Source: Hypericibacter adhaerens (GTDB lineage: Bacteria; Pseudomonadota; Alphaproteobacteria; Dongiales; Dongiaceae). Taken from it: a stretch of DNA of 64,000 bases. The notes beneath the pieces were generated by a model that did not search any database, had not been told where the DNA came from, and was given only the letters and a program-made list of their open reading frames with translations. The stretch spans positions 1,364,001-1,428,000 of the forward strand of contig NZ_CP042582.1 of assembly GCF_008728835.1 (NCBI RefSeq), read 5' to 3'. Positions 1 to 64,000 of this stretch are shown here, piece after piece. A program made the translations under genes and the position numbers. Every line of letters starts with the position of its first letter. Position 1 is the stretch's first letter.

Positions 1-49
1 GCAGCGCCATCTCGACCATTTCCTCATACCGCAAGAAATCATCGGCCAT
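1..49 (-). CDS. sspB: ClpXP adaptor SspB family, N-terminal fragment
   Basis: Only the first 16 codons are inside the window, beginning at an ATG at 49 and reading MADDFLRYEEMVEMAL. This resembles the N-terminus of alphaproteobacterial SspB proteins, which begin with an acidic stretch and a LRYxxMVExAL-like helix. SspB delivers ssrA-tagged proteins to the ClpXP protease. The call is strengthened by the neighbour: the tmRNA gene that encodes the ssrA tag lies immediately upstream on the same strand. A purine-rich GAGGGGGA precedes the start. With 16 residues visible the assignment is reasonable but not certain. Confidence 0.6.
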   Translation of the reverse strand, partial: MADDFLRYEEMVEMAL

Positions 50-129
50 GGTCGCCGTCGTCCCCCTCATCCGCAATCCATCCATTCGCTGCTTCTTTTG
101 GCACCATGCCGGCAGCGCTTCTCGAAACT

Positions 130-432
130 CAAGTGGGGGGCTTCTGTTGCCCGGTGCCCCCCGGACCGCGCTTACCTATTAGGCAGCGAGAGCCAGACGA
201 TTGTTGTCGTTGGCACTTCTGTGTTGGCCCGATAACGGCGGAACCATGCCGGGCAAAAACGTTACCTTTACCACGCGCGTCGATCCTATTTCGCCCCCGT
301 GGGGCCATCTCGGAACCGGGCGAAGCGCCTGAAGGTTCCGGGAGTGGCAAGCTGGTGGAGGCGCCGGGTACCGCCCCCGGGTCCGCAACGCTTATTCCAT
401 AACGCGTTTATCGCCATAGTCGGTTTCCCGAC
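130..432 (-). ncRNA. ssrA: tmRNA, circularly permuted two-piece form
   Basis: Transfer-messenger RNA rescues stalled ribosomes and tags the nascent chain for proteolysis. On the minus strand the acceptor piece comes first (about 432 to 353), with a T-arm-like GGACCCGGGGGCGGTACCC and a genomically encoded 3' CCTCCACCA. After an intervening segment comes the coding piece from 298 down to about 130, opening with GGGGGCGAAATAGGATCGAC, the conserved tmRNA 5' end. The tag frame at 214-182 reads ANDNNRLALAA, followed by TAA TAG (181-176). A G6/C6 pseudoknot arm pair follows the tag. This order, acceptor before coding, is the permuted arrangement known in alphaproteobacteria. The outer ends are estimates; the tag, the CCA end and the 5' motif are read directly. 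The gene lies just upstream of sspB, whose product recognises the tag. Confidence 0.93.
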
Positions 433-438
433 ATCCCC

Positions 439-467
439 AATATAGGGGCCCGCACCGCGAATCGGAA
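439..467 (-). promoter_or_regulatory. Probable tmRNA promoter
   Basis: On the minus strand TTCCGA (467-462) and TATATT (444-439) are separated by 17 bases. This would place the transcription start near 432, which is where the acceptor piece of the tmRNA is expected to begin. The -35 match is weak. Confidence 0.4.
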
Positions 468-590
468 GGGTTGGTTGCGGGCCTGCAAACCTCTCGATTT
501 GCAGCGCTTTTCGTGCTTCTGGTCGGGGCTGCGGCGAGCCGTTAGATTGCGGGCCGAAGAGCTTTGAATGTGAAGGACCCCGCCGATCCC

Positions 591-1532
591 ATGGCGCTTA
601 CCCCCCAGCAGCAAGCCGAGATCGACGCCCAGCGCGGCGTCAGCGCCGCCACGCGGCGCCCGACCGTGCCCGCCCTCGAGGAGATCCTCTATCAGGCGTT
701 GCCGGTGCTCGACCGTGGCTTCGTGCGCGTCATCGACTATATGGGCGACGACAATGCCGTGGTGCAGGCGGCACGCGTCTCCTACGGGCGGGGCACCAAG
801 AAGGTCAGCGAGGATCGCGGCCTGATCCATTATCTGCTGCGCCACCGCCACTCGACGCCGTTCGAGATGTGCGAGATCAAATTCCACGTCAAATTGCCGA
901 TCTTCGTCGCGCGACAGTGGATCCGGCACCGCACCGCCAACGTGAACGAGTATTCGGCGCGCTACTCGGTGCTCGACAACGAGTTCTATATCCCCGCGCC
1001 CGCGCAGCTCGCCGCGCAGTCGCTCGCCAACCGGCAGGGGCGGGGCGACGTGCTGGAGGGGGCGGAGGCGCAGCGCGTGCTGACCCTGCTGCGCGAGGAC
1101 GCGGCCCAGGCCTATGCGCATTACGAGGAGATGCTGAACGAGCGCGAGGATGGCAGCCGCCCCGACGAGAGCCGCCAGGGCCTGGCGCGCGAGCTCGCGC
1201 GCATGAACCTCTCGCTCAACTTCTATACCCAGTGGTACTGGAAGACGGATCTGCACAACCTGCTGCATTTCCTCTCGCTGCGGGCCGACCCCCATGCGCA
1301 GTACGAGATCCGCGTCTATGCGGAACGCATGCTCGACGTGGTGGCGAAATGGGTCCCGATCACGCACGAGGCCTTCCTGCAGCACCGGCTCCATGCCGTG
1401 ACCCTGTCGGCGGCCGCCATGGCGGCGGTCAAACGGATGCTGGCGGGCGAGGCCGTGACGGCGGAGAATAGCGGGCTCGGCAAGCGCGAATGGGCCGAGC
1501 TTCAGGCCGTGCTGGCCCGCAAGGACGGCTGA
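591..1532 (+). CDS. thyX: Flavin-dependent thymidylate synthase ThyX
   Basis: This enzyme makes dTMP from dUMP using FAD and methylene-tetrahydrofolate, replacing ThyA. The ThyX signature RHRxxSxNxxSxR is present as [13 protein letters not shown], preceded by the conserved [20 protein letters not shown] block. About 313 residues from the ATG at 591 fits the long alphaproteobacterial form. In-frame GTG at 570 and TTG at 564 are alternative starts; ATG 591 was chosen because GAAGGA lies about 13 bases upstream and the neighbouring residues ([15 protein letters not shown]) look like the usual family N-terminus. It is transcribed divergently from the tmRNA gene. Confidence 0.93.
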
Positions 1533-1609
1533 CGGCCGGCCAACCCCGCGAGACGCGGTTTATCGTTCCGACGTCGCGACAGAGAAGACAGAGAAAAGGA
1601 GACCTGCTC

Positions 1610-2293
1610 ATGTCGGACGATTCCCGCGGGATTCGGGACGAGGGCGACTGGATCATCCGCGACGAGGCGGCCTTGCGCGCGCTCTTCGGCGAGGTCGATG
1701 GCGGGGCCGCGCGCAAATCGATTCCGTTCCTGGACAAGCACTGCCGGACCTTCATCGGGCTGGCACCCTTCCTCTGCCTCGGCACCTTCGGCGCCGACGG
1801 CAGGGCCGATGTCTCGCCGCGCGGCGACCAGCCGGGCTTCGTGCAGATCCTCGACGACCGCACGCTCGCCATCCCCGACCGCCCCGGCAACAACCGGCTC
1901 GACAGCCTGACCAACATCGTCGGCAACCCGCAGGTGGGGATGATCTTCCTGATCCCCGGTTTCGAGGACACGCTCCGGGTCAATGGCAAGGCGGTGCTGA
2001 CGCGCGATCCGGCGCTGCTGCGGACCATGGCCGTCAATAACCGCGAGCCTAGGGTGGCGATCAAGGTCGCGGTGGAGGAGGCCTTCCTCCACTGCGCCAA
2101 GGCCTTCAAGCGCTCGCGCCTGTGGGACCCGGCGGCGCAGGTCGATCGCAAGACCATGCCCAGCCTCGTGCGCATGATCATGGAGCAGATCGCCGAAGCC
2201 GAGAACCGCGCTCAGCCGCCCCAGCTCGACGACGCGCTCGTGACGAGCTACGAGTGCGAGGTCGAGGAGGATTATCGGAAGAATTTGTATTGA
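1610..2293 (+). CDS. Pyridoxamine 5'-phosphate oxidase-like flavin protein
   Basis: The 227-residue product resembles the FMN-binding split-barrel oxidoreductases (MSMEG_1061-type pyridoxamine phosphate oxidase-like proteins). Visible hallmarks are FLCLGTFGADGRADVSPRGD, a strand pair typical of the flavin-binding barrel, and IPDRPGNNRLDSLTNIVGNP, the conserved RPGNxRxDSLxNI segment. The start is the ATG with AAAAGGAGA eight bases upstream, ahead of several weaker in-frame codons. The substrate cannot be told from sequence. It follows thyX by 77 bases and may be cotranscribed with it. Confidence 0.82.
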   Translation: MSDDSRGIRDEGDWIIRDEAALRALFGEVDGGAARKSIPFLDKHCRTFIGLAPFLCLGTFGADGRADVSPRGDQPGFVQILDDRTLAIPDRPGNNRLDSLTNIVGNPQVGMIFLIPGFEDTLRVNGKAVLTRDPALLRTMAVNNREPRVAIKVAVEEAFLHCAKAFKRSRLWDPAAQVDRKTMPSLVRMIMEQIAEAENRAQPPQLDDALVTSYECEVEEDYRKNLY

Positions 2294-2339
2294 GCGACGT
2301 ACGGGGCTTTGCGCCTTCCCTGTTCGGCGATGACGGCGG

Positions 2340-3455
2340 TCATCCGTTCCCGACTTCAGAAACCAACTGACATTCACGGCCTGCTCCCCGCCGCTTGCGC
2401 GAGCGGCGGGCGCGCGCCGCCTGCGCCAGACGATCGAGAACGGCAACCGATTCGGTCCAGGCCAGGCAGCCGTCGGTGATGCTGACGCCATAAGCATGGG
2501 TGCCGCCCGGCACAAACTCCTGCCGGCCACCCTGCAGATGGCTCTCGATCATGACGCCAAGGATATGCCCGTTGCCGGTCGCGACCTGGTCGGCAATCGC
2601 GGCCACGACCAGCGGCTGATTTTCGGGCCGCTTGCCGCTGTTGCCGTGACTGGCGTCGATCAGAAGGCGGGGCGCGATCCCCGCCCGCAGGCAGGCCTGC
2701 GCCGCGTCCGCGACGCTCGCCGCGTCGTAATTCGGAACGGAGCCGCCGCGCAGGATGATATGCCCGTCCTGGTTCCCCGTGGTGGCCGCGATCGCCGCCC
2801 GCCCTTCCTTGTCGAGCGCCAGAAAATGATGGGGATGGGAGGCCGCCTGGACGGCGTCGATCGCGATCCGGATATCGCCGTTCGTGCCGTTCTTGAAGCC
2901 GATCGGGCAGGACAGACCCGAGGCCATCTGCCGATGGATCTGGCTTTCCGTGGTGCGGGCGCCGATGGCGCCCCAGCTGACGAGGTCGACGATATATTGC
3001 GGCGTCATGACGTCCAGGAATTCGCATCCCGCCGGAACGCCTTGCTCGTTGATCCGCAGCAGCAGCTCGCGCGCGGTGCGCAAGCCCCGATCGATCTGGA
3101 AGCTGCCGTCCAAGGCGGGATCGTTGATCAGGCCCTTCCAGCCCACGGTCGTTCGAGGCTTCTCGAAATAGACGCGCATGACGATCTCGAGATCGTCCTG
3201 GAGGCGCTCGCGCTCGGCGCCAAGACGCCGGGCATAATCAAGCGCTGCGGCGGGATCATGGATGGAGCAGGGACCGATGACGACGATAAGGCGGTCGTCT
3301 TCGCCACCGAGGATTCGATGGAGTCGATCCCGTGTTCCGGCAACGGTGCTTTCCGCCGGTTCCGTCCGGCCCACCTCGTCGATGAGCTGTCGCGGCGGCG
3401 GCAGAGGTTCGATCGTTCGGATTCGGAGGTCGTCGATTTTGGCTTGCACGGGCAT
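2340..3455 (-). CDS. aroG: 3-deoxy-7-phosphoheptulonate synthase, class I (AroG type)
   Basis: DAHP synthase condenses phosphoenolpyruvate and erythrose 4-phosphate, the first step of the shikimate pathway. The 371-residue product is close to the usual 350 and shows VVIGPCSIHD, MRVYFEKPRTTVGWKGLIND, the PIGFKNGTNGD substrate loop, LIDASHGNSGK and MIESHLQGGRQ, all class I AroFGH motifs. The start is uncertain: ATG 3455 is given, ATG 3473 lies upstream, and GTG 3449 has better spacing from AGGAG. The gene has a leader with an aromatic-rich peptide and a terminator hairpin just upstream, so it is probably controlled by attenuation (see the leader entries). The C-terminal 20 residues are basic and look unconserved. 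Confidence 0.94.
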   Translation of the reverse strand: MPVQAKIDDLRIRTIEPLPPPRQLIDEVGRTEPAESTVAGTRDRLHRILGGEDDRLIVVIGPCSIHDPAAALDYARRLGAERERLQDDLEIVMRVYFEKPRTTVGWKGLINDPALDGSFQIDRGLRTARELLLRINEQGVPAGCEFLDVMTPQYIVDLVSWGAIGARTTESQIHRQMASGLSCPIGFKNGTNGDIRIAIDAVQAASHPHHFLALDKEGRAAIAATTGNQDGHIILRGGSVPNYDAASVADAAQACLRAGIAPRLLIDASHGNSGKRPENQPLVVAAIADQVATGNGHILGVMIESHLQGGRQEFVPGGTHAYGVSITDGCLAWTESVAVLDRLAQAARARRSRKRRGAGRECQLVSEVGNG

Positions 3456-3484
3456 GGCTCCTGTTTCTGCCATGCTGGCGCATG

Positions 3485-3585
3485 AAAAAAGCCGCCAGCA
3501 TGACTGGCGGCTTTCGGAAATGCGAGGCTGTAACGTTGCTAATGCGCGCGCATTCCTATTCCCGCCTTCATCTGCGGCCAATAGG
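3485..3585 (-). promoter_or_regulatory. Candidate attenuator in front of aroG
   Basis: On the minus strand a hairpin with arms CCTATT and AATAGG (3585-3555) overlaps the end of a short aromatic-rich reading frame. Downstream lies a strong intrinsic terminator: GCCGCCAG and CTGGCGGC, a five-base loop, then TTTTTT (3514-3485). The GGCGG of the first hairpin's second arm (3566-3562) can pair with CCGCC of the terminator's first arm, giving a mutually exclusive antiterminator. This is the three-segment layout of classical amino-acid attenuators. The pairing is read from sequence; the regulation is inferred. Confidence 0.75.
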
Positions 3586-3619
3586 AAAATCGGGCAAAGC
3601 TGTAAGTTACGTGCGTCAT
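3539..3619 (-). CDS. Putative aroG leader peptide, 26 residues
   Basis: A short frame runs from ATG 3619 to TAG 3541-3539. Its central part reads TYSFARFSYWPQ, with two Tyr, two Phe and one Trp within nine residues, directly before the pause hairpin of the candidate attenuator. Ribosome stalling at these codons when aromatic amino acids are scarce would favour the antiterminator and switch on aroG. No strong Shine-Dalgarno sequence is visible, only a distant GGGG, which is the main weakness. The aromatic cluster and its position make chance unlikely. Confidence 0.65.
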   Translation of the reverse strand: MTHVTYSFARFSYWPQMKAGIGMRAH

Positions 3620-3704
3620 CGCGTGGATTGTTTACCCCGGCACCGCGCGTTTGTCACGCGCTTTGCGCCGAGGCGGTCCCGGCGGCGATTGCCGCTCCGT
3701 TCCC

Positions 3705-4868
3705 CTACTGCAGCACAATCCGCGGCGCCGTGCGTTGTGCGCCCGCGAGCTTCGCCCAGACCCGTTCCGCGATCGCGCGAAAAGTCTTCGCATGGGGGCT
3801 TTCGGGCTGGGAGACGACGATCGGATGACCGCCGTCCGAGGTCTCGCGGATCGCCATGTCGAGCGGCAGCTCGCCCAGGAACTCCACCCCCAGCTTCTCG
3901 GCCTCGCGCCGGGCGCCGCCATGGCTGAAGACGTCGCTGCGCTCGCCGCAGTGCGGGCAGAGGAAATAGCTCATGTTCTCGATGATGCCGAGCACCGGCA
4001 CCTCGACCTTGCGGAACATGTTGAGGCCCTTGCGCGCGTCGAGGAGCGCGATGTCCTGCGGCGTCGAGACGATGACGGCGCCCGAGAGCGGCACCTGCTG
4101 CGCCATGGTGAGCTGCGCGTCGCCGGTGCCGGGCGGGAGGTCCGCCACCAGCACGTCGAGCTCGCCCCATTCGACATCGCGCAGCATCTGGTTGATGGCG
4201 CTCATCACCATCGGCCCGCGCCAGATCATCGGCGTCTCTTCGGGCACCATGAAGCCGATCGACATCACCTTGACGCCGTAGTTCTCGAGCGGGTTGAGCC
4301 GCTTGCCGTCGGGCGAGGTGGGCTTGCCGGAAATCCCCATCATGCGCGGCTGCGAAGGCCCGTAGATGTCGGCATCGAGCAGCCCGACCCGGAGGCCGAT
4401 CGCCTTCAGCGCCAGCGCCAGGTTGACTGCCGTGGTGGATTTGCCGACGCCGCCCTTGCCGCTGGCGACCGCCACGATATGGCGCACGCCGGCGACTGCG
4501 GCCTTTTGCCCCGCCGGGCCCGCCTGCGCGTGGCCCCCATGGGCGTGGGCCGCCTGTGCGTGACCCCCCTGCGCCTGCCCCGAGGAGGCTGCGACCGTGG
4601 TGGCGCCCGCCGGCCCGCCGCGATGGGCGGTCAGGACTGCAGTCACAGAGAGCACGCCCGGCAGCCGATGCACCGCCTGTTCCGCCGCCTTGCGCAGCGG
4701 CTCGAGCTGGGCCGCGCGCCTGGGGTCGATCTCGATGGCGAAGCCGACATTCCCCTCCTTGATCACCACGCCCGAAATCATGCCGAGCGCCACGATGTCG
4801 CCGCGCCCGTCAGGCCCCGGAATCTGCCGCAAAGCATCGAGAATGGTGGCTTGGTTAAGGGCGGACAT
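3705..4868 (-). CDS. mrp: Mrp/ApbC family iron-sulfur carrier ATPase
   Basis: This 387-residue cytosolic P-loop ATPase is predicted to bind and transfer an Fe-S cluster to target apoproteins. Residues 1-85 form the MIP18/DUF59-like domain. Residues 94-121 are a linker rich in His, Ala and Gly (HAQAAHAHGGHAQ). The deviant Walker A GKGGVGKST is at about 137-145, followed by LLDADIYGPSQPRMMG. A C-terminal CPHC pair (FLCPHCGER, near residue 290) would ligate the cluster at the dimer interface. It is divergent from hflK and followed, after about 85 bases, by the aroG leader. Confidence 0.93.
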   Translation of the reverse strand: MSALNQATILDALRQIPGPDGRGDIVALGMISGVVIKEGNVGFAIEIDPRRAAQLEPLRKAAEQAVHRLPGVLSVTAVLTAHRGGPAGATTVAASSGQAQGGHAQAAHAHGGHAQAGPAGQKAAVAGVRHIVAVASGKGGVGKSTTAVNLALALKAIGLRVGLLDADIYGPSQPRMMGISGKPTSPDGKRLNPLENYGVKVMSIGFMVPEETPMIWRGPMVMSAINQMLRDVEWGELDVLVADLPPGTGDAQLTMAQQVPLSGAVIVSTPQDIALLDARKGLNMFRKVEVPVLGIIENMSYFLCPHCGERSDVFSHGGARREAEKLGVEFLGELPLDMAIRETSDGGHPIVVSQPESPHAKTFRAIAERVWAKLAGAQRTAPRIVLQ

Positions 4869-4916
4869 GCTTGAAGAGCTCCACGAGGATCACAATATGG
4901 CCGGAGGCGGGGGTGG

Positions 4917-4950
4917 GCCGGTTGCCCGAGGCAACCGGCTGTCATATAAG
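4917..4950 (+). promoter_or_regulatory. Probable hflK promoter overlapped by a 10-bp palindrome
   Basis: A perfect inverted repeat, GCCGGTTGCC and GGCAACCGGC with a three-base loop, spans 4917-4939. The TTGCCC at 4922-4927 and TATAAG at 4945-4950 are 17 bases apart and would form a promoter toward hflK, with the -35 box inside the palindrome. A repressor or activator binding here could control hflK, mrp, or both. Confidence 0.45.
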
Positions 4951-5014
4951 GCGTCGGACCGTCCCGGGAAAGCCGGCGCAAAATAATCGATCCACTACAC
5001 AGGGAAAGCTTCGA

Positions 5015-6172
5015 ATGCCGTGGCAGAATCAAGGAGGCGGCGGTCCTTGGGGCGGCGGCCAGGGCCCATGGGGGCGTGGCCCCTCGGGCGGCGGCCAGCG
5101 TCCGAACGATATCGAAGACATGCTGCGTCGCGGGCAGGATCGGCTCAAGGGCTGGCTGCCGGGCGGGCTGGGCGGGCGGCGCGGGCTGATCTTCATCGCG
5201 CTCGCGGCCTTGGCGCTGTGGCTCGCCAGCGGCTTCTACCGGGTCGACGCCAACGAGCAGGGCGTCGCCATGATCTTCGGCAAGTGGGTCGCCACCACCG
5301 GCCCCGGCCTCAACTACAACCTGCCGGCGCCGATCGGCTCGGTCGAGACCCCGATGGTGGATTTCGAGAACCGGGTCGAGATCGGCTTCCGCTCCGCGGC
5401 CGACGGCACCAGCACCCGCGACATCTCGGCCGAGAGCCTGATGCTCACCGGCGACGAGAACATCATCGACATCCAGTTCGTCGTGCTGTGGAAGATCGGC
5501 GACGCGGGCAAGTATCTCTTCAGCGTGCGCGATCCCGACGAGACGGTGAAGGCCGTGTCGGAAGCCGCGATGCGCGAGATCATCGGCCAGTCGGACTTCG
5601 AATCGACGCGCACCAAGGGCCGCGCCGAGGTCGAATCGCGCACCCAGGAGCTGATCCAGCATGTGCTGGACGGCTACAATGCCGGCATCGTCATCACCAG
5701 CCTCCAGCTCCTGAAGGTCGATCCGCCCGATGCGGTGATCGAGGCCTTCCGCGACGTGCAGGCGGCCCGCGCCGACAAGGAGCGGTCGGTCAACGAGGCC
5801 CAGGCCTATTACAACGAGATCACCCAGCGCGCCGAAGGCCAGGCGCAGCAGGTGATCAAGGCGGGCGAGGCCTACAAGGCCGAGAAGATCGCGATCGCCA
5901 CCGGCGACGCGCAGCGCTTCCTCTCGGTCTATAGCGAATTCGCCAAGAACAAGGAGCTGACCGAGCGGCGCATCTATCTTGAGACGATGGAGAGCGTCAT
6001 GCACAACATGAACAAGGTGCTGGTCGACGGCGCGCCCGGCACCGGTGGCGCGCTTCCCTATCTCTCGCTGAACGAGTTGCTGAAGCTGCAGTCCCGGTCG
6101 GCGGCCACGAACCCGCCGCCGTCCGATAGCAACGCCACGGCGGCACCGGCGACCACGGGAGCCTCGCAATGA
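5015..6172 (+). CDS. hflK: FtsH protease modulator HflK
   Basis: HflK is a SPFH/Band 7 membrane protein that assembles with HflC around FtsH and modulates membrane-protein degradation. The 385-residue product has a Gly/Trp/Pro-rich cytoplasmic N-terminus (WGGGQGPWGRGPSGGGQ), one transmembrane helix near residues 53-70 (GLIFIALAALALWLASGFY), then the SPFH domain and a long helical region with AEGQAQQVIKAGEAYKAEK. The ATG follows an AGGGAAAG. The stop overlaps the hflC start in ATGA, so the two are translationally coupled. Confidence 0.95.
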   Translation: MPWQNQGGGGPWGGGQGPWGRGPSGGGQRPNDIEDMLRRGQDRLKGWLPGGLGGRRGLIFIALAALALWLASGFYRVDANEQGVAMIFGKWVATTGPGLNYNLPAPIGSVETPMVDFENRVEIGFRSAADGTSTRDISAESLMLTGDENIIDIQFVVLWKIGDAGKYLFSVRDPDETVKAVSEAAMREIIGQSDFESTRTKGRAEVESRTQELIQHVLDGYNAGIVITSLQLLKVDPPDAVIEAFRDVQAARADKERSVNEAQAYYNEITQRAEGQAQQVIKAGEAYKAEKIAIATGDAQRFLSVYSEFAKNKELTERRIYLETMESVMHNMNKVLVDGAPGTGGALPYLSLNELLKLQSRSAATNPPPSDSNATAAPATTGASQ

Positions 6173-7059
6173 ATCGCACGTCCTTCGTCGCGGTGATCAT
6201 CCTGGTGGTGGTCGCCATTGTGGTGCTGCTCTCCTCCACCTTCACCGTCAACCAGTGGCAGCAGGCGCTGGTGCTGCAGTTCGGCCAGCCGCGCCAGGCG
6301 ATCAACGAGCCGGGGCTGCATTTCAAGCTGCCCTTCATCCAGAACGTGATCTATTTCGAGAAGCGCGTCCTGAACCTGGACCTGGCGCCGGCCGAGATGC
6401 CGACCAACGACCAGAAGCAGGTGGTGGTCGAGGCTTATGCCAAATACATCATCGTCGACCCGCTGAAGTTCTATCAGGTGGTGCGCGACGAAGGCGGCCT
6501 GCGCGGCCGCGTCGGGCCGATCATCAACTCGAACCTGCGCGGCGAGATCGGCAAGGTGCCGATGTCGGAGATGCTGACGGCGCGCCGCGCCCAGTTCATG
6601 CAGTCGATCACCGAGGCGGTGAACCAGGCGGCGCAGATCTACGGCGTCAATGTCGTCGATGTGCGCATGAAGCGCGTCGATCTGCCCGACGAGAACAGCC
6701 AGGCGATCTTCCGGCGCATGCAGACGCAGCGCGAGCAGGAGGCCCGGCGCCTGCGCGCCGAAGGCCAGCGCGACGGCCAGAAGATCAAGGCCGAGGCCGA
6801 CAAGCAGCAGGTGGTGATCCTGGCCGATGCGCGCCGCCAGGCCGAGGTGCTGCGCGGCGAAGGCGACGGCGAGGCGACCGGGATCTACAACGAGGCCTAC
6901 GGCAAGGATCCCGCCTTCTTCGACTTCTACCGCTCGATGCAGGCGCTGACCCAGGGGCTCGACGGCTCGAACACCACCTATGTCGGCCCGGCGACCGGCG
7001 ACTTCTTCCGCTATTTCGGCGCCGAGCCAGGGAGCCCCGGGGCGCCGGCCAAGCCGTGA
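6169..7059 (+). CDS. hflC: FtsH protease modulator HflC
   Basis: The partner of HflK, 296 residues, with an N-terminal membrane anchor (FVAVIILVVVAIVVLLSS) followed by an SPFH domain (VNQWQQALVLQFGQPRQAI) and the conserved coiled region RMQTQREQEARRLRAEGQ. The C-terminal part keeps the YRSMQAL motif seen in HflC proteins. It overlaps hflK by four bases and is followed 67 bases later by a small DUF2065 gene and then degP, a membrane and envelope proteostasis cluster often seen in alphaproteobacteria. Confidence 0.95.
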   Translation: MNRTSFVAVIILVVVAIVVLLSSTFTVNQWQQALVLQFGQPRQAINEPGLHFKLPFIQNVIYFEKRVLNLDLAPAEMPTNDQKQVVVEAYAKYIIVDPLKFYQVVRDEGGLRGRVGPIINSNLRGEIGKVPMSEMLTARRAQFMQSITEAVNQAAQIYGVNVVDVRMKRVDLPDENSQAIFRRMQTQREQEARRLRAEGQRDGQKIKAEADKQQVVILADARRQAEVLRGEGDGEATGIYNEAYGKDPAFFDFYRSMQALTQGLDGSNTTYVGPATGDFFRYFGAEPGSPGAPAKP

Positions 7060-7126
7060 CCGGCGGGGCGATCGGGCGACGGCGCGGCCTCGCGGTCGCG
7101 GCGCCCGGGTTCCTGCGGGCGGGGCG

Positions 7127-7312
7127 ATGAGCGACCTCGCCACGGCCCTCGGGCTCGTGCTGGTGATCGAGGGCGTCACGTTGGCGCTCTTTCCCGGCAT
7201 GCTGCGGCGCCTGGCCGAGACCCTGGCGGCTCTTCCAGACACGGCACAGCGCGCCGGCGGGCTGGCGGCGGCCGGGATCGGTCTGCTGCTGGTCTGGCTG
7301 GTCCGCGGCTGA
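7127..7312 (+). CDS. DUF2065 family small membrane protein
   Basis: A 61-residue protein with two predicted transmembrane helices, LATALGLVLVIEGVTLALFPG near the N-terminus and GGLAAAGIGLLLVWLVRG at the C-terminus. Small DUF2065 proteins commonly sit between hflC and degP in proteobacteria, and the length, hydropathy and position agree. The start is an ATG preceded by GGGCGGGGCG, a weak ribosome binding site. Function is unknown; a role near HflKC-FtsH is suggested only by the gene order. Confidence 0.78.
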   Translation: MSDLATALGLVLVIEGVTLALFPGMLRRLAETLAALPDTAQRAGGLAAAGIGLLLVWLVRG

Positions 7313-7475
7313 GCCGCCTCGCTTCCGCCACCATTCTCGACCAGAAAGGCGGATGGCGGCCTCGCGGGAAATTTCACCCAGCCGCCATCGAATTCGCCTA
7401 ATCTTGTTCCCTATTCGTCCACGGAGCCGATCGGCGGCCCCTGGGACGGCCCAAGAGTCCGGAGGTCCAAGTCCC

Positions 7476-8990
7476 GTGTCGTCCCGTCCTGCCTTCGCTT
7501 TCCTGACGTCCGTTCGATGGGTGAGCGCCGCCGCTGCCGCCCTGGTCGCGACCCTGGCTCTGACCGGCGCCCCGGCCGCGGCGCGCTCGGCGCCGGAGAG
7601 CTTCGCCGATCTGGCCGAAACGCTTCTCCCCGCCGTGGTCAATGTCTCGACCACCCAGGTGCTGCGCGACGAGGACAACTCGCAGCAGGACCTCGAGGAG
7701 ATGTTCAAGGATTTCTTCGACCGGCAGCAGCGGGGCGACGGCGATAATGGCGGCAACGGCGGCGGCGACAACGGGCGCCAGCCCGAGCCGCGCCGGGCCA
7801 CTTCGCTCGGCTCCGGCTTCATCATCGATCCCTCGGGCTACATCGTCACCAACAACCATGTGATCGAGGGGGCGGACCAGATCACGGTGCGGCTGCATGA
7901 CGATAGCGAGCTCGAGGCCAAGATCATCGGCATCGACACCAAGACCGACCTGGCGCTCCTGAAGGTCGAGCCGAAATCGCCGCTGCCGGCGGTGCAGTGG
8001 GGCGATTCCGACAAGGCGCGCATCGGTGACTGGGTGCTCGCCATCGGCAACCCGTTCGGCCTCGGCGGCTCGGTCACGGCCGGCATCGTCTCGGCGCGCC
8101 AGCGCGACATCAATGCCGGCCCCTATGACGAGTTCATCCAGACCGACGCCTCGATCAACCGCGGCAATTCCGGCGGCCCGATGTTCGACATGGATGGCGG
8201 GGTCATCGGCATCAACACGGCGATCTTCTCGCCCTCGGGCGGCAGCGTGGGCATCGGCTTCGCGATCCCCTCGAACCTGGCCCGCACCGTCATCGATCAG
8301 CTGCGCGAATATGGCCATGCGCGGCGCGGCTGGCTCGGCGTGCGGATCCAGAGCGTGAGCCCGGAGCTGGCGGAAGGCCTGCGCCTGCCGGCGGCCAAGG
8401 GTGCCCTCGTCGCCAACGTCACGGCGGGCGGCCCGGCCGACGCCGCCGGCATCAAGCAGGGCGACGTGATCCTCGAGTTCAACGGCCATGCGATCGACGA
8501 GATGCGCCGGCTGCCGCGCGTCGTGGCCGAGACCCCGATCAACCAGGACGTGCCGGTCGTCATCTGGCGCCAGGGCGACAAGAAGACCCTGTCGGTCAAG
8601 GTCGGCGAGCTCGCGGAGGAGACCGAGCAGGCCTCGGCCCAGCCCTCCAGCACCAAGCCTTCGACCGCGCCCAACAACAGCGGCAAGGTCGATCTGCTGG
8701 GGCTGGTCGTGACCGAGCTGACGCAAGGCCTGCGCGACCAGTACAAGCTCGAGGCGGACGTGGCCGGCGTCCTCGTCTCGTCGGTCGATCCCAACGGCGC
8801 CGCCGCCGAGAAGGGCCTGCAGGAAGGCGACGTCATCATCGAGGTCGACCAGAAGGCGGTCAAAACGCCTGCGGACGTGAAGAAACGCGTCGATGATGCC
8901 AAGAGCAACGGCTATCGCGTGGTGACGCTCCTGGTCTATCGCGGCGGCGACTTCCAGTGGGTCGCCGTGCGCATCGACAACAAGGGGTGA
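7476..8990 (+). CDS. degP: Periplasmic serine endoprotease DegP/HtrA (Do family)
   Basis: A 504-residue periplasmic protease and chaperone. The GTG start is chosen because GGAGG lies ten bases upstream and a clear signal peptide follows (hydrophobic stretch about 15-37, AlaXAla-type end APAAARS). The catalytic triad is visible: His128 in VTNNHVIEG, Asp158 in KTDLALL and Ser232 in GNSGGP. Two PDZ domains follow, the first from about residue 280 and the second from about 410. An acidic and Gly/Asn-rich loop (DGDNGGNGGGDNG) precedes the protease core, in the position of the regulatory LA loop. Confidence 0.94.
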   Translation: MSSRPAFAFLTSVRWVSAAAAALVATLALTGAPAAARSAPESFADLAETLLPAVVNVSTTQVLRDEDNSQQDLEEMFKDFFDRQQRGDGDNGGNGGGDNGRQPEPRRATSLGSGFIIDPSGYIVTNNHVIEGADQITVRLHDDSELEAKIIGIDTKTDLALLKVEPKSPLPAVQWGDSDKARIGDWVLAIGNPFGLGGSVTAGIVSARQRDINAGPYDEFIQTDASINRGNSGGPMFDMDGGVIGINTAIFSPSGGSVGIGFAIPSNLARTVIDQLREYGHARRGWLGVRIQSVSPELAEGLRLPAAKGALVANVTAGGPADAAGIKQGDVILEFNGHAIDEMRRLPRVVAETPINQDVPVVIWRQGDKKTLSVKVGELAEETEQASAQPSSTKPSTAPNNSGKVDLLGLVVTELTQGLRDQYKLEADVAGVLVSSVDPNGAAAEKGLQEGDVIIEVDQKAVKTPADVKKRVDDAKSNGYRVVTLLVYRGGDFQWVAVRIDNKG

Positions 8991-8998
8991 CGACCTCT

Positions 8999-9101
8999 GT
9001 CCCTTCCCCCGGAACGGGGGAAGGTTGGGAAGGGGGCTGCGCGATGTCGGATAGCGAGCACCCCCCCTCCCTGGCCCTCCCCCTGAACGGGGGAGGAGAT
9101 T
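8999..9101 (+). repeat. Two palindromic repeats of family A
   Basis: Copy one (8999-9041) has CCCTTCCCCC and GGGGGAAGG arms followed by GGGAAGGGGGCTGC. Copy two (9055-9101) has CCCTCCCTGGCCCTCCCCC, a four-base loop and GGGGGAGG. The second copy is inside the miaA reading frame. The same family recurs throughout the window. Confidence 0.85.
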
Positions 9102-10057
9102 CCAAGACGGACGTCCTCGTCATCGCCGGTCCCACGGCGAGCGGGAAGTCGGCGCTGGCGCTGGCGTTGGCGCAGCGGCTCCGCGGCACGCTCATCAATG
9201 CGGACAGCATGCAGCTCTATCGCGAGCTGGCGGTCCTCTCGGCACGGCCCACGCCCGGCGAGATGGCGCTGGTGCCCCATCGCCTCTTCGGCAGGTTGCC
9301 GGCGGCCGAGCCCTGCTCGGCGGGGCGCTGGCGCGAGCTGGCGCTCGATGCGATCGCGGCGACCCGCGCCGAAGGCCGCCTGCCGATCCTGGTGGGCGGC
9401 ACCGGCCTCTATCTCGAGGCGCTGATGCGGGGCATCGCCGACCTGCCGGCTGTCCCCGAGGAGATCCGCCGGCGGCTCCAGGCGCAGATGAAGGGCGAGG
9501 GGGGGCTGGCCGCTCTCTATGAGGAGCTTGGGGCACGCGATCCCGTGGCGGCGGCGCGGATCGAGCCCACCGACCGCCAGCGCATCCTGCGCGCGCTCGA
9601 GCTTTACGAGGCCACCGGCAAGCCGCTTTCGGCCTGGCAGGCGGAGGCGGAGCAGGGACCGCCGCCCGATCTGGCCTTCCAGGCCTGTCTCCTGATGCCG
9701 CCGCGCGCGGCCCTCTATGCCGCCTGCGACCGGCGCTTCGCCCACATGGTCGAAACCGGCGCGCTCGAGGAGGTGCGCGGCCTGCTCGCGCTCGGGCTCG
9801 ACCCGGCCCTGCCGGCGATGAAGGCGATCGGCGTGGCCGAGCTGGGCGGTTACCTCGCAGGGAAAACCACGCTGGATGAAGCCGTTGCGGCCGGTCAGCA
9901 GGCCACCCGGCGCTACGCCAAGCGGCAGTTCACCTGGTTCCGCCACCGCCTCCCCGAAGCGCTGCGGATCGAGACCGATCCGCTGGCACCGGGTTTTGCC
10001 GATGAGCAATTTTTGGAAAGATTCTTTCGTAAATTCTTTTCGAAGATTTGCCGTTAG
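9044..10057 (+). CDS. miaA: tRNA dimethylallyltransferase MiaA
   Basis: MiaA transfers a dimethylallyl group to A37 of tRNAs that read UNN codons. The 337-residue product shows the P-loop VIAGPTASGKSALA, INADSMQLYREL, LVGGTGLYLEALM, DRQRILRALELYEATGKPL, and the C-terminal RRYAKRQFTWFRHR. The first 20 residues (MSDSEHPPSLALPLNGGGDS) are encoded by a family A palindromic repeat, and no in-frame start codon lies between the repeat and the P-loop, so the repeat appears to be translated. It follows degP by 53 bases. Confidence 0.94.
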   Translation: MSDSEHPPSLALPLNGGGDSKTDVLVIAGPTASGKSALALALAQRLRGTLINADSMQLYRELAVLSARPTPGEMALVPHRLFGRLPAAEPCSAGRWRELALDAIAATRAEGRLPILVGGTGLYLEALMRGIADLPAVPEEIRRRLQAQMKGEGGLAALYEELGARDPVAAARIEPTDRQRILRALELYEATGKPLSAWQAEAEQGPPPDLAFQACLLMPPRAALYAACDRRFAHMVETGALEEVRGLLALGLDPALPAMKAIGVAELGGYLAGKTTLDEAVAAGQQATRRYAKRQFTWFRHRLPEALRIETDPLAPGFADEQFLERFFRKFFSKICR

Positions 10058-10060
10058 CTG

Positions 10061-10089
10061 TTGACCGCAGTGCAGCGACTGACTAGGGT
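10061..10089 (+). promoter_or_regulatory. Probable ilvB promoter
   Basis: TTGACC at 10061-10066 and TAGGGT at 10084-10089 are separated by 17 bases, just after the miaA stop and 128 bases before the ilvB start. Confidence 0.5.
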
Positions 10090-10167
10090 CGGGACCCTCG
10101 CGCCGGCCGGCAAGGACCGGGCGGGAGGGGTTTTTGCGCCCGCGAATTGGCCAGGCCGAAATCCCAG

Positions 10168-10197
10168 CGGAGCCCTAGGAATCGGCTCCGAAGTTTT
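10168..10197 (+). promoter_or_regulatory. Leader hairpin before ilvB
   Basis: A perfect seven-base-pair stem, CGGAGCC and GGCTCCG with a nine-base loop, is followed by GAAGTTTTC shortly before the ilvB ribosome binding site. It could be a weak terminator or attenuator. No branched-chain-rich leader peptide with a recognisable start was found in the leader, so control by ribosome stalling is not supported. Confidence 0.35.
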
Positions 10198-10217
10198 CGA
10201 GCGAAAGGATCGGCAAA

Positions 10218-11984
10218 ATGTCTGCGCAGGAGATGATCGGTGCGTCTGTCCTCATCCGGGCCTTGTTGGACCAGGGTGTGGACGTCGTATTCGGCTATCC
10301 GGGCGGCGCCGTCCTTCCGATCTACGACGAGCTTTTCAAGCAGAACGCGCTGCGCCATGTGCTGGTCCGCCACGAGCAGGCGGCGGTGCATGCGGCGGAA
10401 GGTTACGCGCGCTCGACCGGCAAGGTCGGCGTGGTGCTGGTGACCTCGGGCCCGGGCGCCACCAACGCCGTCACCGGCCTGACCGACGCCCTGATGGATT
10501 CGATCCCGATCGTCTGCCTGACTGGTCAGGTGCCGACCCATCTGATCGGCAACGACGCGTTCCAGGAAGCGGACACGACCGGCATCACCCGGCCCTGCAC
10601 CAAGCACAACTACCTGGTGAAGAATGTCGGCGATCTGGGGCGCATCGTGCACGAGGCCTTCCATGTCGCGCGCAGCGGCCGGCCCGGCCCGGTCGTGATC
10701 GACCTGCCCAAGGACGTGCTGCAGGCCAAGACCTCCTATGCCGGCGCGCCCTCGGCCAGCGCCCGCAAGCATCGCAGCTACAACCCGCCGGTGAAGGGCG
10801 ACCCAAGGGCGATCGAGGCCGCGGTCGAGCTCCTGGCCAAGGCCAAGAAGCCGCTCTTCTATTGCGGCGGCGGTGTGATCAATTCGGGTCCCGTGGCCTC
10901 GCAGCTGCTGAAGCAGTTCGTGAAGATGACGGGCTTCCCCTGCACGCTGACGCTGATGGGGCTCGGCGCCTATCCGGCCTCCGATCCGCAATTCGTCGGC
11001 ATGCTCGGCATGCACGGCCTCTACGAGGCCAACTGGGCGATGCATGATTGCGACGTGATGGTCGCCGTCGGCGCCCGCTTCGACGACCGCGTGACCGGCA
11101 AGATCGCCGCCTTCTCGCCGCACTCGAAGAAGATCCATATCGACATCGATCCGTCCTCGATCAACAAGAACGTGCGCGTGGACGTGCCGATCGTGGGCGA
11201 CGTCGCCCATGTGCTCGAGGACATGATCAAGCTCTGGAAGGCGAAGCAGGTCCAGCCGGACCAGAAGGCGCTCGCCGCCTGGTGGAAGCAGATCGACGAG
11301 TGGCGCGGCCGCAACTGCCTGCGCTTCAAGAACTCCGAGAGCATCATCAAGCCGCAATATGCGCTGCAGCGCCTCTATGCGGCGATCAAGGGCAAGGACG
11401 CCTATGTTACGACCGAGGTGGGCCAGCACCAGATGTGGGCGGCCCAGTTCCTCAAGTTCGAGGAGCCCAACCGCTGGCTGACCTCGGGTGGGCTCGGCAC
11501 CATGGGCTACGGTCTGCCGGCCGCGATCGGCGTGCAGATCGCGCATCCGGATGCGCTCGTGGTCGACGTCGCGGGCGAGGCCTCGATCCTGATGAACATC
11601 CAGGAGCTCTCGACCGCCTGCCAGTACAAGCTGCCGGTCAAGATCTTCATCCTGAACAACCAGTATATGGGCATGGTGCGGCAGTGGCAGGAGCTGCTGC
11701 ATGGCGGCCGCTATTCCGAGAGCTACACGGATTCGCTGCCCGATTTCGTCAAGCTCGCCGACGCCTTCGGCGGCGTGGGCTTGCGGATCGAGAAGCCCTC
11801 CGAGCTCGACGGCGCCATCGACGAGATGATCAAGACCCGCCGGACCGTCGTGGTCGATTGCCGCGTCGACCAGGCGGAGAACTGCTTCCCGATGATCCCG
11901 TCCGGCGCGGCGCATAACGAGATGCTGCTCGGGCCCGAGGACCATGCGAAGCCGGTCTCCGAAGAGGGCATGGTGCTGGTGTAA
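10218..11984 (+). CDS. ilvB: Acetolactate synthase large (catalytic) subunit
   Basis: This ThDP-dependent enzyme makes acetolactate or acetohydroxybutyrate, the first common step of valine, leucine and isoleucine synthesis. It has 588 residues, the normal length. Visible features are the ThDP glutamate region VRHEQAAVHAAEGYAR (Glu53), VTSGPGATNAVTGLTDA, the FAD-contacting central domain (MLGMHGLYEANWAM), and the C-terminal ThDP/Mg motif with GEASILMNIQELSTA and NNQYMGMVRQWQE. Note that the metal-binding motif here begins GEAS rather than the usual GDGS. The regulatory subunit gene follows five bases later. Confidence 0.95.
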   Translation: MSAQEMIGASVLIRALLDQGVDVVFGYPGGAVLPIYDELFKQNALRHVLVRHEQAAVHAAEGYARSTGKVGVVLVTSGPGATNAVTGLTDALMDSIPIVCLTGQVPTHLIGNDAFQEADTTGITRPCTKHNYLVKNVGDLGRIVHEAFHVARSGRPGPVVIDLPKDVLQAKTSYAGAPSASARKHRSYNPPVKGDPRAIEAAVELLAKAKKPLFYCGGGVINSGPVASQLLKQFVKMTGFPCTLTLMGLGAYPASDPQFVGMLGMHGLYEANWAMHDCDVMVAVGARFDDRVTGKIAAFSPHSKKIHIDIDPSSINKNVRVDVPIVGDVAHVLEDMIKLWKAKQVQPDQKALAAWWKQIDEWRGRNCLRFKNSESIIKPQYALQRLYAAIKGKDAYVTTEVGQHQMWAAQFLKFEEPNRWLTSGGLGTMGYGLPAAIGVQIAHPDALVVDVAGEASILMNIQELSTACQYKLPVKIFILNNQYMGMVRQWQELLHGGRYSESYTDSLPDFVKLADAFGGVGLRIEKPSELDGAIDEMIKTRRTVVVDCRVDQAENCFPMIPSGAAHNEMLLGPEDHAKPVSEEGMVLV

Positions 11985-11989
11985 GTGCC

Positions 11990-12502
11990 ATGGCTGAACA
12001 GCAGAAGATCGAGCGCCACACCATCTCGGTGCTGGTGGACAACGAGCCCGGCATCCTCGCCCGCGTGGTCGGCCTGTTCTCGGGCCGCGGCTACAACATC
12101 GAGAGCCTGACCGTGGCCGAGGTGGACGCCCAGCGCCACCTCTCGCGCATCACCATCGTGACCTCGGGCACGGTGATGATCATCGAGCAGATCAAGGCCC
12201 AGCTCCGCCGCCTGGTGCCGGTGCACCGGGTCAGCGACCTGACGGCCGAGGGCCCCAGCCTCGAGCGCGAGCTGGCGCTCATCAAGGTCCGCGGGACCGG
12301 CGAGAAGCGGGTCGAGAGCCTGCGCATCGCCGACATCTTCCGCGCCCGCGTGGTGGATTCGACCATCGAATCCTTCGTCTTCGAGATGACGGGTTCGACC
12401 GACAAGCTCAACGCCTTCATCAACCTGATGCAGCCGCTGGGACTGGTCGACGTATCGCGCACCGGCGTTGCAGCAATCGCACGCGGCCCCGAGGCGCTTT
12501 GA
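11990..12502 (+). CDS. ilvN: Acetolactate synthase small (regulatory) subunit
   Basis: A 170-residue regulatory subunit that confers valine feedback inhibition on IlvB. An N-terminal ACT domain is visible in HTISVLVDNEPGILARVVGL and FSGRGYNIESLTVAEVD, followed by the C-terminal dimerisation domain with RIADIFRARVVDSTIESFV and GLVDVSRTGVAAIARG. The ATG is five bases after the ilvB stop, so the two are almost certainly cotranscribed. The name ilvH is used for the same family. Confidence 0.95.
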   Translation: MAEQQKIERHTISVLVDNEPGILARVVGLFSGRGYNIESLTVAEVDAQRHLSRITIVTSGTVMIIEQIKAQLRRLVPVHRVSDLTAEGPSLERELALIKVRGTGEKRVESLRIADIFRARVVDSTIESFVFEMTGSTDKLNAFINLMQPLGLVDVSRTGVAAIARGPEAL

Positions 12503-12508
12503 CGCTAA

Positions 12509-13651
<1,143 letters not shown>

Positions 13652-13664
13652 GTTCGGCAACTCG

Positions 13665-13699
13665 CTCTGTCCCTTCCCCCGCACTGCGGGGGAAGGCTA
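13665..13699 (+). repeat. Left half of a family A repeat split by an IS
   Basis: CCCTTCCCCCGCACTGCGGGGGAAGG ends in the TA target of the IS630-type element. Its continuation, GGAAGGGGGTTGCTCGG, lies on the other side of the element at 14749. Confidence 0.8.
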
Positions 13700-13790
13700 G
13701 AGCGTTTTGAGATTGGTGTGAATCGGGAGGGCTTCCCGAATCGGGAGATTTCTGATTCAAGATGCTGGCTGGAGCTGGAGGCCAGTATGC

Positions 13791-14198
13791 ATGAGCCGAC
13801 CGTATTCGAAGGATCTGCGGGAGCGGGTTGTTTCGGCCGTAGAGAGCGGCGGGATGTCACGTAACCAGGCGGCGCAACACTATGGGGTTGCGATCAGCAC
13901 AGCGGTTCACTGGGTACGCCGGTTCCGGGAGACCGGCAGCGTGGCGCCGGGGAAGATCGGCGGCCATAAGCCGAAGTCGATCCGCGGCGCGCATCATGAT
14001 TGGCTGGTGGAACGGGTGCGGACGCGGGACTTCACCTTGAAAGGTCTGGTCGGCGAGCTTGCGGAGCGCGGGCTGAAGGTGGACATCCGGTCGGTCTGGG
14101 AGTTCGTGCATGCGCAGAACCTGACCTTCAAAAAAAACGCTGGTGGCTGGCGAGCAGGATCGCCCGGACGTGGCGCGAAGGCGTCGGCAATGGGCTGA
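13791..14198 (+). CDS. IS630 transposase, N-terminal part (OrfA)
   Basis: The 135-residue frame begins [20 protein letters not shown] and contains a helix-turn-helix of the IS630 type ([20 protein letters not shown]) followed by a second winged-helix region. The meaningful sequence ends at LTFKKN, where a run of eight A residues (14130-14137) occurs; the rest of this frame is off-frame reading. It would need a shift into the next frame (net +1 or -2) to make a full transposase. Confidence 0.85.
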
Positions 14199-14733
14199 GT
14201 ACCAGGGGCGGATCGACGCCCGCGCGTTGGTCTTCCTGGATGAGACCTGGACCAAGACCAACATGGTGCCGCTCAGGGGCTGGTCGCTCTCAGGCACCAG
14301 GCTCAAGGGCAAGGCCCCGCACGGCCACTGGAAGACCATGACCTTCCTCGCCGCCCTGCGCCACGATCGCATCGAGGCACCCTGGCTCATCAATGGACCG
14401 ATCAACGGCGAGCGCTTCCGGCTCTATGTCGAGCGGGTGCTGGTTCCGACCCTCAAGCCAGGAGATATCGTCGTCATGGACAATCTCGGCAGCCACAAAA
14501 GCAAAGCCGTTCGCGCCGCCATCCGAGCGGCAGGGGCCAAGCTCTTCTTCCTCCCGAAATATTCCCCGGACCTCAATCCGATCGAGCAGGTCTTCGCCAA
14601 ACTCAAGCACCTGCTGCGCAAGGCCGCCGCACGATCCACAGACACCGTCTGCGATGCGATCGGCGACATCCTCCCAGCATTCTCGCCAAACGAATGCGCA
14701 AACTACTTCAGGAACTCTGGATATCGAGCCTAA
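14143..14733 (+). CDS. IS630 transposase, C-terminal DDE part (OrfB)
   Basis: This frame carries the catalytic DDE domain: [11 protein letters not shown] with the first Asp, [12 protein letters not shown] with the second, and [16 protein letters not shown] with the Glu, followed by the usual C-terminus. It overlaps OrfA in another frame. The listed start at 14143 is a GTG and is probably not used on its own; the domain is more likely produced by frameshifting at the A8 run, giving a fusion that reads LTFKK then [15 protein letters not shown]. With seven As the two frames would be continuous, so a one-base insertion that inactivates the copy is the alternative. Confidence 0.85.
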
Positions 14734-14748
14734 TCTCAATCCGCTCTA

Positions 14749-14832
14749 GGAAGGGGGTTGCTCGGTCTCCAACAGCACGCAGCCCCCTCCCTAACCCTCC
14801 CCCGCGAAGCGGGGGAGGGGATAATAAAATCG
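14749..14832 (+). repeat. Right half of the split family A repeat plus a second copy
   Basis: GGAAGGGGGTTGCTCGG resumes the repeat interrupted by the insertion sequence. A further copy with CCCTCCCTAACCCTCCCCC and GGGGGAGGGGATAA arms follows at about 14778-14825. Confidence 0.8.
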
Positions 14833-14833
14833 G

Positions 14834-14863
14834 GGCCTCGTCTTCCGTCAGGAAGACGAGGCC
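14834..14863. terminator. Bidirectional intrinsic terminator
   Basis: A perfect 13-bp stem, GGCCTCGTCTTCC and GGAAGACGAGGCC with a GTCA loop, is followed by TTTCTCTTT on the plus side and by CCGATTTTATT on the minus side. It would end transcription of the binding-protein gene on the minus strand, and any read-through from ilvC and the IS on the plus strand. Confidence 0.88.
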
Positions 14864-14881
14864 TTTCTCTTTACCGCGCAA

Positions 14882-16021
14882 TCACAGCCCCGCCTTCACC
14901 TTCTCGAACATCGCGATCAGCCGTTCGCGCTGGTCGTTGGCCTGGGGCTCGAAGAAATGGGTCTTGGGGTCGGAGATGCGCTCCTCCGCCTGGTCGAGGG
15001 CGAGGCCCTTCACCAGCTCCGGGTCGGCCTGGTCCAGCGTCTTCCGGTTGGAGTGGCCGTAATAGAAGTTCTCCATCAGGGCCACGCCGCTTTCGGGCGA
15101 GAGCATCGCGTCCATGAACTCGTAGGCCTGGTTCTCGTCGCCGGGCCCGTCCTTCATCAGCACCATGCCGCAGACCCAGGTCAGGATGCCTTCCTTGGGC
15201 GTCATGTATTTGACCGGGACGCCGGCGTCGGCCATGGACTTGACGACGTCGTTCCAGGCCGTGGTCGCGACGATCTCGCCCGAGGCCAGCGATTGCTGCA
15301 TCTCGGTCGCGTCGGTCCAGTAGTAGCGCATGTTCGCATTGAGCTGCGTCATGACCGCCTCGACCTTCGGGTATTCGTCCTCGGTGAGCGTGAAGGGATC
15401 CTTGGCGCCGGCGAGGATGGCCGACATGATCGGCACCTCCTCGGAATTGTCGAAGGCCGACATCTTCCCCTTGTAGCGCTCGTCGAGCAGCAGGCCGTAG
15501 CTCTCCTCCTTGACCTCGATCTTGTCGGGTCGATAGGCGACCGAGCTGTTGCCCCATTCCCAGGGCACATGGAAGAACTGGCCGTCGATCTCCACGCCGC
15601 GGACCTTCTTGAAGCCGTCATAGACGTCGGGCCAGTATTGCAGCCGGCTGACGTCGACCGGCTTGATGATGCCGGCGTCGTGCCAGCGCAGCACGTTGCT
15701 GGTGCAGGGATGGGCGACATCGGCGCGATAGCCGTTGCGCACGCGCTGCAGCGCCTCCTCTTCGTCGGCGAAGATCGCGTAGTTCGGCGTGCCGCCGTTC
15801 TTCTTCACATAGGCGTTGTGGAAGCTCGGATTGTCGTAGGAGGCCCAGGTGTAATAGGTGAGGTTCGGTTTGGCGGCGCCGAAGCGCGCGCCCATCGTCA
15901 TCGTGCCGAGCCCGACGCCGGCGGCCGCCAGCGTCTTGAGGAAGCGCCGGCGATCGACCCGGCCCGCGGCATAATCACGAACGAAGCCCTCCGCGCGTCG
16001 GCGGCTGAGGCTCTTTGGCAT
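14882..16021 (-). CDS. Extracellular solute-binding protein, polyamine (PotD/PotF) type
   Basis: The product is about 379 residues. It has a twin-arginine-type N-terminus: RVDRRRFLKTLAAAGVGLGTMTMGA is the RR-x-FLK plus hydrophobic core, so it is probably exported folded through Tat. The mature part (LTYYTWASYDNPSFHNAYV, PFTLTEDEYPKVEAVM, ATTAWNDVVKSMADAG) resembles the spermidine/putrescine-binding fold. The ATG at 16021 is preferred over 16027 because GGAGG is eight bases upstream of it and only two from the other. No permease or ATPase gene is nearby, so the transporter partners must be elsewhere or absent. Confidence 0.83.
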   Translation of the reverse strand: MPKSLSRRRAEGFVRDYAAGRVDRRRFLKTLAAAGVGLGTMTMGARFGAAKPNLTYYTWASYDNPSFHNAYVKKNGGTPNYAIFADEEEALQRVRNGYRADVAHPCTSNVLRWHDAGIIKPVDVSRLQYWPDVYDGFKKVRGVEIDGQFFHVPWEWGNSSVAYRPDKIEVKEESYGLLLDERYKGKMSAFDNSEEVPIMSAILAGAKDPFTLTEDEYPKVEAVMTQLNANMRYYWTDATEMQQSLASGEIVATTAWNDVVKSMADAGVPVKYMTPKEGILTWVCGMVLMKDGPGDENQAYEFMDAMLSPESGVALMENFYYGHSNRKTLDQADPELVKGLALDQAEERISDPKTHFFEPQANDQRERLIAMFEKVKAGL

Positions 16022-16559
16022 GGTCATTTCCTCCCTAGGTTGTTCTTACCGGTTTGTTAACTTTGACGGGGCTTCTGCGGAACAGGGGCGGGCATCGGCC
16101 CGAACCGGCCTGGCGGCCGCCCGGGATGCCCGCGATCTTATGGAAATGGCTGGAATTTCCTTCTGCTCCGGAACCCGGATCATTGTCGGCCGGGGGCCGC
16201 TTTCCTGGCAAGTCCCGGTGGAACGGACGGGGCAGCACGCTGATTCATTGAGAAAACGGCGCGGTCCGAAAGGACTTGTTAACCAACCTCAAGCAAGGTT
16301 ACAAAGCTGCGGACCGGACATGAATCGGGCTTTGAGCTGGCCATATGCGTTTGATTTGCCGCGATAATTTGACTTACGGCAAAACCCGGCCAACTCATCG
16401 TCAACCTGTGGACGGCCCGCCCTGTCTCTGGAGCTTCGGACGCTTTGACTGATCCGTCCCTGACCGGCGGAGGCGTGGGCTCAAGCCGCCTTTCTGCGCC
16501 GTGCAGGGCACACCGGTCGAAGCCGCTCTCGAAACCAGAGATGCCGAAGGGTTAGAGCT
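16022..16559 (+). other. Gene-free interval upstream of leuA
   Basis: About 540 bases between two divergent genes. It must hold promoters for both. Two short frames occur (ATG 16320, 15 codons; ATG 16345, 35 codons) but neither is rich in leucine. A possible hairpin, GGCGG and CCGCC followed by TTTCT, lies near 16464-16493. Nothing here is convincing enough to call a leader or attenuator. Confidence 0.4.
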
Positions 16560-18113
16560 ATGGACACGGGTCGCGATCCCAACCGCGTCGTCATTTTCGA
16601 CACCACCATGCGCGATGGCGAGCAGTCGCCCGGCGCATCGATGAATCTCGAAGAGAAGAAGCGCATCGCCGCCGTTCTCGAGGAGATGGGCGTCGACGTG
16701 ATCGAGGCGGGCTTCCCGATCGCCTCCAACGGCGATTTCGAGGCGGTCCGCGAGATCGCGAAGCTGGTCAAGACCAGCTCGGTCGCCGGCCTCTCCCGCG
16801 CCGCGAAGAAGGACATCGACCGCGCCTGGGAAGCGCTCCAGGGCGCGGCAGCTCCTCGCATCCACACCTTCATCTCGACCAGCCCGCTCCATATGAAGTT
16901 CAAGCTGCAGATGGAGCCCGAGGCGGTGCACCAGGCGATCATCGACAGCGTCTCCTACGCGCGCAAGCTCTGCGGCGATGTCGAATGGTCGGCCGAGGAC
17001 GCCTCGCGCACGGAGCACGATTTCCTCTGCCGCTGCGTCGAGACCGCGATCAAGTGCGGCGCCGGCACCATCAACATCCCCGACACCGTGGGCTATGCGG
17101 TGCCCGACGAGTTCGCGTCCCTGATCCGCATGCTGTTCGACCGCGTGCCCAACATCGACAAGGCGATCATCTCGGTCCACTGCCACAACGATCTGGGCCT
17201 CGCCGTCGCCAACTCGCTGGCCGCCGTCGGCGCTGGCGCGCGCCAGGTCGAATGCACCGTCAACGGCCTGGGCGAGCGGGCAGGCAACGCCGCGCTCGAG
17301 GAGATCGTGATGGCGCTGCGCACGCGCCAGAACGCCATGCCCTACAAGACCGGCATCCATACCGAGGTCATCACCCGCGCCTCGCGCCTGGTCTCGACCG
17401 TGACCGGCTTCCCGGTCCAGCCGAACAAGGCCATCGTCGGCGCCAACGCCTTCGCGCATGAATCCGGCATCCATCAGGACGGCATGCTGAAGCATGCCGG
17501 CACCTACGAGATCATGACCCCGGAATCGGTGGGCCTCAGCCGCTCGACCCTGGTCATGGGCAAGCATTCCGGCCGCCACGCCTTCAAGTCCAAGCTCAAG
17601 GAGCTGGGCTTCGAGCTCGGCGACAACGCCGTCGAGGAGGCGTTCCGCCGCTTCAAGGATCTCGCCGACAAGAAGAAGGACGTGTTCGACGAGGATATCG
17701 TGGCCCTGGTCGACGACCAGGTCGTGCGCTCGAACGAGCATATCCGCTTCGTCTCGCTCCAGGTCATCGCCGGCTCCAAGGGGCCGCAGCAGGCCGACCT
17801 CGAGCTCGAGATCGACGGCGTGGTGAAACAGACGCGCGCCACGGGCGACGGCCCGGTCGACGCGACCTTCAAGGCGATCCGGCAGCTCTATCCGCACGAG
17901 GCGCGGCTGCAGCTGTTCCAAGTGAATGCCGTCACGGCCGGTACCGATGCGCAGGCCGAGGTGACGGTGCGGCTGGAGGAAAACGGCAAGACAGTGAACG
18001 GCCAGGGGGCCGACACCGACACGCTGGTGGCCTCCTGCAAGGCTTATCTGCATGCGCTCAACAAGCTGTTGACCAAGAGGCAGAAGACCGCGCCAGCCGC
18101 GCTTTCCGCGTGA
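16560..18113 (+). CDS. leuA: 2-isopropylmalate synthase
   Basis: LeuA condenses acetyl-CoA with 2-ketoisovalerate to start leucine synthesis. The 517-residue product shows the HMGL-like TIM barrel with [19 protein letters not shown], the metal-binding [37 protein letters not shown], and [16 protein letters not shown]. The C-terminal 130 residues form the LeuA allosteric domain for leucine feedback inhibition. The ATG follows a GAAGGG site. mreB starts 94 bases after its stop. Confidence 0.96.
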
Positions 18114-18201
18114 ACCCCGCGGGGCTGAGGGGGCTCCGCTTTCCAGACAATGCAGACGACAAGGCGACAGGCCTTTTGTCGGCTCACAGGCGATGAGGTA
18201 G

Positions 18202-19248
<1,047 letters not shown>

Positions 19249-19360
19249 TCGATCAGGCTGAAATCCGCTTTGCCCGATTCCACGATCGCGTTATCGTGAT
19301 ACGCGGAGTCGCAACGAGTCGTTGCGACCTCCGGATGGGCATTCGCTGCGGAGACAGGAA

Positions 19361-20278
19361 ATGAAGCAGCGGACCGGCTCCGCGCTGCGCCTGGCCTCGC
19401 CGCTGCGGGCGTTGGTTCACCGGCTTGCTCTGGTCTTGGTCATGGCCGCGGCCATCGGCGTGATGGTGCTCGGCCGTGCCAACGGTCCCATGGTCTCGCA
19501 GGCCCGCACCGCCGTCTCCGACGCCGTGGCGCCGATCCTGGGGGCCTTGTCCGAGCCCGTCAGCTTTGCCGAGGGCCTCTTCGCCAATCTCGAGGAACTG
19601 GTCGATCTCCGGGCCGAGAACGCCCGGCTGCGGATCGAGCGCCAGCGCCTGGTCGAGTGGCAGAACATCGCCCAGCGCCTCGATGCCGAGAACCGCGAGC
19701 TCCGCAACCTGCTGCATTTCGTGCCCGACCCCCGCTCCAGCTTCATCAGCGCCCGGGTGATCGGCGACCATACCGGCGCCTTCGTGCGCGAGGTGCTGAT
19801 CTCCGCGGGCGAGAAATCGGGCCTGCGCAAGGGCCAGGCCGCCATGACCGGGGACGGGCTTGCCGGCCGGGTCAGCGAGGTCGGCACCCGCTCGGCGCGG
19901 GTGCTGCTCCTGACCGACATCAATTCGCGGGTGCCGGTCATGGTCGAGCGGACCCGGGACCGGGCCATCCTGGCCGGCGACAACTCCAACCGCCCGCAGC
20001 TGCTCTATCTCAAGCCCGGCCTCTCGATCCAGGTGGGTGACCGCGTCGTCACCTCGGGCGACGGCGGGGCCTTCCCGCCCGGCCTGCCGGTGGGCGTGAT
20101 CGACCGGATCTCGGACGGGGTGGTGTCGGTGGCACCCTTCGTGGACTGGGACCATATGGAATTCCTGCAGATCGTGGATTACGGCCTCGATGGCGTGCTG
20201 AGCGACGATCCTGTCGCCGCGGCGGCCGAGGCCGCTTCCGCGGCGCCGGCGCCGAGCGCGCCGCCGCGCGCACCCTGA
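19361..20278 (+). CDS. mreC: Rod shape-determining protein MreC
   Basis: MreC is a bitopic inner-membrane scaffold that links MreB to the wall synthases. The 305-residue product has a transmembrane helix at about 20-40 (LALVLVMAAAIGVMVLG), a coiled-coil near residues 65-115 (LEELVDLRAENARLRIERQR) and the periplasmic double beta-barrel domain containing VLLLTDINSRVPVMVERTR and VGDRVVTSGDGGAFPPGLPV. The ATG at 19361 follows GGAGACAGGAA. The C-terminus is a low-complexity Ala/Pro tail. Confidence 0.95.
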   Translation: MKQRTGSALRLASPLRALVHRLALVLVMAAAIGVMVLGRANGPMVSQARTAVSDAVAPILGALSEPVSFAEGLFANLEELVDLRAENARLRIERQRLVEWQNIAQRLDAENRELRNLLHFVPDPRSSFISARVIGDHTGAFVREVLISAGEKSGLRKGQAAMTGDGLAGRVSEVGTRSARVLLLTDINSRVPVMVERTRDRAILAGDNSNRPQLLYLKPGLSIQVGDRVVTSGDGGAFPPGLPVGVIDRISDGVVSVAPFVDWDHMEFLQIVDYGLDGVLSDDPVAAAAEAASAAPAPSAPPRAP

Positions 20279-20348
20279 CGAGGCGGGCGCCTCCGGGCGC
20301 CCTTAGGCGGCGCATCGGCGCCTGGATGTGAAGGATCGTGTCCGGACC

Positions 20349-20867
20349 ATGAGCTCCAGCTTCTGGCAGCGCCTCGATCTCTGGTCGCAGCGGCTCTGGC
20401 CCGCCACGCTGACGCTGCTGCTCATGCTGCTGGGCTCGATCCCGGTGCCGCTGCCCTTCTGGCAGCCGGTCAGCCCCTCGTTCGCGCTGATGTCGGTCTA
20501 TTACTGGGCGATCCACCGCCCGACCGCCATGCCCCTGCCGCTGGTCTTCGTGATCGGCGTGCTCGCGGACTTCTTCGGCATGGCGCCGCTCGGCGTCGGC
20601 ACGCTGGTGCTGGTGTCGGTCTATGCGCTGACCCTGTCGCAGCGCCGCCTCTTCATCGGCCAGCCCTTCCTGGTGGTCTGGTGGGGCTACATGATGGTCT
20701 CGGCCGGCGCCATGATCATGGCCTGGGTCGCGACCAGCCTGATCGCCGTCCAGCTGGTCGATCCGCGGCCGGCGGTCTTCAACTACCTGGTCGATCTCGG
20801 GCTCTATCCGGCGGTCGCCTATCTCTTCGCCCGCGCCCAGCGCTGGCTCCTGTCGCAGCAGGCCTGA
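20349..20867 (+). CDS. mreD: Rod shape-determining protein MreD
   Basis: A 172-residue hydrophobic protein with about five predicted transmembrane helices (LTLLLMLLGSIPVPLPFW, FALMSVYYWAIHRPTAMPLP, LVFVIGVLADFFGMAPLG, WWGYMMVSAGAMIMAWVATS). The VYYWAIHRP and LADFFGMAPLG segments match the MreD family pattern. The ATG at 20349 is given; a GTG at 20328 is an alternative, and AAGGAT lies between them. It fits between mreC and mrdA as expected. Confidence 0.92.
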   Translation: MSSSFWQRLDLWSQRLWPATLTLLLMLLGSIPVPLPFWQPVSPSFALMSVYYWAIHRPTAMPLPLVFVIGVLADFFGMAPLGVGTLVLVSVYALTLSQRRLFIGQPFLVVWWGYMMVSAGAMIMAWVATSLIAVQLVDPRPAVFNYLVDLGLYPAVAYLFARAQRWLLSQQA

Positions 20868-20883
20868 GCGGACAGCCCCTCCC

Positions 20884-22794
20884 ATGACCATGCAAAGCGG
20901 CCAGCAGCTCTACCGCACCTTCACCCGCCGCGCGGCCATGCTGGGCGGCGTGCAGCTCGTGGCGCTCGGCAGCCTCGCCGCGCGCATGTACTACCTCCAG
21001 GTCGTCGAATCCGACAAATACAAGCTCCTGGCCGAGGAGAACCGCATCAGCCTGCGCCTCCTGGCGCCGCGCCGGGGCCGGATCCTCGACCGCTTCGGCA
21101 ATCCGCTCGCGACCAACGACCAGAACTACCGCATCGTGCTGACGCCCGAGCAGACCGAGGATCTCCAGGGCACGCTCCAGGCGCTGCAGTCGATCGTCAC
21201 GATCAGCGAGTCCGAGCGGGCGCGGATCATGAAGGAGGTCGGCCGCAGCCGCGCCTTCGTGCCGGTGACGGTGAAGGAGAATCTCGACTGGCCGGTGGTG
21301 GCGCGCGTCGAGGTCAACACGCCCGACCTGCCCGGCGTCTCGATCGAGGTCGAGCAGAGCCGCCTCTATCCCTATGCCGGCATGGCCTCCCACGTCCTGG
21401 GCTATGTCGGCTCGGTCGCCGAGGCGGAGCTCACCGGCGACCCGCTGCTGGAGCTGCCCGGATTCCGCATCGGCAAGAGCGGTGTCGAGAAGCAGTACGA
21501 CACCGACCTGCGCGGCTCGGCCGGCAACAGCCAGGTCGAGGTCAATGCCGTCGGCCGCGTGATCCGCGAGCTCTCCCGCGACGAGGGCGTGCCGGGCAAG
21601 GACCTGGTCACCACGCTCGATATGGGCCTGCAGACCTTCGCCCAGCAATGCCTGTCCTCCCAGCTCAGCGGGGCCGCCGTCTGCCTCGACATCATGACGG
21701 GCGAGGTGCTGGCGATGGCTTCGACGCCCAGCTACGACCCCATCGCCTTCGACCGCGGCCTCACCAGCGCCGAATGGCAGGCGCTGACGACCGACCCGCT
21801 GCGTCCGCTTTCCAACAAAGCCCTCAACGGCACCTATGCGCCGGGCTCGACCTTCAAGACGGTCGTGGCCATGGCGGCGATGGAGCAGGGGATCGGCCCC
21901 GATCACACCGTCTTCTGCAACGGCGTGACCGTGCTGGGCTCGGCCCGCTTCCATTGCTGGAAGAAGCAGGGCCACGGCAATCTCGACATGATCGGCGGCA
22001 TCCGCCATTCCTGCGACTGCTATTTCTACGACCTGGCGCGGCGCATCGGCATCGACCCGATCGCGAAGATGGCGCATCGCTTCGGCCTCGGCCAGCTCAC
22101 GGGCATCGACCTGCCGGCCGAGAAACCCGGCCTCATCCCCGACAGCGCCTGGAAGAAGGCGACGATGGGCGATATCTGGCATCCCGGCGAATCGCTGGTG
22201 GCCGGCATCGGCCAGGGCTTCATCCTGACCACGCCGCTCCAGCTCGCGGTGCTGACGGCGCGCCTCGCCTCGGGCGGCTATGCGATCCAGCCCAGGCTCC
22301 ATCGCGAGGCGGTCTTCGCGCCCGATACCGGCACCGCCTTGCGCGAAGGCGGCGGTGGCACGATCCAGCGTCCGCCCTTCCCCTCGCTCGGCGTTTCGCC
22401 CGAGCATCTGGCGGTCGTGCTCGAGGGCATGAACCAGGTCAGCAACGCCCCCAACGGCACCGCCTACCGCTCGCGCATCACCATCCCCGGCATGGAGCTG
22501 GCCGGCAAGACCGGCACCGCCCAGGTGCGCCGCATCACCATGAGCGAGCGCAACAGCGGCGTGCGCAAGAACGAGGACCTGCCCTGGCCGCAGCGCGACC
22601 ATGCGCTCTTCATAGGCTTCGCCCCGGTCCATGCGCCGCGCTACGCCATCGCCGTGGTGAGCGAGCATGGCGGCGGCGGCTCCGTGGTCTCGGGTCCGAT
22701 CGCGCGCGACATCCTGATCGAGGCCCAGACGCGCGATCCCGCGCGCAAGCGCCCGGACGACCAGGTGGCCCAGAACAACGAGAAACCGGCATGA
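20884..22794 (+). CDS. mrdA: Penicillin-binding protein 2 (transpeptidase)
   Basis: PBP2 is the elongasome transpeptidase that cross-links peptidoglycan with RodA. The 636-residue product has an N-terminal membrane anchor (about 18-40), the non-catalytic dimerisation domain (LLAPRRGRILDRFGNPLAT), and a transpeptidase domain with Ser322-Thr-Phe-Lys325 (YAPGSTFKT), the SCD motif in RHSCDCYFYDLA and Lys542-Thr-Gly (AGKTGTAQV). The stop overlaps the rodA start in ATGA. Confidence 0.96.
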   Translation: MTMQSGQQLYRTFTRRAAMLGGVQLVALGSLAARMYYLQVVESDKYKLLAEENRISLRLLAPRRGRILDRFGNPLATNDQNYRIVLTPEQTEDLQGTLQALQSIVTISESERARIMKEVGRSRAFVPVTVKENLDWPVVARVEVNTPDLPGVSIEVEQSRLYPYAGMASHVLGYVGSVAEAELTGDPLLELPGFRIGKSGVEKQYDTDLRGSAGNSQVEVNAVGRVIRELSRDEGVPGKDLVTTLDMGLQTFAQQCLSSQLSGAAVCLDIMTGEVLAMASTPSYDPIAFDRGLTSAEWQALTTDPLRPLSNKALNGTYAPGSTFKTVVAMAAMEQGIGPDHTVFCNGVTVLGSARFHCWKKQGHGNLDMIGGIRHSCDCYFYDLARRIGIDPIAKMAHRFGLGQLTGIDLPAEKPGLIPDSAWKKATMGDIWHPGESLVAGIGQGFILTTPLQLAVLTARLASGGYAIQPRLHREAVFAPDTGTALREGGGGTIQRPPFPSLGVSPEHLAVVLEGMNQVSNAPNGTAYRSRITIPGMELAGKTGTAQVRRITMSERNSGVRKNEDLPWPQRDHALFIGFAPVHAPRYAIAVVSEHGGGGSVVSGPIARDILIEAQTRDPARKRPDDQVAQNNEKPA

Positions 22795-23966
22795 TCGGCC
22801 CGACCCATTTCGGCGGCACCCCCTTCGGCCGCTCGCAGGCCGAGCTCTCGACCGGCCAGAAGCTGAAGCAGGTGAGCTGGGGCCTGGTGCTGCTGCTGGT
22901 CATGATCGCCAGCATCGGGCTCGCCATGCTCTATTCCGCCGCCAATGGCAGCGTCGATCCCTGGATGTCGCGCCAGGGGGCCCGCCTGATCGTGGGCCTC
23001 GGGCTGATGATGGTCGTGGCGATGACCGACCTGCGCTTCTGGCTGCGCTGGGCCTATGCCTTCTACGGCTTCGCCTTCCTGCTGCTGGTCTATGTCGAGA
23101 TCGCGGGCGAGATCGGCATGGGCGCCCAGCGCTGGATCGACTTCAAGTTCTTCCAGCTCCAGCCCTCCGAGATCATGAAGATCGCGCTGGTGGTGGCGCT
23201 GGCGCGCTATTTCCACCGGCTCGATCTCGAGGATATCCGCCGACACCTGCCGCTGCCGCTCGTGCCGCCGCTCCTGCTGGTGCTGCTGCCGGCGGGCCTG
23301 GTGCTGGTGCAGCCCGACCTCGGCACCGCCGGCATGCTGATCCTGATCGGCGGCCTCATGTTCTTCGCCGCCGGTGTCAGGATGTGGAAGTTCATCCTGA
23401 TCGGGGCCGCCGGCGTCGCGGCACTGCCGATCGGCTGGGGCTTCATGCATGACTATCAGCGCAACCGCGTGCTGACCTTCCTCAATCCCGAGAGCGACCC
23501 GCTCGGCTCGGGCTACCACATCATGCAGTCGAAGATCGCCTTCGGCTCGGGCGGCGTGCTGGGCAAGGGGTTCCTGATGGGGACCCAGAGCCACCTCAAC
23601 TTCCTCCCTGAACGCCAGACCGACTTCATCTTCACCATGCTGGCCGAGGAGCTGGGCATGGTGGGCGGCCTCACGCTGCTCTGCCTCTACGCGCTGGTGC
23701 TGCTCTACGGCATCCTGATCGCGCTGCGCAGCCGCAACCAGTTCGGCCGGCTGCTCGCCTTCGGCATCACCTCGAGCCTGTTCCTGTATGTCTTCATCAA
23801 CATGGCGATGGTGATGGGCCTCATCCCCGTGGTGGGCGTGCCGCTGCCGCTCATCTCCTATGGCGGCACCTCGATGCTCTCGCTCCTGATGGGCTTCGGC
23901 CTGGTCCAGGCGGTCAGCGTCAACCGGGATCTGAAGCTGGGGCAGGGGCACGGCGACGAGGGCTGA
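22791..23966 (+). CDS. rodA: Rod shape-determining glycosyltransferase RodA
   Basis: RodA is the SEDS-family polymerase that extends glycan strands from lipid II. The 391-residue product has about ten transmembrane helices and the SEDS signatures QPDLGTAGMLILIGGLMFFA, FLPERQTDFIFTMLAEELG and PVVGVPLPLISYGGTSMLSL. The start codon overlaps the mrdA stop by four bases, showing tight coupling of the polymerase and transpeptidase pair. It is the last gene of the shape operon. Confidence 0.96.
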   Translation: MIGPTHFGGTPFGRSQAELSTGQKLKQVSWGLVLLLVMIASIGLAMLYSAANGSVDPWMSRQGARLIVGLGLMMVVAMTDLRFWLRWAYAFYGFAFLLLVYVEIAGEIGMGAQRWIDFKFFQLQPSEIMKIALVVALARYFHRLDLEDIRRHLPLPLVPPLLLVLLPAGLVLVQPDLGTAGMLILIGGLMFFAAGVRMWKFILIGAAGVAALPIGWGFMHDYQRNRVLTFLNPESDPLGSGYHIMQSKIAFGSGGVLGKGFLMGTQSHLNFLPERQTDFIFTMLAEELGMVGGLTLLCLYALVLLYGILIALRSRNQFGRLLAFGITSSLFLYVFINMAMVMGLIPVVGVPLPLISYGGTSMLSLLMGFGLVQAVSVNRDLKLGQGHGDEG

Positions 23967-24018
23967 TGCGGCAAGCTGGGTTGGGGCTGCCCGGCTTCCG
24001 GTCTGCTAGCATCCCGCC

Positions 24019-24867
24019 ATGCCCGCCCTTGAAACCCTCGACGGCGCTCTTCCGGCCGACCTCCTCGGCGCGCGGATCTTTGCCGGCGACATCCTGATCT
24101 TCCGGCAGTTGCCGGCCCTGCGATCGCTCTGCCGGACGATCGACGAGATGGTCCGCGCCGGCCTGGGCGACGAGGATCCGGAGCGCGCCGAGACGCGGCT
24201 GGCGCCCGATCTCTTCCTGGCCCGCGTGCGGGCGCTCCGCAGCCAGGTCCGCGCCGACAAGGCGCTGCTGCGGCAGATCGGGGAGGCGGTGGCCCAGACC
24301 GGACTGCCGCCCGAGGACACCTATTTCGACGGGCTGCAGCTCCGCCTCGTGCCCTCGAACGCCAGCCACCAGGCGCGCCGGATCATGCCCCTGGCACCCC
24401 ATCGCGACAGCTGGGGCTCGAACATCCCGCAGCAGATCAACTGGTGGACGCCGCTCTACCCCCTCGCACGCACGCGCTCGATCGTGATGTTTCCCGACTA
24501 TTGGAGCCGGCCGATCGAGAACAGCTCGGCCGCCTGGGACTATCACGAATTGAAGCGCCGCATGGCCGAGGGGAGGGCGGAAGGCTACCCGGTCCTTCCC
24601 GTGGCGACGGTTCCGCTCGAGCCCGAGGACGGTTTGGCGATCGTGATCGAGCCCGGCGACCTGCTGTGCTTCTCCGCCGCCCATCTCCATGGCAGCGTCG
24701 CCGACGCCAGCTTCATCACGCGCTTCAGCCTGGAGACGCGCAGCGTCTCGGCGTCGCATGTCCGGGCCGGGCTGGGCGCGCCCAATCTCGACGGCCAAGC
24801 GCCGCGCGTGACGCCGGAATGGTTCGAGCGGATCGAGGATGGCGCGTCGCTCTCTTCTATCTTCTAG
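24019..24867 (+). CDS. Putative Fe(II)/2-oxoglutarate-type dioxygenase
   Basis: The 282-residue protein has no confidently recognised name. It contains APHRDSWGSN with His128 and Asp130 in an HxD arrangement, and a distal AAHLHGS with His222 or His224 followed by ITRFSLETR (Arg235). This is the spacing expected for the metal triad and 2-oxoglutarate arginine of a phytanoyl-CoA dioxygenase-like double-stranded beta-helix. WWTPLYPLARTRSIVMFPDYW would form core strands. It follows rodA by 52 bases on the same strand but is probably unrelated to cell shape. A metal-binding cupin with another chemistry is the main alternative. Confidence 0.55.
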   Translation: MPALETLDGALPADLLGARIFAGDILIFRQLPALRSLCRTIDEMVRAGLGDEDPERAETRLAPDLFLARVRALRSQVRADKALLRQIGEAVAQTGLPPEDTYFDGLQLRLVPSNASHQARRIMPLAPHRDSWGSNIPQQINWWTPLYPLARTRSIVMFPDYWSRPIENSSAAWDYHELKRRMAEGRAEGYPVLPVATVPLEPEDGLAIVIEPGDLLCFSAAHLHGSVADASFITRFSLETRSVSASHVRAGLGAPNLDGQAPRVTPEWFERIEDGASLSSIF

Positions 24868-24887
24868 GCGCAGACTCATCCACTCAT

Positions 24888-25268
24888 TCGTCATCCCCGC
24901 GAAAGCGGGGATCCATTTTTAAGCTTGGTAGTCTGGATTAGGATGGATCCCCGCTTTCGAGCGCGTGAAGAAATCGAGAGCACCACGCAAGGGCGTGGCA
25001 AACACTCAAGCCCCCTCCCCTTGCGGGAGGGGGTAGGGGGAGGGGTGCCACGGACGCAGCCGGGGGCATCCCTGCGATCAATCACCGCTCTGGAGGCAGA
25101 AGGCCTAGACAGGGCGCCAAGCGAGCGAGCCCGAGCAGATCAGGCTCCGCTTATTTGCCAGGACCTCGCACGGCATCGCCCCTCCCCCTACCCCCTCCCG
25201 CAACGGGAGGGGGCGAGAGAGTTCTTTGGCATCGCCGATTTCTTCACACGCTCGAAAGCGGGGATGAC
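24888..25268. repeat. Nested palindromic repeats, families B and A
   Basis: This gene-free interval begins with a family B palindrome (GTCATCCCCGCGAAAGCGGGGATCC, then GGATCCCCGCTTTCGAGCG). An approximately 30-bp inverted repeat (24946-24975 and 25235-25264, ending in GTGAAGAAATCG) encloses two family A copies, at 25008-25050 and 25177-25217, which are themselves inverted relative to each other. The transcribed RNA could form a long nested hairpin. Confidence 0.75.
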
Positions 25269-25306
25269 GGTGTGGTGTCGCTTCGCGCCCCCGTTTGGGA
25301 CGCCGG

Positions 25307-26050
25307 CTAAAGCCGCCCCGCCTCGATGATGCGCTTGAGGAACGCCCTGGTGCGTTCCTGCTGCGGGTTGCCGAAGATCTGCTCGGGCGGGCCTTCCTCG
25401 TGGACCTTGCCGCCGTGAAGGAAGCAGACCTTGCTCGCCACGTCGCGGGCGAAGCCCATCTCGTGGGTGGCGAGCAGCATGGTCATGCCTTCCTTCGCCA
25501 GGTCGCGCACGATGTTGAGGACCTCGGAGACGAGCTCGGGATCGAGCGCCGAGGTGATCTCGTCGAGCAGCATCACCATCGGCTCCATGGCGAGCGCGCG
25601 CACGATCGCGACGCGCTGCTGCTGGCCGCCGGAGAGCCGGTCGGGGAACTCCTTGGCTTTCGCTTCGAGCCCGATACGCTTCAGGAGGGCCATGGCGCGG
25701 GCCTCGGCCTCGGCGCGGTCCATCTTCAGCACCTTGAGCGGCGCCAGCAGCACGTTCTCCAGCACGCTCATGTGCGGGAAGAGGTTGTAGCTCTGGAACA
25801 CGATGCCGACATCGCGCCTGAGCGCGTTGACATCGACGCCCGGTCCCGTGACGCGGTCGCCATGGAGCCGGATCTCGCCGCCCTGGATCTGCTCCAGCCC
25901 GTTGATGCAGCGCAGCAGCGTGGATTTCCCGCAGCCCGAGGGGCCGATCAGGCAGACCACCTGATGCTCCTCGACCGTGAGCGTCAGCCCGTTGAAGATC
26001 GGGTGCGGGCCGAAATGCTTCTCGATATTGAGGATCTCGAGGAAGGCCAT
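25307..26050 (-). CDS. Polar amino acid ABC transporter, ATP-binding protein
   Basis: A 247-residue ATPase of the GlnQ/HisP/AapP type. Walker A is GPSGCGKSTLL, the Q-loop lies in VGIVFQSYNLFPHMSVLENV, the signature is LSGGQQQRVAIVRALAM, Walker B is VMLLDEITSALDPE and the H-loop is LATHEMGF. LDEITSALD rather than the usual LDEPTSALD is a small deviation, with Ile at the Pro position. It is followed upstream in the operon by a permease (19 bases away) and a binding protein. Confidence 0.93.
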   Translation of the reverse strand: MAFLEILNIEKHFGPHPIFNGLTLTVEEHQVVCLIGPSGCGKSTLLRCINGLEQIQGGEIRLHGDRVTGPGVDVNALRRDVGIVFQSYNLFPHMSVLENVLLAPLKVLKMDRAEAEARAMALLKRIGLEAKAKEFPDRLSGGQQQRVAIVRALAMEPMVMLLDEITSALDPELVSEVLNIVRDLAKEGMTMLLATHEMGFARDVASKVCFLHGGKVHEEGPPEQIFGNPQQERTRAFLKRIIEAGRL

Positions 26051-26069
26051 GGCGCTGTTCCCGATCTCC

Positions 26070-27185
26070 TCAGCCCGCCGCCCGCATGCGCCGCTGATCG
26101 CGCTCGATCAGCCGGTCGACGAAGCGGGCCTGGGGGATGGTGATCACGACGAAGAGGAAGGCGACCGTCGTGACCGAGGACAGGTTGAAATGGTTGCTGG
26201 CCACGATCTTCGCCTGGTTGAAGGCGTCGATGGCGCCGATCACGTTCACCAGCGCCGTGTCCTTCTGCAGGCTGATGAAGTCGTTGAGGAGCGGCGGGAT
26301 GATGCGGCGCACGGCCTGCGGGATCACCACATAGCGCAGCGTCTGGGCGTAGGAGAGGCCGAGCGAGCGGGCGGCCGCGGTCTGGCTCTGATGGATGCTC
26401 TCGATGCCGGCGCGATAGACCTCGGCGACATAGGCGCCGTAGGTGAGGGTGAGCGCCAGGATCGCGTACCATTCGAGCGGGAAATCGCGGATGATCGGCA
26501 GGCCCGTGAGCGGCAGGCCGAAGCCCACCAGATAGATCGAGATGATCGCCGGCAGGCCGCGAAACACGTCGATATAGGCGGTGGCGATCATGCGGATCGG
26601 GCGGCCCGGCTCGCCGGGGATGAGGCGGGCGATCGCGACCACGAGGCCCCAGATCAGGACGAACACCTCGGCCACGCAGAAGATGAAGACGTTGACCCAG
26701 AAGGCGTCGAAGACGAGGTAGAAGGAATCGAAGATCAGCGGCAGGAAGAAGAAGGTGCGGCCGACCGCGACGTCGTTGAGCACGATGAAAAGGGCGATGG
26801 CGAGCACCAGCAGCACCGCCACCGCATAGCCGAAGGTGTACCAGCACCAGGTCCGGGCCGCGGCGCCCTGGACCCGCGCCGTGATGACGTCGGCGGCCAG
26901 CCGCGCCGTCCGGCCGCGCTGGGCGGCCTGCCAGGCGCGGTAGGCCGGCAGCAGCAGCAGGAGCGAGGCGACCGAGGCGATCAGCAGCAGGGTCTCGCCC
27001 AGCGCGCCGTCGACCTGGAGATCCACGAGCACGCCGCTCAGGACGCTGCGCAGCCACCAGGTCGCGGCGATCACGGCGAGCGCGCCCGCGAGCGCCAGGC
27101 TCGCCGCCGTGACCGCATCCTTCGGCGGCGTAACGACCCGCCGCCGGGGCGGCCGGGCCGGCTCCGGCGCGGTGCTGCTGCTCAT
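26070..27185 (-). CDS. Polar amino acid ABC transporter, permease (long form)
   Basis: The 371-residue membrane protein carries the HisM/GlnP-type permease domain in its C-terminal part, with the EAA loop EVYRAGIESIHQSQTAAARS then LGLSYAQTLRYVVIPQAVRR, which contacts the ATPase. An N-terminal part of about 150 residues adds further helices. This length is like AapM/BztC-type permeases, not the 230-residue HisM form. Those systems use two permeases, but only one is present here. The start at 27185 has no clear Shine-Dalgarno sequence. The order in the operon is binding protein, permease, ATPase. Confidence 0.88.
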   Translation of the reverse strand: MSSSTAPEPARPPRRRVVTPPKDAVTAASLALAGALAVIAATWWLRSVLSGVLVDLQVDGALGETLLLIASVASLLLLLPAYRAWQAAQRGRTARLAADVITARVQGAAARTWCWYTFGYAVAVLLVLAIALFIVLNDVAVGRTFFFLPLIFDSFYLVFDAFWVNVFIFCVAEVFVLIWGLVVAIARLIPGEPGRPIRMIATAYIDVFRGLPAIISIYLVGFGLPLTGLPIIRDFPLEWYAILALTLTYGAYVAEVYRAGIESIHQSQTAAARSLGLSYAQTLRYVVIPQAVRRIIPPLLNDFISLQKDTALVNVIGAIDAFNQAKIVASNHFNLSSVTTVAFLFVVITIPQARFVDRLIERDQRRMRAAG

Positions 27186-27277
27186 CGCGGGATTCCCAGG
27201 TGCGAACAGCGCGATTGCAGCTTCACCTTCTTCCCCTTCCCCTCGAGGCAGGACAATCGCATTTGCCGAAAGCGGCA

Positions 27278-27410
27278 AATCCCCTCCCCCAACTTTTGGG
27301 GGAGGGTTGGGGAGGGGGCTGCTCGGTATCAGCCCCTTCGCACCGTAACAAGATCGCAGACCGAGTCATCCCCCTCCCTGCCCTCCCCCGAAGACGGGGG
27401 AGGGGATTGG
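27278..27410. repeat. Two family A palindromic repeats inside the ABC operon
   Basis: Copies at 27278-27328 (CCCCTCCCCC, loop, GGGGGAGGG then GGGAGGGGGCTGCTCGGT) and 27368-27410 (CCCCCTCCCTGCCCTCCCCC, loop, GGGGGAGGGGATT) lie in the 286-base gap between the binding-protein and permease genes. Such hairpins may protect the upstream binding-protein mRNA and lower permease expression. Confidence 0.8.
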
Positions 27411-27471
27411 AGCGAGTGTCTTCAAGGGGGCGGGTTCCGGCACCTTCGAGCGAATCGCGGAAGGCCGGCGA

Positions 27472-28329
27472 TTACGGCTTGAAGTAGGGGATCGTGGCCG
27501 GGTCGGCGCCCCAGGCGCCGGCGAGATATTTCGCCGACAGCGCCTTCAGCGTGCCGTCATCGATCAGGGCCTGGATGATCTGGTCGAGGATCTTGCCGTT
27601 GGGCGAGGCCTTGGGATAGAGCGCGCCATAGGTCTCGCCGGTCGAATACTGGCCGACCACCACGAACATGCCGTTGGAGACGGCGGCCTGGCCCAGCACG
27701 ATCGCCGTGTCGGTCATCGCCACGTCGATCTGGCCCGCCTGGAGCGCGGTGAACATCGAGGGCGTGTCGGGGAAGACCTTCTCGGGATTGGTCGGCTTCA
27801 GCTTGTCATGGACGAAGTCGGCGCCGGTCGTGCCCTGCTGCACGCCGATGCGCAGGGTCTTCATCGTCATGCCCTCGACCTTGGTACCCTTCTTCGCCAG
27901 CACGCCGATGTCCGAGGAGAAGTAGGGGACGGAGAAATCGACCACCTTCTTGCGCTCCTCGGTGATCGAGATCTCGGAGAGCGCCAGGTCGAAATTCTTG
28001 GTCTGGCCGGCGACCAGCGCGTCCCAGGCGACGTTCACGACCTTGACCTTATCGAGGCCGGCGCGGTGCGCGATGTTGGCAGCGAAGCAGTATTCGTAGC
28101 CGTCCTTGATGGTCTCGGGCGTGTCGCCGTTCCACCAGCCCGGGGCCGGCAGATTGACCTCGACGGTGAGCTGGCCGGGGATGGCCGGTTTCAGGGGGAT
28201 CGAGCCCTTGGCGCCGGTCAGCTCGCAATTGCCGATCATGTCGGCGGCAGCGGCGGGCTGGACCGCAAGGGCCAGCGCAAGGGCGAAGGCGCCGCCGAAG
28301 GCAGCGCAAAGGGCAGAACGGCGATTCAT
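27472..28329 (-). CDS. Polar amino acid ABC transporter, substrate-binding protein
   Basis: A 285-residue periplasmic binding protein of the SBP_bac_3 type. The signal peptide is at residues 1-28 (SALCAAFGGAFALALALAVQ ending AAAA). The mature domain shows FDLALSEISITEERKKVVDF, the family signature, then SVPYFSSDIGVLAKKGTKV and LRIGVQQGTTGADFV. The start follows GGGAGAC. It is the first gene of the minus-strand operon. The ligand is not predictable from sequence beyond a polar amino acid or derivative. Confidence 0.9.
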   Translation of the reverse strand: MNRRSALCAAFGGAFALALALAVQPAAAADMIGNCELTGAKGSIPLKPAIPGQLTVEVNLPAPGWWNGDTPETIKDGYEYCFAANIAHRAGLDKVKVVNVAWDALVAGQTKNFDLALSEISITEERKKVVDFSVPYFSSDIGVLAKKGTKVEGMTMKTLRIGVQQGTTGADFVHDKLKPTNPEKVFPDTPSMFTALQAGQIDVAMTDTAIVLGQAAVSNGMFVVVGQYSTGETYGALYPKASPNGKILDQIIQALIDDGTLKALSAKYLAGAWGADPATIPYFKP

Positions 28330-28622
28330 GAAAGTCTCCCGTGGCAAAATAGGACGATGTCCCGGCACTCTTGTGTCTCGTTGGCTCGGGGGGCCCGGCG
28401 GCGGGAGGATGCCTCGGCGTCGCCGGCAACCCCGGCAGGCGGCATCTTAGCGCAGCCGCCCGCGGTCCAGCCAGAGCAAGGGAATCCGCCGCTCCGCCAG
28501 GGGCTTGGCGGGCCGCTTCTATCCCCAGGCCGGTCCCGCAAAGCTATCGACAAGCGGGGGTGGCTTTGCTATATCGCCGCGTTCCTCGGGCGGGCCCTGG
28601 CGGCCGGCCCCGATGGCAGGCT

Positions 28623-28698
<76 letters not shown>

Positions 28699-29020
28699 AC
28701 TTCCTCAGTTGGTTACCACCCAGCCTCTTCCCGGTCTTCCGGCAAACCGCCGGCCGTTTCCGACGGCAACCGTGCCGGCCAGCCGGCGGCGTCGGTGATG
28801 CACGCCTCGGGCTCCGTCCCGCCCGGTCCAGGCTGGAATCCTGACGGGCTTTTCATCTGCCGTGCGGATCGCAGAAACAACAGACGCATTTTTTGCCGGC
28901 CGCGCGATGCGGTTCCGACATCCGCGCCGCCTAGCTTCCTCCTCGAGCTGAACCGAAATCGTTCGAGCCCCCGGCGCCACGCCGTTGCGCGCTCGAGCGT
29001 CACGCACAGGAGCGAGCCAG
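28699..29020 (+). other. Gene-free interval downstream of tRNA-Lys
   Basis: About 320 bases, GC-rich, with no supported gene, repeat or terminator with a clear T-run. It presumably contains the promoter of the following VOC gene, for which GGAG is visible ten bases before the start. Confidence 0.4.
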
Positions 29021-29575
29021 ATGAGCCACCACGGACTCTCCCATATCGGCCTTTCGACCCAGGATCTCGACAAGACCCGTGCCTTCTACGAGGGCGTCCT
29101 GGGCTTCAAGGTGGTCGTCGCCGACACCATCAAGATCGAGGAAGGCGGGCGCATCCGCCATCTCTTCTTCGATGTCGGGCATGACCAGCTCATCGCCTTC
29201 ATGGAGTCCCGCGGCATCGCCGGCGTGCCCGCGACATACGACGCAGGCATCAATCGCGGGCTCGGCGTGCCGGCCGCCTTCTATCATTTCGCCTTCGAGG
29301 CCGGCTCGGCCGCGGCGCTGGCCGAGAAGCGCGAGGAGCTGCGCGCCAAGGGCGTCGAGGTGTCGGAGGTCATGGATCACGGCTGGGCTCGCTCGATCTA
29401 TTTCAAGGACCCCAACGGGCTGCAGCTCGAATATTGCTGCCTGATGCGCGAGCTGACCGAGAACGACGCGCGGATGCAGGAGCGCTTCTCGCTGCCCCGC
29501 GCGGCCCTCGAGCTCGACAACGTCGTCTCCCCGGTCAAGGCCGAGCCGCCGGTGGCCATCTGGCGCCTCGCCTGA
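29021..29575 (+). CDS. VOC family protein (glyoxalase/dioxygenase superfamily)
   Basis: A 184-residue metal-dependent vicinal-oxygen-chelate protein. It opens with GLSHIGLSTQDLDKTRAFYE, the first beta-alpha-beta-beta module with a probable metal His, and the second module ends in SIYFKDPNGLQLEYCC, with Glu as a probable ligand. HFAFEAGSAAALAEKREEL supplies another candidate His. The ATG follows CAGGAGCGAG. The substrate is unknown. A dioxygenase or lyase acting on a small organic molecule is more likely than resistance. Confidence 0.8.
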   Translation: MSHHGLSHIGLSTQDLDKTRAFYEGVLGFKVVVADTIKIEEGGRIRHLFFDVGHDQLIAFMESRGIAGVPATYDAGINRGLGVPAAFYHFAFEAGSAAALAEKREELRAKGVEVSEVMDHGWARSIYFKDPNGLQLEYCCLMRELTENDARMQERFSLPRAALELDNVVSPVKAEPPVAIWRLA

Positions 29576-29721
29576 ACGAACGGGACGGCGGCGCGAGGCC
29601 GGGAGGCCGCCGCTCCCGCCTCGCGCTCGCCGGCAGGGCACTCCATTGGCCGGCAGCCCGCCCCCCATGCTAGGAATGACGGCTCGACCGGCCGGTCGGA
29701 TCAGGCGGGGCGCGGGGTTCA

Positions 29722-32325
29722 TTGATCAGGCTCAAGGGCAGGCGGCGTTTCCTCTGGCGCAATATCCATGCGCCGATCCCCGTCATGGCGGGGAACCTGG
29801 AGCTGGGCGACGCCTTCGGCTGGACGACGGCGGGTCTTTCGGCGCCGGTCCGGGCCCTGCTGCGGGAGCGGCTTGCCGGTGCGGCCGATGAGCGGGATGC
29901 ATCGGACGCGGCCGAGTTCGTGGCGAGGATCGCCCAGCAGCTCCAGCGGATCGGGGATATCTCGCCGCCGCTCTGGGGCGTCGGTTCGCGCAATCCGGTG
30001 AAGAAGACGGCGATCGTCTTCTTCGCCTGCCGCGATCCCTTCCTGGCGGAAGCCTGCTTCCCCATGGCCGTGCAGCTCGCCGACCGGATCATCCAATCGC
30101 CGGCCGACGGCGATGCGGTCGAGGCCGAGCTGATGGGCCATATCCAGCGCATCAGGCAGCGGCGCCTGAGCGTGGCCACGCACCAGATGGTCGAGGCGGT
30201 CGAGCGGCATGGGATTCCCTGGTCCCGGACGGCGGCGGGGTCCAACTTTGTCCAGCTCGGCCAGGGCGTGCGCCAGAACCGGATGACGAGCAGCGCCCTG
30301 ACGCCGGAATCCGGGCTCGGCCGGGAGCTCGCCCAGCACAAGCTGCTGACGCTCGGGATCCTGGCGCAGCTGCAGCTGCCGGTCGGGCAATTCGCGCCCG
30401 TCCGGGATGCGGCCTCGGCGCTGAAGGTCGCCGAGAGGCTGGGCTATCCGGTCGTGCTGAAGCCGGTATTGGGCGACAAGGGGCGGGCCGTGTTTTCCGG
30501 CCTGCGGAATGCCGAGGATTTGCAGGCGGTGCTGAAGCGGGTGTCGCTGGGCCGCGAGCCCTTCATGCTGCAGACCTTCCTGCCGGGCGAAGATCATCGC
30601 CTGCTCATCATCAAGGGCAGGCTGGTCGCGGCCGCCCAGCGGATTCCGGCCTCGGTCGTGGGCGACGGCCGGCACAGCGTCGCCGAGCTGGCGGCGATCG
30701 AGAACCGGAATCCCCGGCGCATCTTCGGACCGTTGGAGCTGCTCCCGCTCGACGCGGAGGCCGACCGCATCCTGGTCCAGCAAGGCCAGACCCGCGACAG
30801 CGTTCCCGAGCCCGGCCGCCGCGTGCAGCTCAGGGCCAATGCCAACATCTCCACCGGCGGCACGAGCCTCGATGTCACCGAACGCGTTCACCCCGACAAT
30901 CTGCGCGCCGCGATCCGGGCCGCGAAAGCCCTGGGGCTGATGGTCGCCGGCGTGGACTTCATCTGTCCCGATATCGGCCGGTCCTGGCGCGAGGTCGGCG
31001 GCGGCATCTGCGAGATCAACACCTCGATCGGGATGCATCCTCACACCGAGGCCAACCCCAATCTGGATGTGCCGGGGCTCGTCCTGGAGACGGTCTATCC
31101 TCCCGGCGACGAGGGTCGCATCCCGACCGCGATGATCACCGGCACCAAGGGCAAGACGACGACGACCCTGATGCTGAGCCGCATCCTCGAGGCCGCCGGC
31201 CACGCGGTCGGCAACGCGACGACGGAAGGGGTCACCATCGACGGCGAGCTGGTCCTGGCGGGCGACCATGCGGAGGCCCACGGCGCCTCGATCGTGATGC
31301 AGGATCCGACCGTGACCGCCGCCGTGCTGGAGACGGCGCGCGGCGGCCTGCTGCAGGACGGCATGTATCTCGACCGCTGCGACGTGGCGGCCCTCCTCAA
31401 TGTTGGGCGCGAGCAGATCGGAATGCATGGCGTCGAGACGCTGGACGAGATGGCGGCGCTCAAGAGCAAGGTCCTCGACGCGGCGCGCAAGGCCGTGGTG
31501 CTCGGCGCCGACGATCCGCGAACGGCGGCGATGGCGCGGGATTGCCGCGTCCGGCTCAGGACCATCCTGTTCTCCCTCGAACCGGATTCGCCGGAGGTCC
31601 GGGCGCATCTCGGAAGCGGCGGCGAAGCCATCGTGATCCGCGCCGTCGAAGGCCGGGAAACCATCGTCCATGTCGATGCGCAAGGCGCGGCGGTGCCGCT
31701 GATCGGAGCCGAAGATTTCCCGGCGAGCCGGGGCGGGCTCATCCGGCCGAACGTCGCCAACGCGATGGCGGCGGCCGGCCTCGCCCTCGGCCTGGGCGTG
31801 GCGCCGCACCATATCCGCGAGGGGCTGGCGCGATACGAGATCACGGTCGCCTCTTCCAGGGGGCGGACCAATTTCGTCGAGGGGCTGCCTGTCCGCATCC
31901 TGTTCGACCGGGCCACGGATCCGGCCTCCTTGACCGCGATGATGCCCGTGATCGAGGCGGCGGCTCCGCAGGGCCGGCGTATCTGCGTCCTGACCGCGCC
32001 CGGCAACCGGCCGGATTCGCATTTCGGGGAATGCGCCGCGGTCGTGGCCGGCCGTTTCGATCGCTATGTCTGCTGCGAGCACGACAATTTTCGCCGGGGC
32101 AAGCCGCCGGGCGAGATCGCCGACCGCCTGGCACGCGGGCTTGCCGCCGCGGGCGTCCCGGAAGGTCTCGTCTCGACCGCGCGATCGCCGGCCGAGGCCG
32201 CACGTATCGTCGCCAAGATTGCCGCCGCGGACGATTTCGTGGCCGTGTTCGGGTGGAACGTGGTCGAGACCGTCGAGGCCTATCGAGCGGCATTCCGCGA
32301 GGCCGCCGCGACAGCGACGGGCTGA
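29722..32325 (+). CDS. Cyanophycin synthetase-like ATP-dependent ligase
   Basis: The 867-residue protein has the CphA layout: an N-terminal domain aligned at NIHAPIPVMAGNLELG, an ATP-grasp domain at about 210-460 (YPVVLKPVLGDKGRAVFSGL, MLQTFLPGEDHRLLIIKG, VTERVHPDNL), and a Mur-ligase-like domain from about 470 with P-loop GTKGKTTTT, ETARGGLLQDG and a C-terminal ligase lobe. CphA polymerises aspartate and arginine without a ribosome. The P-loop has Lys where GTNGKT is usual, but the catalytic pattern is intact, unlike CphA2. No cyanophycinase gene is adjacent. The start is a TTG and is uncertain. Another peptide ligase of the same architecture is possible. Confidence 0.82.
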   Translation: MIRLKGRRRFLWRNIHAPIPVMAGNLELGDAFGWTTAGLSAPVRALLRERLAGAADERDASDAAEFVARIAQQLQRIGDISPPLWGVGSRNPVKKTAIVFFACRDPFLAEACFPMAVQLADRIIQSPADGDAVEAELMGHIQRIRQRRLSVATHQMVEAVERHGIPWSRTAAGSNFVQLGQGVRQNRMTSSALTPESGLGRELAQHKLLTLGILAQLQLPVGQFAPVRDAASALKVAERLGYPVVLKPVLGDKGRAVFSGLRNAEDLQAVLKRVSLGREPFMLQTFLPGEDHRLLIIKGRLVAAAQRIPASVVGDGRHSVAELAAIENRNPRRIFGPLELLPLDAEADRILVQQGQTRDSVPEPGRRVQLRANANISTGGTSLDVTERVHPDNLRAAIRAAKALGLMVAGVDFICPDIGRSWREVGGGICEINTSIGMHPHTEANPNLDVPGLVLETVYPPGDEGRIPTAMITGTKGKTTTTLMLSRILEAAGHAVGNATTEGVTIDGELVLAGDHAEAHGASIVMQDPTVTAAVLETARGGLLQDGMYLDRCDVAALLNVGREQIGMHGVETLDEMAALKSKVLDAARKAVVLGADDPRTAAMARDCRVRLRTILFSLEPDSPEVRAHLGSGGEAIVIRAVEGRETIVHVDAQGAAVPLIGAEDFPASRGGLIRPNVANAMAAAGLALGLGVAPHHIREGLARYEITVASSRGRTNFVEGLPVRILFDRATDPASLTAMMPVIEAAAPQGRRICVLTAPGNRPDSHFGECAAVVAGRFDRYVCCEHDNFRRGKPPGEIADRLARGLAAAGVPEGLVSTARSPAEAARIVAKIAAADDFVAVFGWNVVETVEAYRAAFREAAATATG

Positions 32326-32337
32326 TCGGGCCTCGTC

Positions 32338-34032
32338 CTAGGCGGACCGGTCGAGATGGAGCAGGGCGCTGGGCGCGAGGGCGCGATGATGCTCGTCGAC
32401 CGTCACGGGCAGAGTCTCGTGATGCGCGGCTTTGGCCGCGCGCCAGGCCGCGACCTTGGCCAGCTCGGCCAGGGGGCGCTCCTCGCTCACGGCGACCTCG
32501 GCCCGGTAGACGCCGCCGCCTTCGCCGTCGAGCGTGACGATATCGCCTTCCTGCAGCCGCTCGCCGCCGATCCGGCAGCTCCGCCCGTCGGCCGCGACTG
32601 CGAGGGCCTCGCAGCCGACCAGGCAGACCTTGTTCAGCTGGCGCGCCACGACCGAGGCATGGGAGGTGCGGCCGCCGCGGGCGGTCAGGATGCCGGCCGC
32701 GACCGCCATGCCGGCGATGTCGGCGGTGACGGTATCCTCGCGGACCAGGATCGGCGGCTTGCCTTCCTTGGCAAACAGCTCCGCCGCCTCGTTCGACAAG
32801 GCGATCGGGCCGGAGGCGGCCCCCAGGCTGGCGGGCACGCCGCGGGCGAGCGGCGGCTGCCCGGCATGCACATGCCGGCGCGCGAGCTTGTCGAGATCGA
32901 CCGAGGCGAGCTGGGCCAGCGCCGCCTCGCGCGTGACCAGCCCTTCCTCGGCCAGGTCGACGGCGATGCGCAGCGCCGCCCAGGGCGTGCGCTTCGCCCG
33001 GCGCGTCTGCAGCAGGAACAGCTTGCCTTCCTCGATCGTGAACTCGAAATCCTGCACATCGAGGAAGGCGGATTCGAGCTTCTGCGTGACCTCGCGGAGC
33101 TCGCCATAGAGATCGGGCATCAGCCGCTCGAGCCCGTCGGCCCGGGTCAGGCCGCAGCGCCCCGAGACGACATCCTCGCCCTGCGCGTTGGCGGCGAAAT
33201 CCAGATAGAGCTTCTTCTCGCCCGACGCGGGATCGCGGGTGAAGCCGACCCCGGCGCCGGACTGGCCGCCGGCATTGCCGAAGACCATGCGCTGGATCGT
33301 GACCGCGGTGCCGGCCAGCCCGTCGAGCCCGTTGAGGCGGCGATACTCGATAGCGCGCGGGCTCTCCCAGGAGCGGAACACCGCCTCGGTCGCGGCCTCG
33401 AGCTGCTCGGCGGGATCTTGCGGGAAGGGCTCGCCGACCTCGTCGGCATAGACCTCGAGCAGGGCGCGCACCAGCTCGCGCAGCGACAGCGTGTCGAGCT
33501 CGGGCAGGGCCGCGGCATCGGCACGGCCGAGCGCCTCGGCGACGGCGGCATCGAAGGGCGCCGCCGCCACGCCATGCACGGTCTCGGCGAAGGACTGGAT
33601 CAGGCGGCGATAGCAGTCCCAGGCGAGGCGCGGATTGCCGGTGAGCGCGACGAAGCCGGGCAGGGTCCGGTCGGAGAGGCCGATATTGAGCAGCGTGTCC
33701 ATCATGCCCGGCATCGAGGCGGCGGCACCCGAGCGCACCGACACCAGCAGCGGGCGGTATTTGTCGCCGAACAGCAGGCCCGAGGCGCGCTCGACGCGCC
33801 GGATCTCCTTCGCCAGCAGCTCCGGCAGCCTGGCGGCCAAGCGATGGCCGGCGGCCGCGAACTCGCGGCAGAAATCGGTCGAGAGCACGAAGCCGGGCGG
33901 GACCGGCAGGCCCAAAGCCGCGAGGCGCATGAGGTTGAAGGCCTTGTTGCCCACGGCCGGCAGCAGCGTGTCCGCCGGGGCCGCGGTGTCGCGGTCGATC
34001 GAGAACAGGCGGGCTTCGTTCTTGTCGGACAT
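32338..34032 (-). CDS. PPDK-like protein lacking the PEP/pyruvate barrel
   Basis: The 564-residue product matches the first two domains of pyruvate phosphate dikinase: the ATP-binding domain (VSVRSGAAASMPGMMDTLLN, residues 98-117; FGNAGGQSGAGVGFTRDPAS, 251-270; FTIEEGKLFLLQTRRAKRT) and the swivelling phosphohistidine domain with His458 in ARGGRTSHASVVARQ. It ends about 100 residues later, so the C-terminal TIM barrel that binds PEP and pyruvate is missing. It could phosphorylate its own histidine from ATP and pass the phosphate to a separate partner. It is oriented with, and downstream of, the PhoU-like gene at 35223-37169, but a MITE and an IS481-type element now lie between them. Confidence 0.85.
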   Translation of the reverse strand: MSDKNEARLFSIDRDTAAPADTLLPAVGNKAFNLMRLAALGLPVPPGFVLSTDFCREFAAAGHRLAARLPELLAKEIRRVERASGLLFGDKYRPLLVSVRSGAAASMPGMMDTLLNIGLSDRTLPGFVALTGNPRLAWDCYRRLIQSFAETVHGVAAAPFDAAVAEALGRADAAALPELDTLSLRELVRALLEVYADEVGEPFPQDPAEQLEAATEAVFRSWESPRAIEYRRLNGLDGLAGTAVTIQRMVFGNAGGQSGAGVGFTRDPASGEKKLYLDFAANAQGEDVVSGRCGLTRADGLERLMPDLYGELREVTQKLESAFLDVQDFEFTIEEGKLFLLQTRRAKRTPWAALRIAVDLAEEGLVTREAALAQLASVDLDKLARRHVHAGQPPLARGVPASLGAASGPIALSNEAAELFAKEGKPPILVREDTVTADIAGMAVAAGILTARGGRTSHASVVARQLNKVCLVGCEALAVAADGRSCRIGGERLQEGDIVTLDGEGGGVYRAEVAVSEERPLAELAKVAAWRAAKAAHHETLPVTVDEHHRALAPSALLHLDRSA

Positions 34033-34082
34033 CGTCAGCGGATCCTCTGTCGTCGCGTCTTGCCGGGCGTTCCTGCCGCCTA

Positions 34083-34182
34083 GGGCGTTTCCCGATCACG
34101 TTGAATCGGGAGACGTCCTGGATTCCTTTGTTTGGTCGCATTTCCTACGGCGAACCGGTCTCCCCTTCGCCGGAAAATGCTC
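34083..34182. mobile_element. MITE-like palindromic element
   Basis: About 100 bp bounded by TA on each side, with inverted ends GGGCGTTTCCC on the left and GAGCATTTTCC reversed on the right. An internal palindrome (CGATCACGTTGAATCG) and the segment TTTGTTTGGTCGCATTTCC followed by CGAACCGGT resemble a non-coding repeat that I recall as widespread in alphaproteobacteria. TA flanks and GAGCGTTTT-like ends suggest mobilisation by an IS630-type transposase. Confidence 0.65.
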
Positions 34183-34186
34183 TAGC

Positions 34187-35221
34187 TGTGAGCTTTCAAC
34201 AGGTTGTCCATCCGGCCCCTGCCGGGAGAAGCTGACGGTTGTCGAAGCCTCAGTTTTTCCAAGGAGAGGGACCGGATGAACGTCCATAAGAATGCCCGTC
34301 TGACGGCGCGCGGTCGAGAGTGGATGGTTGGCCTGGTTGCGAGCGGGCAGACGCCGAAGGCCGTGAGCGAAGCCGTAGGCGTCTGCCCGCGCACGGTGCG
34401 CAAGTGGGTGAAGCGCTTTCGGACGGAAGGAGTTGCGGGTTTGCAGGATCGCAGCTCACGTCCTCACCGGCTCTACCGGCCTACGCCGCAGGCGATCGTT
34501 GAGCGTATCGCGGCGCTGCGGCGGGACCGGCTGACGGGCAAAGCGATCGCCGCCGAGCTTGGGGTCTCACCGGCCACGGTGAGCCGTGTTCTGAAGCGGC
34601 TCGGGTTGAACAAATTCCGTGCCCTTGAGCCGGTCGAGGTCCGCCGCTACGAGCGCGACAACCCCGGCGAACTGATCCACATCGACATCAAGAAGCTGGG
34701 CAAGTTCAATCGCGTAGGTCATCGCATCACAGGCGACCGCCGAGGCCAGAGCAACGCCCGCGGCATCGGCTGGGAGTTCGTCCATGTCGCCATCGACGAC
34801 GCCTCGCGCATCGCCTTCTCCAAGGTGATGAAGAACGAGCGCCAAGGCTGTGCGATCGCCTTCCTCAAAGCCGCTGTCGCCTACTACGCAAGCCTCGGCG
34901 TCAAGGTCGAGCGCGTCATGACCGACAACGGCTCCTGCTACAAAGCCTTCGCCTTCCGCAGAACCTGCAAACGGCTAGGTCTCAAGCACATCCGCACCAA
35001 GCCCTATACACCCAAGACCAACGGAAAGGCCGAGCGCTTCATCCAGACCGCCTTGCGCGAATGGGCCTACGCCCGCGCCTACAACACCTCACGCCAGCGC
35101 GCCGCCGAACTGCCCAACTGGATACACCGCTACAATTGGCATCGACCTCATGGCAGTATCGGTTCAAAGTCGCCCATCAGCAGACTCCCCTTGGCCCGGA
35201 ACAACCTGTTGAGGCTCCACA
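34187..35221 (+). mobile_element. IS481-family insertion sequence
   Basis: The 1035-bp element has imperfect inverted ends: TGTGAGCTTTCAACAGGTTG on the left and, reversed, TGTGGAGCCTCAACAGGTTG on the right, giving TG...CA termini. It is flanked by the six-base direct repeat TCTAGC (34181-34186 and 35222-35227). It has inserted at the right edge of the MITE and exactly at the stop codon of the PhoU-like gene, which the target duplication restores. Confidence 0.85.
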
Positions 35222-35226
35222 TCTAG
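34276..35226 (+). CDS. IS481 family transposase
   Basis: The 316-residue transposase begins at an ATG with AAGGAGAGGG upstream. Two helix-turn-helix regions occupy residues 1-110 (SEAVGVCPRTVRKWVKRFRT; AIAAELGVSPATVSRVLKRL), followed by the DDE/rve catalytic core: LIHIDIKKLG, MTDNGSCYKAFAF and PKTNGKAERFIQTALREW. The frame is intact, so the element may be active. The last codons run past the end of the element: its TAG stop lies in the duplicated TCTAGC target. Confidence 0.92.
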   Translation: MNVHKNARLTARGREWMVGLVASGQTPKAVSEAVGVCPRTVRKWVKRFRTEGVAGLQDRSSRPHRLYRPTPQAIVERIAALRRDRLTGKAIAAELGVSPATVSRVLKRLGLNKFRALEPVEVRRYERDNPGELIHIDIKKLGKFNRVGHRITGDRRGQSNARGIGWEFVHVAIDDASRIAFSKVMKNERQGCAIAFLKAAVAYYASLGVKVERVMTDNGSCYKAFAFRRTCKRLGLKHIRTKPYTPKTNGKAERFIQTALREWAYARAYNTSRQRAAELPNWIHRYNWHRPHGSIGSKSPISRLPLARNNLLRLHI

Positions 35227-37169
35227 CCGCTCAACCGTTCGCCCAGCACATGGTCGCCGGCCATGAGGCTCGCATGGAGCAGGCCGTCGGCCGCCTGCTC
35301 GAGCTGTTCGGCGACCGCCGCCAGCAGGAACAGGCGCTTGGCGTCGCTCTGTCCGCGCATCAGGCCGGCCACGACCTCGCGCTCGACCTCGTCGGTCGCA
35401 TGCTCCATCTCCCGCACGCTCTCGAGTGCCGCCAGGAAATCGCGCACTTCCTCGTGGCTGGAGCCGCGATGGACCCGGCGGGCCGCGGCGAGGACGCGCA
35501 CATAGCTCTGCACGCCGCCCGCGACCAGGGCGGCCAGCCGCTCGAGCGGATCGAGCTCGCCCGGGGCGTCGAATTCCGTGGTGCCGCGTGCATCGGGCAG
35601 CAGGGCCAGGTGGAACAGGGCCTCCTCGAGCGCGTCGGCCGCGTCGTCCGCCGATTCCAGGACGCCGCGCCAGGCCGGGGGGACCCCACGCGGATCGATC
35701 AGCCCGCGCACCCGCACCAGGATCCGGTCGGCGTCGCTTTCCCAGCGCTTGGCGCGTTTGGCCCGCTGCTCGCGCAGGCTCTGGCCTTCGCCGGCGCTGG
35801 CCCGCATCAGCGTCTCGCGCACGAGCTCGCCGATATCGAGGGTGAGGGCCGCATGATCGAGCACGAGGTCGAGCAGCCGGTCGCTGGTGCCTTCGAGCCG
35901 CACCAGAAGGTCGGCACGGATCTCCTCGAAGATGGCGGCCTCGCTGCGCTTCGCGCGCAGGCCCTCGCTGGTCGCGCGCAGCACGACGCGCATGAACTCG
36001 ATCGCCTGCTCCTGGCCGATCAGCTCGACCAGCGGCATGCCGAAGGGCGCGACACCCTTGCGCACGGTGTCGAGCGCCTGGAACACCAGCTTCTCGCCGC
36101 CCGCGACCAGGAACCCGCGGTGGCCGACCTCTTCCTCGGCGGCCCAGCGCAGCAGGTCGGTGGCGACCGCCTTGGGCAGGATCGCGCGCAGCCGCTTGCG
36201 CGCCCGGTTCCAGTCGATGAGGAACACCAGGCTGGCGCCGATCTGCGCCAGGCAGGCCGCGAGCGAGGTCTGGTTGGGCGCGTCGAAGCTGCCGGTCGCG
36301 TGGTAGAACTCGTCCTCCTCGAGGCCGGCGACATGGCGGGCCCGCGTCTCGGTCCAGTTCATCGCGAAATCGTGCAGCCGCTCCTGGAAGAAGCGCAGGC
36401 GGCGGGAATGGACGTCGGTATAGGTGACCGACAACCGGAGCCCTTCGACATGGACGATGAGAACGTGGGAATCGGTCGTCCCGATGTCGTTCTGGATCAC
36501 GAGCCGCGACCCCGTCCGCGTCGCGGTGGTACCGAGCCCGGGATGGTCGAACTTGAGCGGCGCCGTGCGGTTGAGGCCGCGCATGAAGGCCTGGATCAGC
36601 GGCCGGTCCTCGGCCGCGAGGCGATAGACCCGGGCGCCGTCGAGCGTCTCCTCCGCAAGGCCGGCCTGCAGCCCGTTGATGGCCTTGTGCAGGTCCATCA
36701 CCAGCAGATGCAGGGAATCGCCGGCATCGCGCCGGGCCCGCGTCGCGGCCGAAATGAAATCCAGCGGCACGCGGTCGCCGGCCAGATCGGGCAGGTGGCC
36801 CAGCCGGGTGCGCCGGGGCTCGAAGATCGCGGCCTGGCCGGCGGCGGCGACGGGCGCCAGCATCGCATCCAGATCCTCGACGACAGCGCCCAGAAGCTTC
36901 TTCGCGCCGGGGATCACATAGCTCTCCCCGTTGCGATGCGAGGCGCCCAGCGCGCTGTCGAGGCTGGCATCGCCCACGCCGGCGGCGCGGCGCTCGGCGC
37001 CAAGATCGGGAGGCGTCGTCCCCGGCGCCTCGGCCTGGGCGCGCGCCGCCTGCAGCCAGGTGAAGGCGAACTTGACCCGCGCGTTGGCGGCGAGCGCGCG
37101 ATCGATCAGCTCCGGCAGGAGCAGGCTGCGCTCGTCCAGGACCTCGGCGATCTTCGATTTCTCTGTCAT
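35223..37169 (-). CDS. Large PhoU-like (DUF47-type) protein
   Basis: The 648-residue protein is not matched to a named enzyme. The C-terminal third (about 420-648) is all-helical with conserved acidic patches such as ESADDAADALEEALFHLALL and EMEHATDEVEREVVAGLM, the pattern of PhoU/DUF47 phosphate regulators, in which acidic residues bind metals. The N-terminal two thirds is of unknown fold, with VIQNDIGTTDSHVLIVHVEG and YHATGSFDAPNQTSLAACLA as distinctive stretches. It precedes the truncated PPDK-like gene on the same strand, and a Pho-box-like repeat is found upstream. A role in phosphate or phosphoryl-transfer control is inferred. Confidence 0.55.
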   Translation of the reverse strand: MTEKSKIAEVLDERSLLLPELIDRALAANARVKFAFTWLQAARAQAEAPGTTPPDLGAERRAAGVGDASLDSALGASHRNGESYVIPGAKKLLGAVVEDLDAMLAPVAAAGQAAIFEPRRTRLGHLPDLAGDRVPLDFISAATRARRDAGDSLHLLVMDLHKAINGLQAGLAEETLDGARVYRLAAEDRPLIQAFMRGLNRTAPLKFDHPGLGTTATRTGSRLVIQNDIGTTDSHVLIVHVEGLRLSVTYTDVHSRRLRFFQERLHDFAMNWTETRARHVAGLEEDEFYHATGSFDAPNQTSLAACLAQIGASLVFLIDWNRARKRLRAILPKAVATDLLRWAAEEEVGHRGFLVAGGEKLVFQALDTVRKGVAPFGMPLVELIGQEQAIEFMRVVLRATSEGLRAKRSEAAIFEEIRADLLVRLEGTSDRLLDLVLDHAALTLDIGELVRETLMRASAGEGQSLREQRAKRAKRWESDADRILVRVRGLIDPRGVPPAWRGVLESADDAADALEEALFHLALLPDARGTTEFDAPGELDPLERLAALVAGGVQSYVRVLAAARRVHRGSSHEEVRDFLAALESVREMEHATDEVEREVVAGLMRGQSDAKRLFLLAAVAEQLEQAADGLLHASLMAGDHVLGERLSG

Positions 37170-37191
37170 GTTCCGACGCTAGTGAGGGGGA

Positions 37192-37219
37192 GTGACGAAG
37201 ATGTGACAGACTTGTGAAG
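37192..37219 (-). promoter_or_regulatory. Candidate Pho box upstream of the PhoU-like gene
   Basis: On the minus strand CTGTCAC, four bases, then TCGTCAC (37209-37192) resembles the PhoB-binding direct repeat CTGTCAT-N4-CTGTCAT. A further CTTCACA lies ten bases before the first unit, giving three near-helical-turn repeats. The box ends 22 bases before the start codon, with TAGCGT as a possible -10. The match is imperfect. Confidence 0.4.
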
Positions 37220-37293
37220 CGCTCGCGCGTATCATCATCATCGGCGCAGGCTCAATTTAGCGGGCGCTCGCCGGCGGTCATTGAGGTGAGTCA

Positions 37294-38175
37294 ATGCCCA
37301 TCGGTTTGAGGAACGAGCCCGAGGGACAGCGGCTGCAGCGCCGGCATGGGATCGAGATCATGGATGTGAGACCTCTGACGGGCGCGCTGGGCGCCGAAAT
37401 CGCCGGCATCGATCTGGCAGCACCCCTCGATGACCGGACGATCGCGGAGATCCGCTCGGCATTGCTCGAGCATCTGCTCGTCGTCTTCCGCGACCAGCGC
37501 CTGACGCCCGGGCAGCAGGCGGATTTCGCGCGGCGCTTCGGACCGCTCCATACCTTCGCCTACACGGCGGCCCGCGCCTTGCCCGGCCATCCGGAGGTCC
37601 TGCGCGTCGTGAAGGAGAAGGAGGACCGCAAGGTCTTCGGCGAGCTCTGGCATGCGGACGTCACCTTCCTGGAGAAGCCGGTGCTCGGCTCGATGCTCCA
37701 CGCCATCGAGACGCCGCCCGAGGGCGGCGACACGCTCTTCGCCAACATGTATCTCGCTTACGAGGCTCTCTCCGACGGCATGAAGACGCTGCTGGAGCGC
37801 CTGACGGCCGTGCATGAGAGCGAGGTGCGCGCGGAGAATGCCGGGCCGGACGCGAACGGCGAGCCGGGCGGCTTCATCACCATGGGCACCGAGCATCCCG
37901 TCATCCGCGTCCATCCGGAGACGGGACGGAAATCGCTCTTCGTCAACCGGACCTACACGACGCGCTTCAGCGGCATGACGGTGGAGGAGAGCCGGCCGCT
38001 CCTCGAGTTCCTCTTTCGGCACGCGATCGAGCCCGAATTCATCACGCGGCTGCGCTGGGCGCCCGGCACCGTGACCTTCTGGGACAATCGCTGCACCCAG
38101 CACCGGCCGCTCAACGACTATCACGGCCACCGGCGCGAGATGCATCGCATCACCATCGCCGACCCGACGATCTGA
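37294..38175 (+). CDS. TauD/TfdA family 2-oxoglutarate dioxygenase
   Basis: A 293-residue Fe(II)/2-oxoglutarate oxygenase, similar to taurine, alkylsulfonate or 2,4-D dioxygenases. The HxD pair is His120 and Asp122 in WHADVTF, the distal His is His270 in CTQHRPL, and the 2-oxoglutarate Arg is in HRREMHR (Arg281 or Arg285). The core [20 protein letters not shown] is characteristic. The ATG at 37294 follows GAGGTGAG; a second ATG at residue 23 ([14 protein letters not shown]) is where most family members start. The substrate cannot be assigned. Confidence 0.88.
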
Positions 38176-38431
38176 GCGCGGCGAACGCCAAGAATTGATA
38201 CGTTATAACATTCTTGTTGCCGGGATTCCGCCGACTTGGCGGCCTTCCCATCTGGCTATAACGCCCGGGCTCAAAACCCGCTTCTCTCTGTGCAATACTC
38301 CGCCCCGGCCAGAACGAGATCCTGACGCTGGATTGCCGATTGGGAAGCCGAGCCAGATCCCTCGGCCGAGGGCGCCAGCGCAAGAAAAACGAGGCCAGCC
38401 CAAGCGCACAGACAGTGGAAAGGACCCTGAT

Positions 38432-39004
38432 ATGGCGAAAGTCTCGATCCACCCCGCGGTGGATAACGGCTTCAAGCCGGCCAAGAAGGATTTTGCCGGC
38501 GGCACGCTGACCTGCAAATGCACGACCAATCCGGTCGAGGTGAAGATCTCCGCGCAGACCGCGCACAACCATGCCTGCGGCTGCACCAAATGCTGGAAGC
38601 CGGCGGGTGCCACCTTCGCCGTGATCGCCGTGGTCGGGCGCGACAAGGTCAAGGTGACCAAGAACGAGAACAAGCTGAAGATCGTCGATCCCAGCGCCAC
38701 GATCCAGCGCCATGCCTGCAAGGAATGCGGCGTCCATATGTTCGGCCGCATCGAGAAGAAGGAGCATCCCTTCTACGGGCTCGATTTCGTCCATACCGAG
38801 CTGTCGAAGGACGAGGGCTGGTCGCCGCCCGAGTTCGCCGCCTTCGTTTCCTCCATCATCGAATCCGGCTACAAGCCGGAAGGCATGGGCGCGGTGCGCG
38901 CGCGGCTGCGGGAGCTCAAGCTCGAGCCCTATGACTGCCTGTCGCCGCCCCTGATGGATTTCATCGCGACCCATATCGCCAAGGCGTCGGGCGCGCTGAA
39001 ATAG
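38432..39004 (+). CDS. gfa: S-(hydroxymethyl)glutathione synthase
   Basis: Gfa is a zinc protein that speeds or channels the condensation of formaldehyde with glutathione. The 190-residue product carries the CENP-V/GFA fold with CKC (residues 28-30), CGCTKCW (near 49-55) and [14 protein letters not shown], the cysteine ligands of two zinc sites. The ATG follows GGAAAGGACC. It precedes frmA by 104 bases on the same strand, forming the glutathione-dependent formaldehyde detoxification pair. Confidence 0.93.
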
Positions 39005-39108
39005 GCTGATCGACGGGGCTGCCTTTCCCGCCGGGCCCACGTCATCGGGGACGTGCGCCCGGCGGCGCTCCTTCGCATTCGTGACATCGCAAGAAGAGGT
39101 TGGATCCC

Positions 39109-40218
<1,110 letters not shown>

Positions 40219-40220
40219 GG

Positions 40221-40288
40221 AAAATCCTCTCCCCACCTTGGTGGGGAGAGGGAGGGTCCCGTTGCGAAGCAATGGGAGGGTGAGGGGT
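40221..40288. repeat. Family A-like palindromic repeat
   Basis: CTCTCCCCACCTTGGTGGGGAGAG is a perfect palindrome, followed by GGGAGGGTCCCGTTGCGAAGC and GGGAGGGTGAGGGGTG. This is a variant of the CCCTCCC family and probably also ends the frmA transcript. Confidence 0.7.
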
Positions 40289-40330
40289 GCGGTGCTTGCC
40301 GAGTGATCGTCCCCCTGCCCAGCGCTCCCA

Positions 40331-40353
40331 CGTCATCCCCGCGAAAGCGGGGA
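40331..40353. repeat. Left part of a family B repeat interrupted by IS30
   Basis: CGTCATCCCCGCGAAAGCGG matches the start of the family B palindrome at 24889. It continues on the far side of the insertion at 41391 (CCCAACTTTAAGCTTGG, compare CCATTTTTAAGCTTGG at 24912). Confidence 0.75.
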
Positions 40354-41343
40354 GGTGGATTCACACTCCAAGTGCAACACCTGCTGCCAGAAGAGTTCGG
40401 CGGGGGAGCGCCAGTCAAGGCACTTGCGCGGGGTGTTGTTGTAGGCCCGGAGCAAGCCTGAGATCTGGCGCGAGGTGAGCGCGGCGAGATCGGTTTTCCT
40501 GGGGATCCGGCGGCGCATCCTTCCGATGGCGTTCTCGATGCCGCCCTTCTGCCAGGGGGCGTGGGGATCGCAGAAGAAGGTCTGGATGTCGAGGCGGTGG
40601 AGCTCGTAGTGGCGGGCGAACTCGGTGCCGTTGTCGAAGGTGATGGTCTGGCGCAGGGTCGCGGGCAGGGGTTCGAGCAGGCCGGCGATGGCGGCGGCGA
40701 TCGGTGCGGCCTGCTTGCCGTGGGGCCTGACGGCGAGGAGCAGGCGGGAGGATCGCTCATGCAGGGTGAGGAGTGCCTGGCCGTAGCGAGCGAACATCAT
40801 GAGGTCGGCCTCCCAGTGACCGGGACTTGAGCGGTCCTCGACGTCGGGTGGCCTTTCCTCAATGGAAACACGGGCTTGGATGTGGAGGGCGGAGCTGCCG
40901 CCCTTGCGCCCGCGAAAGCCGCGCTTGGATTTGGCGCGCGGCAGGTAGTGGCGCCAGCTGTAGTCCTGGCGGCGGGTGATCTGGGCCTGGATGAAGCGAT
41001 AGATGCTCTCGGGGCTGATGAGATGACGGCCCGACTGGCGCTCGAGCCGGCCGCAGACCTGCTCGGGCGACCAGCCTTTCCTCAAGCCCTCCAGCACCTG
41101 CCGGCGCAGGTGCGCGTCGCGCTCCAGGCGCGAGCCGCGCCAGCGCCGGGCCCGGGTCTGCTGCTGGGCGTAAGCCGCCCGGTAGCCGATCTGCCGGCCA
41201 CGGTTGCGCTTCAGTTCCCGACTAACCGTCGATGCCGGGCGATCCAGAGCTGCAGCGATTTGGCGGATCGAGCGACCTTTGGAACGAAGGTCGGCAATGA
41301 TGGCGCGCTCTTCGGACGAGAGCTGCTCGTAGTGCTTCCCCAT
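40333..41343 (-). CDS. IS30 family transposase
   Basis: The 336-residue transposase has the N-terminal IS30 helix-turn-helix (HYEQLSSEERAIIADLRSKG; RSIRQIAAALDRPASTVSRE) and a DDE core with GHWEADLMMFARYGQAL, TITFDNGTEFARH and PWQKGGIENAIGRMRRR. The frame is complete. It runs out of the element at 40354 and its last six residues (SPLSRG) and TGA stop are supplied by the host family B repeat. Confidence 0.93.
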   Translation of the reverse strand: MGKHYEQLSSEERAIIADLRSKGRSIRQIAAALDRPASTVSRELKRNRGRQIGYRAAYAQQQTRARRWRGSRLERDAHLRRQVLEGLRKGWSPEQVCGRLERQSGRHLISPESIYRFIQAQITRRQDYSWRHYLPRAKSKRGFRGRKGGSSALHIQARVSIEERPPDVEDRSSPGHWEADLMMFARYGQALLTLHERSSRLLLAVRPHGKQAAPIAAAIAGLLEPLPATLRQTITFDNGTEFARHYELHRLDIQTFFCDPHAPWQKGGIENAIGRMRRRIPRKTDLAALTSRQISGLLRAYNNTPRKCLDWRSPAELFWQQVLHLECESTSPLSRG

Positions 41344-41387
41344 GGCAACACCCTAATCTGGTGTTGCACTTCGTTTGAAAACTCAGC
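40354..41387 (-). mobile_element. IS30-family insertion sequence
   Basis: The 1034-bp element has 28-bp imperfect inverted ends that share AAGTGCAACACC at their inner side: GGTGGATTCACACTCC on the left and GCTGAGTTTTCAAACG on the right (reversed). A GGA on each side (40351-40353 and 41388-41390) may be the three-base target duplication. It has inserted into a family B palindromic repeat downstream of frmA. Confidence 0.85.
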
Positions 41388-41390
41388 GGA

Positions 41391-41450
41391 CCCAACTTTA
41401 AGCTTGGTGCGCTGGATCAAGATGGATCCCTGCTTTCGCGGGGATGGCGT
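41391..41450. repeat. Right part of the interrupted family B repeat
   Basis: CCCAACTTTAAGCTTGG, then GGATCAAGATGGATCCCTGC and TTTCGCGGGGATGG complete the family B palindrome whose left part is at 40331. Confidence 0.7.
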
Positions 41451-41496
41451 TAAGAGCACGGTCTCGTCTTGCTGCGAAAAGCGAGGGCCGGAGCCC

Positions 41497-42441
41497 TCAC
41501 CCCGTCGCGTCGAGCGCCGCGATCGCATCGCGATCGAGCTTGATCTCGGCCGCCTTCACGATGTCCTTGAGCTGCGCGAGGCTGGTGGCGCTGGCGATGG
41601 GGGCGGTCACGCTCGGGCGCGCCATCAGCCAGGCGAGCGCGATCTGCGCGGGCGTCGCGCTGTAGCGCTTGGCGAGCGCATCGAGGGCCGCCAGGATCTT
41701 CTTGCCGCGGGCGTCGAGATATTTGCCGATATCCTCGCCGCGCGGGCTCTTGCCCAGATCGGCCTCGGACCGGTATTTGCCGGTGAGGAAGCCGCTCGCG
41801 AGCGAAAAATAGGTGATGACGCCCAGCCCTTCCTTCCGGCAGAGCGGCTCGAGATCCTTCTCGTAGCCGGCGCGGTCGTAGAGATTGTATTCCGGCTGCA
41901 GCGTCTGGTAGCGGGCGCGGGTCTTGCCGTCGCCGGCCTTGAGCGCCGCGGCAAGCCCGGCCGCGTCGTAGTTGGAGCCGCCGACCGCGCGCACCTTGCC
42001 CTGCTTCACCAGTTCCTCATGGGCCTCGAGAGTCTCTTCGATCGGCGTCTCGGGATCGGGCCAGTGCGACTGGTAGAGGTCGATATAGTCGGTCTGGAGC
42101 CGCTTGAGCGAGGCCTCCACCGCCTGGCGGATATAGGCCTTGGAAAGCCCCTTCTTGCCGGGCCCCATCTCGGAGCCGACCTTGGTCAGGATCAGGACCT
42201 TGTCGCGCCCGCCATGCCGCTTCAGCCATTTGCCGATGATGGTCTCGGACTCGCCGCCGCTATGGCCGGGGACCCAGCGCGAATAGGCGTCCGCCGTGTC
42301 GACCGCGTTGAAGCCCGCATCGGTGAAGGCGTCGAGCAGCGCGAAGGAGGTCGCTTCGTCCGCGGTCCAGCCGAACACGTTGCCGCCGAACACCAGGGGC
42401 GCGATCTCCAGCCCGGTCCGTCCCAATTTCCGCCGATCCAT
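41497..42441 (-). CDS. Aldo/keto reductase
   Basis: A 314-residue NADPH-dependent oxidoreductase of the AKR superfamily. The N-terminal RRKLGRTGLEIAPLVFGGNV is typical, and the catalytic tetrad is visible as Asp and Tyr in AVDTADAYSRW, Lys in LILTKVG and His in LYQSHWPDPETPIEETLEA. The NADP-binding C-terminal segment includes IASATSLAQLKDIVKAAE. The ATG at 42441 is preferred because AGGAG is ten bases upstream; an ATG nine bases earlier is too close to that site. The physiological substrate is unknown. Confidence 0.9.
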   Translation of the reverse strand: MDRRKLGRTGLEIAPLVFGGNVFGWTADEATSFALLDAFTDAGFNAVDTADAYSRWVPGHSGGESETIIGKWLKRHGGRDKVLILTKVGSEMGPGKKGLSKAYIRQAVEASLKRLQTDYIDLYQSHWPDPETPIEETLEAHEELVKQGKVRAVGGSNYDAAGLAAALKAGDGKTRARYQTLQPEYNLYDRAGYEKDLEPLCRKEGLGVITYFSLASGFLTGKYRSEADLGKSPRGEDIGKYLDARGKKILAALDALAKRYSATPAQIALAWLMARPSVTAPIASATSLAQLKDIVKAAEIKLDRDAIAALDATG

Positions 42442-42593
42442 GATGGTCATTCTCCTGAAGGTCGATAATCCACCGGTCCCGGCGGCACTATAGCCGGGTC
42501 GCCGCCGTTCTCCAGCGGGGCGGCCCCAAAATCGTTACAGCGGACGGGCGCCCTTCCGGCCGCGCGCGGGACGGAGGACCTATCCTGCAACCG

Positions 42594-42643
42594 AAAGGCG
42601 GCCTATCATCCATCGAATACGACCTTACGGAACGGCCGCCTTT
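42594..42643. promoter_or_regulatory. 10-bp inverted repeat upstream of the PAS_5-like gene
   Basis: AAAGGCGGCC (42594-42603) and GGCCGCCTTT (42634-42643) are perfect inverted arms with a 30-base spacer, ending 20 bases before the start at 42664. It may be a protein-binding operator or an RNA hairpin; the long spacer does not fit an intrinsic terminator well. Confidence 0.35.
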
Positions 42644-42663
42644 GTCCCGAGAGTGATCGCATC

Positions 42664-43173
42664 ATGTCCAATCCAGAATGGCTGGCGGACGCCATCTGTT
42701 TTGTCGAGCGGCCCGCGATCGCATCCGACATGATCGCCGGCGTGGAGCGGCGCTGGGAGGCGCTGAAGGGCGGCCGCAGCTTTCCTTCCCGCCAGGACAT
42801 CGATCCCTTCCTGTTCCAGCCCTGGCTGCCCTACATCTCGATCGTCGAGCTCAAGGACGAGCCGTTCCGCGTGTTCTATCGCCTGGTCGGCACCGAGGTG
42901 GCGCGTTTCGGCCAGGAGGATTTCTCCTACAAATGGCTGAGCGAAACCGGCTGGGAGCCGGAGCTCAAGGCCGCCAACCTCGAGATCTATCGGCGCCTGC
43001 GCGAACGGCGCGTCCCGCAGTTCGGCCTGTCGCGGATCGAATGGGAAGGGCAGAGCGACCGCGTCTTCGAGTGGGGCGTGTTCCCCCTCTCGAACGACGG
43101 CGAGGCCGTCAGCCATTGCCTCAGCGTCGACGATTTCCGCTCGATCGCGCCGCGCCAGAGCCCGTTGGGCTAG
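42664..43173 (+). CDS. PAS_5-type domain protein
   Basis: The 169-residue soluble protein resembles the PAS_5 (PF07310) family of alphaproteobacterial single-domain proteins of unknown role. Typical stretches are RRWEALKGGRSFPSRQDIDP, then PWLPYISIVELKDEPFRVFY and RLVGTEVARFGQEDFS near the middle. There is no kinase, HTH or effector domain. It stands alone between a divergent aldo/keto reductase and a convergent ppk2. A sensory or ligand-binding function is only suggested by the fold. The ribosome binding site is weak (GAGAG). Confidence 0.7.
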   Translation: MSNPEWLADAICFVERPAIASDMIAGVERRWEALKGGRSFPSRQDIDPFLFQPWLPYISIVELKDEPFRVFYRLVGTEVARFGQEDFSYKWLSETGWEPELKAANLEIYRRLRERRVPQFGLSRIEWEGQSDRVFEWGVFPLSNDGEAVSHCLSVDDFRSIAPRQSPLG

Positions 43174-43189
43174 AACGGCGACGCGCCGC

Positions 43190-44038
43190 TCAGAACTTCT
43201 CCGGCACCCACTTGTAGGGGTAGTTCGGTTCCTTGTAGCCGTGCGGCTTCTGGCGCTTCGGCAGCTTCACCTTCTCGCGCTTGACCTCCTTGTAGGGGAT
43301 CATGCTCAAGAGATGGCTGATGATGTTGAGCCTCGCGCGCTTCTTATCGTCGGACCTCACCGTGTACCAGGGGGCCCAGGCCGTGTCGGTCGCGGCGAAC
43401 ATCTCGTCGCGCGCGCGCGAATAGTCGTACCAGCGGCTGTAGGATTTGAGATCCATCGGCGAGAGCTTCCAGATCTTGCGACCGTCGTCGATGCGCGCCG
43501 TCAACCGCCGCGTCTGCTCCTCGGGCGTCACCTCGAGCCAGTATTTGAAGAGGTGGATGCCGGATTCGATCATCATCTTCTCGAAGGAGGGTGCCAGCTC
43601 GAGAAAGCGCTGGACGACATTCTCGGGCGTGAAGCCCATGACGCGTTCCACGCCCGCGCGGTTGTACCAGCTGCGATCGAAGATGACGATCTCGCCGCCG
43701 GCCGGCAGGTGGGGCAGATAGCGCTGGATATACATCTGCGACTGCTCGCGCTCGGTCGGCGCCGGCAGCGCGACGACCCGGAAGACGCGCGGGCTGACCC
43801 GCTCGGTGAGCGCCTTGATGGTACCGCCCTTGCCGGCGCCGTCGCGGCCTTCGAACACGATGCAGATCTTGGCCCCGGTCGCCTTGGCCCATTCCTGCAC
43901 CTTCACCAGCTCGGCATGAAGCTTCGCCAGCTCGCGCTCATAGTCCTTCCCCTTGAGCTTGGCCGCGGGCGCAGCACCCTTGGGCGCTGCCTTCGCCGTG
44001 GCGGCCTTGCCGTTCTTCTTCTTGCTCTTCTTTGCCAT
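43190..44038 (-). CDS. ppk2: Polyphosphate kinase 2
   Basis: PPK2 transfers phosphate between polyphosphate and nucleoside diphosphates. The 282-residue protein has a basic, Lys/Ala-rich N-terminal tail (1-30), Walker A FEGRDGAGKGGT at 62-73, Walker B-like VIFDRSWYNRAGVERVMG and the lid region KYWLEVTPEEQTRRLTARID. The C-terminal KLPKRQKPHGYKEPNYPYKW is typical of the family. It is the last gene on the minus strand after the Mla-type operon, 70 bases downstream of the lipoprotein gene, and may be cotranscribed with it. Confidence 0.93.
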   Translation of the reverse strand: MAKKSKKKNGKAATAKAAPKGAAPAAKLKGKDYERELAKLHAELVKVQEWAKATGAKICIVFEGRDGAGKGGTIKALTERVSPRVFRVVALPAPTEREQSQMYIQRYLPHLPAGGEIVIFDRSWYNRAGVERVMGFTPENVVQRFLELAPSFEKMMIESGIHLFKYWLEVTPEEQTRRLTARIDDGRKIWKLSPMDLKSYSRWYDYSRARDEMFAATDTAWAPWYTVRSDDKKRARLNIISHLLSMIPYKEVKREKVKLPKRQKPHGYKEPNYPYKWVPEKF

Positions 44039-44108
44039 CTTCCCCTCCTCGGGTGCTTCGGCGCGGCACCGGCCGCGAAAGTTCGTTTGCCGACGTCTCG
44101 ATCGGCGA

Positions 44109-44720
44109 TCAGCTCGCCGGCTGTGCCTTGATCGCGGCCGCGATCTCCTGGCTCAAGCTGGCGAGCGCCTCGCTCATGGCGGCGGCGATGCTGTCATAGC
44201 CGCCCGTGCCGCCGGCAGCCACCGGCTTCTCGATGCTGGACCGCCCGTTGCGCAACACCTTGCCGCTTTGCAGATCGGTGATGGACCAGAACGCGATCAG
44301 CGTCACGGCGCCCGACTGATCCCGCTCGAACTGGGTGATGTCCACGGTGACCTGGTCGGCGAGCGAGCTCGCGTCGGTCCAGGGGTAGATCGAGATGCGG
44401 TCGGTATCGAGCAGCCCCGACAGATTGTCCGCCAGGACCCGCGTGATGTTGTCGCCGATGCGCCCGCCCCATTGATCGAACTCGGCGAGATCGAGGCGGT
44501 TGTCGCTGCTGCGGGTGACGATCTCGGGCCGGTCCAGATATTGCGGGATGACCACGGGGCCGACGCCAATGCCGCGGCCCGCGGCATTGCCAGCTCCCGT
44601 GATCTCTGCGAGGGGGGTGAGGACATAGAAACGGACGGGCTTGCTCCCCGCGCAGGCCGAGAGCAGGAGCGGGAGGGCGAGGAGGAGAACCGCCGCCATC
44701 CTGCCGGGAACACGAGCCAT
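44109..44720 (-). CDS. ABC-type transport auxiliary lipoprotein (PqiC/DUF330-like)
   Basis: A 203-residue lipoprotein: the signal MARVPGRMAAVLLLALPLLL ends in the lipobox LLSAC. The mature sequence (VRFYVLTPLAEI, GVGPVVIPQYLDRPEIVTRS, WGGRIGDNITRVLADNLSGL) matches the ABC-type transport auxiliary component family that accompanies MCE systems, as PqiC does PqiAB. The start follows CAGGAGGG. It lies 14 bases after the mlaD-like gene, so it is probably the periplasmic or outer-membrane partner of that lipid transporter. Confidence 0.88.
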   Translation of the reverse strand: MARVPGRMAAVLLLALPLLLSACAGSKPVRFYVLTPLAEITGAGNAAGRGIGVGPVVIPQYLDRPEIVTRSSDNRLDLAEFDQWGGRIGDNITRVLADNLSGLLDTDRISIYPWTDASSLADQVTVDITQFERDQSGAVTLIAFWSITDLQSGKVLRNGRSSIEKPVAAGGTGGYDSIAAAMSEALASLSQEIAAAIKAQPAS

Positions 44721-44734
44721 GGGTCCCTCCTGGG

Positions 44735-45760
44735 TCACTGCTTGCCCGTCAGCAGGGCATTGGGGTTGCGCTGGAGATATTCCGCGAGCGCGCGGATCGA
44801 GGCCGCCATCGCCTTGAATTCGCGCAGCGTGTCGGTCGTCTGCGTGAGCAGGGCCGGATTCTTCTGGATGTCCCGCTCGAGCAGCGCCGTGACGTCGTTG
44901 ACCTGGGACAGCGCCGTGTTGAGCACGGCAAGCGTCTTCTGCAGATCGCCGGTGAGCGTGTTGGCCTTGCCCTGGAGCTGCTGCGCCAGGTCGCCATAGT
45001 CCTTGAGCGTGTCGTTCAGGGTCTGCAGCGGCTCGCCGTCGCGCATCGCGATGCGCTCGTTGGCGTTCACCATCAGCTGCCGGGCCTGCTCGCTCGTCTC
45101 CTGCAGGTTGGCCATGGTGGGCTCGAGGCCGGCATCGACGTTCTTGAGCAGGGTGCTGGCGTCGTTGAGAGTCTGCTGCAGGCCGCCGAGCGCCGTGGCA
45201 ACCTGGTTCGCGATCTGGTCGAGCGGGAGCTGGCTCAGCTTCTGCAGCACGGCGGCGACATTGGCCTGCATCGTGTCCATGCTCGAGGGCACCGTCGGCA
45301 GCTCCGGCAGGCCGCCGGTGTCGTAGCCCGTCAGGCGAAGCGGCGCGTCGGGATGGAAGTCGAACTCGACGCTGGCCTGCCCGGTCACGAGGGACTGCAC
45401 CACGAGCTGCGCCCGCAGGCCCCGCTGCACCAGCGCCAGCATGTTCCGCTTCTCGTTTCGCTCGCCGCTGGTGACGTGGATCATGTCCGGCAGGATCTCG
45501 ATCTCGACGGGGATCTCCAGCAGCTGCTTGTCGATGTCGTAGCTGATCTTGATGCCGGTCACCGAGCCGATCTGGACGCCGCGGAAATTGACCGGCGCGC
45601 CCACGGCGAGGCCGCCGACCGAGCCCTCGAAGAACAGAACGGCCTTGCGCCTGGTCTCGAGGAACTTGGTGCCGCCGAAGGCGATGGCGCCGACCACGGC
45701 GAGCGCGATGGCGCCGATCACGAAGGCGCCGATGAGCTTCGGATTGGATCTCTTGGCCAT
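44735..45760 (-). CDS. MCE/MlaD family lipid-transport substrate-binding protein
   Basis: The 341-residue protein has an N-terminal transmembrane anchor (GAFVIGAIALAVVGAIAFGG, residues 11-30), an MCE domain at about 38-120 (VLFFEGSVGGLAVGAPVNFR, then GVQIGSVTGIKI) and a long C-terminal helical and coiled-coil region, with LPLDQIANQVATALGGLQQT as an example. This is the typical form of alphaproteobacterial MlaD/Ttg2C-like proteins, which are longer than E. coli MlaD. It belongs to the operon mlaE-mlaF-mlaD-lipoprotein. Confidence 0.93.
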   Translation of the reverse strand: MAKRSNPKLIGAFVIGAIALAVVGAIAFGGTKFLETRRKAVLFFEGSVGGLAVGAPVNFRGVQIGSVTGIKISYDIDKQLLEIPVEIEILPDMIHVTSGERNEKRNMLALVQRGLRAQLVVQSLVTGQASVEFDFHPDAPLRLTGYDTGGLPELPTVPSSMDTMQANVAAVLQKLSQLPLDQIANQVATALGGLQQTLNDASTLLKNVDAGLEPTMANLQETSEQARQLMVNANERIAMRDGEPLQTLNDTLKDYGDLAQQLQGKANTLTGDLQKTLAVLNTALSQVNDVTALLERDIQKNPALLTQTTDTLREFKAMAASIRALAEYLQRNPNALLTGKQ

Positions 45761-45785
45761 TCGACCTGTCCTGCTTTCCCGCCCC

Positions 45786-46592
45786 TCAGCCCGCCTCGGT
45801 TTCGCTCTTGGTCAGCTCGCCGCGCAGGAGGAAGTTGCGGACCTTCGGGTCCGGGCATTCGTCGCGCAGCTTCTTGGGATCGCCCTGCGCGATCATCGTC
45901 TTGGTGTCGGCGTCGAGGAAGACCGAGTTGTTGCCGATGGTGAAGATGCTGGCGAGCTCGTGGGTTACGACGGCGATGGTGGCGCCCAGGCTGTCGCGCA
46001 GCTCGAGAATCAGGTCGTCCAGCATGCGCGAGCTGATCGGATCGAGGCCGGCCGAGGGCTCGTCGAAGAACAGGATCTCGGGATCGAGCGCCATGGCCCG
46101 GGCAAGCCCGGCGCGCTTTCGCATGCCGCCGCTGATTTCCGAAGGATAGAACTCCTCGAAGCCGGCGAGCCCGACCAGCGCCAGCTTCAGCGAGGCGATC
46201 CGCTGGATCTCCGCGGGCTTGAGGTCGGTGAACTCGCCCAGCGGCAGGGCCACGTTCTCCGCCAGCGTCATCGAGCTCCAGAGGGCGCCGCTCTGATAGA
46301 GGATGCCGAAGCGGCGCATCAGCCGCTGCTGCTCCTCGGGCTCCGCCTTCCACAGATCCTGGTCGCCGAACAGCACCTCGCCGCGCGCCGGCGCCTTGAG
46401 GCCGACCAGATGCTTCAGGAGCGTGCTCTTGCCGCAGCCGCTGCCGCCCATGATGATGAAGATGTCGCCGCGGTTGATGGTGAAGTTGAGGTTGCGCTGG
46501 ATGACGAAATCGTCATAGGCCATGTCCAGGTTGCGCACCGTGATATGCGCATTGGGCGGCGGCGCGTCGGGGAGCGGCGGTGCTTCGGCCAT
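45786..46592 (-). CDS. MlaF-type ABC transporter ATP-binding protein
   Basis: A 268-residue ATPase that would energise phospholipid transport with the MlaE-like permease. Walker A is GGSGCGKSTLL (49-59), the Q-loop FGILYQSGALWSSMTLAENV, the signature SEISGGMRKRAGLARAMALD and Walker B ILFFDEPSAGLDP. The SGGMRKR form of the signature is characteristic of MlaF. The start ATG reads MAEAPPLPDAPPPNAHITVR. It is separated from the permease gene by 11 bases. Confidence 0.94.
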   Translation of the reverse strand: MAEAPPLPDAPPPNAHITVRNLDMAYDDFVIQRNLNFTINRGDIFIIMGGSGCGKSTLLKHLVGLKAPARGEVLFGDQDLWKAEPEEQQRLMRRFGILYQSGALWSSMTLAENVALPLGEFTDLKPAEIQRIASLKLALVGLAGFEEFYPSEISGGMRKRAGLARAMALDPEILFFDEPSAGLDPISSRMLDDLILELRDSLGATIAVVTHELASIFTIGNNSVFLDADTKTMIAQGDPKKLRDECPDPKVRNFLLRGELTKSETEAG

Positions 46593-46603
46593 CGCCCGCG
46601 CCC

Positions 46604-47758
46604 TCAGATGCCCAGCGCGTTGGTCAGGACGGCGAAGATGCCGTCCGTGACGATGATGAAGACGATGCCGGTGACGACCGCGGAGGTGGCGGCCAGGCCG
46701 ACGGCCGAGGCGCTGCGCCCGCACTGGATGCCGCGCAGGCAGCCGGCGACCGCCACCAGCACGCCGAACACCGAGCTCTTGGCGATGCCGATGATGAAGT
46801 CGACGAGGCCGACCCCGTGCAGGGTCTCGTTGACATAGGAGGTCACCGAGAGATCGAGCATGGCGACGCCGACAAGCGCGCCGCCCAGGATGCCGAGCAG
46901 GTCGGCGAACACGCAGAGCAGCGGCATCATCAAGATGAGCGCGATCATCCGCGGCAGGACCAGGAACTCCATCGAGGAGAGCCCGAAGGTGGAGAGCGCG
47001 TCGATCTCCTCGTTCACCTGCATGGTGCCGAGCTGGGCCGCGAAGGCGGCACCGGTGCGCCCCGCCATGATGATGGCGGTCATGAGCGCGCCCATCTCGC
47101 GGGCCATGGCGATGCCGACGAGGTCGGCGACATAGATCTGGGCGCCGAACTGCTGCAGCTGGACGGCGCCGACGAAGGCGAGGATGAGGCCGACCAGGAA
47201 GGAGATCAGCGCCACGATGGGCAGCGCCGCGGCCCCGCATTCGTAGATGATGTCGACGAGATCGGAGCGCCGGTAGCGCGCCTGGCCGATCAGCAGCCGG
47301 CCGAAGGTCTGGATCGAGAGGCCGAGGAATTCGAGCATCTGCCCGCCCGAACGCCAGAAGGCCAGGGACTCCTTGCCGACCAGGGTCAGGAACCCCTCGC
47401 GCTTCCCGCCCCGGCGGGCGCCCTGGCGCTCCGGCACGGCGGTGGCGAGCTTCAAGAGGCGGCTGGCGCCTTCCGGCAGGTTGCCGGCGTCGAGCGCCAG
47501 GCCGCGGGTCTTGCAGAGATCCTGGATGCCGACCAGGAAGGCGAGCAGGCCGCTGTCCCAATGGCCGAGCTGGCCCGCATCGAAGGCCAGGCGCTGCGCG
47601 GTGGGCTTGGCGCCGAGCTGCTGGTCGACCTGGGCGGCGGTGGGCAGCCCGCTGCGGAGCTGCCAGTCGCCCGCCAGGCGCAGCAGGATGGTTTCCGCAC
47701 CCTGCGGCACGAGGCTGAGCGCAGGCGCCGAATGATCGCTGGAAGCTGTCGCTGCCAA
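46604..47758 (-). CDS. MlaE family permease with N-terminal STAS-like domain
   Basis: The 384-residue protein joins a cytoplasmic STAS-like domain (about 20-110, including LRLAGDWQLRSGL and AFDAGQLGHWDSGLLAFLVG) to the MlaE permease domain with five or so helices, including SFLVGLILAFVGAVQLQQFG, then MAREMGALMTAIIMAGRTGA, the conserved coupling region, and MIALILMMPLLCVFADLLG. In E. coli the STAS protein MlaB is separate. Translation appears to start at a TTG (47758) after GGGGGCGG. This is the first gene of the lipid-transport operon. Confidence 0.92.
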   Translation of the reverse strand: MAATASSDHSAPALSLVPQGAETILLRLAGDWQLRSGLPTAAQVDQQLGAKPTAQRLAFDAGQLGHWDSGLLAFLVGIQDLCKTRGLALDAGNLPEGASRLLKLATAVPERQGARRGGKREGFLTLVGKESLAFWRSGGQMLEFLGLSIQTFGRLLIGQARYRRSDLVDIIYECGAAALPIVALISFLVGLILAFVGAVQLQQFGAQIYVADLVGIAMAREMGALMTAIIMAGRTGAAFAAQLGTMQVNEEIDALSTFGLSSMEFLVLPRMIALILMMPLLCVFADLLGILGGALVGVAMLDLSVTSYVNETLHGVGLVDFIIGIAKSSVFGVLVAVAGCLRGIQCGRSASAVGLAATSAVVTGIVFIIVTDGIFAVLTNALGI

Positions 47759-48092
47759 GATGTCCGCCCCCGGGCCTTGTCAGTCGTCACATCAAGGGAT
47801 GTAAGGCCAGGAATGCTGGCCGACCATCCCTGCGGGCGGCCTCGGTGGTGATGAACCGCCCCGATCCCTGTTCCCGCTCATGCCCGAGCGGGGCTGGTTG
47901 GAACGGGCTTAGCAAAATTATGAGTCCATTTAGCCCATTGATAGGGGCGGGGCGTCAATAGCCCGGGCTCCTCGCCCCGATCCCCGGGGTGACATCCGCC
48001 ATTAAACCGTTGCCATCGGTGCGGCGATTGATCTTTTACGACAAAACGCCGTCACCGACCGCGACGTTGCGGATAGCCCTCGGTGTTTTCCT
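47759..48092. other. Gene-free interval between mlaE-like and GMC genes
   Basis: About 330 bases between two minus-strand genes. A possible hairpin CCCGCTC and GAGCGGG lies near 47874-47894, without a T-run in the minus direction. The rest must hold the mla promoter. No gene or repeat of family A or B was seen. Confidence 0.4.
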
Positions 48093-49712
48093 CTATACCC
48101 GCCCGCGGATGAGGTCTGCGGCCTTCTCCGCGATCATCACCACCGCGGCGTTGATGTTGCCGCTCGGCAGGTCGGGCATGACCGAGGCGTCCACCACGCG
48201 CAGGCCCTCGATCCCGCGCAGGCGGAGCTTCGTGTCCACCACGGCCATCGGATCGGAATCGACGCCCATCTTGCAGGTGCCGGCCGGGTGGTGGACGGTG
48301 ATCGAGGTGTTGCGGATATGGGTGTCGATGTCGGCATCGGCACTCTTCTCGAGGCCGGGGGCGATCTCGCGCGCGATGAAGGGCTGCATCGAAGGCTGGG
48401 CGGCCACCTCGCGCGCCAGCCGCACGCCGCCCCTCAGCGCCTTCCAGTCGGCATCGACCGAAAGGAAGTTCTGCAGGATGCGCGGATGCGCGTTGGGATC
48501 GGTCGATTTCAGCGTGACCGTGCCGCGCGCCTCGGGATGCAGCATGACGATGCGGCAGGCGAAGGCGTCCGGGAACGGTTTCTTGAAGGGCTCGAAATAG
48601 GGCCAGGCGCCGAGCGAGGCCGCGGTCAGCAGGAACTGGGTGTCGGGCAATTTCAGATCCGGCCGGCTCTTGAGAAAGGCCGTGATGCCGCCCGGCACGT
48701 CGGCGGCGAAGCCTGTGCCGAAGCAATAGGCCGCGATCAGCGACGGCCCGATGCGGTCATAGCGCATGGCGCGCAGGAAGGGGCTGGGCGGGCTTTTGCG
48801 CAGATACATCAGGATCACGGATACATGATCCTGCAGGTTCTGGCCGACGCCGGGGAGCGCCACCTTGACCGGGATGCCGTGCTTCTTGAGCGCGGCCGGA
48901 TCGCCGATGCCCGACAGCATCAGGGTCTGCGGCGTGTTGATGACGCCGCCCGCCAGGATCAGCTCGCGGGCCGCTCGGACCTGGCGGGTCTGTCCGTCCT
49001 GCAGATACTCGACGCCGACCGCGCGGTTGCCCTCGATGAGGACGCGCGTGACCATCGCCCGGACCTCGATCGAGAGCGAGCCGCGCTTCAAGGCCGGGCG
49101 CAGATAGGCGGTGGCGGCCGAGGAGCGCCGGCCCCGGCCGATCGTCATCTGCAGCCGGCCGAAGCCCTCCTGCGTTTCGCCGTTGTAATCGTCGGTCCAG
49201 CCATGGCCCGCCGCCTGGCCGGCCGCGGCGAAGGCGTCGAGCAGCGGGTCCTGGTATTTGCAGGTCTGGGTCGAGATCGGACCGTCGCCGCCGCGCCAGC
49301 GGCTGGCGCCGCCCTCCCAGCTTTCCTGCTTGCGGAAATAGGGCAGCGCGTCCTCGAAGCCCCAGCCCTCGAGCCCCTGCGACCGCCAGCGCTCGTAATC
49401 GCCGCGATTGCCGCGCACATAGGCCATGGCGTTGGTCGAGGAGCAGCCGCCCACCACCTTGCCGCGCGCGCATTCGACGGCGCGGCCGCCGACGCTGGGC
49501 TCGGGCTCGCAGAAATACATCCAGTCGTGAAGCCGCTTGGTGAGGATCTTGCCCCAGCCCAGCGGGATATGGATCCAGGGATCGCGGTCCCAGCCGCCGG
49601 CCTCGAGGATCAGGACCGAGACGTCCTTGTCCTCGGAGAGGCGGTTGGCGAGCGTGCAGCCGGCGGAGCCGGCGCCGACGATCACGTAATCGTAGGCAGT
49701 GATGGAGGGCAT
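48093..49712 (-). CDS. GMC family FAD-dependent oxidoreductase (choline dehydrogenase-like)
   Basis: A 539-residue flavoprotein. The FAD-binding N-terminus is [20 protein letters not shown]. The GMC signature region [20 protein letters not shown] and signature 2 [17 protein letters not shown] are present, and the C-terminus has [10 protein letters not shown] with the catalytic His, then [19 protein letters not shown]. The alcohol substrate is not predictable; many such proteins are annotated as BetA without evidence. It is divergent from the agmatinase-family gene. Confidence 0.92.
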
Positions 49713-49908
49713 GGGCGGATGTCGGTGAAGCGGGGTGAGGCCGGGCCGATACCATGACACAGGCGCCGGTCCGCTGGGGAGCGGGACCATGGCGTAACCA
49801 ATGGCCGGCGCCGCGGCGGAGCGGAAGGAACATCGCCCTTGACGCCTCCGACCGCGGGCCGGTCCACTGAGCGACAAGGCGGCAGGGAAACGAGGGGAGC
49901 GACGCGCC

Positions 49909-50916
49909 ATGGACGAAGCGGAATTCCAGCGCAAGAAGGCGGAGATGGAGCCCTGGTACTGGTGGGGCATCCAGACCTTCTTCAAATGTCCGTGGGACGA
50001 GAACCCGGCGAACTGCGATATCGGCCTCGTGAGCGTGCCGCACAGCTCGGGCAACGGCTCGACCGAGCGCGACCAGCATCTGGCGCCGCGCGCCGTGCGC
50101 AACGTCTCGGGCTGGTATCGCCGCGGGCATCAGAAATACGGCATCGTGCCCTGGGAAGTGGCGCGCATCCACGATCTGGGCGACGTGCCGCTGCCCCACG
50201 CCATGGTCAACGACATCTGCGTCCAGGATATCGAGGGCTTCTTCAAGCGGCTCGACCGCGCCGGCACGCGGCCCGTCTCGATCGGCGGCGACCACGCCAT
50301 CACCGGCCCGATCCTCAAGGCGATCGCCGGCAAGGAGGCGAGGCTCACGGGCGGGCGTAAATGCGCGCTGCTCCATTTCGACGCCCATCGCGACGATTAC
50401 GAGCATATCCCGCACTGGCTGGGCTCGGTGCGCTCGGCGGCGCATTGGGCGGCCTATACGGTGGCCGAGCAGCATGTCGATCCGACCCGCTCGGTGCAGC
50501 TCGGCATGCGCGGCAACCCGATCAAGCCGCGCGCCGACATCACCGCCAGCAAGCTCGGCTACAAGCTCATTCCCGCCGACGAGTTCTTCGAGCTGGGGAT
50601 CGAGGAGACGGTGCGCCTGATCCGCGACCGGGTCGGCGACATGCCGCTCTACATCACCTTCGATCTCGACGTGCTCGATCCGACCGAGGCGCCCGCCGTC
50701 TCCAACATGGAGCCGATGCAGCGGGGCCTGCGCGCCTGGCAGGCCGAGAAGATCTTCCACGGCCTGCGCGGCCTCGACATCATCGGCGGCGACATCGTCT
50801 GCATGATCCCGACCAAGGACAACCCGTCGAACATCACGGCGATGACCGCCATGGCCCTGATGTTCGAGATGATCGCGTTGATCGCGGACGGGGTGGGGCG
50901 GGGGAAGAAGGGGTAG
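49909..50916 (+). CDS. Agmatinase/ureohydrolase family protein
   Basis: A 335-residue binuclear manganese hydrolase of the arginase/agmatinase family. All six metal ligands are visible: His129 in GGDHAITG, Asp158, His160 and Asp162 in HFDAHRDD, and Asp252 and Asp254 in TFDLDVLDP. The second motif reads HFDAHRDD where HFDAHTD is common, so an Arg occupies a residue beside the ligands. A guanidino compound such as agmatine or guanidinobutyrate is a likely substrate, but this cannot be fixed. The ATG follows GAGGGGAGC. Confidence 0.88.
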
Positions 50917-50927
50917 GAAACGCCTTT

Positions 50928-51041
50928 GAGACCGAGCAGCCCCCTCCCTGGCCCTCCCCCTGAAACGGGGGAGGGGATAACAAGCACTAATCCCCTCCCC
51001 CAACTTCTGGGGGAGGGTGAGGGAGGGGGCTGCTCGGTCTC
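50928..51041. repeat. Paired family A repeats forming a large palindrome
   Basis: A perfect 22-bp inverted repeat (50928-50949 and 51020-51041; core ACCGAGCAGCCCCCTCCCT) encloses two further facing copies of the family A hairpin. The 3' end of the DUF559 gene lies inside the right copy. Confidence 0.88.
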
Positions 51042-51379
51042 CGATGCAGCGCCTCGAGGATCACTTCGATCACCCCTTCCTGATTTCCCATGACGTCGTT
51101 GTTCCAGAATCGCAGGACCCGATAGCCCTTCGCTTCAAGCCAGGCCGTTCGCACCTTGTCATAGCCTTCCGTCTCCACATGCGATCCGCCATCGAGCTCG
51201 ATGACGAGCCGCTCCTTCAGGCAGACGAAGTCGACGATGTATCGGTCGATCGGCTGCTGACGGCGGAAACGAAAGCCTTCAATCTGCTTGCGGCGCAGGA
51301 GATACCAGAGACGACGCTCGGGGCCGGACATCTGTTGGCGCAGCGTGCGCGCGGATTGTGTGCTCATGGGGTGGATCAT
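50987..51379 (-). CDS. DUF559 endonuclease-like protein
   Basis: The 130-residue protein belongs to the DUF559 family, related to Vsr-type/PD-(D/E)XK nucleases. The core is visible: LRRKQIEGFRFRRQQPIDRY, IVDFVCLKERLVIELDGGSH with Asp and the ELDGGxH motif, and YRVLRFWNNDVMGNQEGVI. The catalytic Asp/Glu pattern is intact. The start has GGAG seven bases upstream. The last 16 or so residues (SSPLPHPPPEVGGGD) are encoded by a family A palindrome, and another copy lies just upstream of the gene. Confidence 0.85.
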   Translation of the reverse strand: MIHPMSTQSARTLRQQMSGPERRLWYLLRRKQIEGFRFRRQQPIDRYIVDFVCLKERLVIELDGGSHVETEGYDKVRTAWLEAKGYRVLRFWNNDVMGNQEGVIEVILEALHRRPSSPLPHPPPEVGGGD

Positions 51380-51400
51380 GGCGGCGCTCCGGGTTGAGAG

Positions 51401-51449
51401 AGCAAGCAGCCCCCTCCCTTACCCTCCCCCATCAAGGGGGAGGGGATAA
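51401..51449. repeat. Family A palindromic repeat upstream of DUF559 gene
   Basis: GCAGCCCCCTCCCTTACC, CTCCCCCATCAAGGGGGAG and GGGATAAT form the usual unit. Together with the palindrome at 50928-51041 it brackets the DUF559 gene. Confidence 0.85.
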
Positions 51450-51494
51450 TTTCATGAGACTATTTATAGTATTTTTATCGTATGAAATTACAAC

Positions 51495-52313
51495 CTAGTT
51501 CACAAACCGCCCCTGCACCTCGCGCAGCAGGCGATCGAAGAACGCTGCCCAGGCGGCCTGGCCCTGGGGCGTCGTGATCAGGTCCTGGCGGACCTCGATC
51601 TCGAGGCTGACGAGGCCGCGTTTCTCGCCATGGACGGGGACCGTGTAGTCGGTCTCGTCGCTCAAGCGGTAAGGCTCGTTGTCGCCCACCACCAGCAGCC
51701 GGCCGGCTTCGGCATGGCCGCTGTCGGCGGGCACCGCGGCCGACTGGAGCAGAGGGCGGATCGCGTCGGCGAGGCGCCGGTCGCGGTTATAGAGCAGCCC
51801 CACATGCCAGGGGCGCGCCTTGCCCTTATAGACCGGCGTGAAGCTGTGCATGGCCACCAGCAGGGTCGGCCGTCCCGCCGCCTTGCGGTCGTCGAGCAGG
51901 CGCTCGATCGCCTCCTGGTAGGGGCGCCAGATCTCCTCGCGCCTGAGGGCGACCTCGGCCGGGGCCAGGTCGCGATTGCCGGGGATATGGGTGTTCTCGC
52001 TGATCCGGGTGGCGAAATCGGGCGCCTCGGGCGGGCGGTTGCAGTCGCAGACCAGGCGCGAATAGACCTGCCGGATCGCGGTGGCATCCAGGCGCTGCGC
52101 CAGCTGCCGCGTCAGCCCCGCGGCCCCGATATCCCAGCCGATATGCCGCTCCAGCTCGAAGGCCGGAATGCCGAGGTCGCCCAGGCGGCGCGGCAGCAGC
52201 CGTCCGCCATGATCGCAGGTCAGGAAATAAGGCGACCGCCCATCCGGTACGTGGATGGCCACGGGAGCGGGTTCGTCGGGATCGAGCAGGGTTTCCGGCG
52301 GCATGGTTGTCAT
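51495..52313 (-). CDS. N-formylglutamate amidohydrolase family protein
   Basis: The 272-residue protein resembles FGase (HutG-like) zinc amidohydrolases, which release formate from N-formylglutamate in histidine breakdown. Key stretches are YFLTCDHGGRLLPRRLGDLG, VYSRLVCDCNRPPEAPDF, TLLVAMHSFTPVYKGKAR and RGLVSLEIEVRQDLI, which supply the expected His, Glu and Asp/Asn metal and catalytic residues. No hut genes are nearby, so the substrate could be another N-formyl or N-acyl compound. The ATG at 52313 lacks a good ribosome binding site; ATG 52304 is an alternative. Confidence 0.82.
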   Translation of the reverse strand: MTTMPPETLLDPDEPAPVAIHVPDGRSPYFLTCDHGGRLLPRRLGDLGIPAFELERHIGWDIGAAGLTRQLAQRLDATAIRQVYSRLVCDCNRPPEAPDFATRISENTHIPGNRDLAPAEVALRREEIWRPYQEAIERLLDDRKAAGRPTLLVAMHSFTPVYKGKARPWHVGLLYNRDRRLADAIRPLLQSAAVPADSGHAEAGRLLVVGDNEPYRLSDETDYTVPVHGEKRGLVSLEIEVRQDLITTPQGQAAWAAFFDRLLREVQGRFVN

Positions 52314-52625
52314 GAGGGGAGGAGATGGCAATGGGGAAGGGCGGCTCGGGCGAATGAGACGCAGTCTAGCCCGGCGCGGAGAAGGGGCAAACCGGCTTGG
52401 GGGCGGGCGGGCTGCCAGCGGTCTGATCATGGTTTGCGGACGAAGACAGGGACCCCATCCCCGAGGTCGCGCACGGGCCCTGAGGAGTTCGTCATGGGCC
52501 CCATCGATTTCACCGTCGGGCGGCCTCTTTCGTTCATCCCGCGGTGGCTCCCGGCAGGGCCCGCGTGATAAGGTCCGCCCGATTCAAGCTGACCCCTCGA
52601 GGCATGAGGGGCCGAGGTGCTGCTC
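52314..52625. other. Gene-free interval between divergent genes
   Basis: About 310 bases between the amidohydrolase and corA-like genes, GC-rich. It contains short inverted arms such as GACCCCTCGAGGCATGAGGG just upstream of corA, but no recognisable magnesium riboswitch, repeat or RNA gene. Confidence 0.4.
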
Positions 52626-53624
52626 ATGTATGGAACGCCCACCACGGCTGTCACGCAGCAGGTCGTCAATTGCCGCCTTTATTGCGAAGGCCGCGCGGTC
52701 AAGGACATCGACATCGAGCATCTCGATGAGGTGGCCGACGCGCCGGGCCAGCTCATCTGGATCGGCCTCTACGACCCGGACGAGGAGGTGCTGGCCAAGG
52801 TGCAGAAGCGGTTCGGCCTGCACGAGCTGGCGATCGAGGACGCCCATCTCGCCCATCAGCGCCCCAAGCTCGAGGTCTATGGCGACACCCTGTTCCTGGT
52901 GCTGCATACGGCGCGCCGGCAGGCGGGCGAGTTCGCCTTCGGCGAGAGCCATTTCTTCATCGGCCGCGGCTATGTCGTCACCATCCGCCATGGCCCCTCG
53001 GAGACCTTCGCCGCCGTGCGCCAGCGTTGCGAGGCGGCGCCGCAGATGCTGCGCAAGGGCGAGGATTTCATCCTCTACGCGCTGATGGACTTCGTGGTCG
53101 ACAACTACTTCCCGATCATCGACGCCATGGAGGCCGAGATCGAGCAGATCGAGGACGACATCTTCTCGAACCGCTTCACCTCGGACGATATCGAGAAGGT
53201 GTTCGGCCTGAGGCGCGATCTCGTGGCACTGCGCCATGCGGTGCAGCCCTTGCAGGACATCTGCACCCGCATCATGCGCTTCGACGTGCCGCTGATCGAC
53301 CGCGACACCTACCCCTATTTCCGCGACGTGCAGGACCACGCGATCAAGGCGAGCCAGGGCATCGAGACTTTGCGCGAGACGGTGGGCTCGGCCCTGGACG
53401 CGCATCTCATGCTCTCGTCGGTCAAGGCCAACGAGGTGATGAAGAAGTTGGCCGGCTGGGCCGCCATCCTGGCGGTGCCGACCGCCATCGCCGGCATCTA
53501 CGGCATGAACTTCAAATACATGCCGGAGCTCGAATGGGCCTGGGGCTATCCGCTGACGCTGGTCGCGATCGGCGGCATCTGCGGCTATCTCTATTACCGC
53601 TTCCACAAGGCGGGCTGGATCTAG
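52626..53624 (+). CDS. corA: CorA family magnesium/divalent cation transporter
   Basis: A 332-residue channel-type transporter. The N-terminal cytoplasmic domain ends in the long stalk helix (KANEVMKKLAGWAAILAVPT leads into the first transmembrane segment). The selectivity-filter motif is YGMNF, followed by the second helix (LTLVAIGGICGYLYYRF). ZntB-type zinc efflux proteins share the fold, but GMN and the acidic interhelical loop MPELEW fit CorA. The ATG at 52626 is preferred to a GTG nine bases earlier because GAGGTG is six bases upstream. Confidence 0.92.
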   Translation: MYGTPTTAVTQQVVNCRLYCEGRAVKDIDIEHLDEVADAPGQLIWIGLYDPDEEVLAKVQKRFGLHELAIEDAHLAHQRPKLEVYGDTLFLVLHTARRQAGEFAFGESHFFIGRGYVVTIRHGPSETFAAVRQRCEAAPQMLRKGEDFILYALMDFVVDNYFPIIDAMEAEIEQIEDDIFSNRFTSDDIEKVFGLRRDLVALRHAVQPLQDICTRIMRFDVPLIDRDTYPYFRDVQDHAIKASQGIETLRETVGSALDAHLMLSSVKANEVMKKLAGWAAILAVPTAIAGIYGMNFKYMPELEWAWGYPLTLVAIGGICGYLYYRFHKAGWI

Positions 53625-53722
53625 CATTCCGCAGGCCTTCACCGATCTTCGCGATCGTGGGCCCGCGCGGCCACGGTTCACGGCAGCAGGTCGCCGCTCC
53701 CGACATAACGGAACAGTAAGGC

Positions 53723-54532
53723 ATGATCGATTTCCAGGTCTTGGCGCAGGCCGCCCTCCTCGGGCTGGTCGAAGGCGTAACGGAGTTCCTGCCGGTCTCG
53801 TCGACCGGCCATCTCATCCTTGCCGGCTATTTCGTGGATTTCCCCGAGCCGCTCGGCAAGATCTTCGACGTCGTGATCCAGCTCGGCGCCATTCTCGCGA
53901 TCGTCGTCCTCTACTGGGGCAAGCTGTGGCGCGCGCTCGTCGGCCTGGCGAGCAGTAACGCGGAGAGGCGCTTCGCGCTGTCGGTCCTGATCGCTTTCCT
54001 GCCGGCGGCGGTGATCGGGGCCATCCTCCACGACTTCATCAAGAGCGTGCTGTTTTCGCCCTGGATCGTCGCGGCGTCGCTGGTTGTCGGCGGCCTCGTC
54101 ATCCTGCTGATCGAGGCGATGACACTGTCGCCCCGCCATCACGAGGCCGACCGGCTGCCCTTCGGCACCTCGTTCGGCATCGGCCTGTGCCAGTGCATCG
54201 CGATGATACCGGGCGTCTCGCGATCGGGCGCCACGATCCTCGGCGCCATGTGCCTGGGTGTCGATCGCCGCGCCGCCGCCGAGTTCTCCTTCTTCCTCGC
54301 CATCCCCACCATGCTCGGCGCCACGGTCCTGGACCTCTACAAGGGCCATGCCGCGCTCGGTGCGGAGGAATACCAGATCATCGCCGTGGGCTTCGTCGTC
54401 GCGTTCATTTCCGCCGTGGCGGTCGTGCGCGCGTTCGTGGCCTTCCTCCAGAACCATACCTTCCGCGTCTTCGGGTGGTACCGGATCCTGGCGGGGCTCG
54501 CCATGATGCTCGTGCTCTGGCGCCTCGCCTGA
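53723..54532 (+). CDS. uppP: Undecaprenyl-diphosphatase UppP/BacA
   Basis: UppP dephosphorylates undecaprenyl diphosphate to recycle the lipid carrier of wall synthesis, and its excess confers bacitracin resistance. The 269-residue protein has about eight transmembrane helices and both signature regions: GLVEGVTEFLPVSSTGHLIL with catalytic Glu and Ser, and IPGVSRSGATI with the second Ser and Arg. The C-terminus FVAFLQNHTFRVFGWYRILA is also typical. The gene stands alone between corA and a glyoxalase-like gene. Confidence 0.95.
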   Translation: MIDFQVLAQAALLGLVEGVTEFLPVSSTGHLILAGYFVDFPEPLGKIFDVVIQLGAILAIVVLYWGKLWRALVGLASSNAERRFALSVLIAFLPAAVIGAILHDFIKSVLFSPWIVAASLVVGGLVILLIEAMTLSPRHHEADRLPFGTSFGIGLCQCIAMIPGVSRSGATILGAMCLGVDRRAAAEFSFFLAIPTMLGATVLDLYKGHAALGAEEYQIIAVGFVVAFISAVAVVRAFVAFLQNHTFRVFGWYRILAGLAMMLVLWRLA

Positions 54533-54732
54533 CCGGTCGGGTGCGCGCCGCTCCAGCGTTGCGTGCGATCGCTGCTCCTTCTATCCTGCGGCCAGGCCGG
54601 TACAGCCTGCCGCTCGCGCCCGTCCGGGCATGGTGAATGTATCCTTCGGCGCCTTCGCTCGATCCTCGTTGAACGGCGAACGCATCAGCAACGCGAGCCC
54701 TGACCGCCTCGTTCGCCGCAAACGGAGGATTG

Positions 54733-55656
<924 letters not shown>

Positions 55657-55666
55657 ACTGCTGCCA

Positions 55667-55966
55667 TCAAAGCTTCGTTCCGCACTTGGCGCATTCCCTT
55701 GGCACTCCAAGGCCACCCCAATACGCAAATTCTTCCCCAAAGATTTGAGCTTTCCTCTTGTAGATTCGTGTTCCGCAATTTGGGCATCGAAGACTGAGAA
55801 GGTAGGCGCCCGCCAGCGCCGGAACAATGACCGCAAGCACCAGCAGTAGCTTTATCTCTGTTGTAATTCCCCAGGCTCCGAGGCCCACAAAATTCAGAAA
55901 AGCGATGAATATCGCAATGATTGCCCGCTTTCGAACGGGCAGAGAATGTTTTCCTGTATCCGCCAT
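55667..55966 (-). CDS. Small membrane protein with C-terminal zinc ribbon
   Basis: The 99-residue protein has two predicted transmembrane helices, IIAIFIAFLNFVGLGAWGI and LLLVLAVIVPALAGAYLLSL, followed by CPNCGTRIYKRKA and a closing CAKCGTKL, a Cys4 zinc ribbon on the cytoplasmic side. It is not recognised as a named family. It is the last of three small genes downstream of the Rhs-type gene on the same strand, a position where immunity proteins often lie, but nothing in the sequence proves that role. ATG 55966 is the only sensible start. Confidence 0.55.
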   Translation of the reverse strand: MADTGKHSLPVRKRAIIAIFIAFLNFVGLGAWGITTEIKLLLVLAVIVPALAGAYLLSLRCPNCGTRIYKRKAQIFGEEFAYWGGLGVPRECAKCGTKL

Positions 55967-55990
55967 CTTATTCTTCGCTTACTTCTCGCA

Positions 55991-56055
55991 GGATGCGGGC
56001 ATCGAGGTGCGGGCGCGTTCAAATTCTTCCGCCGTTGATGTTCGATAAAGTTACC
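55991..56055. repeat. 65-bp island repeat, copy R2
   Basis: Direct, diverged copy of R1, again opening with the pgi-derived TGCGGGCATCGAGG. It lies between two small island genes, just downstream of the gene ending at 56122. Confidence 0.65.
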
Positions 56056-56121
56056 TTCAGAGGTAAAGCATCGCGTCATCAGATTGTCATCGCCTGGGAG
56101 CTAGCAAAGTGACTGCAGGCT

Positions 56122-56706
56122 TCAGGCCAGATCTCTCGAACAGTCGAATTGCCCCATCAGCGACTCTGCGTTGGCAAGGTGTGTCTTCTCATTCGAGTAA
56201 AAGAAGATGTTTCCTTCCCAAAACTCGATCCTGTCGGAACTGCCACCAGCGATCAGCCACCCGTCCCAGCCATTAATGATGATGAGCGATGCGAGCCCAA
56301 TCAGGATCCCCGTCTCCCGGGCTTGCTCCTTGGAGATCCTCGTCTGATCGCGCTCATCGTAGGGATAAGGGTCAAAATAGTGTCCGGGCGCCTCGGATAA
56401 CGACCTGCTTTCACCTAGTCCCTGCCGTGCAGAGACAAAGAGATCGTAAGCGCTCGGAAACATGTCATCCCAGTGGTCGATCCAGAGCAATCGATGAGTG
56501 TAAGTCGAATGCCATCGATTCATGGCTTCGAGAAAGTCAACGAGGCGCCCTACATCACTTGGTGGTCTGCCACCAACTCGAGACTGTCGAGAAGCCATGT
56601 CGGGCCTCAGGACGAGGGTGGTGCGCCGCAAGTGAAGGGCAGGCTTCACGCTGAAGCCCTCCTGTCCAAACAGATTCTCGGCTTCTTTCGTGGTTAGGCA
56701 GCGCAT
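56122..56706 (-). CDS. Hypothetical protein downstream of the Rhs-type gene
   Basis: The 194-residue soluble protein, starting MRCLTTKEAENLFGQEGFSV, matches no family I recognise. It contains one short hydrophobic patch (GILIGLASLIIINGWDGWL, about 151-169) that is more like a buried beta-strand core than a membrane helix, and acidic stretches such as PYPYDERDQ. Immunity proteins of polymorphic toxins are often of this size and character. The ATG at 56706 follows GGAAGGGCGAG. An ATG at 56757 is an alternative start. Confidence 0.5.
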   Translation of the reverse strand: MRCLTTKEAENLFGQEGFSVKPALHLRRTTLVLRPDMASRQSRVGGRPPSDVGRLVDFLEAMNRWHSTYTHRLLWIDHWDDMFPSAYDLFVSARQGLGESRSLSEAPGHYFDPYPYDERDQTRISKEQARETGILIGLASLIIINGWDGWLIAGGSSDRIEFWEGNIFFYSNEKTHLANAESLMGQFDCSRDLA

Positions 56707-56895
56707 GTCGATAGTCTCGCCCTTCCAGCAGCTGGCACGGCACCAGCCCGCTTCCAAGCACCGTCACTACGTCCTTGATCCAAGCGATAACTGGGCTTGA
56801 CCGACATTAACAGCGCAATGCGGATTTCGTGCTTCACTATTCTGTAGTCGTGCGTTTGCTGCTATTTCAGAGACCGACCATCCATTCCCAAGCGC

Positions 56896-57156
56896 CTATC
56901 GCCGATCTCCTCTTCGATCCTCCCCAGCAGCATACTGTGGTAGGTCGTGGAGCGCGCGTTCGAATGCAGACTTTATCTCTGACTGACTGAAACCTCGATC
57001 CCACAGCTCCGTGGTCAAGTCGGCAATGACGACCTCGAGAGTGGGGCGACCGTAGGGGTTGCTTTGCCTTAGCTCTGCGCAGCTCAGTGCGAATTTATGA
57101 GCCTCGTCAAGACAACGCGTCTCCCATGGCGCTTCGCCTTTGTCTTTGCCTTTCAC
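56896..57156 (-). CDS. Small hypothetical protein after the Rhs-type gene
   Basis: The 86-residue protein is read from a GTG that has AGGAGG six bases upstream, better than the ATG 24 bases earlier. The sequence is helical and charged (LDEAHKFALSCAELRQ, LTTELWDRGFSQSEIKSAFE, RALHDLPQYA). No family is recognised. It begins 83 bases after the stop of the Rhs-type gene on the same strand, so it may be cotranscribed and could be the cognate immunity gene or an unrelated passenger. Confidence 0.5.
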   Translation of the reverse strand: MKGKDKGEAPWETRCLDEAHKFALSCAELRQSNPYGRPTLEVVIADLTTELWDRGFSQSEIKSAFERALHDLPQYAAGEDRRGDRR

Positions 57157-57239
57157 GGCATTCCTCCTGACTGTAGCCATGCCCGCTAAGAGCGGATGCG
57201 GCATGTATGTGTCGTCGCCTTGCCCTTGGATGGCGTCAC

Positions 57240-60200
57240 CTAGTAGGCGGGAGTGGAATAAAGCATCGTCCCTACGAAAGCTCCAACAGGACCGCCGAAT
57301 CGGACGATCGGAGGCAAGGGATTGGCCGGCAAGGGGTTAGGATGAGCCTGCTCTTCGGTTATGGGATTACCGTTTCGGTCAAACCTAGTCCAGGGCGTAC
57401 GGGGAGTATTGGTTTTCCAGTATCCTTGAGAACCTGGAGGCCCTCCCGGTGAACCTGGCGGCCCTCCTGGATTCTCTGGTGGAACCCATTGACACATCGA
57501 GCGCCCCCCGGGCTGCGGTGGTCCGAAAAATGCGCCTGGACGCTGACCTGGGCCTGCCGGTGTCCATGGACCTCCGGGTACAACACCATTTGGATCGGGG
57601 ATGCTCTGCAGGCCCTCAGGATCCGTGTAGAAAATCGGGTTGCTTTGTACGTAAGCGTACAAATTCCCCGCCGGATCACTCGCCTCCCCGACGGGATCGC
57701 GCGAGAGCCAACGGCCGGCCACAGGGTCGTATGCGCGGAACGGCGTCAGGTAGAGCCCACTGTCGGCATTGTAGAACGTGCCCGCATAGCCGAAGTCGGT
57801 GAGCGGGGCCGTCACTTGCAGCGCGTTGCCATAGGGATCATAGCTGTAAGCTGGTGCAGTAATGGTATCTGCGAACGCACGTCGGACCGAGCCGAGTTGG
57901 TCAACGCCGTAATAGTAAGGCTGCGCTGGTGATCCGGCCGCAAGCTCCCCTTCGGCGTAGTACTCCCTCGCTAGCGAATTGCTTGCGTCCCGCGCTTGAC
58001 ACAAGCGCATGCCGCACCAGAGATAAGAGGTCGTGATCGCGCTGCCCCCGCCTGCCGGCGTGCTGGTGATTGCGACCCGACGACCGAGGCCATCATACGT
58101 GAAAGCGGTCTGCTTCCCAGCTTGCCCCGGATAGGTGATGCCCACGAGGCGGTTCTCCGCGTCCCACGCAAAGCTGCGCACCCCGTCCGAGAGCAGGTTT
58201 CCGTTGGCATCGTAGGTCAATGTCTGCCCTGACAGGTCGGTCAGCTGATTGAGATTGTTGTAGCTGGCCGTCTGCACGCCGGGGCTGGGATATACGGCGG
58301 CACTGTCGCTGGTCTCCGTGATGTCGCTGATGAAGCTCTCGGGCGTCGTTGTGAACTGAAGGTTCGTGAACTGGCCTGCCGACAGGCCCACATTGCTGAT
58401 GCTGGCGAGCCGCCGATCGCCCGAGTTCGGGAGATAGCCCCAACTGGTCGCAAGGGTCGAGCTGGCGAGCTGACGCTGGGTTACCTGCCTTGTCTGCCCA
58501 AGATAGCTGAGTGTGAACTGCCCGAGGTCGCCCCCATGGCTGGTGAGCCGGCTGATGGCGTCGTAGCCGAAGGTCTCGGCTCCGGCGTTGCCGATGGTCC
58601 GGGATGCAAGTCGGCCGAGCTCATCGTAGTCATAAGTGATAGCGCTGTTCGAGAGAGGTCCGGTGTCTTGCTGAAGCTGAAGGGCGCCGAGGGATCCAAT
58701 GGGTATATAGCCGTACTGCGTAGTGCCGATCCCGTCGGTCATCGACACGACGCGCGGGAAATACGGATCGTAAGTGAAGCTCACGCTCGATGTCGGGTTT
58801 ATGGCGTTCAAATAGGAGATCTCCGCGAGGCGATCGTCGTTCGCGTAGCTGAACTGCTTCGTCTGCCCGAGCGCGTCCAGCACGGATTTCAGGTGGCTCG
58901 TCGTGGTTTCGTAGGTGTAGGTGACGGCGCTGCTGTCGGCGTAGGTCTTCTGGATGAGCCGCCCCTCGACATCGTAGCTCCAGCTTGTGGTGTGGCCGGC
59001 TGGGTCGGTCAGGCTCGTGAGCTGGCCGTTTCCGTTGTAGCCGAAGAGCATCTGCTGCCCGCGCGGGTCCGTGACCGCGGCCAGGCGCCGGTTGGCGTCA
59101 TGCGTGTAGCTCCAGAGCCGCCCTTGGCGGTCCTGAAACGAAGCGAGATCGAGCTTGTCGTAAGTGTAAAGGTCGGTCGTTCCATCGGGATAGGTGATCC
59201 TGGTGATCCGATCCGCGGCGTCATAGTCGTAGGTGGCTGTCCACCCTTCGGAGTCCGTGAAGGTTCGGATACGATCATAGGCGTCATAGGTGAAGCTGGC
59301 GGCGGTGACGTCGTTGGCGTTGATGATCGCGGTGAGGTCGCCGGTCGCGTTGTACTGGTAAGTAGTCTTCTGACCCAAGGGATTGGTTATCGATGTGACC
59401 TGGCCGGCAGCGTTATAGGTGAACAGGGTGGTTTGGCCGGCCGCATCGGTGTAGTAGATCGGCCGGTGCTGGTTGTTGTAGATGAATTGCGCGATCGTCT
59501 GCTGAACGCCATAGGCCATTGTCTGGCTTATGGCGGAGAGATCGATCTGGTTGGCATAGGAATACGACGTGGTGCGCCCCAGAGGATCGACGGTCTTGGT
59601 GACTTTGAAGAATCCTGCGGTGCCATAGGATGTCAGGCTGAGCTGCGTCGTGCCGTCGTCGAGCACGCGGCCCTGGGCGATCGGCTCGCCATAGGTACCT
59701 GTACGGTACGAGTTCGCCTGACCCGGATAGTTGAACCATATGCGATTTTCGAGCGGGTATTTGACGCTCTCGATGACAGCCGATTTCTGGTTCGTGTCAC
59801 CGGCGTGGAGGAAATGCCGCTCCCGGGCCTTGGTATAGTCGCAGCCCCCGGTGGGGGTACATCCGGCGGTGGCGTACGCGTCCTTGTCCCAATGGAAACT
59901 GTTGCGATAAACGAGGTACTGATTCGTCAGCGGGACCGGCATGCCCGAAGGCACAGTTCCCGCCGGATCGCTACTCGGGACCGGCGCGGGCTCGAGCCAT
60001 TCCTCTCGCTCGTTGTAGCCCATAGGATCCGTTACCTGAACAAAGCGCGGCGGGGCACTGGTCCCTGGCGCGGTGTAGGCGAAGCTTGTCGTCCCATAGG
60101 GTGTCGTCATGGAATTGACGAGCGAGTTGGCGTCGTAAGTGAAACTTGAGGTAAGGCCGATCACATCGGTGATGGAGCTGAGACGCCCAAGGGAATCATA

Positions 60201-61910
60201 AGCAAGAGACGCGCTGCGTCCGAACGGATCAGTGACCCCTGTTATCAGGAGCGGGCGGGCCGAGAGGCCGTAAGTGAAAGTTGTCTGCCGATCTGTCGCA
60301 TCTGTCAGCGAGGTGAGCCGCAGCTGGCCGTCATAGTTGAGCGTAAGCGCATTGCCCTGGGGATCGATGACCTGGCTCAGGAAGACGCGACGCGGATAGC
60401 TCGGGCTACCATCGGACTGGGCGTAGATCTCGACGCTACCGTCCCCCATCAGGCGCCGATAGGTTATAGGCGACTGCGATGCAAGAACGAGTACAGAGCC
60501 GTCGCTGCTCTGAATCGCAAAACGACCCGTGCTGCTCTGATATCCCGTGTAACTATACGCACCACCACCGGCGATATACCGAGACACGCTCCCACCGGGG
60601 TTTGTTGGGTCATCGGTTACATAGGTCAGCCAGTTCAAGGTCCATTTCGGGCTGACATTGAAGAAGCTGAAGTTCGCCGGCTGGCTGTCTTCCCTCTGGT
60701 TATAGGTGATCTGCACCTTTGCCGAGGGGCCGACGGGAGGCATGTATCCCACGGGGGTGTCAGAGAGACTCAGGCTCACTGTCGATTCGCCGATATTGTA
60801 GGTGCATAATGGACAGGGCCCATTTGCGCTCGGCGGGTCTGCCGGCGTATCTTGCGGGCCGGCAAGGCCCGGCGTCGTGCCGGTTGTCGCACCCTTGCCC
60901 CAAATCGTCTTGGCTTCCTTCTCATCGACCGCACGCCATCCAGCGCCGACGGGCGCTCCGGCTGGAGCCAGAAAATAGCCGCTCGCTTCGGCCTCAAGTG
61001 CCGCCTGCGTTACCCACAGCTCTCCGCTGGGAAGCGCGGAATCTTCGACGTGGAACCGCCCATTGGCTTGGCCCACGATGGCCGCAAAATGACCGATCTT
61101 CCAATGCACCACGGCTGGCACCGGGACCGGCTGCCCCGGCGCGCGGAAGAACATTCGGTGGTCGAAACCTGCCTTGGCCGCGAGTTCCCCTATCTCGGAG
61201 AGACTCGTGCCATTGTCGCTAGCCTGATACCATTGGAGAAACTCGACACTATCGACGCTGGCGCCTTTGGCGAGCATCATTGATCGCAGAGCCAGGGGCC
61301 CGCAGTTGAATAGATGCCTGGGGTCTCGCTTCACGAGCGCCAACTCTTCTCGAGCGCTTTGCACGGCCTCGGTCGCCGAGCCGGTTATTGGACGATCGCC
61401 GATCTCGTCGAAAAGCGCGGCTAGTTCCTTGTTCTTGCCAAGTGAGGCTTCTAGGTGAGCCAACTCGCCCACTGCGCGATCAACGAGCGCCTTGGCGTCC
61501 GGATCCGTGGCGTGCTTTCCCTCCCGCCAGGCGGTTTGCCACGCATCGAGAGCGCGCGAGAAATACCCGTCATGAAGATAGATCAGCCCCAAATTGGTAA
61601 GCAGCGCCGGGGCCCAGCCTGAATGCGGATAAGCCGCCACGAATTTGCTCAAGCTCTCGGCATCTTCCGGCGCTGTGCGCTGATTATAAACCGTCAAGGC
61701 CTGCGATAGCGCTCGGTTTTCGTCAGGTGTCGTCGGCTGGGTGGATATAAGCGGTTCCGGAAAATGGGCCGCTCGAATGACATTCTCGAGCGAAACATCG
61801 TTGGCTTCGGCGCTATCCCCTGTTTGCGCCAACGCTAGAGGTCCCGTGGCCAGCGACGCCAGCGTGGCGATCAGAGCCGTGAGCAACGCAAAATTCTGCT
61901 TGCCCCTCAT
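57240..61910 (-). CDS. Secreted YD-repeat (Rhs-type) protein with N-terminal C39-like peptidase
   Basis: A 1556-residue protein starting at an ATG with AAGGAGG nine bases upstream. Residues 1-29 are a signal peptide ending ALA-Q. Residues 66-135 look TPR-like. Residues 200-312 resemble a C39 bacteriocin-processing peptidase: Cys203 in FNCGPLALRS, His274 in WKIGHFAAIVG and Asp290 in FHVEDSAL. From about 400 to 1430 come at least a dozen YD repeats (YDSLGRLSSITD, YDAADRITRITYPDG, YDVEGRLIQKTY) and the Rhs core end PVAGRWLSRDPVGE, then FYTDPEGL. The last 122 residues differ: a Gly/Pro linker, GYWKTNTPRTPWTRFD and NGNPITEEQAHP, and a hydrophobic end. The C-terminus is the expected toxin position, but no toxin fold is recognised. 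Confidence 0.88.
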   Translation of the reverse strand: MRGKQNFALLTALIATLASLATGPLALAQTGDSAEANDVSLENVIRAAHFPEPLISTQPTTPDENRALSQALTVYNQRTAPEDAESLSKFVAAYPHSGWAPALLTNLGLIYLHDGYFSRALDAWQTAWREGKHATDPDAKALVDRAVGELAHLEASLGKNKELAALFDEIGDRPITGSATEAVQSAREELALVKRDPRHLFNCGPLALRSMMLAKGASVDSVEFLQWYQASDNGTSLSEIGELAAKAGFDHRMFFRAPGQPVPVPAVVHWKIGHFAAIVGQANGRFHVEDSALPSGELWVTQAALEAEASGYFLAPAGAPVGAGWRAVDEKEAKTIWGKGATTGTTPGLAGPQDTPADPPSANGPCPLCTYNIGESTVSLSLSDTPVGYMPPVGPSAKVQITYNQREDSQPANFSFFNVSPKWTLNWLTYVTDDPTNPGGSVSRYIAGGGAYSYTGYQSSTGRFAIQSSDGSVLVLASQSPITYRRLMGDGSVEIYAQSDGSPSYPRRVFLSQVIDPQGNALTLNYDGQLRLTSLTDATDRQTTFTYGLSARPLLITGVTDPFGRSASLAYDSLGRLSSITDVIGLTSSFTYDANSLVNSMTTPYGTTSFAYTAPGTSAPPRFVQVTDPMGYNEREEWLEPAPVPSSDPAGTVPSGMPVPLTNQYLVYRNSFHWDKDAYATAGCTPTGGCDYTKARERHFLHAGDTNQKSAVIESVKYPLENRIWFNYPGQANSYRTGTYGEPIAQGRVLDDGTTQLSLTSYGTAGFFKVTKTVDPLGRTTSYSYANQIDLSAISQTMAYGVQQTIAQFIYNNQHRPIYYTDAAGQTTLFTYNAAGQVTSITNPLGQKTTYQYNATGDLTAIINANDVTAASFTYDAYDRIRTFTDSEGWTATYDYDAADRITRITYPDGTTDLYTYDKLDLASFQDRQGRLWSYTHDANRRLAAVTDPRGQQMLFGYNGNGQLTSLTDPAGHTTSWSYDVEGRLIQKTYADSSAVTYTYETTTSHLKSVLDALGQTKQFSYANDDRLAEISYLNAINPTSSVSFTYDPYFPRVVSMTDGIGTTQYGYIPIGSLGALQLQQDTGPLSNSAITYDYDELGRLASRTIGNAGAETFGYDAISRLTSHGGDLGQFTLSYLGQTRQVTQRQLASSTLATSWGYLPNSGDRRLASISNVGLSAGQFTNLQFTTTPESFISDITETSDSAAVYPSPGVQTASYNNLNQLTDLSGQTLTYDANGNLLSDGVRSFAWDAENRLVGITYPGQAGKQTAFTYDGLGRRVAITSTPAGGGSAITTSYLWCGMRLCQARDASNSLAREYYAEGELAAGSPAQPYYYGVDQLGSVRRAFADTITAPAYSYDPYGNALQVTAPLTDFGYAGTFYNADSGLYLTPFRAYDPVAGRWLSRDPVGEASDPAGNLYAYVQSNPIFYTDPEGLQSIPDPNGVVPGGPWTPAGPGQRPGAFFGPPQPGGRSMCQWVPPENPGGPPGSPGGPPGSQGYWKTNTPRTPWTRFDRNGNPITEEQAHPNPLPANPLPPIVRFGGPVGAFVGTMLYSTPAY

Positions 61911-62070
61911 TTTCGTGTGCCTCCTTGCGCCCTTGTGCCTCTTCCACATGTGGCCTTGCATCGCGACGATGCCCGGCCTCGCTTGCACCAATTCAGCTAC
62001 ACAGCTTCATCTCCGCGTTTCTTTCATGCGTTCCCGCACGTCACGCGGACGCCGGGGCGGGCTGCGCGTG

Positions 62071-62340
62071 TTATGGCGCTGTCCACAAGAAGCAACCCCA
62101 TACGCCCGAGCCCCATGTCGGAGCCGAGGATGCGCTCGCGTTCGATTGTGAGGTCCTGTTGCCCGTGGCGTCGTAGGCATAAGCGACGCACAGTCCATTG
62201 TCGTACACGGCTGTGGTGAGGCGTCCCAGCTCGTCATACGTGTACGACGTGGAGGCGCGGAGGTTTCCCGGAAGCAAGAGGAACGTTCCCGCAATTGCCA
62301 GTGCCAGGAGCATCCTCGTCTTTCCGCTTCCAGCGATCAT
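62071..62340 (-). CDS. Tiny secreted protein with two YD repeats
   Basis: The 89-residue product starts at an ATG with GAAGGAG six bases upstream. Residues 1-30 form a signal peptide (TRMLLALAIAGTFLLLPGNL), followed by YTYDELGRLTTAVYDNG and YAYDATGNRTSQS, two Rhs-type YD repeats, and a Ser/Ala/Trp-rich end. It precedes the large YD-repeat gene on the same strand. It may be a remnant of a longer Rhs gene, or a real small partner; the intact signal peptide and ribosome binding site argue that it is expressed. Confidence 0.6.
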   Translation of the reverse strand: MIAGSGKTRMLLALAIAGTFLLLPGNLRASTSYTYDELGRLTTAVYDNGLCVAYAYDATGNRTSQSNASASSAPTWGSGVWGCFLWTAP

Positions 62341-62728
62341 CCGCGGCTCCTTCCCATTCTCTTTGCCGTGTGTTGGCATCAATACAAACAAGAGTAGCAC
62401 AACCATGGTGAGAAGATATCATTTCGCCAAAGTCGAATAGGACATATTTGTTTCAAGTTGCAGCTTTGGCGTTACGGATTCTTCTACTTTGCTTACGTAT
62501 ATTGATTGCCCACTCAACGATTCTGTCAGATCAAATGGCCCACCGTCATTTTGCGAGATCGCTCGCTTACGGCGCCTGGACAACAGCGTCCTGCAAGCGC
62601 ATACAATCACTGGTTGCTTGCAAAAATGCCGACCGGGAAACCATCATCATGCGATGACGTGCGGTTTTCGCAACGATGCTAGTGTTGGTGCATCGGTCAT
62701 ACTAAAGGAAGTCCGCAGGAGAAGAACG
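62341..62728. other. Divergent intergenic region in the island
   Basis: About 390 bases, visibly richer in AT than the core genome (for example GATATCATTTCGCC and GGACATATTTGTTTC). It must contain the promoters of the divergent YD-repeat and tail-fibre-like genes. No repeat or RNA gene is seen. Confidence 0.45.
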
Positions 62729-63601
62729 ATGGCGACAACCAAATTGCCTTTGGCTGCAGTCGTGATGCTCATCGCACTATTGCTGTTTCTCCCGAAGAAT
62801 TCCTTCGCCGCCTGTAGCATCCCGCATCAGCTGACCAACGGTCAGGTGGCGGATGCGACTGCCGTTATGGATGACGTGAACGCAGTTGCGGCTTGCGCGG
62901 ATGCAGCCGTCGTTCCGACCGGCACGCCTCAAGCGGGTGCCGTGACCGTCTTCACCGGCCCCAATAGCATAACCAGCGGCGACTTGACGGGCGATGTGAC
63001 CACGTCTGGAGGAACGGCAACTTCGCTCTCGCCAACAGGCGTGACACCGGGAACTTACAACAATGCAAGCGTCACGGTTGATAGCAAGGGACGTGTTACG
63101 GCCGTTTCAAGTGGAGCGGGCGTTACATCCTTCACCAAATACACAGTCGCACAGGGAGGGGACGCATTTATAGATGTTCCCCTCGCTGCAGACGGAGGGT
63201 TTGCCTATCATGTATTCATTAAGGGAGTCCCATCGGCGAATGCCGGGATCGGGTTCAGGATTTCAAGCGATAACGGCGCAACCTTTTATTCGGGATCAGG
63301 CGATTACAAATGGGGAACTACCGGCTCAGATAGTTATGTCAATATATCGGCTGGAAGCACAGTGGGATCGGGGAGAGAAACGCTTATAGATTTCACTTTG
63401 GCCGGGATGAATGTCGTGGCGACCGATAGATTCGATCTGACGGGAGGGGTGTTCTCAATACTCTCCAGCGGAACACCAATAAACGGACATATCGGCGGCA
63501 CAGCCAATGCTGTAGGCAGCAACAACTTCAATGCATTTCGGATTTTTGCGCTTGCAGGGACTATGGACGGCTTTGCCGTTTATGTGGGACGGCTCTACTA
63601 G
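62729..63601 (+). CDS. Secreted protein with phage-tail-fibre-like segment
   Basis: The 290-residue product has a signal peptide (LPLAAVVMLIALLLFLPKNS, ending FAA-C) and is therefore exported. CSIPHQLTNGQVADATAVMD resembles the N-terminal LTNG-type segment of phage tail fibres, and TPGTYNNASVTVDSKGRVTA is a motif common in tail fibres and collar adhesins. The remainder is Gly/Ser/Thr-rich beta structure. The ATG follows GCAGGAGAAG. It is transcribed away from the YD-repeat genes and toward pgi. A cell-surface or adhesin-like function is possible. Confidence 0.7.
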   Translation: MATTKLPLAAVVMLIALLLFLPKNSFAACSIPHQLTNGQVADATAVMDDVNAVAACADAAVVPTGTPQAGAVTVFTGPNSITSGDLTGDVTTSGGTATSLSPTGVTPGTYNNASVTVDSKGRVTAVSSGAGVTSFTKYTVAQGGDAFIDVPLAADGGFAYHVFIKGVPSANAGIGFRISSDNGATFYSGSGDYKWGTTGSDSYVNISAGSTVGSGRETLIDFTLAGMNVVATDRFDLTGGVFSILSSGTPINGHIGGTANAVGSNNFNAFRIFALAGTMDGFAVYVGRLY

Positions 63602-63621
63602 CCGAAGACGGTGGAATTGAA

Positions 63622-64000
<379 letters not shown>

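What the first reader, a model, noticed from the sequence alone, without database searches (positions are those of the whole stretch)
57240..61910. Rhs-type protein carrying its own C39-like cysteine peptidase
Secreted YD-repeat proteins usually have an N-terminal export or PAAR domain and a C-terminal toxin. Here a signal peptide and TPR-like region are followed by a domain with the C39 triad layout (Cys203, His274, Asp290). C39 peptidases normally cut double-glycine leaders in bacteriocin exporters. In this place the domain might process the Rhs shell, free the C-terminal piece or act on a neighbour. I do not know this combination as a described system.
Basis: partly seen in the sequence, partly recalled or inferred. 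Interest (0 to 1): 0.62.

Follow-up and report, generated by a model that had tools for sequence, protein, structure and literature searches.

The report
Toxin shell with self-docked C39-like peptidase
A secreted bacterial toxin-carrier protein contains a peptidase-like domain whose active site is predicted to hold the protein's own next segment, which suggests that the protein cuts itself loose from its delivery end; this is untested.

Summary
In detail: a 1556-aa ORF with a signal-peptide-like start, a TPR-like region, a C39-like domain (Cys203/His274/Asp290) and an Rhs shell. AlphaFold gives a C39 fold (pLDDT 96; Z 13.6 to LahT). Cys and His are kept in 88 of 88 aligned rows, Asp in 87 of 87.

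The combination is not unknown: GenBank names a Rhizobium homologue "Rhs ... peptidase C39-like". The protein fits a Sec-type Rhs polymorphic toxin with a variable tail and a gene directly downstream.

New here: right after the C39 fold lies a conserved 18-residue segment (W..V...E...V.GKG.T) with the spacing of a double-glycine leader, the substrate of C39 peptidases. Removing it from the AlphaFold run erases strand pairing at F201, T235, S236 and catalytic His274, so the model lays it across the active site. I predict self-cleavage at Lys339|Gly340, splitting the TPR-C39 module from the toxin shell. P1 is Lys, not Gly, and the usual oxyanion Gln is Pro, so a non-cleaving pseudosubstrate remains possible.

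Related proteobacterial loci also carry a secreted one-YD-repeat protein and fibre-like proteins. Cleavage is untested.

The parts
57240..61910 (-). Rhs polymorphic-toxin-like gene, 1556 aa
   Evidence: ORF; Pfam/NCBIfam; 87 related loci aligned
61827..61910 (-). signal-peptide-like start, aa 1-28 (by eye: charged start, hydrophobic stretch, ALA|Q)
   Evidence: sequence; no predictor was run
61323..61730 (-). TPR-like helical region, about aa 61-196
   Evidence: AlphaFold model and VIA-align rows to TPR domains; Pfam TPR_2 below cut-off
60957..61316 (-). C39-like papain-fold domain, aa 199-318; Cys203 codon 61302-61304, His274 61089-61091, Asp290 61041-61043
60885..60938 (-). leader-like extension, aa 325-342 (W325, V328, E332, A333, I336, G338, K339, G340, T342); predicted scissile bond K339|G340 at 60893/60894
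   Evidence: alignment and counts; DSSP difference of two models
60816..60884 (-). linker aa 343-365, very variable in length among relatives
57609..60815 (-). YD/Rhs repeat shell, aa 366-1434, with Rhs-associated core aa 1357-1434
57243..57608 (-). C-terminal tail (putative toxin), aa 1435-1556; similar tails in L031 and, at the last residues, L006; otherwise variable
56896..57204 (-). 102-aa ORF 35 nt after the toxin stop codon, candidate immunity gene
   Evidence: position; 54 of 60 loci have such an ORF, control 23 of 60; no relative among the neighbour ORFs of the loci
62071..62340 (-). small secreted protein with one YD repeat unit and a WGxGxWGCFxWT-type end (start at ATG 62340 inferred)
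   Evidence: relatives in 26 of 87 other loci; Pfam RHS_repeat
62729..63601 (+). fibre-like secreted protein, 290 aa (start at ATG 62729 inferred)
   Evidence: relatives in 26 of 87 other loci; no Pfam or PHROGs family of its own

Best explanation
This is a Sec-exported Rhs polymorphic toxin whose N-terminal module is TPR + C39-like peptidase + a leader-like segment in cis. SHOWN by computation: the C39 fold, the conserved triad, the conserved extension with the spacing of a double-glycine leader, a model that lays that extension across the active site, variable C-terminal tails, and an ORF directly downstream. INFERRED: after export and folding, Cys203 attacks the bond after Lys339 (W-G-K|G) and separates the TPR-C39 module from the YD shell, which encloses the C-terminal toxin. 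Other Rhs proteins make an N-terminal cut by different means (TseI: two glutamates; RhsA: unknown). The toxin itself is freed by the aspartyl activity of the Rhs core. The cleaved module may stay bound and act as plug or adaptor. In Proteobacteria the secreted one-YD-repeat protein and the fibre-like proteins are probable partners for surface display or target binding.
For: Fold: Foldseek ComA 5xe9 E 4.9e-4, LahT 6mpz 6.1e-4; VIA Z 13.6 rmsd 2.5 over 117 residues (6mpz_B), 13.2 (5xe8_A); the family profile finds LahT at 2.4e-6 and ComA at 3.2e-5 by sequence. Triad. Extension: of 85 complete rows G338 84, G340 84, [VIL]336 83, W325 81, E332 69, K/R339 70. The pattern [VILMA]x3[ED]x3[VIL]xG matches at this register in 70 of 85 rows by alignment column, 69 by ungapped offset, and in none at the 60 shifts of -30..-1 and +1..+30. 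Published recognition: ComA Leu-12, Glu-8, Leu-7 before the double Gly; LahT V-4, L-7, L-12, with -11..-4 helical and -3..-1 extended in the complex (PMC6363468, section 9 and passages). The model has a helix at aa 330-333 (-10..-7) and an extended W337-G338 (-3,-2). Re-predicting with the extension removed loses strand/bridge at F201, T235, S236 and H274; the only other change among 279 positions is D114 at the end of a TPR helix. Toxin features: full Rhs core; tails 7% mean column identity against 47% for the N-terminal module; one HNH and one Tox-REase-7 match among 52 tails; downstream ORF in 54 of 60 loci, control 23 of 60.
Against: P1 would be Lys/Arg (70 of 85), whereas C39 peptidases of RiPP exporters cut after GG, GA or GS (PMC10885120 passage). 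Position -7 is Ala or Gly (74 of 85), not Leu; in LahT Lys or Asp at -7 had a strong negative effect, and Glu-8 was not needed. The Gln six before Cys is Pro in 79 of 88 rows, Gln in 1. No curated leader family matched any of 84 extension segments (a weak test for so short a segment). The rows are relatives, so the leader match is one evolutionary observation: the pattern also occurs at 49 other sites in 122,887 aa of these proteins, about 1% for a 30-aa stretch, and I noticed the segment before choosing the pattern. No export route across the outer membrane was identified: the genome's one secretin match is below the GspD cut-off.
Confidence: 0.5

Rival explanations
1. Pseudosubstrate clamp: the C39-like domain binds the extension permanently and never cuts it, acting as a structural cap or adaptor between the TPR module and the shell, as the inactive C39-like domain of HlyB acts by binding.
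For: Oxyanion Gln replaced by Pro in 79 of 88 rows; conserved Lys at P1, unlike GG/GA/GS; VIA also aligns the HlyB domain, Z 10.2 for 3zua and 10.1 for 7sgr.
Against: Cys and His are kept in 88 of 88 rows and Asp in 87 of 87 over several phyla, which a pure binding domain need not keep; HlyB's domain lacks activity (PMC6363468 passage; loss of its Cys is recalled). In the LahT complex the Gln is 4.3 A from the thiohemiacetal oxygen and His101 can do its job.
Confidence: 0.25
2. Trans-acting processing: the domain cuts or links a neighbour, such as the one-YD-repeat protein or the fibre-like protein, and the cis segment only regulates it. An acyl-enzyme at Lys339 could also be resolved by an amine, giving a sortase-like transfer.
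For: Neighbours look secreted and each type has relatives in 26 of 87 other loci; the looser leader pattern occurs in 12 of 44 fibre-like members.
Against: The pattern with GG/GA/GS occurs in 0 of 27 one-YD-repeat and 0 of 44 fibre-like members, and the looser one in 0 of 27 one-YD-repeat members; loci without recognised neighbours of these kinds keep the domain.
Confidence: 0.13
3. The C39-like domain is itself the toxin (Tox-PL-C39 of Zhang et al. 2012).
For: C39-like peptidases are listed as polymorphic-toxin domains; VIA aligns the CDI toxin 8ssk (Z 11.6) and the papain-like toxin/immunity pair 9l5u (Z 12.1).
Against: It is N-terminal and constant (47% mean column identity), while the C-termini vary (7%) and include HNH and Tox-REase-7.
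Confidence: 0.05
4. C-terminal release: the domain cuts between shell and toxin.
Against: Complete Rhs core present, which does this by aspartyl cleavage in TseI and RhsA (passages); a leader-like site is adjacent to the domain, not at the C-terminus.
Confidence: 0.05

Closest known systems
Peptidase C39 domains of PCAT/AMS exporters (LahT, ComA, PCAT1; PF03412)
   Same: Fold, triad order, Pfam cut-off passed, leader-like substrate spacing
   Different: Not fused to an ABC transporter; substrate segment is in cis and C-terminal to the enzyme; P1 Lys; no oxyanion Gln
T6SS Rhs effectors with N- and C-terminal self-cleavage (TseI, RhsA)
   Same: YD shell, Rhs core, C-terminal toxin, a cut between N-terminal module and shell (predicted here; shown there: PMC7170923, PMC8765631, passages)
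   Different: No PAAR domain found, signal-peptide-like start, no T6SS sheath gene found in the genome; a candidate cysteine peptidase instead of shell glutamates (TseI) or an unknown mechanism (RhsA)
RHS polymorphic toxins with N-terminal processing peptidases (ZU5, PrsW types of Zhang et al. 2012, PMC3482391, passages)
   Same: N-terminal processing peptidase ahead of an Rhs region; variable toxin tail
   Different: C39-like enzyme plus TPR, with a built-in leader-like site
Rhs repeat-associated core/peptidase C39-like protein AJC83316.1, Rhizobium etli IE4803
   Same: Homologue with the same architecture (51% over the N-terminal region)
   Different: Different C-terminal tail; annotation only
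Bacterial teneurin-like proteins (PMC13018210, passages)
   Same: Secreted YD shell with polymorphic, in part toxic, C-terminal domains
   Different: The words C39 and TPR do not occur in the main text of that paper; no sequence comparison was made

Membership tests
Peptidase C39 (PF03412) | Cys-His-Asp triad | tested here: met
   88/88, 88/88, 87/87
Peptidase C39 (PF03412) | papain-like C39 fold | tested here: met
Peptidase C39 (PF03412) | profile score over curated cut-off | tested here: met
   28.5 bits, cut-off 22
Peptidase C39 (PF03412) | Gln six residues before Cys (proposed oxyanion residue) | tested here: not met
   Pro in 79 of 88 rows, Gln in 1; its role is questioned for LahT. Therefore called C39-like, not filed as a C39 peptidase
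Peptidase C39 (PF03412) | N-terminal domain of an ABC exporter | tested here: not met
   no ABC domains in this protein
Peptidase C39 (PF03412) | cuts after GG/GA/GS | not testable with these tools
   predicted site is GK|G
Double-glycine leader (segment aa 325-342) | hydrophobic -12 and -4, E-8, G-2 | tested here: met
   70 of 85 rows by column, 69 by offset
Double-glycine leader (segment aa 325-342) | Leu-type residue at -7 and Gly/Ala/Ser at -1 | tested here: not met
   Ala/Gly at -7 in 74 of 85; Lys/Arg at -1 in 70 of 85
Double-glycine leader (segment aa 325-342) | match to a curated leader family | tested here: inconclusive
   0 of 84; the segment is too short for a strong test
Rhs polymorphic toxin | YD/RHS repeats and Rhs-associated core | tested here: met
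Rhs polymorphic toxin | variable C-terminal domain behind constant shell | tested here: met
Rhs polymorphic toxin | immunity gene directly downstream | tested here: inconclusive
   54 of 60 loci have an ORF of 80 aa or more there, control 23 of 60; the ORFs were not searched for immunity families as a set, and ten of the 54 are 869-1740 aa
Rhs polymorphic toxin | toxicity and neutralisation | not testable with these tools
   -
T6SS Rhs effector | PAAR/prePAAR domain | tested here: not met
   none up to E 1
T6SS Rhs effector | T6SS in the genome | tested here: not met
   sheath PF05943 0 matches in the one-contig genome; the family rings in the E. coli control. Only this component was searched
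Tc toxin BC | SpvB/TcdB-type N-terminal domains | tested here: not met
   none up to E 1

The most novel reading that the evidence does not exclude
A papain-like peptidase that carries its own bacteriocin-type leader behind it and uses it as a self-cleaving (or acyl-transfer) hinge between a delivery module and an Rhs toxin shell. In Proteobacteria it would form a secreted system with a one-YD-repeat protein and exchangeable fibre-like proteins; in other phyla the partner would be a lectin- or RCC1-type surface protein.
Probability: 0.4. Interest if true: 0.72.

Novelty: new variant of a known kind. Interest (0 to 1): 0.56.

Why it matters
N-terminal self-cleavage of Rhs proteins is known but its mechanism was left open for RhsA (PMC8765631 passage). 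Here is a conserved family with a recognisable cysteine peptidase and a named candidate site, so it can be tested with one mutant. It would also show a bacteriocin-maturation enzyme and its leader recruited together into a large toxin, and point to fibre-like partners that could decide the target cell.

Tried and rejected
Viral origin: the viral-contig scan with A1 found no relative; the fibre-like protein had no match in phages or plasmids and no PHROGs family, though one relative (L017) matches a tail-fibre family over 58 residues. T6SS delivery: no PAAR, no sheath. Type II secretion: the one secretin match scores 137 bits against the GspD cut-off of 351, so unproven.

Naming the toxin tail: no Pfam or NCBIfam family, no plasmid match, only the own genome among 385 class genomes. 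The single-sequence PDB search of the N-terminal part was uninformative (best rows nanobodies and TPR proteins, ComA at 0.74). Literature: no paper in the held library has 'peptidase C39' with 'RHS repeat', 'C39' with 'YD repeat', 'RHS repeat-associated core' with 'C39', or 'double-glycine' with 'rearrangement hot spot'; two have C39, peptidase, Rhs and polymorphic toxin together, of which I looked into one (PMC3482391). Only open-licence PMC papers are held. Rarity: 1 of 17 order genomes and 1 of 385 class genomes (at most six candidates scored per genome) carry the N-terminal module, in each case the own genome, so these counts may miss copies.

Dropped rows: of 9 plasmid records 7 were fetched; of 91 loci the tool kept 80; all 87 were aligned, near-identical pairs (such as L077/L078, L009/L024) not removed; 3 rows of 88 (L070, L088, L091) lack a complete extension and are outside the counts of 85. 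The tail set A4 holds the window and 51 of the 59 loci with a complete protein; L007, L011, L024, L046, L047, L069, L076 and L078 were left out, and eleven tails were cut by length because no core boundary was found. The neighbour search covered 6 kb upstream and 4 kb downstream, as far as contigs reach.

Full report
OBSERVATION. The ORF is real and as described. It runs from 61910 to 57240 on the minus strand and gives 1556 aa. Pfam finds 14 RHS stretches, Peptidase_C39 above its cut-off, and a sub-threshold TPR; NCBIfam finds the complete Rhs-associated core at aa 1357-1434. The start looks like a Sec signal by eye. The window is part of a one-contig 5.87-Mb genome.

RELATIVES. tblastn in plasmids gave 9 records, five of Rhizobium, at 42-57% identity; one is already annotated as Rhs/peptidase C39-like. 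A scan of genome contigs with the seven-row alignment A1 gave 91 relatives, of which 80 were kept; record titles name Alpha-, Beta- and Gammaproteobacteria (or genera of these), myxobacteria, Verrucomicrobia, Fibrobacteres and Melainabacteria. With 7 plasmid loci this makes 87 loci. Cys203 is 88/88, Gly204 88/88, His274 88/88, Asp290 87/87, Gly234 88/88, the window counted in. The scan patterns included the His motif, so that count is partly selected; in the seven rows of A1 (window and six plasmid proteins found without motif filter) all three triad residues are invariant.

FOLD. The alignment of 67 rows gave a model of aa 40-345 with mean pLDDT 96.4. The C39 part matches LahT and ComA and the profile finds both by sequence. 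VIA Z for 6mpz_B is 13.6 over 117 residues at 2.5 A; other chains match the TPR-like first part at Z up to 11.5, a range the tool warns is common for helical repeats. The Gln six before the nucleophile, proposed as the oxyanion residue in C39 enzymes, is Pro in 79 of 88 rows. In the LahT complex that Gln is 4.3 A from the thiohemiacetal oxygen and the catalytic His may serve instead (PMC6363468, section 9).

THE LEADER-LIKE SEGMENT. After the last C39 strand (EASGYFLVP in the consensus) comes W325-x-x-V328-x-x-x-E332-A333-x-x-[VI]336-W337-G338-K339-G340-x-T342, then a linker of very different length, then the shell. With G338 as -2 this gives hydrophobic -12, E-8, hydrophobic -4, G-2. ComA's rule is Leu-12, Glu-8, Leu-7 before the double Gly; LahT uses V-4, L-7, L-12, with -11..-4 helical and -3..-1 extended (PMC6363468). 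In LahT, however, Glu-8 could be replaced, and a nearly invariant Glu-5 of those leaders has no counterpart here. In 85 complete rows: G338 84, G340 84, V/I/L336 83, E332 69, V328 61, A or G333 74, K/R339 70. The pattern fits 70 of 85 rows by column (69 by offset) and none at any of 60 shifts; the positions are kept in both the 27 rows with and the 58 rows without the one-YD-repeat neighbour. The pattern was chosen after I saw the segment, the rows are related, the pattern has 49 other matches in 122,887 aa, and curated leader families do not hit the segment.

THE MODEL TEST. I predicted the same protein with the extension removed, from the same 67 sources. Of 279 shared positions five change in DSSP: F201, T235, S236 and H274 lose strand or bridge; D114, a TPR helix end, changes too. 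The extension itself carries E at R326-A327, W337-G338 and A341 and a helix at 330-333. So the partners of the extension are taken to be the residue two before Cys203, the loop after invariant Gly234, and the catalytic His. That is where a bound substrate would lie, with the Lys339-Gly340 bond between the paired residues. This is an inference from one pair of predictions, without coordinates.

TOXIN LOGIC. The N-terminal module has 47% mean column identity and the tails 7%, the latter over unequal and partly unalignable segments. Of 52 tails one matches HNH and one Tox-REase-7; most match no family. The window's tail resembles that of L031 and, at its end, L006, while the window's downstream ORF has no detectable relative among their neighbour ORFs. 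An ORF of 80 aa or more starts at the toxin stop in 54 of 60 loci, against 23 of 60 in the reverse-strand control. The Rhs core is the aspartyl protease that frees the toxin in TseI and RhsA (PMC7170923 abstract and passages; PMC8765631 passages). Both also have an N-terminal cut, by two glutamates in TseI and by an unknown mechanism in RhsA. That makes an N-terminal cut the natural job for the domain here.

NEIGHBOURS. A small, secreted-looking protein with one YD repeat unit, two invariant Cys and a WGxGxWGCFxW end has relatives in 26 of 87 other loci plus the window, upstream on the same strand except in L038, where it is 3.2 kb away on the other strand. Fibre-like proteins with a constant start (C..PN.LTNGQ.ADA..VM.NFNA) and varying ends occur in 26 of 87 other loci, up to four recognised copies. 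Record titles of these loci name proteobacterial groups or genera (L036 only 'Sphingomonas-like'). Of 13 other loci picked for a large ORF directly upstream ten were scanned: nine encode Laminin_G_3, RCC1, TSP3 or CHB_HEX_C_1/Fn3-type domains above cut-off and one (L071) has only sub-threshold matches. A role in binding targets is a guess.

SETTING. The gene sits on an island of lower GC (58.2% against 65.9% for the window) between two copies of the 3' end of a gene that I recognise from memory as pgi. Same-genus genome G014 has one copy, with the left flank adjoining it, and no match to the N-terminal module.

VERDICT. Known kind (Rhs polymorphic toxin), unusual N-terminal enzyme already visible in annotation, with a new and testable mechanism: a C39-like peptidase with its own leader-like segment docked in cis. 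Cleavage 0.5, non-cleaving clamp 0.25.

Noticed in passing
55390-55609 and 63628-63848: Duplicated 3' end (about 90% identical) of a gene recognised from memory as pgi flanks an 8.2-kb lower-GC island holding the Rhs locus; same-genus genome G014 has a single copy, with the sequence left of 55390 adjoining it. No integrase family among the island ORFs scanned.
   Followed up: partly
55989-56052 versus 55590-55653: A further 64-nt copy (83%) of the junction sequence, with a 99-aa Zn-ribbon-like ORF (55667-55966) between the two: perhaps repeated insertion at one site.
   Followed up: no
56122-56757 (-): 211-aa ORF without any Pfam or NCBIfam family, downstream of the candidate immunity gene.
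   Followed up: no
L042, L089, L039, L049, L058, L044, L060, L048, L055, L045: In these ten loci, all with verrucomicrobial names in the record title, the ORF at the toxin stop is 869-1740 aa long, not a small immunity-like gene.
   Followed up: no
L001, L003 (own genome): Two further C39 matches in the same genome (74 and 26.8 bits); the reading frames around them were not worked out.
   Followed up: no
L054, L057, L072: Three loci share a different secreted-looking 198-224-aa protein directly upstream of the Rhs gene.
   Followed up: no
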